From Sideroxyarcus sp. (GTDB taxonomy: Bacteria; Pseudomonadota; Gammaproteobacteria; Burkholderiales; Gallionellaceae), in the NCBI GenBank assembly GCA_030651895.1, contig JAUSBR010000006.1, forward strand, positions 1 through 64,000: a stretch of 64,000 nucleotides of DNA, written 5' to 3'. The notes under the pieces are model-generated. The model was not told where the DNA came from. It was given only the letters and a program-made list of their open reading frames with translations, and did not search any database. The first letter of the stretch is position 1; every line of letters starts with the position of its first letter. Positions 1 through 64,000 of this stretch are shown here, piece by piece. Both the position numbers and the translations under genes were made by a program.

Positions 1-18
1 GCCGCCGAGTAGCGCAGG

Positions 19-280
19 CTGGTCAGGGGTAGTCCGACGAATATGTTTGAGCACGTGACCGCGTAGCGGGTCGTGCGAGTTTATGAGGAGGCCTGACCAG
101 TCGAGCAACGCAGGGAACCCCGAAGGGGCGGCGCACCGGGGTCGCCTTTTCTTTGGCTACTTTCTTTTGGCGAAGCAAAAGAAAGTAGCTTGCTGTCGGG
201 CAACCCCCGACGGTGTTGATCTTAAATTTGCAAACCTGCGGGCTTCGCCCATCCTTCGACAAGCTCAGGACGAACGGTCT
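19..280. repeat. Extragenic palindromic repeat region with several nested inverted repeats
   Basis: CTGGTCAGG (19-27) pairs with CCTGACCAG (92-100); GCTACTTTCTTTTG (156-169) pairs with CAAAAGAAAGTAGC (176-189); GTCGGG (195-200) pairs with CCCGAC (206-211); CCTTCGACAAGCTCAGGACGAACGG at 253-277 resembles a widespread dispersed repeat. Confidence 0.7.
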
Positions 281-301
281 CAGGTATTCACCGCGAACGG
301 C

Positions 302-1162
302 CTAGAGTCCCTTCAACAAATCTATCACCGTCGAATACCTCAACCTAACCCCCAACTCCCTCTTCATCCTCCCATTCACCAACCGCCTAGACTCATTCAC
401 AAACGACAACAACGACTCCGGCAACACCCGCTGCGCTTCAGCGCGGCTGATACGCGGCGGTCGCGGCAGGCGGTACGCATCCGCCACGATATCGAAATAG
501 TCGCCCATCTTCATCTCGCCATCGTCACTGGCGTGATACACGCGGTTCGGTTTGCCGCGTTGCAGCGCAGCGACGATGATGCGCGCGAGATCGTCGGCGT
601 GGATGTGGTTGGTGTAGCCGTCTTCTGCCGCGTCGAGGGCAGGGGTGGCGGAGCGAATGCGTTCCAGTGGCAGGCGCTCGGCGGCATAGATGCCGGGCAC
701 GCGCAGGATGGTGGCCTGCACGCCGTTGCGTCTGGCCCAGCGGCGTATCTGTTGCTCGGCATCGACGCGGCGCTGAGCTCTGACGGTTCGTGGCTGGACA
801 GATCTGGTCTCGTCCACGTATGCGCCGCCGCAGTCACCATAGACGCCACTGGTGCTGATGTAGATGAAGCGCTTGGGCAACGCGCCTTGTGACAAGAGGG
901 CGAGCAGGTGGCGGGTACGGCTGTCATCTGGGCCTGCGTTCGGCGGCGGGGCCAAGTGCAGTACGATATCTGCGAGCCCGGCGACCCTCGGCAACTGCCT
1001 GCGATCGTCGAGGTCGCCGATGACAGGGGTGATGCCCTGTTGGCGCAACCCCTTACTGCGTGTGGCATTCCGTATCAGCGCGTAGAGGCGGTAATGCCCG
1101 CTGATCAGCGGGATGGTGCGCTGCGCGATGTCGCCGCAGCCGATGATGAGCAGTCGTTCCAT
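302..1162 (-). CDS. NAD-dependent epimerase/dehydratase (SDR) family protein
   Basis: Start taken at MERLLIIGCGDIAQ; Rossmann-like N-terminus and YISTSGVYGD motif of extended SDRs. Confidence 0.8.
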   Translation of the reverse strand: MERLLIIGCGDIAQRTIPLISGHYRLYALIRNATRSKGLRQQGITPVIGDLDDRRQLPRVAGLADIVLHLAPPPNAGPDDSRTRHLLALLSQGALPKRFIYISTSGVYGDCGGAYVDETRSVQPRTVRAQRRVDAEQQIRRWARRNGVQATILRVPGIYAAERLPLERIRSATPALDAAEDGYTNHIHADDLARIIVAALQRGKPNRVYHASDDGEMKMGDYFDIVADAYRLPRPPRISRAEAQRVLPESLLSFVNESRRLVNGRMKRELGVRLRYSTVIDLLKGL

Positions 1163-1211
1163 GGCCGGATTATGCGTTAAAATCGCGGCCTTTATTTGAC
1201 GGATGCGCCCC

Positions 1212-2213
1212 ATGAGTTTCAAGACCACGATACAGCCGAGCAACCACTCCTTCCCCATCACCAGGGATGAAACCATCCTGGAGGCCGCGCTGGCGCATGG
1301 TTTGACGCTGCCGTATAGCTGCCGCGACGGCGCTTGCGGGGCGTGCAAAGGCAAGGTGCTGAGCGGTGCAGTGGATCACGGCAAGGCGCAAGCCTTTGCG
1401 CTGAGCGAGGAGGAGAAGGCCGCCGGGATGGCGTTGTTCTGCTGCGCCAAGCCGCTCTCCGACCTGGTCATCGAAAGCCACGAGGTCACCACCGCTGAGG
1501 AGATCGTGGTGAAGACGCTGCCTTGCCGCGTGGAAAAGATGGTGAAGCTGACCGACGAAATCATGGCGCTGTTCCTGAAGCTGCCCGCGAACGAGCGGCT
1601 GCAATTCCTCTCCGGCCAGTACATCGACATCCTGCAAAAGGAAGGCAAGCCGCGCAGTTTCTCGCTGGCCAATGCGCCGCACAACGACGATTTGCTGGAA
1701 CTGCATGTGCGCAACATCCCCGGCGGCACCTTCACCCAGCATGTGTTCAACGGGATGAAGGAACGCGACATCCTGCGCATCAAGGGGCCACTGGGCACCT
1801 TCTGCCTGCACGAGGATTCGCCCAAGCCCATCCTGTTCGTCGCCAGCGGCACCGGCTTCGCACCGGTGAAGGCGATCATCGAGCACGCGCTGCACATCGG
1901 CTTCAAGCGCGAGATGCATTTCTACTGGGGCGTGCGCCTGCAGGCCGATCTGTACATGCTTGACAAGGTGAAGGAGTGGGAGGCGCAGGGCATCAAGTTC
2001 ACGCCCGTGGTCTCCGATGAAGCATGGAACGGCCGCGCGGGCTTTGTGCATCAGGCGGTGCTGGACGACTTCAAGGATCTGTCGGGTTACGCGGTGTATG
2101 CCTGCGGCGCACCGGTGGTGGTGGAAGCGGCCCACCGCGAGTTCACCACCCAGCGCGGCTTGCCGAACGACGCGTTCTTCTCGGACGTGTTCACTTTCGT
2201 GCCGAAGGCCTGA
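1212..2213 (+). CDS. 2Fe-2S ferredoxin-type oxidoreductase (CDP-6-deoxy-delta-3,4-glucoseen reductase-like / FNR family)
   Basis: N-terminal CRDGACGACKGKV 2Fe-2S motif, RPF-like SFSLAN FAD motif, NAD-binding FVASGTGFAPVKAI. Confidence 0.88.
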   Translation: MSFKTTIQPSNHSFPITRDETILEAALAHGLTLPYSCRDGACGACKGKVLSGAVDHGKAQAFALSEEEKAAGMALFCCAKPLSDLVIESHEVTTAEEIVVKTLPCRVEKMVKLTDEIMALFLKLPANERLQFLSGQYIDILQKEGKPRSFSLANAPHNDDLLELHVRNIPGGTFTQHVFNGMKERDILRIKGPLGTFCLHEDSPKPILFVASGTGFAPVKAIIEHALHIGFKREMHFYWGVRLQADLYMLDKVKEWEAQGIKFTPVVSDEAWNGRAGFVHQAVLDDFKDLSGYAVYACGAPVVVEAAHREFTTQRGLPNDAFFSDVFTFVPKA

Positions 2214-2217
2214 AACT

Positions 2218-2607
2218 CTATTTCGTATTCTTGCCGGACCGGTTGGCCCAATAGATGAGATTGGGCTGCACCGCCTGGAAGCGCGCATCGTCCCTTATCA
2301 ACTCGCTCAGTTCGCCCGGCCCGGGGTCCTTGGCCAGGACCAGCAGATAGGTCTCTCCGCCCAGCGCATGGCTCTCCTTGATACCGTAACGCCCGAACAG
2401 ATCGGCGATCGCGCTCTCCTGTGCCTCGGGGACTAGAGTAATCAAATATTCGTTGGGTACGCGCGCTTGGCGGTCAGCCACCCTATGCTTGGATGCCGCA
2501 GGTTTTGCGACAGGAGAATCTGAGACCGGCGCACGGTGGCATGCCGAAACAGCCACCATCATGGCGCCGATCAACCCCATCGAAAGGATGCGCATATCAC
2601 GTCCCAT
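2218..2607 (-). CDS. Lipoprotein with subtilisin-propeptide/inhibitor I9-like domain
   Basis: Signal peptide with lipobox VSAC; NEYLITLVP...YGI...VQPNLIYW pattern resembles the I9 propeptide fold; no protease domain attached. Confidence 0.55.
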   Translation of the reverse strand: MGRDMRILSMGLIGAMMVAVSACHRAPVSDSPVAKPAASKHRVADRQARVPNEYLITLVPEAQESAIADLFGRYGIKESHALGGETYLLVLAKDPGPGELSELIRDDARFQAVQPNLIYWANRSGKNTK

Positions 2608-2752
2608 CTCAATCTCCTGAAAAACCGCTGACTGCCGTTACCTGTGGCCAAACCACTGCCCGAACTCTAACAGTACTGTTCAAGATGGAATATAGGCCAA
2701 AAGATATAGAACCATGCCTATACCTTTATGGATACGGCGGCAGATCACAGGG

Positions 2753-3922
2753 TTATTGAACCTGCGTGGCTTTCTGGAAATAAGCCAAGGCGTGTTCCTG
2801 CTTGCCCATCTTCTCGGCCAACTGCCCGAGCGCGGTGAAAGCTGCGCGGCTGGTCTTCAGGCTGAGGCTGGCATCGAGGTAGCTCTGGGCCTTGCCCCAC
2901 AATTTCTGGTGCATGCAGAGTTTGCCCAGGGCCAGCATGAGTCCGGCATCGTCGGTGTGCTGGTTTAGCCAGCGTTCGGCCTGCTCGATCTGGGCGATGT
3001 TGTTGTCGCTTTGGCACTCGCCGAACAGGGTGACCAGTTCGCTGTCCCACTGCGCGTTGAGGCTTTCGGCCAGCAGGTGTTGCGCGCTTTCGCAATCGCC
3101 GAGCCTGCCGAAGGCCTGTGCCGCAACTGCGGCGATCTTGCTGCGCCGCTTGATGTCGTTCGGGATGGCTTTCCACAAGGCGCGCAGAGCCGGCAGGTCC
3201 GTCGCTTGGGTACCCAGCTTCTCCAGCCATGCCTGCTGGCGCATCTGCACGGCGACCACCTTGTCGATGGCATTGCGCTTCTCCAGTTGCGTCATCACTT
3301 CGAGCACGGCGTCCCAGTTGCGCGCTTGCTGCTGTGCTTTCAGTTCCAGGCCGAGTGCACCTACATGCTTGTGCATGCCGGTGTCGCTCAGCTCCTTCAG
3401 CGAGTTGAGTGCGGATTGGGGCTGCTTCTGGTCGAGCAGGAATTCGGCTTTTGCCATCAGGCGCATGGTGGATTCGCCCACGCTCTTGCCTTCGGCTTGC
3501 ACCAGATAGGCATCGCGTTTGTCGAATTCGCGCTGCTCGTGCGCGGCGCGTGCCGCGACGATGGGATTCAGTCCGGAGTTCTCGCCCAGCTCCATGGCAC
3601 GCACGGCTGCCTTCTCCGCTGCCGCAAAACGTCCCTCGAAATACGCCTTGAGCGCTTCCATCATCGCGGTGCGGCCCTTGCTGGCAGCACGCTCTTCGCG
3701 GAAGCTGCGTACATACTCGGGCAGGTTCAGCGTGACGAAAGTCATACGCACCAGCAGATAGCCAAGCACGAAGACGGCGAGCAGGACAAACACGAACAGC
3801 GTCAGCGACATCTCCATCTTGTAGGGCGGGAAGACGAATTGAACGTAGCCGGGATTGTGCGCGACCATGGTCACCGCTACGGCGGCGGCGAACAGGCCGA
3901 CGAGCCAGAGCAGCCACTTCAT
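2753..3922 (-). CDS. hemY: HemY-type heme biosynthesis-associated TPR membrane protein
   Basis: Two N-terminal TM segments, HemY_N-like sequence, TPR C-terminus; position after hemX. Confidence 0.88.
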   Translation of the reverse strand: MKWLLWLVGLFAAAVAVTMVAHNPGYVQFVFPPYKMEMSLTLFVFVLLAVFVLGYLLVRMTFVTLNLPEYVRSFREERAASKGRTAMMEALKAYFEGRFAAAEKAAVRAMELGENSGLNPIVAARAAHEQREFDKRDAYLVQAEGKSVGESTMRLMAKAEFLLDQKQPQSALNSLKELSDTGMHKHVGALGLELKAQQQARNWDAVLEVMTQLEKRNAIDKVVAVQMRQQAWLEKLGTQATDLPALRALWKAIPNDIKRRSKIAAVAAQAFGRLGDCESAQHLLAESLNAQWDSELVTLFGECQSDNNIAQIEQAERWLNQHTDDAGLMLALGKLCMHQKLWGKAQSYLDASLSLKTSRAAFTALGQLAEKMGKQEHALAYFQKATQVQ

Positions 3923-5001
3923 CGCGCACCCCGCTCGTGCGAGGCACGATAGTTGCGCACCGCTTCCAGACTACCGCTGATGTCGGGCATCTCGATCACG
4001 ATCCTGGAGGCGGCCAGTTTCTGCAACTCGTTCTGCGATCTCGCCCCTGCGGCGGACCTGGTGTCGAAATAACGCTTGAGCCATTCCTGCGAGGTCTTGA
4101 GATCGCGACGGAAACTCACTTCGTCGCGCGTCAGCAGTGCCATGCGCGCGGAGAGCAGGCGCAACTTCAGGTTCTCGCGCAGGAAGAATGCCTGTGTCGG
4201 TGACAGCAGCGGCAGTTCCTGCTGCTCGGTGTTCTCAATACGCACCAGATGTTTGGTCTCTTGCCAGAATTCGCGCCAGAGACGTTCGAGCATCCCTTCC
4301 TTCGGATCGGCGGCCGGCACGGCTTCCTGCGTCTGGATGCGAACGTCCTGCGCCAGCGGCAGTTCGTCCACGGCGTTGATCATGCCGTCGAGCTTGAGGT
4401 TGATGGCGGGCACGTCGACATTGGGCAACGCGCGCAACCTGTCGATATCCTGATCGATGCGTTTGCGCAGGTTGGCGAAGGCGGGACGGTTAAGGTGTTG
4501 CAGACGGCTGTCGGCCTGCTGCATGGCGATGAGCGCAGCCTTGACGTTGGCGGAGAGTTGCAACTGCTGTCCGGCGATGAGCAGCATCTGCTCAACCTCG
4601 GCCAGCGCGGTCTGGTCGCGGCTGCTCGACATGTCCTGATACAGAGCTTCCAGTGCGGCGCGCTGGTTCTGCGTCTCGGCGTAACGGCTCTCGAGCAGGC
4701 TGAGCTTGCCGCCCATCTCGCGCACCAGCTCCTGGTTCTGCGCCACCAGCATCTGGCTGCCCTTGTTCGCCGCCTCCACCTCGGACAGGCGGCGCGCCAC
4801 TTCCTGCTGCGTCTGGTCGAGCTGGTAATGCGAATCCAGCCATTGCCAAACGAACACCACCACCAGCACTGCCAAGGTCAGCTGGGTCAGCGTCACGTGG
4901 GCAAGCAGGTTGGATAGCGCGTTGCCGGGCGCGGGCGCTTCCGCTTGCGGCGCGGCTGCGGCTTGTTCGGTGGTGGCAGGCAGTTGTGTCTGGTCGTTCA
5001 T
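3919..5001 (-). CDS. hemX: HemX-like uroporphyrinogen-III C-methyltransferase family membrane protein
   Basis: Single TM plus coiled coil; located between hemD and hemY. Confidence 0.85.
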   Translation of the reverse strand: MNDQTQLPATTEQAAAAPQAEAPAPGNALSNLLAHVTLTQLTLAVLVVVFVWQWLDSHYQLDQTQQEVARRLSEVEAANKGSQMLVAQNQELVREMGGKLSLLESRYAETQNQRAALEALYQDMSSSRDQTALAEVEQMLLIAGQQLQLSANVKAALIAMQQADSRLQHLNRPAFANLRKRIDQDIDRLRALPNVDVPAINLKLDGMINAVDELPLAQDVRIQTQEAVPAADPKEGMLERLWREFWQETKHLVRIENTEQQELPLLSPTQAFFLRENLKLRLLSARMALLTRDEVSFRRDLKTSQEWLKRYFDTRSAAGARSQNELQKLAASRIVIEMPDISGSLEAVRNYRASHERGAR

Positions 5002-5005
5002 CGGG

Positions 5006-5773
5006 TCAGCTCCGTTCTTTATTCGCCCATGCTACCAAACCGGCGATCAAACCGTCATCCCCGGATGCGGCGACGGTGATGTTGGTCCAGCCTTGCTGGC
5101 GGGCCAGTTCGGCGATGCGGGCATGCGGCACAAACAGCGGCATCGCGGCCAGCGCTGTCCTTGCGGCCTCCTGCAGAGAGGCCCACAGATGCACCAGCGC
5201 CTCGCTGCTGGTCACCGTGATGGCAGCGGGCTTGGCCGCGAGTAGTGCGACACCATCGACGGGATGCTTGCGGCGCAGATAACAGCTCACGTATTCCACC
5301 GTCGCGCCGCGCGCCTTGAGCGTGTCGCCCAGCAGTTCGCGCCCACTGTCGCCGCGCAGGATCATCACGCGCTTGCCCGCCATGTTCTGCAGCTCGGGCA
5401 GTGCAAGCAATCCTTCACTGTCGAAGCGCTCGGCCGGCACGATGACCTGTCCGACACCGTGCTCGCGCAAGGCCTTCGCACTGCCTTGTCCGACGGTGGC
5501 AACCTTCAACATTGCCGGCATGCCGCCTGCCGCTTCGATCGCAGCCATGCCGTAACGTACGGCGTTCGGACTGATAAAGATGGCAAGGTCGGCTTGCTTA
5601 AGAAGTGTGAGCTGCTGACGCAAAGCCTGCGCGTCCGGCACGGCCTCGATCTCCAGCAAGGGGAACAGCAGAGCCTTGCCACCCAGACATTCGATGTGTC
5701 GCAACAGTTCGATCGCTTGGTCACGCGGTCGCGTGACAACGATGTTCAGTCCGGCAAGCGGCTGTTCAGCCAT
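5006..5773 (-). CDS. hemD: Uroporphyrinogen-III synthase
   Basis: HemD-like sequence; overlaps the end of hemC. Confidence 0.9.
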
Positions 5774-6710
5774 TCAGCGCGTCGAGGATCTCTCCTGCGC
5801 CCTGCTTAAGCAAGTCCTGCGCGACCTTGTCACCCAGCGCTTCGGGATTGGCGATGTCGCCGATGTGTTCGGCGCGCAACAGGCGCGTACCGTCCGGCGT
5901 GGCGACGAAGCCGCGCATGCGCAACTTGCCGTTCTGCACTTCGGCAAAGCCGCCCAATGGCACCGAGCAGCTTCCTGCAAGGGCACGACTCATGGCGCGT
6001 TCGGCAAACACACAGGCGGCGGTGTCGGCATGATGCAGGGGCGCGAGGACCGCTTTCAGGTCGGCGCGGTCGGCACGCGTCTCGATGCCGAGTGCACCCT
6101 GACCGACGGCGGGCAGGCTGTCTTCACTGGAGATGACGGCGCGGATACGGTCGCCCAGTCCCAGACGTTTCAGCCCTGCGGCGGCAAGGATGATGGCGGC
6201 GTACTGGCCCTCGTCCAGCTTGCGCAGACGGGTCTGCACGTTGCCGCGCAGCGGTTCGATCTTGAGATGCGGGAAGCGCGCGCGCAGCTGGCTCTCGCGG
6301 CGCAGGCTGGAAGTGCCGACCACGCTGCCGGCAGGCAACGATTGCAGGTTATCGAACTTGTTGGAGACGAATGCGTCGCGCGGATCTTCGCGCTCGCCGA
6401 TGCAGGCCAGCACGAAACCGTCCGGCAGGTTCATCGGCACGTCCTTGAGCGAGTGCACCGCGATATCGGCGCTGCCGTTCTCCAGTGCCGTCTCCAGTTC
6501 CTTGACGAACAGGCCTTTGCCGCCGATCTTGGATAAAGTCACATTGAGAATCTGGTCTCCCTGTGTGGTCATGCCCAGAATGCTGACCGAAGTTTGCGGG
6601 TATAATGCGCGCAGCCTGTCACGAATGTGTTCCGCTTGCCACATGGCCAATGCGCTCTCGCGCGAAGCGATCACCAGACGGGCTGGGGGAGTAAGTGAAG
6701 CCTGACTCAT
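5766..6710 (-). CDS. hemC: Porphobilinogen deaminase (hydroxymethylbilane synthase)
   Basis: [44 protein letters not shown] motifs. Confidence 0.97.
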
Positions 6711-6805
6711 CGGGGTTTCCTAACGATAAATAATTTGCGGTTTATGCACGGCGCATTCTAACAGGTGCGCCGCGCTTTTGCGCCGCCGACATATACGGAA
6801 ACGGT

Positions 6806-9574
6806 ATGAACCTGATCTCTGCACCTGCCGACATCTCCAGCAAAGACCAGCCGCTACGCGACGACGTGCGGCTGCTGGGCCGCATCCTTGGCGACACCTT
6901 GCGCGAGCAGGAAGGGGAGGATTATTTCCAGCTGGTCGAGAACGTGCGCCGTGCGGCGGTGCGTTTCCGCAAGACGCAGGACGAACGCGACGGCGAGGCG
7001 CTGGAACAGATACTGGATGCACTCTCACCTGCCGATGCGCTGGCCGTGGTGCGTTCCTTCAGTTATTTCTCGCAACTCTCGAACATCGCCGAAGACCTGC
7101 ACCACAACCGCCGCCACCGCGCCCACCTGAAGACGGGCAGCACGCACAAGGACGGCGCCCTGCTGCTGGCGCTGGACCGGCTCGAAGAAAAGAAGATCGA
7201 CAGCAAGACCCTGCAGGCATTCCTCGACAGCGCACTGGTCTCACCGGTGCTGACCGCACATCCGACCGAAGTGCAACGAAAGAGCATCCTCGATTGCCAG
7301 CTCATCATCTCCAGCCTGCTCTCCAACCGCGATCGCATGGACATGACGCCGGACGACCTCGCCGAGAACGAGGAGGCGCTGCACCGCTTCGTGCTGATCC
7401 TGTGGCAGACGCGCATGCTGCGCACCGCCAAGCTGACCGTGCGCGACGAGATCCGCAACGGTCTGGAGTATTACCGTTACACCTTCCTGAACGAGCTTCC
7501 CAAGCTTTACGCCGGCCTGGAGAAACAGCTGGAGACGCGCTTCGACAAGCACATCAGGGTACCGCCGCTGTTGCGCGTGGGCAGCTGGATAGGCGGCGAC
7601 CGCGACGGCAATCCCTATGTCACCCACGACGTGATGTCCGACGCGGTGCAATACCATTCATCGCTGGCCTTCGAACATTACCTGAACGAGACCCATGTGC
7701 TCGGCACGCGCCTGAGCCTGACCGACCGGCTGGTCGAGGTCACGCCGGAAATGCGCGCGCTGTCCGACGCCTCTCCGGACAGGGCCGCGCCGCGCGAAGA
7801 CGAACCCTACCGGCGCGCGCTGATCCTGATCTATTCGCGCCTGTCGGCGACCGCAAAGCATCTCGGTCATGATCTGGCCACGCTGCGCCCGATCGACGTG
7901 CATGCGAAGCCCTACGCCACTGTGCAGGAGTTCATCGCCGATCTGGATGTGATGATCGACTCGCTGTACAAGCACGGCGCGGTCTATCTGGCACGCGGCC
8001 GGCTGGCCAATCTGCGCCGCGCCGCCGAGGTATTCGGTTTCTACCTCGCCCCGCTGGATATGCGCCAGCACAGCGCCCTCATCGAACATACTGTGAGCGA
8101 GCTGTTTGCCCACGGCACGGGCAAGGCCAACTACTCCGACCTCGGCGAGAGCGAGAAGCGGACTGTGCTGCTGCAGACGCTGCAGGAAGGCCGCATATTG
8201 ATGACCGATATCGCGCGCTATTCCGATGTGCCGCAGGGCGAACTGCGCATCATGCAGGCGGCCGCGGAGATCCACCGCCGCTACGGCGCGGGCGCGCTGC
8301 CCAACCACATCATCTCCAAGACCGACGCAGTGAGCGACATGCTGGAGCTGGCACTGCTGCTACAGCAGGTCGGCCTGCTGCAGGGCAGCGACAGACTGCA
8401 CGTCAACATCATCCCGTTGTTCGAGACCATCGAAGACCTGCGTGGCGGCGCCGCCATCATGGACGCGCTGTTCTCGCTGCCCTGGTACCGCGCGCTGCTG
8501 AAGAGCCGCAACGATACGCAGGAAGTGATGCTGGGTTACTCCGACAGCAACAAGGACGGCGGTTATCTCACCGCGAACTGGGAGCTGTACAAGGCCGAGG
8601 TCGAACTGGTGAAGGTGTTCGAGAAGCACGGCATCGAGCTGCGCCTGTTCCACGGCCGTGGCGGCACCGTGGGGCGCGGCGGCGGTCCCAGCTACGACGC
8701 GATTCTGGCGCAACCGCCGGGCAGCGTGAACGGCCAGATCCGCATCACCGAGCAGGGCGAGGTGATCGCCAGCAAATATTCCAATCCGGAGATCGGCCGC
8801 CGCAATCTGGAGACGCTGATCGCCGCGACCATGGAGGCAACCCTGCTGCACCACCACGGCGCCGACAGCACCATGCCGGAATACCACCGCATCATGGAAG
8901 CGCTGAGCCTGGACGCCTTCGCGGTGTACCGCAAGCTGGTGTACGAGACACCCGGATTCACCGATTATTTCTTCACCGCCACGCCGATCCGCGAGATCGC
9001 CGAACTCAACATCGGCAGCCGCCCCTCGTCACGCAAGGCCTCCGACAAGATCGAAGATCTGCGCGCCATCCCGTGGGTGTTCAGCTGGGGTCTTAACCGC
9101 ATCATGTTGCCGGGCTGGCTGGGTTTCGGCAGCGCGGTGCAAAGGTTCATCGAACGCGAGGGCGAGGCCGGCTTGAAGCAGTTGCAGGCCATGTACAAGA
9201 ACTGGGCGTTCTTCCGCGGCCTGATGTCGAACATGGACATGGTCTTGTCCAAGACCGACATGGGTATCGCCTCGCGCTATGCCGAGCTAGTTGACGATGT
9301 GGAGTTGCGCGAGCGCATCTTCGGCGCGATCAACCACGAGTGGGAGATCACCGTGGAGATGCTGCTCAAAGTGACCGGTTCCACATCGCTGTTGCAGGAC
9401 AACCCGGCTTTCGCGCGCAGCCTGCTGACCCGTCTGCCTTACATCGATCCGCTCAACCACTTGCAGGTCGCACTGCTACAGCGCCACCGTGCGGGCGACA
9501 ACGACGAAAAGGTGAAACGCGCGATCCACCTGACCATCAACGGCATCGCTACCGGCCTGCGCAACAGCGGCTGA
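6806..9574 (+). CDS. ppc: Phosphoenolpyruvate carboxylase
   Basis: VLTAHPTEVQRKS, GYSDSNKDGGYL, FHGRGGTVGRGGGP motifs. Confidence 0.98.
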   Translation: MNLISAPADISSKDQPLRDDVRLLGRILGDTLREQEGEDYFQLVENVRRAAVRFRKTQDERDGEALEQILDALSPADALAVVRSFSYFSQLSNIAEDLHHNRRHRAHLKTGSTHKDGALLLALDRLEEKKIDSKTLQAFLDSALVSPVLTAHPTEVQRKSILDCQLIISSLLSNRDRMDMTPDDLAENEEALHRFVLILWQTRMLRTAKLTVRDEIRNGLEYYRYTFLNELPKLYAGLEKQLETRFDKHIRVPPLLRVGSWIGGDRDGNPYVTHDVMSDAVQYHSSLAFEHYLNETHVLGTRLSLTDRLVEVTPEMRALSDASPDRAAPREDEPYRRALILIYSRLSATAKHLGHDLATLRPIDVHAKPYATVQEFIADLDVMIDSLYKHGAVYLARGRLANLRRAAEVFGFYLAPLDMRQHSALIEHTVSELFAHGTGKANYSDLGESEKRTVLLQTLQEGRILMTDIARYSDVPQGELRIMQAAAEIHRRYGAGALPNHIISKTDAVSDMLELALLLQQVGLLQGSDRLHVNIIPLFETIEDLRGGAAIMDALFSLPWYRALLKSRNDTQEVMLGYSDSNKDGGYLTANWELYKAEVELVKVFEKHGIELRLFHGRGGTVGRGGGPSYDAILAQPPGSVNGQIRITEQGEVIASKYSNPEIGRRNLETLIAATMEATLLHHHGADSTMPEYHRIMEALSLDAFAVYRKLVYETPGFTDYFFTATPIREIAELNIGSRPSSRKASDKIEDLRAIPWVFSWGLNRIMLPGWLGFGSAVQRFIEREGEAGLKQLQAMYKNWAFFRGLMSNMDMVLSKTDMGIASRYAELVDDVELRERIFGAINHEWEITVEMLLKVTGSTSLLQDNPAFARSLLTRLPYIDPLNHLQVALLQRHRAGDNDEKVKRAIHLTINGIATGLRNSG

Positions 9575-9596
9575 GCCGTTTGCGCGGACAAAAAAA

Positions 9597-9618
9597 TTGG
9601 GAGACCGAAGTCTCCCAA
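9597..9618 (-). terminator. Intrinsic terminator, U-tract on the minus strand
   Basis: TTGGGAGAC-CGAA-GTCTCCCAA preceded by a run of 7 A on the plus strand. Confidence 0.75.
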
Positions 9619-9973
9619 ATTGCTTTGCCTCTACTCGCTATATCGTGTGATGCTTAAGCGCTGCTCCTCCCTGATGCGGCTTCCCACGACTCCCCTGCCC
9701 GTCGCAGACCGCTTTTTGCACAGCGCCTCACCCACTTTGCTTGGTAGTAGTTGTTATTGTTGTCATTCCAGATGCCCCCGGCAACAACCGTTGCCTGTCT
9801 TGCAGCATCCTGTTCCCCCCTGTTCTTGCAGCGCACCGGACTGATTGGCAGAACGTGCTACTGCACAAGACGGTCGAATAATACCTATGTCTTTGTAAAG
9901 GGAACGTCAACAAAATGTGAGGGAAAGGTGAATTGCGCGAAAATCGCACCGGAAACGATGATTCCTCGGGAAT

Positions 9974-10735
9974 CTAGCCCTTGCCCTTCACGCTCGCCAG
10001 TTGCCGGCGGCTGATCGGCAGTCTTTCTTCGATCCCGTTCAGTTTCATCACCCAGCCGCTTTCCCCCTCCTCACCGCCCTTCTCGAATCCGGCGATGGCG
10101 CTCTTTGCCACCAGGCAGCTGCGGTGGGTGCGCACGAAACGCGTGGCGAACTCCTTTTCCAGTGCGGTGAGCGATTCCTCGATCAGGTATTCGCGCTCGA
10201 CGGTACGCACGGTGACGTATTTCATCTCGGCGCGGAGATAGATCACTTTTTCGACAGGGATCAGCAACACCTTGCCGCGTTCGTGTGCCGACAGGAAACT
10301 GCGCGGCTCCGGAGTGAGTTCCTGCAAGACCTCGGTACGGATCGGTACGGAATCGCGCGCACGCGACAGCGCATCGAACAGGCGACCGAGGCGGATCGGC
10401 TTGAGCAGATAGTCGATGGCACGCTGCTCGAAAGCCTGGATGGCATAGGCATCGTAGGCGGTGGTGAAGATGATGACCGGCGGGTGCTCGAGCTTGTTGA
10501 GGTGGCGCGCGAGCTCGATGCCGTCCATCTGCGGCATGCGGATATCCATGAGGACGACCTCGGCCGGCCTCTCTGCCAGCTTGTCCAGCGCTTCCTGGCC
10601 GTTGCCCGCCTCGCCCGTCAGTTGCAGCGGAAACTGCGCCTCGCAATCGGCGAGAAGCTCTTTCAGACGATTGCGCGCCGGCGCCTCATCGTCGACGATG
10701 AAGACGGTGAGCGGCATGGTGATGGTGTCGTTCAT
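9974..10735 (-). CDS. algR: LytTR-family response regulator (AlgR-like)
   Basis: CheY receiver (FIVDDEAPARNRL, MDIRMPQMDGI) plus LytTR DNA-binding domain. Confidence 0.88.
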   Translation of the reverse strand: MNDTITMPLTVFIVDDEAPARNRLKELLADCEAQFPLQLTGEAGNGQEALDKLAERPAEVVLMDIRMPQMDGIELARHLNKLEHPPVIIFTTAYDAYAIQAFEQRAIDYLLKPIRLGRLFDALSRARDSVPIRTEVLQELTPEPRSFLSAHERGKVLLIPVEKVIYLRAEMKYVTVRTVEREYLIEESLTALEKEFATRFVRTHRSCLVAKSAIAGFEKGGEEGESGWVMKLNGIEERLPISRRQLASVKGKG

Positions 10736-11772
10736 GCTGGCTGGCCTTTCACATAGGGAATGATGATGTGAACCTGGTAATGCTCGGCGTCGCGTTCGAC
10801 CTGATACTGCGCTTCGACATCGAACAGCAGCGACAGCCGCTCGCGGATGTTGGACAGCGCCATCTTGTGTCCGTTGGGATGCAATGAAGCCTGGCCTTGG
10901 GCGGGGTTGCGCACTTCCAGATGCAGTTCGTCGCGCAATCGGTACAGCCGGACTTCGATGGTCCCGCCCTGCAGCTGGGGCTCGATACCGTGATAGACGG
11001 CATTTTCCAGCAGCGGCTGCAGAATCAGCGGCGGGATGAGCGCATCCGGCGGCATGTCCGCGATGTCCCAGTTCACTTTGAGGCGTTCGCCGAGGCGCAA
11101 CTCTTCGATGGACAGATATTGCCGCGCCAGTGCTACCTCCTTGTCCAGCGCGACCAATTCGCGCGGCTCGACCATCGCCATGCGAAACAGGTCCGCCATA
11201 TCTTCCAGCGCGGCCTCGGCACGCTTGGGATCACTGCGCACGATGCTCAGCACGGCGTTGATGGTGTTGAACAGGAAATGCGGGCGGATGCGTGCCTGCA
11301 AAGCCTGCAAGCGCGCTTCATGTTTCGCCGGGGTCAGCGCCAGCGCGCGCAAACGGAAATACGCCAGCAGCGCCAGCGTGACCGCGATGCCGACCAATGC
11401 ATGGCGCGCGTAGCGAAAACTGCCCGCATCGTCCAGCGCGAACAATATCTCGCCGCCGATCAGGTCCAGCGCTTCGCAGACAGCCGCCACGACAGCCGCC
11501 GCCACGATTACCCCCTGCCAGTAGGGTACGCGCGCAAACAGGGGATTGAGCCAGTACAGCAGCAACAGGCTGGTCAGCAACACCGGCTGCAGCAAGGCCG
11601 ACCCGTGCAGCAGGCTGTCTTGCAGATCGCCGAGCGAGACCGCCTGCGAGACCGCACCGAGCAGGAAGACCGCGTTGGTCAGCAGCACGATGCGCAACAC
11701 CGTGCCCATGTTGCGGAAGTCGGGCAACAGCTTGGGGCTAACGTTTTGATTTATACTGCGCGTCTCCGGCAT
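10732..11772 (-). CDS. algZ: LytS/AlgZ (FimS)-like sensor histidine kinase
   Basis: Membrane domain then [17 protein letters not shown] His_kinase motif and ATPase domain; 4-bp overlap with algR. Confidence 0.87.
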
Positions 11773-11808
11773 ATGGACCTTTCAAGTGCCGCTCATTCTG
11801 GACAAGAC

Positions 11809-13200
11809 ATGGCTACGATGCAAGACAATCAGACCTGGTCGGGACGCTTCAACGAACCCGTGGCAGAGTTGGTGAAGCGTTATACCGCTTCGGTGGATTT
11901 CGACAAGCGCCTCGCGCTGTTCGACATCCAGGGCTCTTTGGCCCACGCGCAGATGCTGGCAACCTGCAACATCATCAGCGCGCAGGACCTGAAAGACATC
12001 CAGCGCGGCCTGTCGCAGATCGAGAACGAGATCATCAGCGGCGACTTCGACTGGCAGCTCGACCTTGAAGACGTACACCTGAACATCGAGAAGCGCCTCA
12101 CCACGCTGGTCGGCGATGCAGGCAAACGCCTGCACACCGGCCGTTCGCGCAACGACCAGGTCGCGACCGATATCCGCCTGTACCTGCGCAGCGAGATCGA
12201 CAACATCGTCGGCCTGCTGAAAGAGCTGCAAACCTCGCTGCTCGATCTGGCGCAGCATCACACGCACACCATCATGCCCGGCTTCACCCATCTGCAGGTG
12301 GCGCAGCCGGTGAGCTTCGCCCATCACCTGATGGCCTATTTCGAAATGTGCCAGCGCGACATCGGCCGCTTCGGCGATGCGCGCAAGCGCGTCAACCGCC
12401 TGCCGCTGGGTGCCGCCGCACTGGCCGGTACCAGCTACCCGATCAAGCGTGAATATGTCGCCGAACTGCTGGACTTCGACGGCGTCTGCGAGAACTCGCT
12501 GGATGCCGTGTCCGACCGCGACTTCGCCATCGAATTCACCGCCTCCTCTGCGCTGGTCATGACACACCTGTCGCGCCTGTCGGAAGAGCTGATCCTGTGG
12601 ATGAATCCGCGCTTTGGCTTCATCGACATCGCCGACCGCTTCTGCACCGGATCAAGCATCATGCCGCAGAAGAAGAATCCCGATGTGCCGGAACTGGTGC
12701 GCGGCAAGACCGGGCGCGTCAACGGCAATCTGGTCGCCCTGCTCACCCTGATGAAAGGCCAGCCGCTGGCCTACAACAAGGACAATCAGGAAGACAAGGA
12801 ACCGCTGTTCGACACGGTGGATACGCTGACGCTGACCTTGCGCATCTACGCCGACATGATGCGCGGCATCACCGTCAAACCGGAAGCCATGCGCCGCGCC
12901 GCCTTGCAGGGCTACGCCACAGCCACCGACTTGGCCGACTACCTGGTGAAGAAGGGATTGCCGTTCCGCGACGCACACGAAGCCGTAGCACTCGCCGTGC
13001 GTCATGCCGAGCAAAAAGGCTGCGACCTGGCCGAGCTCAAGCTGGATGAGTTGCAGCAATTCTCTGCGCTTATCGCCGACGACATCTACGGTGTGCTGAC
13101 ACTGGAAGGTTCACTCGCCGCACGCAACCACACCGGCGGCACCGCCCCCAACCAGGTCGAAGCCGCCATCGCGCGCGCGCGCAAACTGCTAGCCTCCTAA
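11809..13200 (+). CDS. argH: Argininosuccinate lyase
   Basis: [14 protein letters not shown] start; [12 protein letters not shown] signature. Confidence 0.98.
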
Positions 13201-13221
13201 GCCTGCGCAGGAATCGCAGGC

Positions 13222-13249
13222 AAAAAAACGGGCCACCTTGCGATGGCCC
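13222..13249 (-). terminator. Intrinsic terminator for the hemA-prfA-prmC transcript
   Basis: Minus strand GGGCCA-TCGCAAGG-TGGCCC followed by G and seven T. Confidence 0.85.
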
Positions 13250-13410
13250 AGAATAGGAGGAGAGTATGAAAGATTGAGTTGGCTACAACTCAAGGCTCTA
13301 ACAACTCAGGACGGATTGTAGGAGTCTGTTTCGGAGTTGCATATATGCCAAACGGCCTATATAACGGCCTATACCTTTTCCTCTCCCCCGCATCCATCCC
13401 ACCGGCAAAC

Positions 13411-14280
13411 TTATTGAATCCTTGAGTTAATCCCGCCACTGACCCGCTCTATTCCGGCTATATCTTTTGCCGAGAAGACATCGCTATAGCCATATTGCTG
13501 CAATAGATCCTTTACCTGCTGCGCCTGATCATAACCATGTTCAAGCATCAGCCATCCATCACGCTCTAGGAAACCGTGCGCCTGGGCAATGATGCGGCGG
13601 ATATCGTCCAGACCGTCCGATCCGGAAGCCAGCGCAGACATCGGTTCGAAGCGCACATCGCCCTGCGACAGATGCTCGTCGCCGGCCGCGATGTACGGTG
13701 GATTGGAAACAATTAGATCGAAACGTTGCCCTCCCAGCGCGGCGAACCAATCGCTCTGCACGAAGCTGACATTGCGCAGGGCGAGGCGCTGTGCGTTCTC
13801 ACGCGCCACTGCCAGCGCCGCCTCCGATGCATCTACTGCCACCACTTCCGCATCCGGTCGGGCATGCGCGATGGACAAGGCTATCGCGCCCGTGCCCGTG
13901 CCGAGATCTAGCAACCGAAACCCGCCCTGTAGCGGAATCCTCTGCAACGCCAGCTCGACCAGCAGTTCGGTATCGGGTCGCGGGATCAATGTGGCGGGAG
14001 TGACTTTGAAACTCAAACCGAAGAATTCGCGCTCGCCGAGGATGTGTGCGACAGGTTCACCCAGCAAACGCCGCTGCAACATTGCGCCATATGCAGCCTG
14101 CTGGCCTGCTTCGAGCATCTGCTCCGGATGTGCCAGCAGCCAGGCGCGGGGAACGCCCAGTGCTTGCTGCAACAGCATCTGCACCTCGATGCGTGCCTCT
14201 GCAGCCGGAAGTGTCAACGCAGTTCTCAGCGATGCGCCATCCTGAGACAGGACATCATGGATACTGCGCACAGGCTTCAA
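13411..14280 (-). CDS. prmC: Peptide chain release factor N5-glutamine methyltransferase
   Basis: [15 protein letters not shown] and VSNPPYI motifs; next to prfA. Confidence 0.96.
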
Positions 14281-15359
14281 CGTTCTTCCGCCAATGCCGC
14301 GAGTTGCTCAGCCTGATGCTCGGCCATCAGCGCGTTGGTGAGTTCGCTGATGTCGCCATCCATGATGTGATCCATCTTGTACAGCGTGAGGTTGATGCGG
14401 TGGTCGGTGACGCGGCCTTGCGGGAAGTTGTAGGTGCGGATGCGTTCTGAGCGGTCACCGCTGCCGACCAACGATTTGCGTTCGGCGGCGATCTTGCTGT
14501 GCGCTGCCTGGTCCAGTTTGTCCTTGATGCGCGCCGCCAGCACGCGCAGAGCCTGTGCCTTGTTCTGGTGTTGCGAGCGGCCATCCTGGCATTCGACCAC
14601 GGTACCGGTGGGCAGGTGGGTGATACGCACGGCGGAGTCGGTCTTGTTGATATGCTGGCCGCCCGCCCCGCTGGCGCGGAAGGTGTCGATGCGCAGGTCG
14701 GCGGGATTCAACTCCACTTCGCCCACTTCGTCGGCCTCGGGCAGGATGGCAACGGTGCAGGCCGAGGTATGGATGCGGCCTTGCGTCTCGGTGGCGGGCA
14801 CGCGCTGCACGCGATGCGCACCGGACTCGAACTTCAATACGGAATACGCGCCCTGACCGATGATGCGCGCGATGACTTCCTTGTAACCGCCCATCTCACC
14901 CAGACTTTCGGAAATGATCTCGACCTGCCAGCGGCGGCGTTCTGCAAAGCGCATGTACATACGGAAGATGTCGCCCGCAAAGATGGCCGCCTCGTCGCCG
15001 CCGGTGCCGGCGCGCACTTCGAGGAACACGTTGCGTTCGTCGTTGGGGTCTTTCGGCAGCAGTTGTTTTTGCAGTTCGACTTCGAGTTGTTCCAGTTTTT
15101 CCTGGCCGGCCTTGATCTCGGCCTCGGCGAACTCGCGCATGTCGGGATCATTAGCCATCTCCTGGGCGGTGGCGATATCGGCCTCGCTGGACAGATAGCT
15201 GTGATACAGGCCGACCACCGGCTCGATCTCGGCCCGTTCGCGGTTGAGTTTGCGGAACGCATCCATGTTGCGCGTCGCTTCCTCGCTGCTCAATAGACTA
15301 TTGACCTCGTCCAACCGCTCACTGAGTTGGGCGAGTTTGGATGAGATGCTTGGTTTCAT
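14277..15359 (-). CDS. prfA: Peptide chain release factor 1
   Basis: [15 protein letters not shown] and [18 protein letters not shown] (GGQ) motifs. Confidence 0.98.
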
Positions 15360-16609
15360 TCGGAGGAATGCAGGTGATAGATACGGTGTATCGCTTCCAG
15401 CAACGCTTCACGCTCGTTGGCTTGCGCCTGGTTCAGCGTCTGGGTGGGGGCATGCAGGAACTTGTTGGTCAGCGCCGCACTCAGCGACTCCAGCACCTTC
15501 TCGGGATTCTCGCCTTTGGTCAGCTGGCGCAAAGCTTTTTCCATCTCGCTGCGGCGCTGGCGCTCGGCATGGTCGCGCAAGGCACGGATAGTCGGCACCA
15601 CTTCGCGCGACTCCATCCAGTGGATGAATTCGTTGACACCGGAATCGATGATGACTTCGGCCTCCTTAACCGCGCCCTGGCGCGCATCCAGACCGTCGCG
15701 CACCACTTCGGATAGATCGTCCACGGTGTAAAGGAACACGTCGCTCAGTTCGGACACTTCTTTTTCCACATCGCGCGGCACGGCCAGATCGACGATGAAC
15801 AGCGGGCGGTGCTTGCGCTGCTTCAGTGCGCGCTCGACCATGCCCTTGCCCAGAATAGGCAGCGGGCTGGCCGTACAGGTGACGATGATGTCGTGCATCG
15901 CCAGCTGTTCGGGCAGTTCGTTGAGCGTGATGGCGTGGCCATTGATGCGCCGCGCCAGCGTCTGTGCGCGCTCCAGCGTGCGGTTGGCCACGGTGATGTG
16001 TTTTGGATTGCGCGCAGCGAAGTGCACCGCGTTCAGTTCGATCATCTCGCCCGCGCCGATGAACAGCACGCGCTGCTCGGTGATGCTGGGGAAGATGCGC
16101 TCGGCCAGTTTGACGGCAGCAGCGGCCATGGACACCAGATTGGCGCCGATCTCGGTCTGCGTACGCACGTCTTTGGCGACAGAGAAAGTGCGCTGAAACA
16201 GCTTGTGCAGCAGGAAGCCCAATGTGCCCGCCTGCTCGGCTTGGCGCACGGCTTGTTTCATCTGCCCCAGGATCTGCGGCTCGCCCAGCACCATGGAGTC
16301 CAGTCCACTGGCCACACGGAAGGCGTGTTTTACCGCTTGTTCCTGCGGCAACCGGTAGATATAGGGTTCGATCTCTTTCGTGGGGAGGTGGTGGTAGGAA
16401 GCCAGCCAGTCGACCGCCAGCACGGGCGCGTTGGTGCTGCAATAGATCTCGGTACGATTGCAGGTGGAAAGGATGGTCGCTTCCTTGGCCGCACCGTTAC
16501 CAACCAGATCACGCAGGGCAGTATCGAGCGTCTCGGCATTGAACGCGATCTGTTCGCGCACGGAGAGCGGCGCGGTCTGATGGTTGATGCCAAATGTGAA
16601 TAACTGCAT
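15356..16609 (-). CDS. hemA: Glutamyl-tRNA reductase
   Basis: [24 protein letters not shown] motifs. Confidence 0.98.
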
Positions 16610-16693
16610 GGGAAAAACGACTATCCGGTTCGCAAGGGAACGGATTATAGAGGCTGGGAGGGCTGAACACCAGCCGACCCAGCCTGCCGGGGA

Positions 16694-17089
16694 CTACTTC
16701 TTGGGCTGCAACGATGCCAGGGCTTCTTCGGCATCGGGACGCAAGCGGCTGTCCGGGTGTTTTTTCAGGAAATCGCTGAACGCCGAGTTCGCACCCGCCA
16801 TATCACCCGCTTCAGCCAGGGCGATCGCCTTCTTGAACGCCAGCAATTCGTCGGAATCGACCGGCTGGACTTTGGCTTCGCCCTTCCAGTAGACATCGTC
16901 CGCATCCGCCTGGGAACCGCGCACACCACCGACTGCTGTCGTGGTCTGGATCTTCTTCTTCGGGGTGAGCAGTTCGATCTTCTTGCGCAGTCGCTCCCAC
17001 AGCGAGCCTTCCTGCTGCACATCGGCACTGTATGCCGGAGCCGCCAGCACCACGCCCAACAATACGAACAATGCGATCAGTTTCTTCAT
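16694..17089 (-). CDS. Small secreted TPR-like protein
   Basis: Signal peptide MKKLIALFVLLGVVLAAPAYSA; FKKAIALAEAGDMAGANSAFSDFLKKHPDS repeat-like helix pair. Confidence 0.65.
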   Translation of the reverse strand: MKKLIALFVLLGVVLAAPAYSADVQQEGSLWERLRKKIELLTPKKKIQTTTAVGGVRGSQADADDVYWKGEAKVQPVDSDELLAFKKAIALAEAGDMAGANSAFSDFLKKHPDSRLRPDAEEALASLQPKK

Positions 17090-17138
17090 GTGAATCTCCT
17101 TGGTTAAGGTTGCTGCATACTGCAACGCTACATCCGAC

Positions 17139-20100
17139 TCAAAGCGCGTTCAATAGTTCCAATGCCAGCGCCCGGTGAGCCTCTTTGACTGAGGGATCAA
17201 GGCCTTGTGCCTTGACGAAGGCCGCCTTGGCCTTTTTGACATCGTTGGTGGCCTTGTAGGCCCGCGCCAGATTCACCCATACATGTGCATCCTTGGGAGT
17301 GATCTGGGTCGCCGCCAGATAGGCCTTCTGTGCATCCACGTGCTTGTCTTCGATCATGAAGATGTTGCCGCGGTTGTTCATGGCCGCCGCGTTCTTGGGT
17401 TCCAGACTGAGGACCTTGTCGAAATACTTCATTGCCTCCTTGCGATCACCAGCCTTGGCCAAAATGATACCCATCTGCAGATGCGCGTCGACATCGGAGG
17501 GGTTCTTCTTGATCGTGTTCAGATAACGGCGGGTCTTGGTCTGCGAGCTGATCTTCAACACCGACATGTGATCGCTGGGGAACTTCTTCTCGATCTCGGC
17601 GCGCGATATCTCACTCTGCTTTGTCATGGCCGCCGGCAAGCTTGCTGGCTTGTAGGTCTCCCACTCGGCATGCACATCCAGAATGGTCAGCCCCTTGTCT
17701 TTCCATTTGTAGTAGGCGGCTGCACCCTTTTCCCAAGCCTTGATAAAGGCGTTGCCGACCAGCGTGGTCTCGACCGGGATCCACAGCTGATCCTCGTAGA
17801 TCACGTACATGTTATCCATGGTGTAACCATCGTCGTCTGCCGCGATGTTGGTGGAGAACATCATGAACATGTGACCGGGCACTTCGACCACGCGCGTATT
17901 GATGCCCATGCTCTCCAGCGCCGAAGAGTAGAACGCCACCAGATCGTCGCAATCGCCGGACTTGCGCTCCAGCGTCTCGCGCGGGAACTGGATGTAGTCG
18001 ACCGTATGCACCTTGCCCGAGCTCACCTGATAGGGGTTGCTCGGATCCTGGATATAGGTCATACCGTACACACCCAGCATGTCGAACAACGCCGCTGCCA
18101 ATTGCGCCTCGTCCTTGGTTTCCCTGAACTGTGTCGCCACCGATCGTCCCAGATTGATGAGCGGGGTATCCTTGGGTGTGACGAAGGTGGCAAAGCGACC
18201 GCGCTCGTCCCAGGTCAGGCGGTGCTTGTCATAGACATTGACCGTCGGATTCTTGTTATAGGTGATGCGCTTGCCGTTTTCGAAATAGCTGGCTTCGATG
18301 AGCGCCTGCACGGAACTGTCCTCGGTGAGCGTCAGGATGCTGTTGTTGAACACCGCCTTGAGTGCGACCTCCTCGCTCTGTCCGGGCAGCAGCTTGTCCA
18401 GCTTGGCCTCGGTCGGAAAATCCATGAAGTCCTTCAGCTGGAAGGTGACCTTGAGCCGCTCCATGCTCTTGTTGGTGTTGTTGGTCAACTTGATGCGGCC
18501 GATGCCGTCGCGCTCATAGATCTTGTACGAGTTGGAGAACACATCGCGCAACTGCACCACGTCGATCTCCAGCGGCGGACGGTTGAACACCTGCGTGGTC
18601 GCCTCGACTGCGACCTTCTCGGATTCGGTGCCGTCGCTGCTGAAGGTGGCGACGTAGTAGGTGTACTTCGTCTCGGGAATCAGCGCATCCTTGATGAATT
18701 CAGGCTGTGCAACCTCACCGATCTTGGTGTAGTTGTCGCCCTCCTTCTGGTAGATACGGTAAGCGCCGAAATACTTCGCGTCTGCCGCCGCCCAGCTCAT
18801 CTTGACCTGCCAGGGCGTCGTTTCCACCTGGATGGTGGCAAGCGCGGGCGGTACGAATTTGGCCGGGATGCCGCTCACCACGGCACTGGTCGCGCCCTCA
18901 TAGCCGAAATGCGTCTCGCTGCCGACGCGATAGTAGTAACGGACTTCGGCATCCAGCTCCGTATCCACGAACTGGTTGGCGGCATTCGAGCCCACCTGCA
19001 CGAACCCCTCTTTCTCGTTCTTCGAACGGTAGATGCGGTACTGTTTGATGAACGGCGATGTCGCCTGCGCCCATTGCAACTCGATGGAGTGCACTTTGCC
19101 TTGCGCTGCAAGTTGTTGCGGCGCCTCGGGCTTATACAGGACCGCCAACGACTGGATACGCTTGTTGCCGCGATCCGAAACCAGCAGATTGGAGCCACCG
19201 CCATAGGCGATCGCGACCGGCTCGTTGAGACCACCGATGCCCGAACCTTTGGAGCCGAAAGAGCGCAGCAGCTGTCCTTTGGGCGAGAAAACCTTGACCT
19301 GATTGTTATCCACCACCAGCACTTCGTCATTCGCCGCGACCAGCGCCACCGGACTGGACAGCAGGCTGGCGCCCTCTTTGTTCCTTCCGAATTCGCCCAA
19401 TGATTGCCCGCCCGAGGAATAGGCCAGGACGGTCTTGCGCGATTCATCCAGGATGTACAGATTGTTTCGCTGGTCGAATGCCATGGAGACAGGCGCGCTC
19501 AGTTTGCCGGCATTCTCGCCGTTCAAAGCGTTCAGGAACACGCCGTCGCCGCGGAAGATCTGCACGTTACGGTTGGAACGATCGGCCACGAACACCATGC
19601 CGGAAGCCGAGACCGCGATCGCGGTCGGGTCCCTGAACTGGCCGGCGCCACTGCCGCCGCTGCCGAAGCTGATCAGTACCTTGCCCGCTTCGTCCAGCTT
19701 GGCGCCGCGGCGGCCCTGGCTGTCCAGCACCCAGATCGCGCCTGTCTTATCCACGGTCACGGCAGACAACTGCATGTCAGCCGGCTTGATCGAGCCTGTG
19801 ACCGCGCCTTTGCGTATCACCTGCAGACTCTTCTTGTCCTTGCTCACCGCGTAAAAAGTCTCTTTGCCATCCCAGGCAAGTTGCTCCGCTTCTGCCGGAA
19901 TGTTCTCCAGCCATTTCACCGACGCCCTTCCAACGGCTCTGGGCAAGGGCTCCAGCGCTTTCCCGGCTTCGACGACGAAGGCGTTGACCAGCGCTTTCTT
20001 GCTGTCACCAACATACACCTGCTGTGCCTTGTCCACGGCCACGCCGGACAGGCTGCTGAACTGTGCCTTGCCTTCACCCTTGGAACCAAAGCTGTAAGCG

Positions 20101-20876
20101 AGGCTGGCGTCAAAATTGTATTTCTGGATGGAGGAATTGCTCTCGTCCGCCACGTAGATGCCGTCCTCCGCCACGCTCATCGCGACGGGTTTGCCGGACT
20201 TGGGCAACGCGCGCAGGTAGACGCCATTCGATGTATAGACTTTGATCGTCTTGTTGTCGTCATCCAGAACGTAGATGCGACCTTCGGTGTCCAGCGCGAT
20301 ATCCGCAGGCTCGCCCAGTTTGAATTCCTTTTCGGCGCCCGCCGCACCGCTCAATGGCAGCGTGGTCAGAAAGACCCCGTTGATGCCGAACAGCTGTATC
20401 CGCTCGTTGCCGCTATCCGCGACATACACGACGCCGTCATGGACGGCGATACCGCGCGGCTCATCAAGCACGGAATCACCCAGGAAACCGCTGGCCTTGC
20501 TGCCGAAACTGCCCAGGTACTTGCCGCCGGACAAGGCGTACATGACGACCTGTTCTGTCCCGCTATCCACCACATAGATAGTTTCGCCGGACACGGCTGC
20601 CGCCTCGGGATGCTTGAGCAACTCCATGGCACCGCTCTTCGACGCCAGCGTCATAACCGATTTGCCTTCCTTGTCCACGACCTCGACCGAACCATCCTGT
20701 TTGGCGATGAACAGGTTGCCAGCTCCCACCCCCAGCAATTTGAGCATCTTGGCCGAGGCGATCTCGCTGCGGAAATCCGCCTTGGAGAATCCGTTAGTAG
20801 CACTCATACCGGCATCCGCCGCGCTGACGCCCGAAGAAAGAAGTAAAAGTGCAATTACGATGAATATGTTTCGCAT
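17139..20876 (-). CDS. Large secreted protein: NHL repeats, two fibronectin type III domains, transglutaminase-like domain, C-terminal TPRs
   Basis: Signal peptide MRNIFIVIALLLLSSGVSA; repeated VYVADSGNERIQLF-type NHL units; FN3-like KQYRIYRS / GAYRIYQK units; RKSGDCDDLVAFYSSALESMGINTRVVEVPGHMF; TPR units near the C-terminus. Confidence 0.85.
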   Translation of the reverse strand: MRNIFIVIALLLLSSGVSAADAGMSATNGFSKADFRSEIASAKMLKLLGVGAGNLFIAKQDGSVEVVDKEGKSVMTLASKSGAMELLKHPEAAAVSGETIYVVDSGTEQVVMYALSGGKYLGSFGSKASGFLGDSVLDEPRGIAVHDGVVYVADSGNERIQLFGINGVFLTTLPLSGAAGAEKEFKLGEPADIALDTEGRIYVLDDDNKTIKVYTSNGVYLRALPKSGKPVAMSVAEDGIYVADESNSSIQKYNFDASLAYSFGSKGEGKAQFSSLSGVAVDKAQQVYVGDSKKALVNAFVVEAGKALEPLPRAVGRASVKWLENIPAEAEQLAWDGKETFYAVSKDKKSLQVIRKGAVTGSIKPADMQLSAVTVDKTGAIWVLDSQGRRGAKLDEAGKVLISFGSGGSGAGQFRDPTAIAVSASGMVFVADRSNRNVQIFRGDGVFLNALNGENAGKLSAPVSMAFDQRNNLYILDESRKTVLAYSSGGQSLGEFGRNKEGASLLSSPVALVAANDEVLVVDNNQVKVFSPKGQLLRSFGSKGSGIGGLNEPVAIAYGGGSNLLVSDRGNKRIQSLAVLYKPEAPQQLAAQGKVHSIELQWAQATSPFIKQYRIYRSKNEKEGFVQVGSNAANQFVDTELDAEVRYYYRVGSETHFGYEGATSAVVSGIPAKFVPPALATIQVETTPWQVKMSWAAADAKYFGAYRIYQKEGDNYTKIGEVAQPEFIKDALIPETKYTYYVATFSSDGTESEKVAVEATTQVFNRPPLEIDVVQLRDVFSNSYKIYERDGIGRIKLTNNTNKSMERLKVTFQLKDFMDFPTEAKLDKLLPGQSEEVALKAVFNNSILTLTEDSSVQALIEASYFENGKRITYNKNPTVNVYDKHRLTWDERGRFATFVTPKDTPLINLGRSVATQFRETKDEAQLAAALFDMLGVYGMTYIQDPSNPYQVSSGKVHTVDYIQFPRETLERKSGDCDDLVAFYSSALESMGINTRVVEVPGHMFMMFSTNIAADDDGYTMDNMYVIYEDQLWIPVETTLVGNAFIKAWEKGAAAYYKWKDKGLTILDVHAEWETYKPASLPAAMTKQSEISRAEIEKKFPSDHMSVLKISSQTKTRRYLNTIKKNPSDVDAHLQMGIILAKAGDRKEAMKYFDKVLSLEPKNAAAMNNRGNIFMIEDKHVDAQKAYLAATQITPKDAHVWVNLARAYKATNDVKKAKAAFVKAQGLDPSVKEAHRALALELLNAL

Positions 20877-20949
20877 GTCCCTGACCCATTCCGAATGGTG
20901 GATTATTCCGGCCCGGGGTGAACCCCGGCCGTTTGTTATCTGCAGATCC

Positions 20950-22992
20950 CTACTTTTCTGCCCGGTTGAACACACCATCCCAACCCTCCGGTGGCGGGGT
21001 CTGGATGAAGTATTCGCAACGCTCTATGTATATTTTACTGGGTTTGTCCCCGGGAACGATATCCAGAATCGACTTAAAAGCGGCGTGCGCTTTTTCCCAT
21101 GACCGCGCCCGGTACATTGCCAGAGCAGCTTCGAAGTTGCGCGCAGTGGCCTCGTCCAGCATGGACAAGCCTTCCAGCGGCTCATAGATTGTAACGGGTA
21201 ATTGCTTGCCCACTACGCGTATCTTGTCCAGTTCCCTGTATCGGCAGATCTCGCGGGTTCTTTGATAGGTATCTTCACCCACCAGATAGGCCACACCGTA
21301 ATATTTCGCCGTTCCCTCCAGCCGGGCGGCCTGGTTCACCGTATCCCCGATGACGGTGTATTCCATCTTTTTACCCGCCAGCCCCACGTTACCCGCCACC
21401 ACTTCGCCCGACTGCACGCCGCCGCGAATGGTGAACGGCTCCAGCCCTTCCGCTAGCCATTGCGCACGCAACTCGCCCATGCGCGCATTGATCGCCTTGA
21501 TGCAATCGATGGCCAGCTTGGCATGGTCGGGTTGTGCCAGTGGCGCGCCCCAGTAAGCCATGATGCCGTCGCCGATGAACTTGTCGATCGTGCCGTCATG
21601 CTGTTCGATCACCTGCACCATCGCTCCCAGATAGCCGTTGAGCCGCGACACCACTTCCTGCGGCGGATGCGACTCGCTGAAAGTGGTGAAGCCCTTGATG
21701 TCGGTGAACAGCACAGTGACTTCCTTGTTGTCGCCGCCGATCTTGGCCGCATCCGGATCCTTCTCCAGCCGGGCGACCAGCTTGGGCGACAGGTAACTCG
21801 AGAACATCGAGCGCATCTCGCGCGCGTCGCGTTCCAGCACCAGATAACGGAAGCCGCCGCCGACCAGCACCGCCGCGATCGCCGACATGGCCGGATAGAT
21901 CATGTTGATCCATTGCCCGGCATCGAACATGTAATAGGTGAACCAGATATAGCCGGCCAGCAGGACCGCCGTGGCCGGGATCGCACCATAAAGGCGCAGA
22001 CGGGTCGTCAGAAAGAACGCTAGCGCACCCATCACCACGATGAAAACCATGTCGATCAAGGCTTCCAAACCACCCTGACGGATGTAGCGGCCGCTGATGA
22101 TGTTGTCGGCCACCGTGGCGTGCAGCTCCACCCCCGGCGAGTTCTTGTGGAATGGCGTGACGCGCATGTCGTAGATACCCAGCGCCGTCGCTCCGACGAA
22201 CAGTATCTTGCCTTTCAACTCGTCGGCGGGAACGCGGCCTTCGACCACATCGATGAACGAGTGATACGGGTATGCCCCCGGACCGCCCACATAGTTGATC
22301 CACATTCGGTATTCGTCGTCCACGGGAATGCGGCGCTCGCCCAATCCAATCTCATAATCACCCGGGGCGATGTCTTTTTCGCCCAGCGCCAGCCTGGCAC
22401 CCATCAACCCCAGGGACGGGATCTGCTGGCCGTCTTTTGCGAGCAACAGTGGGATACGGCGGATCACACCGTCGTCGTCCGGCATCTGGTTGATATGGCC
22501 GATGCCGATCGCACCGCGCTCGATCTCCGGCAGGCTGCGGGTGACGGTCGTCACCCTTCCTTCATTGTCAAAGTTGAAAGCGACTGCCAACACCACATTA
22601 CCCGCCCGCTTTGTCGCTGCGGCAAACAGACGGTCGTTCGTTGCGTTTTCGCGTTCCGGGAAGAAGACGTCGAACATCACCGCCTTGGCTTTGACCGCGG
22701 CCAGCTTGTCGATCAGCCGGGCATAGTTGTCACGACTCCATGGATAGCGCCCGAGTGCGGCGATACTTTTTTCGTCGATGGTGATGATGGCGATGTTCGG
22801 GTCGGGCGTGACCGGACCGCGCATGACCTTGAAGCGAAGGTCGTAGGTCTTCTCCTCGAACGCTTCGAGAAAGGAATTCTGGGTGTAGTAGAGGAACAGG
22901 ACGCTAAAGATGGACAGCGTGGCAAGAAACATGGAAAGCGCAGTCGTATTTCCGCGCAACAGCAACTTTTTCCAAAATGGCATAGTGGCCAT
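20950..22992 (-). CDS. CHASE2-domain class III adenylate/guanylate cyclase
   Basis: N-terminal TM then CHASE2 sequence, three TM segments, cyclase motifs VLFTDIKGFTTFSE, DKFIGDGIMAYWGAP, YTVIGDTVNQAARLE. Confidence 0.93.
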   Translation of the reverse strand: MATMPFWKKLLLRGNTTALSMFLATLSIFSVLFLYYTQNSFLEAFEEKTYDLRFKVMRGPVTPDPNIAIITIDEKSIAALGRYPWSRDNYARLIDKLAAVKAKAVMFDVFFPERENATNDRLFAAATKRAGNVVLAVAFNFDNEGRVTTVTRSLPEIERGAIGIGHINQMPDDDGVIRRIPLLLAKDGQQIPSLGLMGARLALGEKDIAPGDYEIGLGERRIPVDDEYRMWINYVGGPGAYPYHSFIDVVEGRVPADELKGKILFVGATALGIYDMRVTPFHKNSPGVELHATVADNIISGRYIRQGGLEALIDMVFIVVMGALAFFLTTRLRLYGAIPATAVLLAGYIWFTYYMFDAGQWINMIYPAMSAIAAVLVGGGFRYLVLERDAREMRSMFSSYLSPKLVARLEKDPDAAKIGGDNKEVTVLFTDIKGFTTFSESHPPQEVVSRLNGYLGAMVQVIEQHDGTIDKFIGDGIMAYWGAPLAQPDHAKLAIDCIKAINARMGELRAQWLAEGLEPFTIRGGVQSGEVVAGNVGLAGKKMEYTVIGDTVNQAARLEGTAKYYGVAYLVGEDTYQRTREICRYRELDKIRVVGKQLPVTIYEPLEGLSMLDEATARNFEAALAMYRARSWEKAHAAFKSILDIVPGDKPSKIYIERCEYFIQTPPPEGWDGVFNRAEK

Positions 22993-23116
22993 GTTTGTTC
23001 TCCCCGATACAGACTGAAGCTGCCCCCTTGCGCTCCATTCGCTGCAATGATGCCATAGCTGGATAAATCGAGGCTGAAAATGAAAAAGGCCTGCATCTCT
23101 GCAAGCCTTTCCTGAT

Positions 23117-23192
23117 TGGTGGCTCGGGACGGAATCGAACCATCGACACGCGGATTTTCAATCCGCTGCTCTACCAACTGAGCTACCGAGCC
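23117..23192 (-). tRNA. tRNA-Phe (GAA)
   Basis: 76-nt cloverleaf GGCTCGGTAGCTCAGTTGG...TTGAAAA...GGTTCGATTCC...CCGAGCCACCA with encoded CCA. Confidence 0.97.
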
Positions 23193-23274
23193 GTTTTTAT
23201 GCCCATCCCTGTCGGGGTGGAAAAACGAAGGCGCGCATTGTAGCGGCAAGCAGCACCGCGGGCAATATAAAAAA

Positions 23275-23301
23275 ACAAACCCCGCACTAGGCGGGGTTTG
23301 T
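23275..23301 (-). terminator. Intrinsic terminator downstream of groEL
   Basis: ACAAACCCCGC-ACTAG-GCGGGGTTTGT 11-bp stem followed by T-rich tract on the minus strand. Confidence 0.85.
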
Positions 23302-23452
23302 CAGGTGCTGTAGGCGCCTGAACCGTAGCGAGCGGCTTGAGTGCAAAGCGCACGGAGCACAGAAGCCGGAATGTACTCAAAGTTTGTTGCTTCGCAACCC
23401 CGGATTTCGAGCACCGCGCAACGCCGCAATCGGGCCGCGCAGTAGGTTCAAA

Positions 23453-25117
<1,665 letters not shown>

Positions 25118-25155
25118 TTATTTGGGACTGAAAGAATTTTTCGCCCGGCGAAAAA

Positions 25156-25446
25156 TTACTTCTCGACTACGCCAATGATGTCGTCTTCACGCATGGTCAG
25201 CAGCTCCTGACCGTCGATCTTGAAGGCTTGACCGGAATATTTGCCGAACAGAACGCGGTCACCGACCTTTACATTCATGGGCAGCAGCTTGCCATCGTCA
25301 CCGACTTTGCCGTTGCCAATGGCAACGATCTCGCCCTGGTCAGGCTTTTCGGTAGCGGCATCGGGAATGATGATTCCGGATGCTGTTTTGGTTTCTGCTT
25401 CCAAACGCTTGACGATGACGCGGTCGCTCAAGGGACGAATCTTCAT
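25156..25446 (-). CDS. groS: Co-chaperonin GroES
   Basis: [35 protein letters not shown]. Confidence 0.99.
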
Positions 25447-25494
25447 GCTTATTCTCCTAAATTCAGTGAGTTGACTAATTGCGGAAGCGGAGGG

Positions 25495-25521
25495 TTAGCA
25501 CTCTCAGCCTGCGACTGCTAA
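25495..25521 (-). promoter_or_regulatory. CIRCE operator (HrcA binding site)
   Basis: TTAGCACTC-N9-GACTGCTAA, one mismatch to TTAGCACTC-N9-GAGTGCTAA; upstream of groES. Confidence 0.93.
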
Positions 25522-25523
25522 TG

Positions 25524-25550
25524 ATAGGGGCTACACCCTGCTATTTCAAG
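25524..25550 (-). promoter_or_regulatory. Overlapping sigma70-like and sigma32-like promoter for groES-groEL
   Basis: Minus strand CCCTTGAAATAGCAGGGTGTAGCCCCTATCAT: TTGAAA-N17-TATCAT and CTTGAAA-N13-CCCCTATC. Confidence 0.65.
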
Positions 25551-25580
25551 GGTGACGTGATATTTCTTCGGGACGGCCTT

Positions 25581-26477
25581 TCAGCCGAAAAGGTCTTTCA
25601 GCGCTTCTTCCAGCTTGGGGAAAAGAATAGGTTGGCCCGCTGCCAGTATCCGCCTCGGCAACACGCGCTGCCCTTCCAGCAGCAGGCTGGCGGATTCGCC
25701 CAGGCTCAGTTTCAACAAAGACGCCGGCACCACGAACGCCGCCGGGCGATGCAAGACGGCGGCGAGCACCGCCGTGAATTCCTTGTTGGTGACAGGCGCG
25801 GGCGCAGTCATGTTGTAGGCACCCCGCATCTGCTCGTCGCGCAGCAGACGCAACACCAACGCGACGTAATCATCGATATGTATCCAGCTCATCCATTGCC
25901 GCCCGTCGCCGAGGCGGGTGCCCATTCCCATTTTGAAGGGCAGTGCCATGCGGGCGAGCAGGCCGCCATCCGTGCTCAGTATCAGGCCGGTACGCAGCAG
26001 GCACACACGCACGCCGTATCGCTCTGCGGCATTGGCGGTCGCCTCCCAGTCCACGCACAGTTGCGCGGGAAAGTCAGCGCCTGCTCCGGAGTCCTCGCTC
26101 AGTTCTTCATCGCCGCGTCCGCCGTAATAGCCGATAGCCGAACCGCTCAACAGCACGGCCGGTTTGTGTTCAGCGGCGGCAATGCGGCGCACCAGCTCTT
26201 CAGTCAACGCGATCCGGCTTACCCGCAACACCTGCTTGCGCGACTCCGTCCAGCGCGCATCGACGATGGGTTCGCCAGCCAGGTTGATCACGGCATCGAA
26301 TGCCATGTCGGGTTTCCAGTCGGACAATGTCGCCAGCGCATGCACCCCGACGCCGCATTTTTCCGGGACCGAAGCGACATTTCGGCTGAACACAGTCAAT
26401 TCATGCCCTTCAGCCAGCAGTGTCTTGCACAGATGCCGGCCGATCAATCCTGTCCCGCCAGTGATCAAGATACGCAT
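25581..26477 (-). CDS. TIGR01777-type epimerase (YfcH-like)
   Basis: MRILITGGTGLIGRHLCKTLLAEGHELTVFSR; GSAIGYYGGRGDEELSE. Confidence 0.92.
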   Translation of the reverse strand: MRILITGGTGLIGRHLCKTLLAEGHELTVFSRNVASVPEKCGVGVHALATLSDWKPDMAFDAVINLAGEPIVDARWTESRKQVLRVSRIALTEELVRRIAAAEHKPAVLLSGSAIGYYGGRGDEELSEDSGAGADFPAQLCVDWEATANAAERYGVRVCLLRTGLILSTDGGLLARMALPFKMGMGTRLGDGRQWMSWIHIDDYVALVLRLLRDEQMRGAYNMTAPAPVTNKEFTAVLAAVLHRPAAFVVPASLLKLSLGESASLLLEGQRVLPRRILAAGQPILFPKLEEALKDLFG

Positions 26478-26546
26478 GACTACCTCCCGAAAATGAATAT
26501 AGACACAGGTATCTTACTCTTCGCAAAGTCCGTTATGATTCCGCGC

Positions 26547-27863
26547 ATGTCAGCCACCTCAGATCTCCTTTCCCGCAGCCTCTCCGCCGTCTGGCATCCC
26601 TGCACCCAGATGAAGCGGCACGAGTCGCTGCCGCTGGTGCCCATCGCGCGCGGCGAAGGTGTCTGGCTTTACGATCTGGACGGCAAGCGCTATATCGACA
26701 CGGTCAGCTCCTGGTGGGTGAACCTGTTCGGCCATTGCAACCCGCGCATCAATGCCGCTATCACCGACCAACTCGGCAAACTGGAACATGTGATGCTGGC
26801 CGGTTTCACCCATGAACCGGTAGTACAACTGTCGGAAAGGCTGCGCGAGCTGGCGCCCGCCGGGCTGGGCCATTGCTTCTATGGCTCGGATGGCGCCTCG
26901 GCCACCGAGATCGCGCTGAAGATGAGCGCCCACTACTGGCGCAACAACAGCAAACCGCAGAAGAACCAATTCCTCAGCCTGCAGAACAGCTACCACGGCG
27001 AGACGCTGGGCGCGCTGTCGGTGACCGATGTCGCCCTGTTCCGCGATGCCTATGGTGTGCTGATCAAGCAGAACGCCACCGTACCCAGTCCGGACTGGCG
27101 CAATGCAGCTGGCGGGGAAAGCGCCGAGGCTTTTGCCCTGCGTTGTGCCGACGCGTTGGAGACGCATCTGCAACAGCATCACGAGCACATCGCCGCCTTC
27201 ATCGTCGAGCCACTGATTCAGGGCGCGGCAGGCATGGCGATGTATCACCCCGCCTACCTGGGCGCTGCGCGCAAGCTGTGCACGCAATACGGCGTGCCTC
27301 TGATTGCCGACGAGATCGCCGTCGGCATGGGCCGGACAGGAACGCTGTTCGCCTGCGAACAGGCGAACATCCGCCCGGATTTCCTGCTGCTCTCCAAAGG
27401 CATCACCGGCGGCTACCTGCCGCTGTCGGTTGTGATGACGACCGACAATATCTTCCAGGCCTTCTATGCCGACGAGACCGCGCGCGGCTTCCTGCATTCG
27501 CACTCCTACACCGGCAATCCGCTCGCCTGTCGCGCCGCGCTGGCAACGCTGGACATCTTCGCGCAGGACGATGTGCTCAATGCCAACCGCGCCAAAGCGG
27601 CGTTCTTCAACCGCATCGCGCAACCGTTGCGCGAGCACCCCGCCGTGCGGAACTTCCGCAACACCGGCATGGTCTGGGCATTCGAGGTTGAGACGCCGCA
27701 CGCCGATTTTGCACAGCGCTGTTTCAGCCTCGGACTGCAGCATGAACTGCTGTTGCGCCCGATGGGCAATACGGTATATTTCATGCCGCCTTATGTGATC
27801 GGCGAAGACGAGCTGGGATTGCTCGTCGAGCGCACCCTGAAAGTGATTGATACCCTGAAATGA
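26547..27863 (+). CDS. bioA: Adenosylmethionine-8-amino-7-oxononanoate aminotransferase
   Basis: VWHPCTQMKRHES start region; YGSDGASATEIALKM; ADEIAVGMGRTG; KGITGGYLPLS. Confidence 0.95.
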   Translation: MSATSDLLSRSLSAVWHPCTQMKRHESLPLVPIARGEGVWLYDLDGKRYIDTVSSWWVNLFGHCNPRINAAITDQLGKLEHVMLAGFTHEPVVQLSERLRELAPAGLGHCFYGSDGASATEIALKMSAHYWRNNSKPQKNQFLSLQNSYHGETLGALSVTDVALFRDAYGVLIKQNATVPSPDWRNAAGGESAEAFALRCADALETHLQQHHEHIAAFIVEPLIQGAAGMAMYHPAYLGAARKLCTQYGVPLIADEIAVGMGRTGTLFACEQANIRPDFLLLSKGITGGYLPLSVVMTTDNIFQAFYADETARGFLHSHSYTGNPLACRAALATLDIFAQDDVLNANRAKAAFFNRIAQPLREHPAVRNFRNTGMVWAFEVETPHADFAQRCFSLGLQHELLLRPMGNTVYFMPPYVIGEDELGLLVERTLKVIDTLK

Positions 27864-29287
27864 AACGCCTCGGTACATTCCTCCTGCTCTGCTTTGCCGT
27901 CAATGCACTAGCTGAGCCGCTGCCCGCAGCGGTGCTCCAGGAACTGAAAAAGGTGAACATCCCTCAATCAGGCATCGCGGTCGAAGTGCGCGAAGTCGGC
28001 AAGCGCGCGTCCCTCATCAGCGTCAACGGTCAACGCGCGATGAATCCAGCTTCGGTCATGAAACTGATCACCACCTATGCCGCGCTCGACCTGCTCGGGC
28101 CCGCTTACACCTGGAAGACCGAGGCCTGGATCGACGGCGAATTGAAGGACGGCGTGCTGGAAGGCGACCTCATCCTGAAGGGCTACGGCGACCCCAAGTT
28201 CACCATCGAGCAATTCTGGCTGTGGCTGCGCGAATTGCGCGGCCGCGGTCTGCAAGAGATTCGCGGCGACCTCATCCTCGACCGCAGCTATTTCGACCTG
28301 CCCGAGTACGACCCGGCGGAATTCGACAGCGACCCTGTGCGCGCCTACAACGTCGGCCCCGATGCGCTGCTGCTCAACTTCAACACCCTGCGCTTCCGCT
28401 ACACGCCCGACGGCAATGGCATGAAGGTGATCACCGAACCGCGGCTGGACGGACTGAGATTCGACAATCAACTCATCCTGCACCCGCCCTCCGGCGACTG
28501 TAACGACTGGAACGAAACCATCCTGACCCAGGCGACCGGCGACAGCGTCGTCCTGCAGGGCGGCTATCCCAGCGACTGCGGCGAACGCGAACAGAGCCTC
28601 AGCATCCTGCCGCACACCCGTTATGTGGAATCGGTCTTCCGCACGGTGTGGCAGGAAGTGGGCGGAACGATCAGCGGCAAATTGCGCGAGGAAACTGTCC
28701 CTGAGAATGCGAGACTCTTTTCCACGCACCGCTCCGAGCCGTTGGGCAGCGTCATCCGAGACATCAACAAATTCAGCAACAACGTCATGGCACGGCAAGT
28801 CTTCCTCACCTTGGGCTCGGCCTCATACAGGCCCTCGCTCGCTGCCGAATGGGGGATGAGCGACGTACCGCTCACCACTGACCGCAGTGTCGAAACAGTG
28901 CAAATCTGGCTGCATCAGCAGGGTCTGGATTTCCCCGAGCTGGTGCTGGAGAACGGCGCCGGTCTCTCGCGCAAGGAACGCATCAGCGCACGCCATATGT
29001 CACAACTGCTGCAAAGCGCAGCAGACCATCCTCTCTACCCGGAACTGCAATCCTCGCTGCCCATCCTCGGCGTGGACGGCTCGGTAAGACGCCGCCTCAA
29101 GGATAGCGCTGCCGCCAGCCACGCCCACCTCAAAACCGGCACGCTGGACGGGGTGAGGACGCTGGCCGGCTATGTGCGCTCGAAGAACGGCAAGGAATGG
29201 ATCGTGGTGTTCTTCATCAATCACTACAACGCCAAGCGCGGGCAGGATGCGCAGGACGCGCTGATCGAGTGGCTGGCGCAGAAATAA
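27860..29287 (+). CDS. dacB: D-alanyl-D-alanine carboxypeptidase/endopeptidase (PBP4 family)
   Basis: Signal peptide; NPASVMKLITTYAAL (SxxK), KFSNNVMARQ (SxN), LKTGTLDGV (KTG). Confidence 0.94.
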   Translation: MKRLGTFLLLCFAVNALAEPLPAAVLQELKKVNIPQSGIAVEVREVGKRASLISVNGQRAMNPASVMKLITTYAALDLLGPAYTWKTEAWIDGELKDGVLEGDLILKGYGDPKFTIEQFWLWLRELRGRGLQEIRGDLILDRSYFDLPEYDPAEFDSDPVRAYNVGPDALLLNFNTLRFRYTPDGNGMKVITEPRLDGLRFDNQLILHPPSGDCNDWNETILTQATGDSVVLQGGYPSDCGEREQSLSILPHTRYVESVFRTVWQEVGGTISGKLREETVPENARLFSTHRSEPLGSVIRDINKFSNNVMARQVFLTLGSASYRPSLAAEWGMSDVPLTTDRSVETVQIWLHQQGLDFPELVLENGAGLSRKERISARHMSQLLQSAADHPLYPELQSSLPILGVDGSVRRRLKDSAAASHAHLKTGTLDGVRTLAGYVRSKNGKEWIVVFFINHYNAKRGQDAQDALIEWLAQK

Positions 29288-29295
29288 ACCTCCGC

Positions 29296-29340
29296 TTCTA
29301 TACCTTGGTATAGAAAGAGATATAGATACGATCTATATCT
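29296..29340. repeat. Two tandem perfect inverted repeats between dacB and an outer-membrane protein gene
   Basis: TTCTATACC-TT-GGTATAGAA (29296-29315) and AGATATAGAT-ACG-ATCTATATCT (29318-29340). Confidence 0.8.
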
Positions 29341-29432
29341 TTTTATTGCTTGCAGGTTCGCCGCCACCCTCACTAGAATCCGACCCGCCCGCAGGGCCTT
29401 TCTCCCTGTTACAAATATTAAGGAATCTGTAC

Positions 29433-30056
29433 ATGAAAAAGCTTTTTGCAGTTGCAATCCTTTCCACCGCATCTATGTCCGCAATGGCGACCGACCAGGG
29501 CGGATATCTGACAGCCAACGTTGGCTCCACCATCTATAGCAATGCTGTCAGCCAAATCATTCCGAGCGTTTCCTTCAGAAACCCATACACTATCGGCATT
29601 GGCGGTGGCTATCACCTCAACCCCTACTTGAGCTTGGAAGGGGGGTACTCCCGCATGAACGAATCGACGATTACCACAACATATATCACTTTTCCCCGAA
29701 CGGCCACCGAGAGGCTGAAAGCTTCCTCCCTGCGCATTGCAATTGTTGGCAGTCTCCCCATTGGTGAAAAGTTCGAGTTGCTCGGTTTCTTGGGGGCAGC
29801 CAATACCCAGATTGATTACACTGCCTCACTCACCGGCACAGGCTTCTCTGCTGATGTGGCCCAATCGGCCAGCGCCCGCAAAACCAATCTGATGTATGGT
29901 CTCGGCGCTCAATTCAATTTCAACAAAAGAATCAGCCTTCGCAGCCAATATCTGGATCTCGGCAAAGTACAATTACCAGGGAACTTCTCCGGCGGTGTAG
30001 CCGCCCCCAACATCGGCGTAAAGATTGTTACTATGGGTGCAGTCTTCAATTTCTAA
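29433..30056 (+). CDS. Small outer-membrane beta-barrel protein
   Basis: Signal peptide MKKLFAVAILSTASMSAMA; alternating strands; C-terminal phenylalanine (AVFNF). Confidence 0.75.
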   Translation: MKKLFAVAILSTASMSAMATDQGGYLTANVGSTIYSNAVSQIIPSVSFRNPYTIGIGGGYHLNPYLSLEGGYSRMNESTITTTYITFPRTATERLKASSLRIAIVGSLPIGEKFELLGFLGAANTQIDYTASLTGTGFSADVAQSASARKTNLMYGLGAQFNFNKRISLRSQYLDLGKVQLPGNFSGGVAAPNIGVKIVTMGAVFNF

Positions 30057-30075
30057 CTGGCAAGTTACTCCAAAC

Positions 30076-30102
30076 AAAAAACCGGGCGATGCCCGGTTTT
30101 TT
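30076..30102. terminator. Bidirectional intrinsic terminator
   Basis: AAAAAACCGGGC-GAT-GCCCGGTTTTTT perfect 12-bp stem. Confidence 0.92.
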
Positions 30103-30123
30103 GTTTTCTGGATGACCATGGGG

Positions 30124-31587
30124 TCACAACCCCAACTCGCCCCACATCGCATCCACCTTCGCCTTTACCGCATCATCCATCACGATAGGCGTGCCCCATT
30201 CGCGCTGTGTCTCGCCCGGCCATTTGTTGGTGGCATCCAGCCCCATCTTGCCACCGAGTCCTGAAACCGGACTCGCAAAGTCGAGGTAGTCGATCGGCGT
30301 GTTCTCCACCAGCAGCGTGTCGCGCACCGGGTCCATGCGCGTGGTGATCGCCCACATGACTTCTTTCCAGTCGCGCACGTCGATGTCGTCGTCCACCACG
30401 ATGATGAACTTGGTGTACATGAACTGGCGCAAGAAACTCCAGATGCCGAACATCACGCGCTTGGCGTGTCCTGCATATTGTTTCTTGATGCTGACCACCG
30501 CCATGCGATAGCTGCAACCTTCCGGCGGCAGATAGAAATCGGCGATCTCGGGGAATTGCTTTTGCAGCAACGGCACGAACACTTCGTTCAAGGCCACGCC
30601 CAGCATAGCCGGCTCGTCGGGCGGTTTGCCGGTGTAGGTGGAGTGATAGATTGGGTTAGAGCGCATGGTGATGCGCTGGATGGTGAACACCGGGAATTTA
30701 TCCTGCTCGTTGTAGTAACCGGTGTGGTCGCCGTAGGGGCCTTCCAGCGCGGTCTCTCCGGGATGGATCACGCCTTCCAGCACGATCTCGGCGGAAGCGG
30801 GCACTTGCAGATCGCTGCCCAGACACTTCACCAACTCGGTCTTGCTACCGCGCAGCAAGCCGGCGAACTGGTATTCGGAGAGTGAATCCGGCACCGGCGT
30901 CACCGCACCGAGTATGGTCGCCGGATCGGCACCGATGACGACCGCGACCGGATAAGGCTGCCCCGGGTTCTTCTCGCAGTGATCGCGAAAATCCAGCGCG
31001 CCACCGCGATGCGCCAGCCAGCGCATGATGACTTTGTTCGGAGCGATGACCTGCTGGCGATAGATGCCCAGATTCTGGCGCGGTTTGTTCGGCCCGCGAG
31101 TGACCACCAGACCCCAGGTGATCAGCGGTGCGACATCGCCAGGCCAGCAGTGCTGGATCGGCAGCTTTGAAAGGTCGACATCTTTGCCTTCCCACACGAT
31201 CTCCTGGCACGGTGCGGACGACAGCACCTTGGGCGACATGGTAAGCACCTGCTTCAGGATCGGCCACTTCTCCCACGCATCCCTCAGCCCTTTGGGCGGC
31301 TCCGGCTCTTTCAGGTAGGCCAGCAGCTTGCCGACTTCGCGCAATGCACTGACGCTCTCCTCGCCCATGCCCAGCGCCACGCGGCGCGGTGTACCGAACA
31401 AATTCGCCAGTACCGGCATCTTGTGCCCGACCACATTCTCGAACAACAGCGCCGGACCCTGTGCGCGCAGCACGCGGTCGCAGATCTCGGTCATCTCAAG
31501 TTTGGTGGAGACGGGCGCGGTGACGCGCTTGAGTTCACCGATTTTTTCCAGTTGCGCAATGAAGTCGCGCAGGTCTTTATATTTCAT
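30124..31587 (-). CDS. ubiD: UbiD family decarboxylase (3-octaprenyl-4-hydroxybenzoate carboxy-lyase)
   Basis: [33 protein letters not shown] motif. Confidence 0.96.
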
Positions 31588-32459
31588 CAGTAGTACCTCG
31601 CTTCGCCCTCGGGCCGAGTCTTGAACCGTTTGTGCAACCAGAAATACTGCTCAGGCATCTCCAGCACTCGCTGTTCGATGAATTCGTTCATGCGCCGCGC
31701 ATCGGCGATCTCGTCACCGCTCGGATAATTCTCCCATGCCGGATAGAAGGTCAGTACGTAACCTTCGCCGCCGGGCAGCAGCCGCGTGATGCTGGGCACG
31801 ATCTTCGCGCCGGTCATTTTGGCGATGCGCGGCACGCTGGTCATGGTGGCAGCGGGTACACCAAAGAAAGGGATGAACGCGCCTTCGCGCACGCCCTGAT
31901 CCTGATCGGGAGGATAGATGAAGGGCATGTTCTCCTTCATACCCTTGATGATGGGGCGCAGACCTTCCTGGCGCGCGAACAGGCGCTGGTTGCGGAAGCG
32001 GCAGCGCTTTTGCAGCAGCAGGTCCGACAGGTAGAGATTCTTCTGCTTGGAATACATGCACACGGTATCCACCTGCTGCGCGATCCACTGCCCGCCGGTG
32101 TCCATACCGACGAAATGCGGTGTGAGCAGGATCATCGGCTGGCCCTTCACGGCCTCGAAGTGTTCGACACCCTCGATCCTGATCAGCGAGTTGATGCGCT
32201 CGGCGCTCGACCACCACACGATGCTGCGCTCGATCAGCCCGCGCATGAACATGCGGAAATGCGCGCGCAGCAACTTTCGGCGCGCCTGCTCGTCCATGTC
32301 CGGAAAACAAAGCTTGAGATTGATGTTGCCGACATTGCGGCGCTCCGCTGCCAGCGGGTAGGCTAGGGTGCCGAGCACATTGCCGATGGCGACGATGACG
32401 CGGAACGGCAGAAAATGGATCAGCCAGAAGATGAATACACCGAGACGGGCCAGCATCAA
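31587..32459 (-). CDS. Lipid A biosynthesis (LpxL-like) acyltransferase
   Basis: Lyso-lipid acyltransferase family; [29 protein letters not shown] motifs. Confidence 0.92.
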
Positions 32460-33319
32460 TATTCCTTGTTTGCATCCGGCGGCAAGGCGCCGCGCGGGAC
32501 TTTGTAACGGTTATAACTCCACAGGTACTGTTCGGGATGATCGCGAATCACCTCCTCCAGTGCAGCGTTCATCTGTAGCGGGATCGACGCTCCCGCATCG
32601 AAAGACAGCGGCGTGAAATACAGCTCGTATCCTTCTCCGCGCGGCAAACGCTCGCTGGCACACATCACCACTGCAGCACCGCTCGCTTCAGCCAATCGCC
32701 CGATCAGCGTCATGGTGTAAGCGGGACGCCCGAAGAACGGCGCCCATTCGCCCTCGCCGTTGCCTGGCACCTGGTCCGGCAACACGCCAGTCACCTGTCC
32801 TTTCTTGAGCGCCTTGAGCAACTGGCGCACGCCACCCAGATCGGTCGGCGCCAACTTCATCTGCCCGCGTTCGCGGCCTTGATGCATCAGCGTATCCAGA
32901 AACTTCCAGCGTGGAGGACGATACATGCAGATGATTGGCATGCGCGCGGCGATATACAAACCGATGACCTCGAAACAGCCGATGTGCGGAGTCAGCACGA
33001 TCACACCCTTGCCTTGCGCTTGCGCAGCCTCGAAGTGTTCCCAGCCATGGCACTGTTTGACGCTGGAAACCACCTTCTCCAGTGGACGTCGCCACACCCA
33101 GGGCAACTCCATCACCCCCTTACCCATCTCGCCGATATTGGTGTATTGCAATCCCTTCAACTCGGATTCGGAGCGCGCCAATCCTGCGTTTTGCAGATTT
33201 TCGCGCAAGCGGAACGAATATCGCTTCGAAAACAGGTAGGTAACCCAGCCAAATAGCACACCAATCCGGTGTAATGCCGACAAAGGCAAGCGCGCAAACA
33301 CTTCAAACAAAACAATCAT
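32456..33319 (-). CDS. Lipid A biosynthesis (LpxL-like) acyltransferase, second copy
   Basis: VLTPHIGCFEV, LPDQVPGNGEGEWAPFFG motifs; 4-bp overlap with the neighbour. Confidence 0.92.
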   Translation of the reverse strand: MIVLFEVFARLPLSALHRIGVLFGWVTYLFSKRYSFRLRENLQNAGLARSESELKGLQYTNIGEMGKGVMELPWVWRRPLEKVVSSVKQCHGWEHFEAAQAQGKGVIVLTPHIGCFEVIGLYIAARMPIICMYRPPRWKFLDTLMHQGRERGQMKLAPTDLGGVRQLLKALKKGQVTGVLPDQVPGNGEGEWAPFFGRPAYTMTLIGRLAEASGAAVVMCASERLPRGEGYELYFTPLSFDAGASIPLQMNAALEEVIRDHPEQYLWSYNRYKVPRGALPPDANKEY

Positions 33320-33353
33320 TCAGCTCGCCTATAACTCAAGAAGGAAGGGATTT

Positions 33354-33362
33354 TGGTATACT
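33354..33362 (+). promoter_or_regulatory. Extended -10 promoter element upstream of metK
   Basis: TGGTATACT about 40 nt upstream of the metK start. Confidence 0.4.
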
Positions 33363-33401
33363 GCGCGCCCATTTAACTACTGAAGCAGCAATCGGAGAGC
33401 C

Positions 33402-34565
33402 ATGAGCGAATACTTTTTTACATCCGAATCCGTGTCCGAGGGCCATCCGGACAAGGTTGCAGACCAAATCTCCGACGCGATCGTTGACGCGATTCTAGCG
33501 CAGGACAAACATTCACGCATCGCCGCCGAGACGCTGGTCACCACCGGCCTGGTCATTCTGGCAGGCGAGATCACCACCAACGCACAGGTGAACTTCGCCA
33601 AAGTGGCGCGCGAGACGATCCGCCGCATCGGCTATGACGACCCGAACCTGCGCTTCGACGCAGACGGTTGCTCGGTGCAAGTCTGCTACGGCACGCAAAG
33701 CCCGGACATCGCACAGGGCGTGGACAAGGCTTACGACGACACGATGGATCAGGGCGCGGGCGACCAAGGCCTGATGTTCGGTTATGCCTGCCGCGAGACC
33801 GACACACTGATGCCGTTGCCGATCTATCTGTCGCACCGTCTGGTCGAACGTCAGGCACAACTGCGCCGCGACGGTCGCTTGAGCTGGCTGCGCCCGGACG
33901 CCAAATCGCAAGTCACCATCAAGTATGTGGACGACAAGCCTTTCAGCATTGACACCGTGGTGCTCTCCACCCAGCACTCGCCGGATATTTCGCTGGAACA
34001 GATCCGCGAAGCCGTGATTGAAGAAGTCATCAAGCCCGTGTTGCCGAAAGAACTCATCAAGGGCGACATCAAGTACCTGGTGAACCCGACCGGACGCTTC
34101 GTCATCGGTGGCCCGCACGGCGATGCCGGCTTGACCGGCCGCAAGATCATCGTCGACACCTACGGCGGCGCAGCCCCGCACGGCGGCGGCGCGTTCTCCG
34201 GCAAGGATCCGTCCAAGGTTGACCGCTCGGCCGCTTACGCCGGACGTTATGTGGCGAAGAACATCGTCGCCGCCGGTCTGGCCGACAAGTGCCTGGTGCA
34301 GATCAGCTACGCCATCGGCGTGGCACAACCCACCAGCATCATGGTCACCACCTACGGCACCGGCAAGGTCTCCGACGAGAAGATCACCGCGCTGGTGAAG
34401 AAACATTTCGACCTGCGTCCGAAAGGCATCGTGCATATGCTCGACCTGCTGCGTCCGATCTACCAGAAGACGGCGGCTTACGGCCACTTCGGCCGTGAAG
34501 AACCCGAGTTCCGCTGGGAAGCCACGGACAAAGCTGCGGCATTGCGCGCAGACGCAGGACTGTAA
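33402..34565 (+). CDS. metK: S-adenosylmethionine synthase
   Basis: [56 protein letters not shown]. Confidence 0.99.
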
Positions 34566-34583
34566 TTTAGAAACACCCATCCC

Positions 34584-34664
34584 GCCGAGGGGCGCTGCAG
34601 CAGTCACCGCAAGGTGGACCTGTCAGGCTCGGCGAGGATGGCTCAACATGTAGCAACGGCGCCC
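34584..34664 (+). promoter_or_regulatory. SAH (S-adenosylhomocysteine) riboswitch aptamer
   Basis: GCCGAG(34584-34589)/CTCGGC(34628-34633) P1; GGCGCTGCAGC and CAGGCTCGGC core; AACGGCGCCC 3' strand pairing GGGCGC(34590-34595) with GCGCCC(34659-34664); directly upstream of ahcY. Confidence 0.9.
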
Positions 34665-34697
34665 ATTCATTAACTTACCAAATGAATGGAGTGCAAT

Positions 34698-36098
<1,401 letters not shown>

Positions 36099-36119
36099 GA
36101 AGGTAATGCAGGTATGATT

Positions 36120-36150
36120 GCGGGGGCGGACTTCCGCCCCCGCTTTTTTT
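36120..36150 (+). terminator. Intrinsic terminator after ahcY
   Basis: GCGGGGGCGG-ACTT-CCGCCCCCGC followed by seven T. Confidence 0.92.
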
Positions 36151-36157
36151 AAAGAGA

Positions 36158-36547
36158 ATGATGCTGATACGACTGCTGCTCCTTTGGACACTTAACTCGC
36201 TGGCGTTGGTCGCCGTGGCGAGTTTCGTTCCGGGTATCCATGTCGACGGGTTCATGGCCGCGTTCATCGCGGCCTTCATCCTCGGCCTGGTCAACACGCT
36301 CATCCGTCCCATCCTGCTGGTGCTGACCCTGCCGGTCACCCTGCTCACGCTGGGACTGTTCATCTTCGTCATCAACGGACTGATGTTCTGGTTCGCCGGT
36401 TCCATCCTGCGCGGATTCGTGGTCGATGGATTCTGGTATGGCGTCATGGGCGCGGCTTTGTACAGCATCTTTTCCTGGGCACTAAGTTCAGCTGCTGCAC
36501 AACTACTTGTGAGAAAACATGGGAAACACGACACCGATCAGTTTTGA
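36158..36547 (+). CDS. Small membrane protein of the phage-holin-4_2/YvlD-like superfamily
   Basis: Four hydrophobic segments, VASFVPGIHVDGFMAAFIAAFILGLVNTLIRPIL typical of this family. Confidence 0.85.
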   Translation: MMLIRLLLLWTLNSLALVAVASFVPGIHVDGFMAAFIAAFILGLVNTLIRPILLVLTLPVTLLTLGLFIFVINGLMFWFAGSILRGFVVDGFWYGVMGAALYSIFSWALSSAAAQLLVRKHGKHDTDQF

Positions 36548-37355
36548 GTTCTATCCGCCACAGACACCGGAAGGTGTTGAGAAGCTGGCCGCTGTGCGCC
36601 AGCGTCTGGCAACCGTCAAACCGGAATTCTTCTCCGTCACCTTTGGTGCCGGCGGCTCCACGCAGGACCGCACGCTGGACACCATCAGGCAGATCCATGC
36701 CGAAGGTCACAGCGCTGCTCCGCATCTTTCCTGCGTGGGCTCCACCCGCGACAATGTGCGTGCGCTACTGTTCGCCTACAAAGACATGGGCATCAAACGC
36801 ATCGTCGCGTTGCGCGGGGACTTGCCTTCCGGCATGCATAGCATCGGCGAGTTCCAGTACGCCAACGAACTGGTTTCGTTCATCCGCGCGCAGACCGGCG
36901 AACACTTCCACATCGAAGTCGCGGCCTATCCCGAGTTCCATCCGCAAGCCGGATCGGCACGCGAAGACATGCTCAACTTCAAGCGCAAGATGAACGCGGG
37001 CGCCAACTCGGCCATCACACAGTATTTCTACAATGCAGATGCCTATTTTCGCTTCGTCGATGAGACGCGCAAGCTCGGCGTCACCGCCCCCATCGTGCCC
37101 GGAATCATGCCCATCGTGCGATTCTCGCAACTCGCGCGCTTCTCCGATACCTGCGGTGCCGAGATCCCGCGCTGGTTGCGTAAAACCATGGAAGGCTACG
37201 GCGACGACAATGAGTCGGTACAGAATTTCGGCCTCGATGTCGTCACACAACTGTGCGAGAAACTCATCGCCGGCGGTGCACCTGCTTTGCATTTCTACAC
37301 ACTGAATCAGGCCAACGCCTCGCTCGAGATCCTGAAACGTCTCGGCTATCGATGA
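36519..37355 (+). CDS. metF: Methylenetetrahydrofolate reductase
   Basis: ISFEFYPPQTPEG, SVTFGAGGSTQDRT, ALRGDLP. Confidence 0.97.
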   Translation: MGNTTPISFEFYPPQTPEGVEKLAAVRQRLATVKPEFFSVTFGAGGSTQDRTLDTIRQIHAEGHSAAPHLSCVGSTRDNVRALLFAYKDMGIKRIVALRGDLPSGMHSIGEFQYANELVSFIRAQTGEHFHIEVAAYPEFHPQAGSAREDMLNFKRKMNAGANSAITQYFYNADAYFRFVDETRKLGVTAPIVPGIMPIVRFSQLARFSDTCGAEIPRWLRKTMEGYGDDNESVQNFGLDVVTQLCEKLIAGGAPALHFYTLNQANASLEILKRLGYR

Positions 37356-38698
37356 GCTATATGCGCGCTCCCGAGTTACTGCTACCGGCCGGCACGCTGG
37401 ACAAGATGCGCACCGCCTACGCCTACGGCGCGGACGCCGTGTACGCCGGCCAACCGCGTTATTCACTGCGTGCGCGCAACAACGAATTCAAGCTGGAAGA
37501 ATTGGGCATCGGCATCCGGGAAGCGCATGCGCTGGGCAAGAAACTGTTCGTCGCCAGCAACCTGATGCCGCACAACGCCAAGGTGAAGACCTACATGGCC
37601 GACATGGAACCGGTCATCGCGATGAAACCGGATGCGCTGATCATGGCCGACCCCGGCCTCATCGCCATGGTGCGCGAGCGCTGGCCGGAGATGGACGTTC
37701 ATCTTTCGGTGCAGGCCAACACAGTGAACTACGCCGCGGTGAAGTTCTGGAAATCGCTGGGACTCACGCGCGTGATCCTGTCGCGCGAGATCTCGCTCGA
37801 CGAGATCGAGGAGATACGCCAGCAATGCCCGGACATCGAACTCGAAGTGTTCATCCACGGCGCGCTGTGCATCGCCTATTCCGGCCGCTGCCTGCTCTCC
37901 GGCTACTTCAACCACCGCGACGCCAACCAGGGCACCTGTACCAACTCCTGCCGCTGGGATTACAAGGTCGATAGCGCCGTCGAGGATGGCACCGGTCACA
38001 TCGAGAAGATCGACTTCGATTTCGACAAAGCGCTAAGTGAATCCGAACTCTCCGAGTGCGGTTCACAACCGCGCCACCCGCTGGCCGACAAGGTCTACGT
38101 CATCTCGCGCAAGGATCATCCGGGCGAACTGATGCCGGTGCTGGAGGACGAGCACGGCACCTACATCATGAACTCCAAGGACCTGCGTGCGGTGGAACAT
38201 GTCGAACGGTTGGTGAAGATCGGCATCGACTCACTCAAGGTCGAAGGCCGCACCAAATCCATCTACTACGTGGCGCGCACCGCGCAGGTGTATCGCCAAG
38301 CCATCGACGACGCCGTCAAAGGCAAGCCCTTCAACCTGGAACTGCTGGGCGCGCTGGATGCCCTCGCGAACCGCGGCTACACCGATGGCTTCTACGAACG
38401 CCACCACACCCACGAACAGCAGAACTACATGCGCGGCCACTCGGAGAGCTTCCGCCAGCAATATGTCGGCGACATCGTCGCCTGCGCCAACGGCATGGCC
38501 GAGATCGACGTGAAGAACCGTTTCAGCGTCGGCGACAAACTGGAGATCATCCACCCTTCCGGCAACAGCATCGTCGAACTGAAGGAAATGAAGAGTCTTG
38601 AGGGTGAATCACTCTCCGTGGCGCCCGGCAGCGGGCATCGCGTGCAGATTCCTTTGCAGGGCGAATTGTCGAATGGAATGCTGGCGCGGTTCATCTAG
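37352..38698 (+). CDS. Peptidase U32 family protein (YegQ/TrhP-like)
   Basis: ELLLPAGTLDKMRTAYAYGADAVYAG; HGALCIAYSGRCLLSGYFNHRDANQGTCTNSCRW. Confidence 0.94.
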   Translation: MSYMRAPELLLPAGTLDKMRTAYAYGADAVYAGQPRYSLRARNNEFKLEELGIGIREAHALGKKLFVASNLMPHNAKVKTYMADMEPVIAMKPDALIMADPGLIAMVRERWPEMDVHLSVQANTVNYAAVKFWKSLGLTRVILSREISLDEIEEIRQQCPDIELEVFIHGALCIAYSGRCLLSGYFNHRDANQGTCTNSCRWDYKVDSAVEDGTGHIEKIDFDFDKALSESELSECGSQPRHPLADKVYVISRKDHPGELMPVLEDEHGTYIMNSKDLRAVEHVERLVKIGIDSLKVEGRTKSIYYVARTAQVYRQAIDDAVKGKPFNLELLGALDALANRGYTDGFYERHHTHEQQNYMRGHSESFRQQYVGDIVACANGMAEIDVKNRFSVGDKLEIIHPSGNSIVELKEMKSLEGESLSVAPGSGHRVQIPLQGELSNGMLARFI

Positions 38699-38836
38699 AT
38701 GTCACCCCGGTGACCGCACATCCGGATTAAGCAGGACTTAAGGAATGCCCGATATGATGCTTTACAGCCTCATGCAATCCGGACCGGCAACACCCAATTG
38801 CCTCCGCTCACGCAATCAAGTCAAAGGAGACTCGCG

Positions 38837-39385
38837 ATGAACTGGAAAAATACGAACACCCGTTACGGCTCGCCTACCATCGGCATTCACTGGCTGATGC
38901 TGTTGTTGTTCGTCGCCGTGTACGGCACCATCGAGCTGCGCGAACTTTTTGAAAAAGGCAGCGACCCGCGCGAAGCGCTGAAGACCTGGCACTTCATGCT
39001 TGGCATGCTCGTGTTCGCGCTGATCTGGCTGCGTCTTGCCGCACGCTTCTCCGGCCCCACCCCTGTTATTAGGCCGGCACCGCCAAGAATTCAGGAAATC
39101 TCCGGCAAGCTGCTGCATCTGGCACTTTACGTGTTGATGATCGGCATGCCGCTGACCGGCTGGTTGCTGCTCAGCGCCGCCGGCAAACCGATTCCGTTCT
39201 TCGGACTGGAATTGCCCGCGCTGATCGGCGAGAACAAAGACCTTGCGGGGCAGATCAAGGAATTACATGAGGTCGTCGGCAAGATGGGCTATTTCCTCAT
39301 CGGACTGCATGCGGTGGCCGCCCTGTACCATCACTTCATCAAGCGCGATGACACATTGACCAGGATGTTGCCCGAACGGAAATAG
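38837..39385 (+). CDS. Cytochrome b561-type membrane protein
   Basis: Four TM helices with conserved histidines (GIHWLM, TWHFMLG, LHLALY, ALYHHF). Confidence 0.88.
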   Translation: MNWKNTNTRYGSPTIGIHWLMLLLFVAVYGTIELRELFEKGSDPREALKTWHFMLGMLVFALIWLRLAARFSGPTPVIRPAPPRIQEISGKLLHLALYVLMIGMPLTGWLLLSAAGKPIPFFGLELPALIGENKDLAGQIKELHEVVGKMGYFLIGLHAVAALYHHFIKRDDTLTRMLPERK

Positions 39386-39389
39386 ACTC

Positions 39390-39851
39390 ATGATCCTCTC
39401 CGCCCTCTCCCAATCCGATCGCTACGCCGCGCTGCATCCGCTGTTCCGGCGCGCGTTCGACTACATCCGCGATACCGACCTGTTCGCCATCGCGCCGGGA
39501 CGCTACAACATCGTTGGCGAGGATCTGATCGCTATCGTGGAGCAGGTGCCTGCGAAGACGAAGGAGATGGCGAAGCTGGAGGCACACCGGCGTTACATCG
39601 ATATCCAGCTCGTGCTCGAAGGCGATGAGACGATGGGATGGAAGCCGCTGGCGGACTGCCTGAACCCGGTGAGCGAGCACAGCATGGAGCGTGACATCCG
39701 CTTCTTCCACGATGCGCCCGCATCATGGGTGCCGGTGCCGCCGGATCACTTCTGCATCTTCTTCCCGGAAGATGCGCACGCGCCGCTCGTTGGAACGGGC
39801 ACGATACGCAAGGTGATCTTCAAGGTTGCCGTGAATCCGGCCGGCGTCTGA
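39390..39851 (+). CDS. YhcH/YjgK/YiaL family protein
   Basis: EAHRRYIDIQLVLEGDETMGW and FPEDAHAP motifs of this beta-subunit-like cupin family. Confidence 0.88.
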   Translation: MILSALSQSDRYAALHPLFRRAFDYIRDTDLFAIAPGRYNIVGEDLIAIVEQVPAKTKEMAKLEAHRRYIDIQLVLEGDETMGWKPLADCLNPVSEHSMERDIRFFHDAPASWVPVPPDHFCIFFPEDAHAPLVGTGTIRKVIFKVAVNPAGV

Positions 39852-39852
39852 C

Positions 39853-39879
39853 GACGGCCCCGCCGAAGGGCGGGGCGTC
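39853..39879. terminator. GC-rich hairpin between convergent genes
   Basis: GACGGCCCCGCC-GAAG-GGCGGGGCGTC. Confidence 0.5.
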
Positions 39880-39887
39880 ACATTGCA

Positions 39888-41252
39888 TCACTTCTTTGTT
39901 GCGGCTGCTTCTTTGGCCTTGCCAGTTGCCGGTTTTGTTGCCGTGGGCTTCAAGGGTTTGGGGATGGGCTTGGCAGGCTTCTCCCATTCGAGTTTGTCGA
40001 CCTTGTCTTTCAGCGTCTTGATCTGTGCATCCTTGCCTTCCATCAGCGCTGCCTGCAGATCCAGCTTCTGCGCCTGCTCTGCGAGCAGCCGGTCCTTTTC
40101 GGCCAGTTGCTGATCCTTGGCGTTCAACTCCGAGCCCATTTGCTGGATACCTTCGTTGGCGGCCTTCAGACGCGCCTCGAAATCCTGCACAGGTGCGGCA
40201 GCGATCCCGCTGCCGGTGTGTCGTACGCTTTCGGCAGCGCGACGGATCTCCGCCACCTGCTTGTCCAGCGGCAGGTCGCGCAGGTCTTTGAGGCCCAGCG
40301 CTTTGGCGATCCCCTGCAAGCGTTCCTCTTCCTGCAGGACGATCATTTCCACGCTGACCTTGTCCATCGCCGCGGGCTTGTTTTCGATCTGCACGCCGGC
40401 TTGTGCCTGAGTCGTCGCACCCGTACTTACCGCAACACCCGAAGACAGACTGCCGGAAGAATTGACCCGCAGCTGGGTCTGCAACAGGGCGACGCGTTCG
40501 TTGACCTGCTGTGCATGATGCGCGGCGAACAGCGCCTCCGCACCCAGACGCTGCACCAGCGCCTTGTCGTGATGGGCGGCAGCAATCTGGTCCTTGGCCG
40601 ACTGATAGACGCGCAACGCTTCGGCATAGGTCAGCGGCGCTTGTCTTTCGGCATTATCGGACTCGGTCTCCACATTGATCGTTTCGCTTTCGCGCAAAGC
40701 ACCTTCCTGCACGGCCTTGATCACCAGGTCCAGCATGGATTTTTGCAATCCCTCTTTCTTGGCATCGATATTGTCAGGCTGTTCGCGCTCGACTTTCTCG
40801 ATCAAACCGGACAGTTCGCCGATCACCCGGTCATATTCCTTGGGCAGCAACTTGGCCGCATTGTGCTCATCCAGCTGGGCTTTGTATTCCAGTTCCTTGG
40901 CAAACCGGTATTGCACGATGCTCATCACTGCGCGGCCCTTTTCCAGGATCGCGTCGCCCATGGCCGCACCGCTCACCAGCACTTCCTTGGGTTTGTTACC
41001 CAGCCCACCCTGGCACTCTTTTAATGTTTGCTCTGCTTCACGGAAGTAATTCGGGGCGAGCAGAGGCATGCCGCTCTTTCTGGCTTCTTCAACGTTCTTT
41101 TCCAGGGTTGCAACCACGGATAGCTCGGACAAGTCATTGAATTTTGCAACGTTGGCTTCTGATACCTTGATGTTGGTACTGACCGGTGCTGCGCACCCTG
41201 CCAGAACGGCAGCCAGCAGCGCGCCGTAGATCGGACTTCTCCAGGACTGCAT
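39888..41252 (-). CDS. Coiled-coil lipoprotein (DUF4398-like N-terminal region)
   Basis: Lipobox LAGC; long heptad-rich regions; basic Lys/Pro/Ala-rich C-terminus. Confidence 0.6.
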   Translation of the reverse strand: MQSWRSPIYGALLAAVLAGCAAPVSTNIKVSEANVAKFNDLSELSVVATLEKNVEEARKSGMPLLAPNYFREAEQTLKECQGGLGNKPKEVLVSGAAMGDAILEKGRAVMSIVQYRFAKELEYKAQLDEHNAAKLLPKEYDRVIGELSGLIEKVEREQPDNIDAKKEGLQKSMLDLVIKAVQEGALRESETINVETESDNAERQAPLTYAEALRVYQSAKDQIAAAHHDKALVQRLGAEALFAAHHAQQVNERVALLQTQLRVNSSGSLSSGVAVSTGATTQAQAGVQIENKPAAMDKVSVEMIVLQEEERLQGIAKALGLKDLRDLPLDKQVAEIRRAAESVRHTGSGIAAAPVQDFEARLKAANEGIQQMGSELNAKDQQLAEKDRLLAEQAQKLDLQAALMEGKDAQIKTLKDKVDKLEWEKPAKPIPKPLKPTATKPATGKAKEAAATKK

Positions 41253-41331
41253 CTGAATTCTCCCTTGATTGTTATTGCTATATTTTTTATTACGGCGTTG
41301 TGACCGGGCCGCACCGGTTTGGTTCCATGCC

Positions 41332-42183
41332 TTATTCGTGATCGAACGCCACATCCCCTTCATCCACCGCTACCCCCAGCTGCATATTCCTGAAATCGAA
41401 CAGGTTGCCGTCGAGCAGGTGCGACGGCTTGACGTTCTGCATGGCAGTGAAGATGGTCTGCGTGCGTCCCGGATACTGGCGCTCCCATTCGTGCAGCATC
41501 TGCTTGATGTTCTGGCGTTGCAGGTTCTCCTGTGAGCCGCACAGATTGCATGGGATGATGGGGAATTCCATGCCGCGCGCGTAGCGGGCGATGTCTTTCT
41601 CTGCGCAATAGGCCAGCGGACGGATGACGATGTGGTCGCCCTTGTCGGTCACCAGCTTGGGCGGCATGGCCTTGAGCTTGCCGCCGAAGAACATGTTGAG
41701 GAACAGCGTCTCCACCATGTCGTCGCGGTGGTGCCCCAGCGCGATCTTGTTCGCGCCCAGTTCGCCCGCCACCCTGTAGATGATGCCGCGGCGCAGGCGC
41801 GAGCACAGCGAGCAGGTGGTCTTGCCCTCGGGGATCTTCTCTTTGACGATGGAGTAGGTGTCCTGCGTCTCAATGTGGAAATCCACGCCGAGCTTCTTCA
41901 GGTAGTTCGGCAACACATCGGCGGGGAAGCCCGGCTGCTTCTGGTCCAGGTTCATCGCCACGATTTTGAAGTCGATGGGCGCACGTTTGCGCAGCGTGAG
42001 CAGGATGTCGAGCAGCGTGTAAGAATCCTTGCCGCCGGACAGGCACACCATCACCGTGTCGCCGTCCTCAATCATGTTGAAGTCGCCGATGGCCTTGCCG
42101 ACCGAACTCTCCAGCCGGCCCTTGAGGCGGTTGAAGTTGGTGGAGCGGTGTTCGAAATGGATGGGTTGAATGATGTCGTTCAT
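41332..42183 (-). CDS. ttcA: tRNA 2-thiocytidine biosynthesis protein
   Basis: [15 protein letters not shown]-loop; [11 protein letters not shown] and [12 protein letters not shown] CxxC motifs. Confidence 0.97.
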
Positions 42184-42186
42184 GCT

Positions 42187-42930
42187 TTAAAAGATATTGA
42201 TTGAGCGCCCGCCATCCACCGCGATGATCTGCCCCGTGATGTAAGGCGCATCCGCGATCAAGAATTTCACCGTCTTTGCGATGTCGTCCGGATCGCCTGC
42301 GCGTTTGAGCAAAGTATGCGCGATGAGCTTGCGGCGCTTTTCTTCATCTTGCCACTCGGCACTCTCCGGCCAGAGGTTAACCCCAGGGGAGACACCGTTC
42401 ACGCGCACCTGCGGCGCCATCTCCTGGGCCAGCGAACGGGTCAGGCCGGCCAACCCGCTTTTCGCGATGTTGTAGAGCAGATGGCCGTGCATCGGCAGCT
42501 CGGCATGGATATCCACGATGTTGACGATGCAACCGTGGCGGTGACGCAGCTCGGCGGCGGCGGCCTGCGCCAGGAACAACGGCGCTTTCAGGTTGGTACC
42601 GAGCAGATCACTCCATTGCTGCTCGGTCATCTGGTCGAGCGGCGTGGGATAGAAACTGGAAGCATTGTTCACCAGCGCATCAAGATGGCCGAACTGCTGC
42701 ACGACTTCCTTGATCACGCGCGGCAGGGTGGCGATATCCAGCAGGTCGGCCTGCACGGTGATGGCCGAATCGGGGCGCTGCTCGTTCAACTCGGCGCGCA
42801 GTGCCAGCGCGTCATAGAGCGAAGCGCGGCAATGGATGGCGACGTTCGCGCCCGCCGCGTGCAAACGGCGCACGATGGCCGCGCCGACGCGCTTCGCCCC
42901 GCCTGTCACCAATACTGTTTTGCCTTGCAT
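42187..42930 (-). CDS. Pteridine reductase / SDR oxidoreductase
   Basis: VLVTGGAKRVGAAIVRRL; LVNNASSFYPTPL; YNIAKSGL. Confidence 0.9.
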   Translation of the reverse strand: MQGKTVLVTGGAKRVGAAIVRRLHAAGANVAIHCRASLYDALALRAELNEQRPDSAITVQADLLDIATLPRVIKEVVQQFGHLDALVNNASSFYPTPLDQMTEQQWSDLLGTNLKAPLFLAQAAAAELRHRHGCIVNIVDIHAELPMHGHLLYNIAKSGLAGLTRSLAQEMAPQVRVNGVSPGVNLWPESAEWQDEEKRRKLIAHTLLKRAGDPDDIAKTVKFLIADAPYITGQIIAVDGGRSINIF

Positions 42931-42975
42931 CGTTTTACCCACTAAACTTGAAGCCCGCGCGAATTATACCCGACC

Positions 42976-44130
42976 ATGTCCGCTACTCTGCCCGCCCCTT
43001 CTGCCGATGCCCTCGCTCACAGTGCGAGATTGTGCGAGCTCATCCGCAGCGACATCGTCGCACAGGGCGGCTGGATACCCTTTTCGCGCTTCATGGAATT
43101 GGCGCTGTACGCGCCCGGTCTGGGCTACTACACCGCAGGAGCGCGCAAGTTCGGCGAAGCGGGCGATTTCATCACCGCGCCGGAGCTCTCGACCCTGTTC
43201 GGTCGCACCCTGGCGCGACAACTGGTGGAAGTGATGCAGGCCAGCACGCCGCACATCCTCGAACTCGGCGCCGGCAGCGGCAAGCTGGCGCTGGATATCC
43301 TCGGCGAGCTGGAAAAGCTCGGCGAATTGCCGGAGACCTATTCCATCCTCGAAGTGAGCGCCGACCTGCGCGAACGCCAGCAGGCCTTGCTGCAAGAGAA
43401 GCTGCCCCATCTCGCCGCGCGCGTGCGCTGGCTGGATGCGCTGCCGGAAAAGTTCTCCGGCGCCGCCATCGGCAACGAGGTGCTGGATGCATTGCCGGTG
43501 CATCTGCTCCACTGGTCGGACGGCCGCGTCCTCGAACGCGGCGTCGCCAGCAAGGAAGGCCATTTTGCCTGGCAGGACAAACAAGCCGATTGCAAGTCCC
43601 TGCTCGATATCGCCGAGAATATCAAGGTACCGGACGACTACCTGAGCGAAGTCTCTATCAGCGCGCGCGGTCTGGTCGCCAGCCTGTGCGAACGCATGGA
43701 GAAGGGCGCGATGATCTTCATCGACTACGGCTTCGGCGCGAAAGAGTATTACCACCCGCAACGCAGCCGCGGCACGCTGATGTGCCACTACCGCCACCAT
43801 TCGCACGACGACCCCTTCTACCTGCCCGGCCTGCAGGACATCACCGCGCATGTGGATTTCACCGCCGTGGCGGAAGCGGCCATCGACTGTGGCGCGCACT
43901 TCCTCGGCTATACCACGCAGGCGCATTTTCTGATCAACAACGACATGATCGATCTGCTCGATGAAGTATCGCCGGATGATGTGAAAGCCTACGCCCCGCT
44001 CTCCGCGCAAGTGCAAAAACTCACCAGCCCCGCCGAGATGGGCGAACTATTCAAGGTGATCGCGCTGGGCAAGGAGCTGGATCAGCCGCTGGCCGGATTC
44101 CTGCGCGGGGACCTGTCGCGCTTGCTTTAA
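42976..44130 (+). CDS. MidA/NDUFAF7-type SAM-dependent methyltransferase
   Basis: FITAPELSTLFGRTLARQL, LELGAGSGKLALDIL, GNEVLDALPVH, IDYGFGAKEYYHPQRSRGTLMCHYRHH. Confidence 0.94.
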   Translation: MSATLPAPSADALAHSARLCELIRSDIVAQGGWIPFSRFMELALYAPGLGYYTAGARKFGEAGDFITAPELSTLFGRTLARQLVEVMQASTPHILELGAGSGKLALDILGELEKLGELPETYSILEVSADLRERQQALLQEKLPHLAARVRWLDALPEKFSGAAIGNEVLDALPVHLLHWSDGRVLERGVASKEGHFAWQDKQADCKSLLDIAENIKVPDDYLSEVSISARGLVASLCERMEKGAMIFIDYGFGAKEYYHPQRSRGTLMCHYRHHSHDDPFYLPGLQDITAHVDFTAVAEAAIDCGAHFLGYTTQAHFLINNDMIDLLDEVSPDDVKAYAPLSAQVQKLTSPAEMGELFKVIALGKELDQPLAGFLRGDLSRLL

Positions 44131-44143
44131 TAAAAAATCCCCT

Positions 44144-44193
44144 CCGTTCGTGGTGAGCCTGTCGAACCATAGCGGAGGACTTATCCTGAGCCA
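44144..44193. repeat. Dispersed extragenic repeat, opposite orientation to the copy at 253-277
   Basis: CCGTTCGTGGTGAGCCTGTCGAACC, i.e. GGTTCGACAGGCTCACCACGAACGG on the minus strand; minus-strand translation gives MVRQAHHERRGF. Confidence 0.75.
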
Positions 44194-44201
44194 GCCACCA
44201 C

Positions 44202-44696
44202 ATGCCCTGCCTCCACAGCTTCCCACCCGTCGCCGATGAACAGTCAAACCTGCTCATCCTCGGCAGCATGCCCGGCAAGGAATCGCTGAAACAGCAGCAG
44301 TACTACGCCAACCCGCAAAACGCCTTCTGGAAGATCATGGACAACCTCGTCGGCGCGCATCCAACCTTGCCCTACCCGCAACGCCTGCACGCACTGACTG
44401 CCGCGCACATCGCCCTGTGGGACGTACTCAAGACCTGCGAACGACAGGGCAGCCTCGATTCGAATATCCAGAACGAGACCGCGAACGACTTCGCTTCGTT
44501 CTTCAAGAATCACCCACATATCACGCACGTGTTTTTCAACGGCGCAAAGGCCGAGCAGAGTTTCAAACGATCTGTGTTGGGGAAACAGAAATTGCCGCCG
44601 CTGGAATTCGTGCGCCTGCCATCCACCAGCCCGGCGCATGCAGGGATGCGTTATGCGGAAAAGCTGCAGGCATGGAAAACCGCTGTGACTGGTTAA
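44202..44696 (+). CDS. DNA-deoxyinosine glycosylase (uracil-DNA glycosylase superfamily)
   Basis: LLILGSMPGKESLKQQQYYANPQNAFWKIM motif; C-terminal LPSTSPAHA. Confidence 0.92.
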   Translation: MPCLHSFPPVADEQSNLLILGSMPGKESLKQQQYYANPQNAFWKIMDNLVGAHPTLPYPQRLHALTAAHIALWDVLKTCERQGSLDSNIQNETANDFASFFKNHPHITHVFFNGAKAEQSFKRSVLGKQKLPPLEFVRLPSTSPAHAGMRYAEKLQAWKTAVTG

Positions 44697-44729
44697 TTGG
44701 ACAATGAGATCGAAGCTGCCGTCGCAGGA

Positions 44730-45653
44730 TCAGGGCGCGATCTGCAGTTGCCCCGAATCAAGCAGCAGATAGCGTGCGAAGCGTCCTTCTTCCCTGCTGC
44801 CGTCGTCGCTCACGATCATGATCCGCTGTATGCCGTCGATCACGGCGGGGCTGACCCCTTCCGCGTGTTCGAAGCCCGGCAAACCGGGAACGGAAACGCG
44901 ACGGGCCGGCGCACCTGACTTGCCGCTCCAGAACCAGAGCTGGAAATGCACCTGCTCGCGCGCGACCGGGCCGCTGATGATCAGATACCCGCCCAGCGCG
45001 GGAATGTATGACATGCCGCGTATCCCGTTGCCGCCGAGATCAAGCGTTTCCAGTTTGGTGGAGATGCGCGGAGGTGCGCCGTCGCCGAAGACCGCGGCAG
45101 GGTTCTCGACACGCGCGATGATCGCCTGCTTGTCGCGCAGGGGACTGCGCAGACCGATCAGCAGATGCTGATGGTCTGGGGTGATCTCCAGCGCCTCGAT
45201 ATTGAGCCCCCCGCTGTTCTTCACGTCGCGTATCTCTACGGCATGCGCCAGCTCGGGATGCGCTGCCCTCAGCGCGGGCTTGAGCCCTTTGATCACGGTA
45301 GTGTCCACCACGCGCTCGCCATCGATGCGGAAGCGCACCAGCTTGTCGCGGGATTTTTTCTCGTCGCCATCACCATCGCGCGAATGCGATGTCAGGGCGT
45401 AGATGAACCCCGTGCGGTCGATGGCCAGCCCTTCCAGATCATCCAGCTTCCAGAAATCGTCCCCGTCCTGAAACAGGCCCGGCTCCAGCGGCGTACTACG
45501 AACGCTTCCATCAGCAAGGACCGTGACCAGACTGAACGGATGCTTCTTCTCATCCTCAACGACCAGGAAGCGCCCATCCGGAAGCTGCTGGATGGCGGAC
45601 GGTTCATAGATGCCGGTTAGTGCAAGGAACATGAGGAGGTTGTTCAGCGTCAT
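44730..45653 (-). CDS. Beta-propeller protein (DUF3616/phytase-esterase-like)
   Basis: IYEPSAIQQLPDGRFLVVEDE; DLEGLAIDRTGFIYALTSHSRDG; LNIEALEITPDHQHLLIGLRSP. Confidence 0.7.
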   Translation of the reverse strand: MTLNNLLMFLALTGIYEPSAIQQLPDGRFLVVEDEKKHPFSLVTVLADGSVRSTPLEPGLFQDGDDFWKLDDLEGLAIDRTGFIYALTSHSRDGDGDEKKSRDKLVRFRIDGERVVDTTVIKGLKPALRAAHPELAHAVEIRDVKNSGGLNIEALEITPDHQHLLIGLRSPLRDKQAIIARVENPAAVFGDGAPPRISTKLETLDLGGNGIRGMSYIPALGGYLIISGPVAREQVHFQLWFWSGKSGAPARRVSVPGLPGFEHAEGVSPAVIDGIQRIMIVSDDGSREEGRFARYLLLDSGQLQIAP

Positions 45654-45769
45654 GGTGGTTTCGCTCTCTGCCGCCTTGTTGGCGTTCACATTTTCAAACA
45701 CAACAACTCAAGCTTGGAAATCAAATGTGATGCTGAACCCATTAATTCCCTTTAGGACGGATTATTGAA

Positions 45770-46129
45770 TTAGGCATACTGCTCAAAATCGGAGATTTGG
45801 GCTGGATATAGAGCAAACCAGTTTTGGTTGTAGACATCTTCTCGTTCAGTCGGAAGGTTTTCGACAGTCGTGAGACCATCACCAGGCAGTCCAGTCGTTT
45901 GATTGACTACCAAGCAAGTGAGCGGAGGTAGACCTTTGGCTTTGCAGAAAAGCATGATGCAGCCCAGAATTTGAGCAAGAACGCCTGCGCCTTCAAATTC
46001 AAGATGCTCAGCGACTTGTCCATATGTAAGTGTCTGCCTGTGATGGGCAGCGCCAACAAGAATTTGCCAAACTTGCATTGCTCTTTCACTACGTGTCATA
46101 CAGGCTCCTGTGCAATACATAGCTATCAA
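45770..46129 (-). CDS. Small protein resembling the alkyltransferase-like/MGMT winged-helix DNA-binding fold
   Basis: TLTYGQVAEHL ... LGCIMLFCKAKGLPPLTCLVVNQTTGLPGDGL; parallel to the MGMT/ATL TYGxVA...PCHRVV core. Confidence 0.55.
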   Translation of the reverse strand: MIAMYCTGACMTRSERAMQVWQILVGAAHHRQTLTYGQVAEHLEFEGAGVLAQILGCIMLFCKAKGLPPLTCLVVNQTTGLPGDGLTTVENLPTEREDVYNQNWFALYPAQISDFEQYA

Positions 46130-46190
46130 ACTAACTGACGTCTTATACTAAATTTAATTAAGGGTCATCGCTGGCTAGTATTCTAAGCGA

Positions 46191-46613
46191 TCAATTGACG
46201 AACGCCTTGATTAGAAGCGTACTAAAAATTGTGATGCAAATACCAATCGCGGAAATAGTAAGGCTGATTAATGCCGCCTTTTTGAATCCAATGGCACCAG
46301 ATACTGGATGCTTAAGCATAACCCCCAGCATCCAAGTGAAAAGTAAATAGGCGAATATGTAAATAATCCCAAAGCCGACAATGCCGACTTCAATTCTATT
46401 AATGCCGAGAATGAACCCAACAAAAAAACCTAGCACACAAGTAGTGAGGCTACTTACAAATGAAATGATGTAAGCTACTTTGTATGAAAGCTTGAACTTA
46501 GCAATGTAATTTGTTGCAAATTGCAATAACAATGCACCGACCAATGATCCTATTGTGCACCATATTATTAATACGACAATGGATCCAAGAATAGTCCCTA
46601 TTAAATGTGCCAT
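46191..46613 (-). CDS. Hypothetical polytopic membrane protein
   Basis: 140 aa with about four hydrophobic segments; AT-richer composition. Confidence 0.6.
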   Translation of the reverse strand: MAHLIGTILGSIVVLIIWCTIGSLVGALLLQFATNYIAKFKLSYKVAYIISFVSSLTTCVLGFFVGFILGINRIEVGIVGFGIIYIFAYLLFTWMLGVMLKHPVSGAIGFKKAALISLTISAIGICITIFSTLLIKAFVN

Positions 46614-46656
46614 TGAATCCCCTTCAATTTAGGCCAACAAAAATTTGACGTCCTAA

Positions 46657-46887
46657 CTACATCCAAAAATCAGCTTTGCGCATTCTGCTGCCCTCACCCC
46701 ACGGCGCAACCTTGAACAGCAACACCATCCCCGGTATCGCCAGCAGAACGGTAATAAAGGTGCCGGAGTCGATTTGTTCTGAACTGAGCTTCCCCTCAGT
46801 TGTGCAGACACTACCCGACATCACAGCGCAGAACAATATGCCGTTTGGCCTACATCTTCTGTCAGCGCCAGGAAGAATGCCCAGCAA
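46657..46887 (-). CDS. Hypothetical small protein
   Basis: 76-aa ORF with one hydrophobic segment; coding status uncertain. Confidence 0.3.
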   Translation of the reverse strand: MLGILPGADRRCRPNGILFCAVMSGSVCTTEGKLSSEQIDSGTFITVLLAIPGMVLLFKVAPWGEGSRMRKADFWM

Positions 46888-46896
46888 GTTGGGTAG

Positions 46897-48129
46897 CTAG
46901 CGTCCCTTGATGACCGCCTCCACCGCCAAAATCCGCGCTTCGCGCACCTTGTCGGCGATGAGGTTCTTGTCGGCGCAGGCGCGGGCGATGTCGCCTGCGT
47001 TCACCGCTTGTGCGGCTTTGGCGCATTCCAGCATGTAGGCGGATTGCGGGTAGACGTCGTTTTCGTGGCCGGTGCGGCCGTGGGCGTCGGATTCGCAGGC
47101 CAGCAGTATCTGGGCGAAGCGTTCCGGTTTGCGCCAGAGGTCGCAGCGGTCGAACACTTTGACGATGGTGTCTGCGCGCAGTTCGCGCACCTTGTGCACG
47201 TGGCTGTGGTATTGCGCCACCAGCAGGGCGAGGTCGCGGCATTCGCCGGGGACACGCAGGCGTTCGCACACGTTCTTGAGCAGGTCGACGCTGCGCTGTT
47301 CGTGGCCGATATGGCGCGGCAGGGTGTCTTCCGGCGTGGTGGCTTTGCCGAGGTCGTGCCCCAGGGCGGCGAAGCGCACTTCCAATGGCCGGTCATGTTT
47401 CGCGGTGTCGTCCAGCACCATCATCACGTGCACGCCGCAGTCGATCTCGGGGTGGTAGTGCGCTGGCTGCGGCACGCCGTAGAGCGCATCGACTTCCGGC
47501 AAGATCTTTTTCAGTGCGCCGCATTCGCGCAGGGTGGTGAAGAAGCGCGAGGGATGTTTTTCCATCAGGCCGCGCGCGAGTTCCTGCCACACGCGTTCGG
47601 CGACCAGTGCATCCACTTCGCCGTTCGCCACCATCATTTTCATCAGTGCCAATGTCTCGGGCGCGAAGGTGAAGCCGAAGCGCGCGGCGAAGCGCGCACC
47701 GCGCAGGATGCGCACGGGATCTTCGGCGAAAGCATCGCTGACGTGGCGCAAGATGCCCGCTTTCAGATCGGCCTGGCCGTTGTAAGGGTCGATGAGGTTG
47801 CCGTCCGCATCCTGCGCGATGGCGTTGACGGTGAAGTCACGCCGCAGCAGGTCCTGCTCCAGTGTGACGTCGGGCGAGGTGTAGACGGTGAAACCCTTGT
47901 AGCCCTGCGCCACTTTGCGCTCGGTGCGCGCCAGCGCGTATTCCTCATGCGTTTTCGGATGCAGGAACACGGGGAAGTCGCTACCCACCGGCGTGTAGCC
48001 GAGCGCGGCCATCTGTTCCGGCGTGCTGCCGACCACGACCCAGTCGTGATCCTGCACCGGCAGGCCGAGCAGCCTGTCGCGCACGGCGCCGCCGACGCAA
48101 TACACTTTCAGATCGTTCAACTTGCTCAT
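46897..48129 (-). CDS. cca: CCA-adding tRNA nucleotidyltransferase with HD domain
   Basis: VYCVGGAVRDRLLGLPVQDHDWVVVG; RRDFTVNAIAQD; ALGHDLGKATTP HD motif. Confidence 0.97.
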   Translation of the reverse strand: MSKLNDLKVYCVGGAVRDRLLGLPVQDHDWVVVGSTPEQMAALGYTPVGSDFPVFLHPKTHEEYALARTERKVAQGYKGFTVYTSPDVTLEQDLLRRDFTVNAIAQDADGNLIDPYNGQADLKAGILRHVSDAFAEDPVRILRGARFAARFGFTFAPETLALMKMMVANGEVDALVAERVWQELARGLMEKHPSRFFTTLRECGALKKILPEVDALYGVPQPAHYHPEIDCGVHVMMVLDDTAKHDRPLEVRFAALGHDLGKATTPEDTLPRHIGHEQRSVDLLKNVCERLRVPGECRDLALLVAQYHSHVHKVRELRADTIVKVFDRCDLWRKPERFAQILLACESDAHGRTGHENDVYPQSAYMLECAKAAQAVNAGDIARACADKNLIADKVREARILAVEAVIKGR

Positions 48130-50027
48130 TTCCGTCTCTCTGCTTCTATCGTCCCCAGCCGCTGTTTGAGCGACTGCGTCGATTGCCCGAACAGCATGGA
48201 ATAGTAGATGGTGTTGCTCATCACTTTCCTCACGTAATCGCGCGTCTCGTCGAAGGGGATGGTCTCGATGTAGACCGCGCCTTCCAGCGGCTTGTTGTCC
48301 TGCCATTGTTTCGCCCGGTTTGGCCCCGCGTTGTAGGCAGCGGAAGCCAGCACGGGGTTCTCGTCGAACTGTTTGAACACGGTCTTCATGTAATAGGTGC
48401 CGAGCTTGAGATTCACATCCAGTTGGTGGATAAGGCCCTTGCGGTAACTCTTCATGCCCATCTGCCGCGCCACCCAGCGCGCCGTGTCGGGCATGATCTG
48501 CATCAGCCCCGCTGCCCCCGCGCCGGATTTCGCACTGGTGGTGAAGCGGCTCTCCTGCCGCATCAGGCCGTAAACCCAGGCCTCTTCGAGACCGTGCTTG
48601 TCCAGATTCTCGCGCAGTGCCGCGCGATAGGGCGCTGGATAACGCAGGTTGAAATCGTGCACACTCACCGTGCGGTCCGCCGCGTTGATGGAGCGATCAT
48701 ACATCTCGTTGCGCTGCGCCACTTCGGCTGCGGCCAGCAACTGGCGGTCGCTGAACTTGCGCGTGGCCCAGGCCCATTCCTTCGCCGCTTCGGTGCGCAT
48801 ATCCATGCGGTACAGCAGCAGGGTGCGCTGGATCGCTGGCATCTGCTGGATAACCTCGACCTCGATCTCGCTCGGACGATAGCCCATCGAGAAGATGTTC
48901 GGTCCCGCCTCTTTACCGAGCTCTTCGGCAGCGAGCTGGCCGTAGAAATTGTATTCGCGGCCCAGCTCGGCGAACACCTCTTCCGCTTCGGCAGGCCGCG
49001 CCAATCGCACGAGCGCGCGGCCTTTCCAGTAGCGCCAGGCACCTTCGTTTTGTTGTTGCGGCGCCATGGCACTGATGCTGGCCCACACCTCGTGCCAGTT
49101 CTGCATGCGCAGGGCGGCGCGCGCGCGCCAGGCCAGCTGTTTCGGGTTCAACGCGGCATCGCCCGCCACCGCGTACCAGAGCAGGGCGCGCTCGTCGTGC
49201 GACTGCGCACCGGCGAAACCGATCCAGCCGAAGAAATAGCGCTGCTCTTCCTCAGTGAAATAGTTGGCGATCATCTCCCAGCGCGCGAAAGCGATCTCAC
49301 GTGATTGTCTGGCCAGACGCAACAGGGCGAACAGCGCAGTCAGGCGGCGACCGGTGCTGGCGTTCTCGAACTTGGTCTTTTCCAGATAGCGGCGCGGGTT
49401 GCTCGATGCCACGCTCAACTCGGCGGCCGGGAACTGCTCTGATTTGGGCAATTGCTTGATGAGCTGCTTGGCGAAGGAGACATTGCCGCTTTCCAGCGCC
49501 AAGCGCATGCGTTTCCACACATCGGTGTCGGTGATGACGCCTTGCTCCCTGCCGCGCCGAAACAGCGGCGTACAACTGTCCGGCATCTCGTCGTCGCGGA
49601 ACCACAGCTTGCGCGCCTCGGCCAATGCGGCCGCCTCGTCGCTCTGCTGGCGCAGCTGCAGGGCATAGCAGGCCAGCTCGTCGTCGATGTTCACCACATT
49701 GGGATATTCCACGGCGAAGGTCTCCCAGCTCTCCTGTCTGGCCAGGAACTTGAGCCAGTCGCCGCGGAATTGGTCGACCACCGGACTCTCATCCCCGCGC
49801 GCCAGAAACGCCTTGATCGGCGCCGTGGCCCGCGTGCTCAGACGCGCGCGCAACTGGTAGCTGGCGGCATAGATCTCCAGCGGCGTGTCCTGCAGGTTCT
49901 CCGCCGCTTTATCCAGACGAGCGAGGTTGCCGACCCGCAAAGCATCGCGGGCGGCACGGAAATCGCTCTCTGGTTCGGCCAGTGCGCACAGGGGCAAGGC
50001 CAGCAACAGCGGCAACAGGAATCTCAT
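48126..50027 (-). CDS. slt: Soluble lytic murein transglycosylase
   Basis: Signal peptide; GLMRQESRF, SGAGAAGLMQIMPDTA, LASAAYNAGPNRAKQW. Confidence 0.95.
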   Translation of the reverse strand: MRFLLPLLLALPLCALAEPESDFRAARDALRVGNLARLDKAAENLQDTPLEIYAASYQLRARLSTRATAPIKAFLARGDESPVVDQFRGDWLKFLARQESWETFAVEYPNVVNIDDELACYALQLRQQSDEAAALAEARKLWFRDDEMPDSCTPLFRRGREQGVITDTDVWKRMRLALESGNVSFAKQLIKQLPKSEQFPAAELSVASSNPRRYLEKTKFENASTGRRLTALFALLRLARQSREIAFARWEMIANYFTEEEQRYFFGWIGFAGAQSHDERALLWYAVAGDAALNPKQLAWRARAALRMQNWHEVWASISAMAPQQQNEGAWRYWKGRALVRLARPAEAEEVFAELGREYNFYGQLAAEELGKEAGPNIFSMGYRPSEIEVEVIQQMPAIQRTLLLYRMDMRTEAAKEWAWATRKFSDRQLLAAAEVAQRNEMYDRSINAADRTVSVHDFNLRYPAPYRAALRENLDKHGLEEAWVYGLMRQESRFTTSAKSGAGAAGLMQIMPDTARWVARQMGMKSYRKGLIHQLDVNLKLGTYYMKTVFKQFDENPVLASAAYNAGPNRAKQWQDNKPLEGAVYIETIPFDETRDYVRKVMSNTIYYSMLFGQSTQSLKQRLGTIEAERRK

Positions 50028-50167
50028 GGGAATGGTCTTGGAAACACTGCTTGAAGAATAACACAGAGCGTCTTGCGGCACTTCGGGCTGACGCCCCGAA
50101 CGGGGTGCAGCATAAGGCTTGCAACAAGGACGACCGCGCTGGCGCGGCCGTCTCTGTTTCAGCCTTT

Positions 50168-50383
50168 TCAGCTTTGATATGCGTACATCTTGTTCAGGAA
50201 AGCATCGACATCCGCATTCGCCAGACTTGCGGGCATCGCTGCCCGCTCGGTCGTTTGGGTATGCTCGCCAACCAGCGCCAGTTGCGGATTCCAGCCCGCG
50301 CACATCACTTCGTCGCCGTACTGCTCGACCGCGACTGCCTCGCGCTCGATCTCGTATCCGTTCATATTCATCACGATGGTCAT
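50168..50383 (-). CDS. Hypothetical 71-aa protein
   Basis: ORF MTIVMNMNGYEIEREAVAVEQYGDEVMCAGWNPQLAL preceded by GGAGGTGTGCC (SD-like). Confidence 0.55.
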   Translation of the reverse strand: MTIVMNMNGYEIEREAVAVEQYGDEVMCAGWNPQLALVGEHTQTTERAAMPASLANADVDAFLNKMYAYQS

Positions 50384-50436
50384 GGCACACCTCCTTGTCG
50401 GGGAGCGATCCGCGCCCCTGTATATAGAGTATCGGC

Positions 50437-51768
50437 TCAGGTGCGGGAAAGTTTAGCGCGCACCAGCTCGATGTGGCTGCGCAGTTCGTACAAATGGCTG
50501 GAGAAAGCCACAGGCAGGCGCAGGTGATTGACCTTGTTTTCGATGGTGTCGAGTCTCTTGCGGAAGCTCGCCAGATCGACCGGCTCGGCGGCATTGCGCA
50601 GCTGCAGTTCGAGGAAGCGCAGCTCGCCGTACAGCTTGTAGATGCGCGACTTGATCAGCCAGTTGTAGACGGCGGGCGCGACACGGCTGAGCGGGATAGC
50701 CAGCGCCAGCAGCGGCAGCAGGATGATGAGCACGCGGTTGACGAAGGTGGCTGCCCAGAACGGCAGGTAACGGTCGAGGAAGGGCGGGCCGGATTCGTAG
50801 AAGTGCGCGGCCTGGCTGCTCATCTCGAAATCGGTGTCCTTGTCGGAAGGGAATTCGCGCTCCTGCTGCAGCATGCCCGCCCCGCCGTGCACGCGGGTGA
50901 GCACTTTGAGTACCAGATAGACCAGCGCCGGATGCATGGATTCGCGCGCCACCAGCGTGACCGTGGGTGCCAGCAGGTGCACCTCGTGCGGGGGTACGTT
51001 GGATTCCAGACTCAGCGCGCCTTCCGGCAGCACCAGATGGCGCAGGAAATTGAACTGGCGCGAATAGGCCTCGGCTTCGTCCAGATTGAGCAGCGTCACC
51101 CCGGGCAGGGTCGCGACCTCCTGGATCAGCGGCGAGGTGGGTACTCCGGAAAGGACGATCACGTCGGCCACGTTGTGGCGCAGCGCTTCTTTAGCATCGT
51201 CTTCGCCGATCTCGTAGAAGGTGCTGTTCTGCGCGTTCACACCGGCCGCGTTGAGGATCATCTGCGCCAGGATGCCGGTGCCGCTACCCGCCCTGCCGAC
51301 TGCGATGCGCTTTCCCTTCAGGGCGGACAGGTGTTCTATGCGGCGCTGGCCCTTGCTGAAGATCCACAGCGGCTCGTAATACAGACTGCCGAGCGAGACC
51401 AGACCGACCGTCGATTCCGCACCCGCCACTCCGCCCGGCACGAACGCCATGTCGACGTCGCCGCCTTCCCTGCGCAGTTCTTCCAGGCTGGGCAACGGAC
51501 CTTCGGATTCGCGTATCTCCAGTGCCACGCCGTCCTGCTTGAGCAGCACTTCGTACAGGCGTGCATAGGCCTGGTTGTTGCCATCTTCCTTGCTGACGGA
51601 GATGACGATCTTCCTGGGCGGGGCGGGATCGATGAGCCAGTAGCCAACGATGGCGATGAGGATCAGCGCGAACAGATACGGCAACGATGCTTTGAACGCC
51701 TCGTGCGGCAAGGACACCCGCAGATCTTCATGCACCTGTTCGCTGTCTGGCCTGGCGTTCATCGTCAT
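50437..51768 (-). CDS. TAXI-family TRAP transporter solute-binding protein with TM segments
   Basis: KGKRIAVGRAGSGTGILAQMIL; N-terminal TM and C-terminal TM; start MTMNARPDSEQ. Confidence 0.88.
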   Translation of the reverse strand: MTMNARPDSEQVHEDLRVSLPHEAFKASLPYLFALILIAIVGYWLIDPAPPRKIVISVSKEDGNNQAYARLYEVLLKQDGVALEIRESEGPLPSLEELRREGGDVDMAFVPGGVAGAESTVGLVSLGSLYYEPLWIFSKGQRRIEHLSALKGKRIAVGRAGSGTGILAQMILNAAGVNAQNSTFYEIGEDDAKEALRHNVADVIVLSGVPTSPLIQEVATLPGVTLLNLDEAEAYSRQFNFLRHLVLPEGALSLESNVPPHEVHLLAPTVTLVARESMHPALVYLVLKVLTRVHGGAGMLQQEREFPSDKDTDFEMSSQAAHFYESGPPFLDRYLPFWAATFVNRVLIILLPLLALAIPLSRVAPAVYNWLIKSRIYKLYGELRFLELQLRNAAEPVDLASFRKRLDTIENKVNHLRLPVAFSSHLYELRSHIELVRAKLSRT

Positions 51769-51781
51769 CGGAATGTGTGAG

Positions 51782-51858
51782 TGGTGCGCCCGGCGGGAGT
51801 CGAACCCACGACCCTTGGCTTCGGAAACCAATACTCTATCCAGCTGAGCTACGGGCGC
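51782..51858 (-). tRNA. tRNA-Arg (CCG)
   Basis: 77-nt cloverleaf GCGCCCGTAGCTCAGCTGGATAGAG...TTCCGAA...GGTTCGACTCC...GGGCGCACCA. Confidence 0.97.
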
Positions 51859-51938
51859 TTTGAACGGCGCGCAGTATAGCGGTTTTTGTGCCGCCCCGCC
51901 CGCGCCGGACGGGACAAAAAAATGCTATCGTGCGCACC

Positions 51939-52361
51939 ATGAATTTCGCAAATCCTGCTCCTGAAGACATCTGCAAACTGCTGCGCGAGGTGAAGACCGT
52001 CGCCGTGGTGGGCTTGTCGCCCAACGCCGGCCGGCCCAGCTTCAACGTCGCCAAGGCTTTGCAGGGCTTCGGCTACCGCATCTTCCCGGTGCGCCCGCTG
52101 GTGAGCGAGGTGCTGGGCGAAAAAGCCTATCCCGATCTGGAGAGCCTGCCCGAGGTGCCCGATATCGTGGACGTGTTCCGCGCGCCGGAGCATGTGCCCG
52201 CCATCGTGGAAAGCTGCATCAGGCTTGGCGTGAAGAATATCTGGTTGCAGGACGGCGTGGTGCACGAGGAAGCCGCGCTGCGCGCGCAGCAGGCAGGCAT
52301 CACGGTGGTGATGGACCGCTGCATGTACCGCGACCACGTCCAGTTATGCAGCGATCTGTGA
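51939..52361 (+). CDS. CoA-binding protein (YccU-like)
   Basis: VAVVGLSPNAGRPSFNVAKALQGFGYRIFPVRP. Confidence 0.92.
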   Translation: MNFANPAPEDICKLLREVKTVAVVGLSPNAGRPSFNVAKALQGFGYRIFPVRPLVSEVLGEKAYPDLESLPEVPDIVDVFRAPEHVPAIVESCIRLGVKNIWLQDGVVHEEAALRAQQAGITVVMDRCMYRDHVQLCSDL

Positions 52362-52927
52362 GCAAGCAACGTTGCGCATGGTGCGGCGACTCCACGCTGT
52401 ACCAGACCTACCACGATACGGAATGGGGCGTACCGTTGCACGACGACCGGGAACTGTTCGAGTTCCTGATCCTGGAAGGCGCACAGGCCGGTCTGAGCTG
52501 GATCACCATCCTGAAGAAGCGCGAGAACTACCGCGCCGCTTTTGACGGTTTCGATCCCGCTCGCATTGCGCGCTATGGCGCGGGTAAAATAGCCGCGCTG
52601 CTGCAGGACCCGGGGATCGTGCGCAACCGGCTGAAAGTGGCTGCTGCCGTGACCAATGCGCAGAAGTTCCTTGAGGTGCAGGCTGAGTTCGACAGTTTTG
52701 ACCGGTTCATCTGGCAATTCGTCGACGGCAAGCCGAAGCAGAACAAATGGCGCAGCCTGGCCGACATCCCGGCCAGCACCAAGGAGTCGGATGCGATGAG
52801 CAAGGAATTGAAGCGGCGCGGGTTCAAATTCGTCGGCAGCACGATCTGCTACGCGCACATGCAGGCGACCGGCATGGTGAACGACCACACGACTGACTGT
52901 TACAGACACAAAGAGCTATCCAAATGA
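52346..52927 (+). CDS. tag: DNA-3-methyladenine glycosylase I
   Basis: [44 protein letters not shown]. Confidence 0.96.
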
Positions 52928-53754
52928 CTCTCAAATTTACCAAGATGCACGGCGCCGGTAACGATTTCGTTGTGTTGGACGGCGTGCGCCAGTCGATCGC
53001 GCTGTCACCCGAACAGATCCGTTTCATCGCCGACCGCAATTTTGGCATCGGCTGCGACCAGATCCTGCTGGTGGAGAAGACGCCGCGCGAGGATGCCGAT
53101 TTCCGCTACCGCATCTTCAATGCCGACGGCAGCGAGGTCGAGCAATGCGGCAACGGCGCGCGCTGCTTCGTGCGCTTCGTACACGAGAAGAAGCTCACTT
53201 CCAAGCGCGAGATCGTGGTCGAGACCAAGAGCGGATTGATCTCGCCCAGTCTGGCGGAAGACGGCCGCGTCACCGTGAACATGGGCGCGCCGATCTTCGA
53301 GCCCGCACGTATCCCTTTTATCAGCGACAGCAACGAAGTCATGCAGCCCCTGCAGGTCGGCCGCAAGACCGTGCAGATCACCGCCGTTTCCATGGGCAAC
53401 CCGCACGCGGTGCAGGTGGTGAAAGACGTCAACACTGCCGCAGTGGAGACGCTGGGCCCGCTGATCGAGAACCACCCGAGTTTCCCCAAACGCGTGAATG
53501 TAGGTTTCATGCAAATTGTGGACCGGTCGCATATCAAGCTGCGCGTGTACGAGCGCGGTGCGGGCGAGACCCTCTCCTGCGGTACCGGCGCCTGCGCTGC
53601 CGTGGTTGCCGGCATCCGGCGCAAACTGCTGGACAGCACGGTGCATGTCGCCACGCGCGGCGGCGTACTCAGCATCACCTGGGCGGGCGAGCATTCACCC
53701 GTGCTGATGACCGGCCCGGCCATCACGGTTTACGACGGCGAGATCAACCTTTAA
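52924..53754 (+). CDS. dapF: Diaminopimelate epimerase
   Basis: [37 protein letters not shown]. Confidence 0.98.
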
Positions 53755-53764
53755 GAGGCAAACG

Positions 53765-54385
53765 ATGAGATCGGAAGATGTAGCGCAATACCTGCAGGAT
53801 AACCCGCTGTTTTTCGAAGAACACGCGGAGATGCTGTCGCAGATCAACCTGCCGCACCCGCACGGCGGGCGCACCATCTCGCTGTCCGAGCGCCAGCTGC
53901 TCACGCTGCGCGAGCGCGTGAAAGAGCTGGAGAAGAAACTGCACGAGTTGCTCGAATTCGCAAAAGAGAACGATGCTCTGCAACTCAAGGTGCACCAGTT
54001 CAACTGCGCACTGTTCGGACCGCACGACCGCTCTACCCTGCAAAGTCTGATCGTGCATAACCTGCGCGACATCTTCGCTGTCCCGCATGTGGCACTGCAT
54101 CTGTGGAAGGACGAGCCGCCCAGTTCGGAAGTGCTGGCCTTCGCCGATCTGCACCAGCAGCCGGTTTGCGCGCACCATGCCGTGCACGACACGCTGCCCT
54201 GGTTCGGCGAATCCGCAGAACACCTGCGTTCCTTCGCCTATCTGCCGCTGCGCGCGCACGGCCAGACCATCGGCCTGCTCATCCTCGCCAGCGAAGACAA
54301 AGAGCGCTTCTATCCCGAGATGGGCACGCTGTTCCTGCAACGCATCGCGGAGACACTGGGCAGCGCGTTCAATCTGCATGTCTGA
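53765..54385 (+). CDS. DUF484 family protein
   Basis: VAQYLQDNPLFFEEHAEMLSQINLPHPHGGRTISLSERQLLTLRERVKELE; between dapF and xerC. Confidence 0.94.
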   Translation: MRSEDVAQYLQDNPLFFEEHAEMLSQINLPHPHGGRTISLSERQLLTLRERVKELEKKLHELLEFAKENDALQLKVHQFNCALFGPHDRSTLQSLIVHNLRDIFAVPHVALHLWKDEPPSSEVLAFADLHQQPVCAHHAVHDTLPWFGESAEHLRSFAYLPLRAHGQTIGLLILASEDKERFYPEMGTLFLQRIAETLGSAFNLHV

Positions 54386-55284
54386 TGTCCGCCGCTGAAC
54401 CAGTTCCCGCCCCCCTGCAGGGCTACCTCGCCTACCTGAACAACGAGCGCGGCTACTCGCCGCTGACTGCCGAGAACTACGCGCGCGACATCCGCCGCCT
54501 GTTCGCGCTCGCCGGTGCCACCCCACTGCCCGACCTCAAAAGCCACCACATCCGCCGCTATATTGCGCAACTACACAGCAGCGGCCTGGGCGGTCGCTCG
54601 CTGGCGCGCGTGCTGTCGGCATGGCGCGGTTTCTACAGTTACCTGATGCGCGACCACGGCTGCAAGAGCAATCCCTGCGTCGGGCTGCGCGCGCCGAAAG
54701 CGCCCAAGACTTTGCCGCACGCGCTCTCGCCCGACGAGGCGGTGAAACTGGTGGAGATGCCGGTGGAGACGCCGCTGGATGCGCGCGACAAGGCGATGTT
54801 CGAGCTGCTCTATTCCTCCGGCCTGCGTCTGGCCGAACTGGTGAGCCTGGACCCCATCGACATGGATTACAGCGACGCCTCGGTACGTGTCACCGGCAAG
54901 GGCAACAAAACGCGCATCGTGCCGCTGGGCAGCCATGCCATTGACGCGCTGCAGGCATGGATGAAAGTGCGCGAGCAGATCGCCAAGCCGGACGAGACCG
55001 CACTGTTCGTCGGCAAGAATGGCGCGCGCATCAGCCCGCGCACGGTGCAACTGCAATTGCGACAGCGCGGCATCACGCAGGGTATCGCCAGCGGTGTGCA
55101 TCCGCACCTGCTGCGCCACTCCTTCGCCACCCATGTGCTGCAATCGTCCGGCGACCTGCGTGCCGTACAGGAGATGCTGGGACATGCCAGTATTTCCACC
55201 ACACAGGTCTATACTCACCTCGATTTCCAGTACCTTTCCAAAATCTACGACGGTGCGCATCCGCGTGCCAAAAAGAAGACATGA
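54385..55284 (+). CDS. xerC: Tyrosine recombinase XerC
   Basis: LYSSGLRLAELVSLDPIDMD; HLLRHSFATHVLQSSGDLRAVQEMLGHASISTTQVYTHLD. Confidence 0.96.
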   Translation: MSAAEPVPAPLQGYLAYLNNERGYSPLTAENYARDIRRLFALAGATPLPDLKSHHIRRYIAQLHSSGLGGRSLARVLSAWRGFYSYLMRDHGCKSNPCVGLRAPKAPKTLPHALSPDEAVKLVEMPVETPLDARDKAMFELLYSSGLRLAELVSLDPIDMDYSDASVRVTGKGNKTRIVPLGSHAIDALQAWMKVREQIAKPDETALFVGKNGARISPRTVQLQLRQRGITQGIASGVHPHLLRHSFATHVLQSSGDLRAVQEMLGHASISTTQVYTHLDFQYLSKIYDGAHPRAKKKT

Positions 55285-56618
55285 GCAAAGAAAAACCCAG
55301 ATCACCCTCGACACCGCACCGCCAATCGCAGGGCGGCAAGGATTTCCGCAAACGCGTGCAGCGCAGCAAGGAGGTCGGCGCTCCAGCACCGCAGCTCGCT
55401 TCAAAGCCGCGCGCGGGAAATCCCTCTGCCAAGCCTGCCATCATCCTCAAAGCCGAGCGTGAGAAGTCCTTGCAACGCCGCCATCCGTGGATATTCTCCG
55501 GCGCAGTCGATTGCATCGACGGCAAGCCCGCCAGCGGCGACACCGTAGCGGTACATGATGTTGCGGGTAACTTTCTCGCTTGGGCAGCCTACAGCGCCGA
55601 TTCGCAAATCACTGCACGGGTGTGGTCCTGGCACGAGAAGGATGTCGTCAACGAGGCGTTCCTGCGCCAGCGCATCACCGATGCACTGGCTGCGCGCCGC
55701 ACGCTCGCCATCGGGCAAGCAGGCAATGGTATGCGCATCGTCCACGGCGAATCGGACGGCTTGCCCGGCCTGATCGTGGACAAGTATGGTGATGTACTGG
55801 TGATGCAGCTGGGTAGCGCCGGGCCGGAGCACTGGCGCGAGACTATCGCCGACATCCTGCATGATTTGTGCGTGCCAGTGTGCATCTATGAGCGTTCCGA
55901 CTCCGATGGGCGCGAACGGGAAGGTTTGCCGAAAAGGAATGGCATCGTGCGCGGCACCCTGCCGGAGAATGTGGAAGTACTGGAAAACGGCTTGCGCTTT
56001 GCCGTGGATGTGGCGGCAGGCCAGAAGACCGGCTACTACCTAGACCAGCGCGACAACCGCGCCTTCACCGGCACGCTGGCCGCCGACCGCGATGTGCTCA
56101 ACTGCTTTTGCTACACCGGCGGCTTTTCGCTCTATGCGTTGCGCGGCGGGGCGAAGTCAGTACTGTCCATCGACTCCTCGCAGGAGGCATTGGAACTCGC
56201 ACAACGCAATGTGGAATTGAACAGTCTCGACGCGTCGAAAGCAGAATGGCAATGCGCCGATGTGTTCGAAGCCCTGCGCAAACTGCGCGACCAGAATCGC
56301 AAGTTCGACCTCATCGTACTCGACCCGCCGAAGTTCGCGCCCACCGCCGCCTTCGCCGAAAAGGCCTCGCGCGCTTACAAGGACATCAACCTGCTCGGGT
56401 TCAAGCTTTTGCGTCCGGGCGGTTTGCTGTTCACCTACTCCTGCTCCGGCGGCATCAGCGACGACCTGTTCCAGAAAATCATCGCCGGTGCGGCACTGGA
56501 TGCGGGCGTGGATGCGCAGATCGTGAAGAAACTGCACGCGGCAGCGGATCATCCGGTGCTGCTGAGTTTTCCCGAAGGTGCTTACTTGAAGGGGTTGGTG
56601 TTGCGGGTGGCGGGCTGA
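55281..56618 (+). CDS. Class I SAM-dependent rRNA methyltransferase (RlmI-like, PUA domain)
   Basis: RRHPWIFSGAV PUA region; VLNCFCYTGGFSLYALRGGA; VLDPPKFAPT. Confidence 0.93.
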   Translation: MSKEKPRSPSTPHRQSQGGKDFRKRVQRSKEVGAPAPQLASKPRAGNPSAKPAIILKAEREKSLQRRHPWIFSGAVDCIDGKPASGDTVAVHDVAGNFLAWAAYSADSQITARVWSWHEKDVVNEAFLRQRITDALAARRTLAIGQAGNGMRIVHGESDGLPGLIVDKYGDVLVMQLGSAGPEHWRETIADILHDLCVPVCIYERSDSDGREREGLPKRNGIVRGTLPENVEVLENGLRFAVDVAAGQKTGYYLDQRDNRAFTGTLAADRDVLNCFCYTGGFSLYALRGGAKSVLSIDSSQEALELAQRNVELNSLDASKAEWQCADVFEALRKLRDQNRKFDLIVLDPPKFAPTAAFAEKASRAYKDINLLGFKLLRPGGLLFTYSCSGGISDDLFQKIIAGAALDAGVDAQIVKKLHAAADHPVLLSFPEGAYLKGLVLRVAG

Positions 56619-56633
56619 ACGCCCGCACCGGGA

Positions 56634-57026
56634 TTACTGCTGCTTGATGACTTCCAGTCCGGCCTGTTCCCAGGCCTGGATACCGCCCTGTACGTTGCTG
56701 ACCTGAGTGAACCCCGCTTCCTGCAACAACGCAACGGCCTTGGCCGAGCGGCGACCGGAACGGCAGATCACCGCGACGGGTTTGTCTTTGTAGGCTTCGA
56801 GTTCTTTCAAGCGCAGACCCACTTCCCCTAGGGGGATCAGCTTCGCGCTGGGTGCATGGATGGCCGCATATTCGACCGGTTCACGCACATCCAGCAACAA
56901 TGCCCCCTGGCTGCTCACCATGTTGTGCGCCAGCTTCACGTCCACACCCTGGCTGGCCGACAGTTGCTGAGACAGCAGCGCAAAGCCAAGCACTGCGGCC
57001 ACGCCGATGATTATCTTCGTTCTCAT
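56634..57026 (-). CDS. Exported/membrane-anchored rhodanese-like protein
   Basis: N-terminal hydrophobic segment; VAVICRSGRRSAKAV active-site loop. Confidence 0.9.
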   Translation of the reverse strand: MRTKIIIGVAAVLGFALLSQQLSASQGVDVKLAHNMVSSQGALLLDVREPVEYAAIHAPSAKLIPLGEVGLRLKELEAYKDKPVAVICRSGRRSAKAVALLQEAGFTQVSNVQGGIQAWEQAGLEVIKQQ

Positions 57027-57033
57027 ATCAGCC

Positions 57034-57369
57034 TCAAGCCAGACGGTAAGACGGAAAACCGCTCTGCGCCCAACCCATCATCCCGCCGCGCAGGTTGAAC
57101 ACGTTGGTAAATCCCTGCTGTTGCAGGAACATGCAGGCCTGCGCCGAACGGGCTCCGCTGCGGCACACCATGATCAATTTCTCCGCCTTGTCCAGCTCAT
57201 GCACCTTGGCGGGCAGGATGTGCAGCGGCAGCGCTTCGGCCTTGGGCACGGTACCGTGCATGATCTCTTCCATCTGGCGCACGTCGATCACGCGCAGCTT
57301 GTGGCCGTCGTCTTCCACCCATTGCGCGAGCTGGTTCGCGTCGATCTCTTTAACGTTCATTCCAAACAT
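57034..57369 (-). CDS. Cytoplasmic rhodanese-like protein
   Basis: LRVIDVRQMEE; LIMVCRSGARSAQACMFL active-site loop; no signal peptide. Confidence 0.9.
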   Translation of the reverse strand: MFGMNVKEIDANQLAQWVEDDGHKLRVIDVRQMEEIMHGTVPKAEALPLHILPAKVHELDKAEKLIMVCRSGARSAQACMFLQQQGFTNVFNLRGGMMGWAQSGFPSYRLA

Positions 57370-57399
57370 AGCGATGCCTCCTTGTTCAGCAAGGTTTGC

Positions 57400-57419
57400 A
57401 TATTAGCATATTCTAATAT
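57400..57419. promoter_or_regulatory. Inverted repeat, candidate ArsR/BigR-type operator upstream of the rhodanese pair
   Basis: ATATTAG-CATATT-CTAATAT about 30 nt upstream of the first rhodanese start. Confidence 0.6.
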
Positions 57420-57525
57420 TATGGCAACGTTACCCAGAGTAGGGTTTTGGAATCACACAGGACAAGCCTGTTGAAGAATGGGTGAACGGTTCGCGTGGGC
57501 GCAGGACGAACAGATAACTGTTCAG

Positions 57526-57876
57526 CTACGCCAACCCCACCAGCACCAGCGCGATCAGGGCGGGCACCGCCTGCACCCACAATATCTTCGCGTTCGCCGT
57601 CATCGCGCCGTACAGGCCCGCCACCAGCACGCAGCCAAGGAAGAATTGCTGCACGTCATCGTTGCCCGAACCCAAGCCCCAGATGAGTCCCGCGGCAAGA
57701 AAGCCGTTGTACAGGCCCTGGTTCGCGGCGAGGACTCTGGTCGCGGCGGCGAAGTCTTTGCTGAAGCCGAAGGCGCGGCGTCCGGTGACGCTTTCCCACA
57801 GGAACATCTCGAGGACGAGGATGTAGATGTGGATGAGGGCGACGACGCCGATCGCGAGATTGGCGACCGTCTTCAT
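57526..57876 (-). CDS. DUF1304 family membrane protein
   Basis: ALIHIYILVLEMFLWES...AANQGLYNGFLAAGLIWG. Confidence 0.93.
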   Translation of the reverse strand: MKTVANLAIGVVALIHIYILVLEMFLWESVTGRRAFGFSKDFAAATRVLAANQGLYNGFLAAGLIWGLGSGNDDVQQFFLGCVLVAGLYGAMTANAKILWVQAVPALIALVLVGLA

Positions 57877-58835
57877 CAGTGCTTGCTCACGAACGGTTTG
57901 AAGCCAAGGCGATCCTCCAGTCTGGCAGCCGCGTTACGGGCTTCGCTCTCGCTGGCGTAGGGGCCGAGGTGTACGCGCGTCAGGCCCTGTTTTTCAAAGA
58001 GCATGAGCGGTTTGCTGCCTTCGCCCATTTCGCTGCGCATCCGGACCAGGAAACTTTCGGCGCCTTGCGGCGACTTGAATGCACCGAGTTGCAGGTAGAC
58101 CTTGCCGGTCGACGGTCCTGCTCTTTCGACCGGCAGCGTGGGCGCGGGAGGCAGCGGTTCGACCTTGATGGGCGGCGTCTCGACCGGCGCGGTGCCGGAA
58201 ACGGCGATGCTCTCGACTTCGACTTCGGCGCTGCCGCTGTTGATGTAGCCGAGCTTGGCGGCGGCGACATAGGACAGGTCCATGATGCGCTGATGCAGGA
58301 AAGGGCCGCGGTCATTGACGCGGACGACGACCGATTTCCCGGTGGCGACATTGGTCACGCGCGCATAGCTGGGGATGGGCAGGGTCGGGTGCGCGGCGGT
58401 CATGCCGTACATGTCATACACCTCGCCAATGGAGGTACGCTGGCCGTGGAATTTCTTGCCATACCAGGAAGCGACACCGCGCTCCTTGTAGGTGCCGGTG
58501 GTCTGCAGCGGGGTGTAGGTCTTACCCAGCGCGGAGTAGGGGCGGTTGGCATAACGGTGCAGCGGCTCGGCCTTGGGCACAGCGTCGGGGATGGAATCGA
58601 GGTTCACCGAGCTTTCGCTGCCGGGACCGTCACCGGGCAGATAACCGCCGCCCTGGGTGGCGACAGCCGCTGCCTGAGTTGGGGTCGATGCGCTGCGCGC
58701 CGACTTGCCGCCGGGACCCGCGACCGCATCGACGATGGGTGCGGCATTCTGCTGCTTCTCGTCGGTTTTTTGCGTGGTGGCGCAACCGGCCATCACTAGT
58801 GCGGCGGCGGACAGCAACAACGATAGTCTTTTCAT
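57876..58835 (-). CDS. rlpA: Septal ring lytic transglycosylase RlpA family (DPBB plus SPOR)
   Basis: Lipobox MAGC; GVASWYGKKFHGQRTSIGE; VRVNDRGPF; C-terminal SPOR domain. Confidence 0.95.
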   Translation of the reverse strand: MKRLSLLLSAAALVMAGCATTQKTDEKQQNAAPIVDAVAGPGGKSARSASTPTQAAAVATQGGGYLPGDGPGSESSVNLDSIPDAVPKAEPLHRYANRPYSALGKTYTPLQTTGTYKERGVASWYGKKFHGQRTSIGEVYDMYGMTAAHPTLPIPSYARVTNVATGKSVVVRVNDRGPFLHQRIMDLSYVAAAKLGYINSGSAEVEVESIAVSGTAPVETPPIKVEPLPPAPTLPVERAGPSTGKVYLQLGAFKSPQGAESFLVRMRSEMGEGSKPLMLFEKQGLTRVHLGPYASESEARNAAARLEDRLGFKPFVSKH

Positions 58836-58848
58836 TTTTCGACTCCCC

Positions 58849-59946
58849 TCAAGTTTTAACCAGTTGTTTGTGCGTGTTGATACTCATCAGCATACCAAAA
58901 CCGAGCATCAGCGTGAGCAGGGACGTGCCACCGTAGCTGACCAGCGGCAACGGTACACCTACCACCGGCAGGATGCCGCTGACCATGCCCATGTTGACGA
59001 AGGCATAGGTGAAGAAGGTGAGCGTGATGCTGCCCGCCATCAGGCGGGTGAAATAGGTGGAGGCGTTGGCGGTGATGATAAAACCGCGACCGATGACGAA
59101 TACGTACAGGCCCAGCAGCAGCAGGTTGCCGAGCAGGCCGAACTCTTCCGACCAGACGGCGAAGATGAAGTCGGTGGTGCGCTCGGGCAGAAAGTCGAGG
59201 TGGGTCTGCGTGCCGTTCATGTAGCCCTTGCCGAGGATGCCGCCGGAGCCGACGGCAATCATGCCCTGGATGGTGTGGTAGCCCTTGCCCAAAGCATCCT
59301 GCGAGGGGTCGAGCAACATCAGGATACGGTGGCGCTGATAATCATGCAGTGCAGACCACAGGAACGGTGCGCTGGCCAGTGCCGCCAGTGCCCCGCCGAT
59401 CATGATGCGCCAGGACAGACCGGCGAGGAACAGCACGTAAAATCCGCTCGCGGCGATGAGAATGGAAGTGCCCAGGTCGGGCTGGCGCAGGATCAGTGCC
59501 ACCGGCAAGACAAGCAAGATGAGTGCGACGAAGTAGTTGCGAAGTTTCAGGGTCGCCTCGTGCTTCTCGAAATACCAGGCCATCATCAGCGGCACCGCGA
59601 TCTTCATCAACTCGGACGGCTGGATGGTGGCCACGCCGATATGCAGCCAGCGCCGCGCACCGTGACTGATCTCGCCGAACAGCGCGACGCCGACCAGCAT
59701 CAGCATACCGAACACGTACACCGGCACGGCGATACGCATCAGCCAGTGCAGCGGCATGTTGGCGACGATCCACATGGCGGTGAACGCGACAGCGATGTTG
59801 CCAAGCTGACCAAGCACACGCATCCAGTTGCCGTCACTGGCGCTGTAGAGCAGCACCAGGCTGATGAACAGGAACCCCCCCAACCCCGCCAGAAGTACGG
59901 GGTCGAGATGCAGCATGAAACGGATCTTGATCTTTCTAAGGTTCAT
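58849..59946 (-). CDS. rodA: Rod shape-determining protein RodA
   Basis: SEDS family, multi-TM; GARRWLHIGVATIQPSELMKI; adjacent to mrdA. Confidence 0.97.
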   Translation of the reverse strand: MNLRKIKIRFMLHLDPVLLAGLGGFLFISLVLLYSASDGNWMRVLGQLGNIAVAFTAMWIVANMPLHWLMRIAVPVYVFGMLMLVGVALFGEISHGARRWLHIGVATIQPSELMKIAVPLMMAWYFEKHEATLKLRNYFVALILLVLPVALILRQPDLGTSILIAASGFYVLFLAGLSWRIMIGGALAALASAPFLWSALHDYQRHRILMLLDPSQDALGKGYHTIQGMIAVGSGGILGKGYMNGTQTHLDFLPERTTDFIFAVWSEEFGLLGNLLLLGLYVFVIGRGFIITANASTYFTRLMAGSITLTFFTYAFVNMGMVSGILPVVGVPLPLVSYGGTSLLTLMLGFGMLMSINTHKQLVKT

Positions 59947-59948
59947 GT

Positions 59949-61847
59949 TCAGTCGCTTTCCGATCCGGCTTTCTCACTCACCGCCTGCAGGGGCTTGGGT
60001 ATCTTGCCGAGCAGATAATAATCCAGAACCTTGCGCGCGATCGGCGCGGCGGTGGAACCACCGTGCCCGCCGTTCTCGGCCAGTACCGCCAGCGCGATGC
60101 GCGGCTTGTCGGCCGGCGCGAAGGCGATGAACCAGGCGTGGTCGCGGTTGTATTCGGAGACCTTTTTGGCATCGTATTTCTCGCCCTGCTTCATGGCGAT
60201 GACCTGCGCGGTACCGGTCTTGCCCGCCATGCGGTATTCGACGCCGTAACCCGCGCCCACCGCAGTACCGCCGGGTTTGGTGACGGCCTCCATCGCACTC
60301 TTGACCAGCTTCAGATGATCGGGAGGTATCTGCAGATCGTACATCTGCTTGTGTTCGGTCAATACCGGTTCTCCGCGCGCCGGCCGGATCTCTTTCACCA
60401 GATGCGGTTGGAACGCGATGCCATCGTTGGCTAGGGTCGCGGTCGCCACCGCAAGCTGCAGTGGCGTGACCAGGTTGTAGCCCTGGCCGATGCCAGCGGA
60501 GACGGTGTCGCCGGGATACCAGATCTGGTTGTAGCGCTTCGTTTTCCACTCCGTGGACGGCAGCAGACCCGAGGTCTCGCCATCCATATCCAGGCCGGTC
60601 TTCTTGCCGAAACCGAAGCGCGAAAGATAGCCGTGCATGTTGTCAATACCCATCTCGGTCGCCAGACCGTAGTAATAGGTATCGCAGGAGACAACGATGG
60701 ATTTGTACAGATCGACAGCGCCATGGCCACCACTCTTCCAGTCGCGATACTGGTGGCGGCTGCCGGGCAGCATGAAATAGCCGGGATCGCTGATGGTGCG
60801 CGTGGGCGCGCGCGTGCCGTAATGCAATCCGGCCAGCGCCATGAACGGCTTGATGGTCGAACCGGGCGGATACTGTCCGCGCAGGGCGCGGTTGTTGAGC
60901 GGCGTATTGAGAGATCCGTTCAGTTCTTCCCAGGTCTCGGTGTCGATGCCATCGATGAACAGCGCCGGATCGTAACCCGGCTTGCTGACGAAGGCGAGTA
61001 CTTCGCCGTTGGTGGGATCGATGGCGACCAGCGCACCGCGATAGTCACCGAAGGCCTGCTCGGCCACTTCCTGCAGCTTCGCATCCAGCGTCAGCATCAG
61101 GTTGCTGCCGGATTGCGGCGTGGTACGCGACAGCACGCGCACCGCACGACCACCCGCATCCACCTCGACCTGTTCGAAACCCGTGGTGCCGTGCAGCTGT
61201 GTTTCATAACTCTGCTCGACACCGGTCTTGCCGATGTAGTCCGAACCCATGTAGTTGGAGGCGATTTCATCCTCTTCCAGCTGCTCGATATCTTTCTGGT
61301 TGATGCGGCCGACATAGCCGATCAGGTGCGCGGTCACGTCGGAGAAAGGATACTCACGGAACAGGCGCGCCTTGACTTCGACGCTGGGGAAACGGAAGCG
61401 CTGTGCGGAGACGCGCGCCACTTCCTCGTCGGTCAGCTGGCTGCGGATGGGCATGGTCTCCAGCGCCTGCCGCTCGGTCAGCAGTTTCTTGAAGCGCTTG
61501 ATGTCCTTGGGCGTGATCGTCACCAGCCGCGACAGCTCGGCGATCAGCGCGTCCATGTCGGTCACCTTGGCAGGCGCGATCTCCAGGGTGTAACCGGAAT
61601 AGTTCTGCGCCATCACCACGCCGTTGCGGTCCAGCAACAGGCCGCGGTTCGGTACGATGGGGACGACATAGATGCGGTTACTGTCCGACAGGGTGTGGAA
61701 ATATTCGTGACGGATGACTTGGAGATAGAAGAAGCGCGCCAGCAAGATGAACAGCATCACCGCGACAAAGCCCAGGCTCAACACCAGACGCAAACGGAAA
61801 TAATAGATTTCGCGCTGATGGTTCTTCAGCTCGATGAAGCGGTTCAT
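59949..61847 (-). CDS. mrdA: Penicillin-binding protein 2
   Basis: PGSTIKPFMAL (SxxK), SCDTYYY, AGKTGTAQV (KTG). Confidence 0.97.
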   Translation of the reverse strand: MNRFIELKNHQREIYYFRLRLVLSLGFVAVMLFILLARFFYLQVIRHEYFHTLSDSNRIYVVPIVPNRGLLLDRNGVVMAQNYSGYTLEIAPAKVTDMDALIAELSRLVTITPKDIKRFKKLLTERQALETMPIRSQLTDEEVARVSAQRFRFPSVEVKARLFREYPFSDVTAHLIGYVGRINQKDIEQLEEDEIASNYMGSDYIGKTGVEQSYETQLHGTTGFEQVEVDAGGRAVRVLSRTTPQSGSNLMLTLDAKLQEVAEQAFGDYRGALVAIDPTNGEVLAFVSKPGYDPALFIDGIDTETWEELNGSLNTPLNNRALRGQYPPGSTIKPFMALAGLHYGTRAPTRTISDPGYFMLPGSRHQYRDWKSGGHGAVDLYKSIVVSCDTYYYGLATEMGIDNMHGYLSRFGFGKKTGLDMDGETSGLLPSTEWKTKRYNQIWYPGDTVSAGIGQGYNLVTPLQLAVATATLANDGIAFQPHLVKEIRPARGEPVLTEHKQMYDLQIPPDHLKLVKSAMEAVTKPGGTAVGAGYGVEYRMAGKTGTAQVIAMKQGEKYDAKKVSEYNRDHAWFIAFAPADKPRIALAVLAENGGHGGSTAAPIARKVLDYYLLGKIPKPLQAVSEKAGSESD

Positions 61848-62362
61848 AGTTCGTTCGGATCACGGCGCGGTCGGCGCAGTGCCTGCAACAGCAGGGTCAT
61901 CGGCGTCCACAGCAGAGCCGAGGTGACCGCACCGAGGAAATATTCCCACGCCACAAAACCGCGCACCTGCCAATGCACGGCGGCATAGGCACCGTAACTC
62001 AGCAGCAGCAACGGGAAGACATGCAAGGATTGCTGGCGCAGGTCGAACATCTGCACGCGCCGGTGCAGCACGATGCCGCCGAAAGCCAGTACGGTATAGG
62101 CCAGCGCATGCTGCCCGAACAGGCTGGCATCGGCCACGTCGGCAAAGATGCCGACCAGCCAGGCGATGCCGATACCGATGCGGTGAGGTTTGTGCGTGCA
62201 CCAGTACAGCAGCACCAGCGCCACGAAATCGGGACGCAGCGCCAATGCCCAGCCGTGCCAGGGCAGCCAGTTGAGCATCACCGCCACGAACAGGCTGAAC
62301 ACGATGAATCCCGTGTTGGCGGGCAGCAGGAACTCCTGGTCTTTGGCGTACCCGTTACTCAC
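61844..62362 (-). CDS. mreD: Rod shape-determining protein MreD
   Basis: Small polytopic protein between mrdA and mreC. Confidence 0.93.
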   Translation of the reverse strand: MSNGYAKDQEFLLPANTGFIVFSLFVAVMLNWLPWHGWALALRPDFVALVLLYWCTHKPHRIGIGIAWLVGIFADVADASLFGQHALAYTVLAFGGIVLHRRVQMFDLRQQSLHVFPLLLLSYGAYAAVHWQVRGFVAWEYFLGAVTSALLWTPMTLLLQALRRPRRDPNEL

Positions 62363-63279
62363 GGCTTCCTCCGTTTGAATCTCTTCTTCGCGCGTTCCTG
62401 TTCGGCTGTCGGCTCGACTGCCGCTTCCGGACGTTCGGGCAATTCCGGCAGGCCCGACACGATCATCAGGGCGCGATGCCTGTCCACGCCGGCCAGCGGT
62501 TCGCAGGTGATACGCGCGAACGGGTAGGCCGGATCGCGCTCCACCCTGGTGACCTTGGCCACCGGCAGATTGGGCGGATAGGTGCCGTCGATGCCTGAAG
62601 TGACCAGCACATCGCCCTCAACGATATCTGCGCTCACCGGCATATAGCGCAATGCCATCTCGTTGATGTCGCCGGAACCGAACACCACCGCGCGCAAGCC
62701 GCTGCGCTGGTTCTGTATCGGTACGGAATGATCCTTGTCGGTGACCAGTGTGACTTCGGACAACCACGGGTAGGTGCGGGTGACCTGCCCGACCACGCCA
62801 AAATCGTCCACCACCACCTGGCCGGGCATGACATTGGCCTGCGAACCCTTGTTCACCAGCAGTTTGCGTTTGAAGATGTCGCGCTCGACGTAGACGATCT
62901 CGGCCATCTGCATCGGGTAGTCAACACGTCCCTTGAGGTCCATCAGCACGCGCAGTTGCGCGTTCTCGGCCAAGATGGCCTGCAGCTGGGAGAGTTGCGC
63001 CGCGTCGGCATCATGCTGCTGGCGCAGCTGGGTGTTCTCGGTGAGCAGCGTTTCCTGCGTTTCGAAATAGACAGCGACACTGCCCAGGGCTTCGCCCGGC
63101 AGGGCGGTCAGCCGCTGGAACGGATAGATCATCACGGCGAGGACTTTGCGCGCGGATTCCAAATATTGGAAGCGCGAATCCACGAACAGCAGCAGCAGCG
63201 AGAGGACACTGAAGAAGACCAGACGAGCGACCGGACTCGGGCCGCGATTGAAGAACCGGAGGGTACGGGTATCGTCCAA
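62359..63279 (-). CDS. mreC: Rod shape-determining protein MreC
   Basis: N-terminal TM, coiled coil, VDDFGVVGQVTRTYPWLSEVTLVTDKDHSVP. Confidence 0.96.
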   Translation of the reverse strand: MDDTRTLRFFNRGPSPVARLVFFSVLSLLLLFVDSRFQYLESARKVLAVMIYPFQRLTALPGEALGSVAVYFETQETLLTENTQLRQQHDADAAQLSQLQAILAENAQLRVLMDLKGRVDYPMQMAEIVYVERDIFKRKLLVNKGSQANVMPGQVVVDDFGVVGQVTRTYPWLSEVTLVTDKDHSVPIQNQRSGLRAVVFGSGDINEMALRYMPVSADIVEGDVLVTSGIDGTYPPNLPVAKVTRVERDPAYPFARITCEPLAGVDRHRALMIVSGLPELPERPEAAVEPTAEQERAKKRFKRRKP

Positions 63280-63294
63280 GGTACAGCCGTACGA

Positions 63295-64000
<706 letters not shown>

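Follow-up and report, generated by a model that had tools for sequence, protein, structure and literature searches.

On the forward strand of the 64,000-nt stretch of DNA analysed here (the window), an S-adenosylhomocysteine (SAH) riboswitch of the class RF01057 lies between metK and ahcY (Table 1). Its aptamer begins 15 nt past the metK stop codon and ends 26 nt upstream of the ahcY start codon. The ATG at 34698-34700, 6 nt 3' of the GGAG, was assigned as this start codon, for which the original prediction had given no coordinate. An in-frame upstream ATG at 34686 was rejected as the start of ahcY, since it lies inside a hairpin arm and is without a preceding Shine-Dalgarno (SD) sequence.

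Table 1. Coordinates of the genes and RNA elements of the metK-ahcY leader in the window.
Feature	Position	Strand	Evidence or remark
metK, methionine adenosyltransferase	33402..34565	+	NCBIfam TIGR01034, 600.6 bits
SAH riboswitch aptamer (RF01057)	34581..34671	+	Rfam 57.8 bits, gathering 37, E 4.8e-8, model 1-78 of 78
Pseudoknot 5' strand GGGCGC	34590..34595	+	Sequence; covariation with 3' strand across 268 loci
Pseudoknot 3' strand GCGCCC, also part of the SD-burying hairpin	34659..34664	+	Sequence, folding, comparison
Hairpin 5' arm CCATTCATT, extendable 5' to 34659	34663..34671	+	9 bp -8.0 kcal/mol; extended -14.8 kcal/mol
Hairpin loop, variable in sequence and length in relatives	34672..34680	+	Loop 2-15 nt, arms still paired
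Hairpin 3' arm AATGAATGG, extendable 3' to 34694, A34690 bulged	34681..34689	+	Sequence, folding
SD GGAG of ahcY	34688..34691	+	6 nt upstream of ATG 34698; invariant in 16 distinct equal-length genus leaders
ahcY, adenosylhomocysteinase, 466 aa	34698..36098	+	NCBIfam TIGR00936 equivalog, 603.8 bits, cut-off 497.6

The covariance-model check that had accompanied the original prediction was run, and the assignment to the SAH riboswitch class was confirmed by a match above the gathering score of RF01057 and over the full length of the model. The two pseudoknot strands, both hairpin arms and the GGAG were all found at the positions given there. The window copy has the aptamer, the pseudoknot (GGGCGC/GCGCCC, a perfect 6 bp) and the gene context of its class, with no departure in the aptamer, and the gene directly downstream is one for SAH recycling, here ahcY out of the ahcY, metF and metH context of the class.

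The source assembly (2.1 Mb, 73% complete) contains one RF01057 riboswitch, and the nearest named relatives of its AhcY are mostly from Gallionellaceae (Sideroxydans, Gallionella). In 27 of the 28 genus loci metK was found upstream of the aptamer, with a gap of 14 to 229 nt, and no match to a sigma-70-like promoter was found at 33300-34720 in the window. The riboswitch is probably intercistronic between metK and ahcY and, because the aptamer begins so close to the metK stop codon, ahcY is probably carried on a metK-ahcY transcript.

The link of the SAH riboswitch class to ahcY and metF is documented, and an ahcY-metF operon was described in other groups (PMC4239095), whereas the window has ahcY separated from the PF04020-metF pair by a strong terminator-like hairpin (36120-36150; 10 G-C pairs, T7), and a functional hairpin at this place would mean that transcription from ahcY does not simply continue into metF. 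On the reverse strand, a match to the PhrS sRNA model at 9590-9759 scored 37.2, just at the gathering score of 37; a large central part of the model is deleted in this match, which may be driven by the terminator hairpin.

The SD-burying hairpin and the competing fold

Stem energies and pairing probabilities were calculated from folds of the leader only, because folds that included the coding sequence resulted in a global misfold of the aptamer. The original prediction held that the last two C of the pseudoknot 3' strand also begin a hairpin arm, and these two bases do belong to the overlap. The overlap is not limited to them, as the stem can take all six nucleotides of the strand, with 34659-34671 pairing with 34681-34694 through G34659-C34694, C34660-G34693, G34661-U34692 and C34662-G34691, a bulged A34690, and then the nine pairs of the arms. 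The stem had a folding energy of -14.8 kcal/mol in full, -8.0 kcal/mol as the nine pairs and -2.1 kcal/mol as the seven pairs that exclude the shared C. Pseudoknot and hairpin were thus rightly seen as exclusive, but the exclusion is essentially complete in the window rather than partial because no nucleotide of the pseudoknot strand is left out of the full competing stem.

The unpaired probability of G34688 and G34689 of the SD was 0.00 without the pseudoknot and 0.93-0.95 with the pseudoknot strands blocked as in the bound aptamer, values that represent the consequence of each state and not the balance between them, since the folding program does not score pseudoknots. According to the folding models an A/U-rich 7-bp remnant can remain just 5' of the SD in the bound state. 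In the pseudoknot-blocked model the ahcY start codon pairs with the aptamer linker, a pairing that, if real, would weaken the ON state. The SD would not survive base changes at G34688/G34689; the arm pairs 34665-34671/34681-34687 lie outside both the SD and the pseudoknot.

A role of the hairpin as a terminator was rejected, since it is without a U-run and the terminator scan gave no match to it. The scan found no intrinsic terminator-like site (stem and U-run) at 33300-34720, and so none near the leader. As judged by model folding and conservation, the alternative hairpin masks the SD and is incompatible with the ligand-bound fold, which is the arrangement of a translational ON platform.

Conservation of the hairpin and other platforms on the same strand

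RF01057 riboswitches were identified in 28 of 34 genomes of the genus, 134 of 148 of the family, 255 of 300 of the order and 161 of 370 of the class, and 268 leaders were read across these four ranks. A window-type hairpin was defined as one in which positions 5 and 6 of the pseudoknot 3' strand pair with the SD GG and the tail adds four or more further pairs. As a control, the stretch between the pseudoknot strand and the SD was shuffled and scored in the same register. The hairpin was present in all 28 genus loci and in 68 of the 69 short-leader loci of the family (Gallionellaceae), compared to about 2.8% of the shuffles, although the family loci are related and these counts are not independent events. 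Its frequency was 11 of 39 in order loci (2.7% in shuffles) and 4 of 60 in class loci (1.7% in shuffles, about one expected), where two of the four were weak. All 97 short-leader loci of the genus and family have predicted ensembles in which the ribosome-binding zone is paired with the pseudoknot 3' strand.

Compared to dinucleotide shuffles, the genus hairpins were more stable by 5.4 standard deviations on average. Among the equal-length genus leaders, mean column entropy was 0.05 and 0.13 bits in the two arms, 0.46 in the loop and 0.69 in the spacer after the SD, and the loop ranges from 2 to 15 nt across the family. There are few compensatory changes inside the hairpin because the arms are nearly invariant in the family; a distant-family locus (L238) has kept the arm with a compensated pair (ATTCG/CGAAT). 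The extension through the GTGC 3' of the SD is full in 22 of the 28 genus loci and in only 17 of the 68 family loci. Covariation of this extension with the pseudoknot strand was considered and rejected; G-A and A-C mismatches are common there, and the full 13-bp stem is therefore claimed only for the window and most of the genus.

Outside the family other pairings of the same strand were found. Intrinsic-terminator-like hairpins start in the pseudoknot 3' strand at loci L070, L181, L197, L198, L210 and L228, and a simple scan placed the start of a terminator-like stem with a U-run in this strand for up to 18 order-level loci. A few entries of the scan are not real terminators; those that were window-type hairpins with T in the spacer, and those that were coding sequence, were left out of the count. 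These putative terminators in other Burkholderiales would give the same ON logic at the level of transcription. At some loci the strand pairs with the start region instead (GCGCTCACG with GGCGTG|ATG; GCGCTCGCG with CGCGAG|ATG). Among short leaders from outside the family without a window-type hairpin, combinations of pseudoknot strand and ribosome-binding site averaged -10.85 kcal/mol when matched and -9.48 kcal/mol when mismatched (standard deviation over permutations 0.18; 0 of 5000 permutations as low). The greater stability of the matched combinations, together with the terminator and start-region pairings, indicates that the design in which one strand is shared extends beyond the genus. 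SD hairpin, start-codon hairpin and terminator represent a natural series on one strand of one aptamer, and such a series allows direct tests of how a riboswitch exchanges its output module.

At L054, L064, L081, L099 and similar order and class loci the tail after the pseudoknot (GTTCAT) matches ATGAAC, the start of ahcY (Met-Asn), and the first ahcY codons may be under an RNA-pairing constraint in these other lineages. Genomes G035 and G036 (loci L032, L035, L121 and L146) and several order-level genomes have a pair of SAH riboswitches on the same contig, with a distance of about 1.3-1.4 kb between the two.

Correlated change of the hairpin and the second pseudoknot pair

Across the 268 loci, pair 2 of the pseudoknot is A-U in 142, G-C in 104 and G-U in 22, and pair 4 is C-G in 223 and U-A in 45. 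Outside the family, a C at position 5 of the pseudoknot 3' strand was found in 13 of 15 loci with a window-type hairpin, in 6 of 84 other short leaders and in 0 of 60 longer or unassigned leaders. This association is not built into the hairpin definition, because the definition takes C or U at position 5.

The hairpin and the second pseudoknot pair (A-U to G-C) change together in about 7-8 of 10 phylogenetically independent comparisons (p about 0.01). An AhcY tree with 198 rows requires 18 changes of the hairpin trait, 10 of them forced by supported branches, and the pseudoknot pair changed the same way in 7.2 of 10 independent pairs and never in the opposite way (median p 0.0156). A thinned AhcY tree inferred with another program gave 8.2 of 10 the same way and 0.1 opposite (median p 0.0078). 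The first tree, from partial AhcY sequences, was suggestive only (p 0.125), and the result was clearer with full-length AhcY. As controls, pair 4 had no association with the hairpin on the thinned tree, and pair 6 leans to C-G with the hairpin, not significantly. Third-position GC as a trait gave 3.8 the same way and 1.0 opposite, also not significant. Part of the correlation may be due to GC content or shared inheritance, and the association itself may arise either from pairing with the SD GG or from a broader requirement for a stronger pseudoknot.

We consider the chances about even that the expression platform shapes the aptamer, i.e., that the anti-SD duty moved pair 2 from A-U to G-C, so that the strand fits both the aptamer and the GG of the SD, and that swaps between translational and transcriptional modules were repeated on the shared strand. 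If true, the attached gene-control module determines part of what is called the 'aptamer' sequence in this class.

Proposed switch and alternative readings

SAH is an inhibitory by-product that inhibits methyltransferases, and cells therefore need SAH hydrolase when SAH builds up. The folding and comparative evidence points to a SAH-responsive translational ON switch for ahcY, a reading to which we assign a probability of roughly 75%. Without SAH, GCGCCC (34659-34664) and the following ATTCATT would pair with the 3' arm, the bulged A and GTGC (34681-34694), and with the SD buried little AhcY would be made. With SAH bound, GCGCCC would be held in the pseudoknot with GGGCGC, the hairpin would be reduced to its weak 7-bp remnant, and the accessible SD would allow synthesis of the SAH-degrading AhcY. 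The shared strand is transcribed ahead of the 3' arm and the aptamer would for this reason get the first chance at it; since the riboswitch lies between metK and ahcY, control at translation would let ahcY be set apart from metK on a shared transcript. From the sequence we infer that the window copy binds SAH, that the switch has this direction in cells and that control is exerted at the level of translation.

The shared strand and the direction in which ligand frees the SD, both put forward in the original prediction, withstood the sequence-level tests, namely the covariance-model match, folding with and without the pseudoknot strands, conservation across 96 loci of the genus and family, and the correlated change of a pseudoknot pair with the hairpin. 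The by-product SAH thus probably switches on its own clean-up enzyme, and the locus suggests how one six-base strand could make the SAH clean-up decision at the ribosome.

The 7-bp remnant could also persist with or without ligand, and the arms are conserved without many compensatory changes, as would be expected if the hairpin held back ahcY translation constitutively (or served as an mRNA stability element) without responding to SAH, with the aptamer acting otherwise or not at all. We regard this as unlikely, given that the pseudoknot strand ends in the very two C that face the SD GG, that the different platforms of other lineages, including the terminator-like hairpins, use the same strand, and that hairpin and pseudoknot pair change together on the trees. 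Slightly less probable again is control mainly at the level of the mRNA, where Rho or RNase would have access to the mRNA in its untranslated, SD-buried state and translation would be only the trigger. The short distance from the metK stop codon to the aptamer on the probable metK-ahcY transcript, on which a translation block could cause polarity, and the lack of a sigma-70-like promoter match at 33300-34720 are consistent with such a mechanism, but the leader has no intrinsic terminator and the conserved element covers the SD itself.

Chance complementarity, with the tail conserved because it belongs to the aptamer and the 3' arm because it is an extended ribosome-binding site, is very improbable. 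The Rfam model does have weakly conserved positions 3' of the pseudoknot; however, the observed pairing arises in about 3% of shuffles compared to 96 of 97 loci, the arms are kept while the loop length varies, and the 3' arm is located 5' of the SD, where ATGAAT answers no known ribosome contact.

Wang et al. in 2008 reportedly described the class as gene-activating and located upstream of ahcY and metH; the expected direction is ON for the class and the window copy alike, and the SD-burying platform is one of several in the class. The on/off wiring would be a well-supported local version of a known sensor type. According to a review, the SAH riboswitch of Dechloromonas aromatica metH has a P4 pseudoknot helix, and this riboswitch was used in the design of a transcriptional platform (PMC5621056). 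Competition between pseudoknot strand and expression platform has a precedent within the class: in the metH riboswitch and in the window copy the bound state has the pseudoknot helix and its strand joins the platform, although the former was used in transcription read-through tests (PMC5621056) whereas the latter is without a terminator and covers the SD. The SAM/SAH riboswitch RF01727 (Rhodobacterales, metK), a different aptamer class, likewise has a pseudoknot aptamer near the SD (PMC2864571, PMC10907184), but its bound pseudoknot contains and blocks the ribosome-binding site, while that of the window copy takes the anti-SD strand away and is expected to leave the SD exposed. The riboswitch class is known and the window copy is a member with a clearly readable translational platform; the lineage-wide account of this platform, and of the way it changes in correlation with one base pair of the aptamer, may be new.
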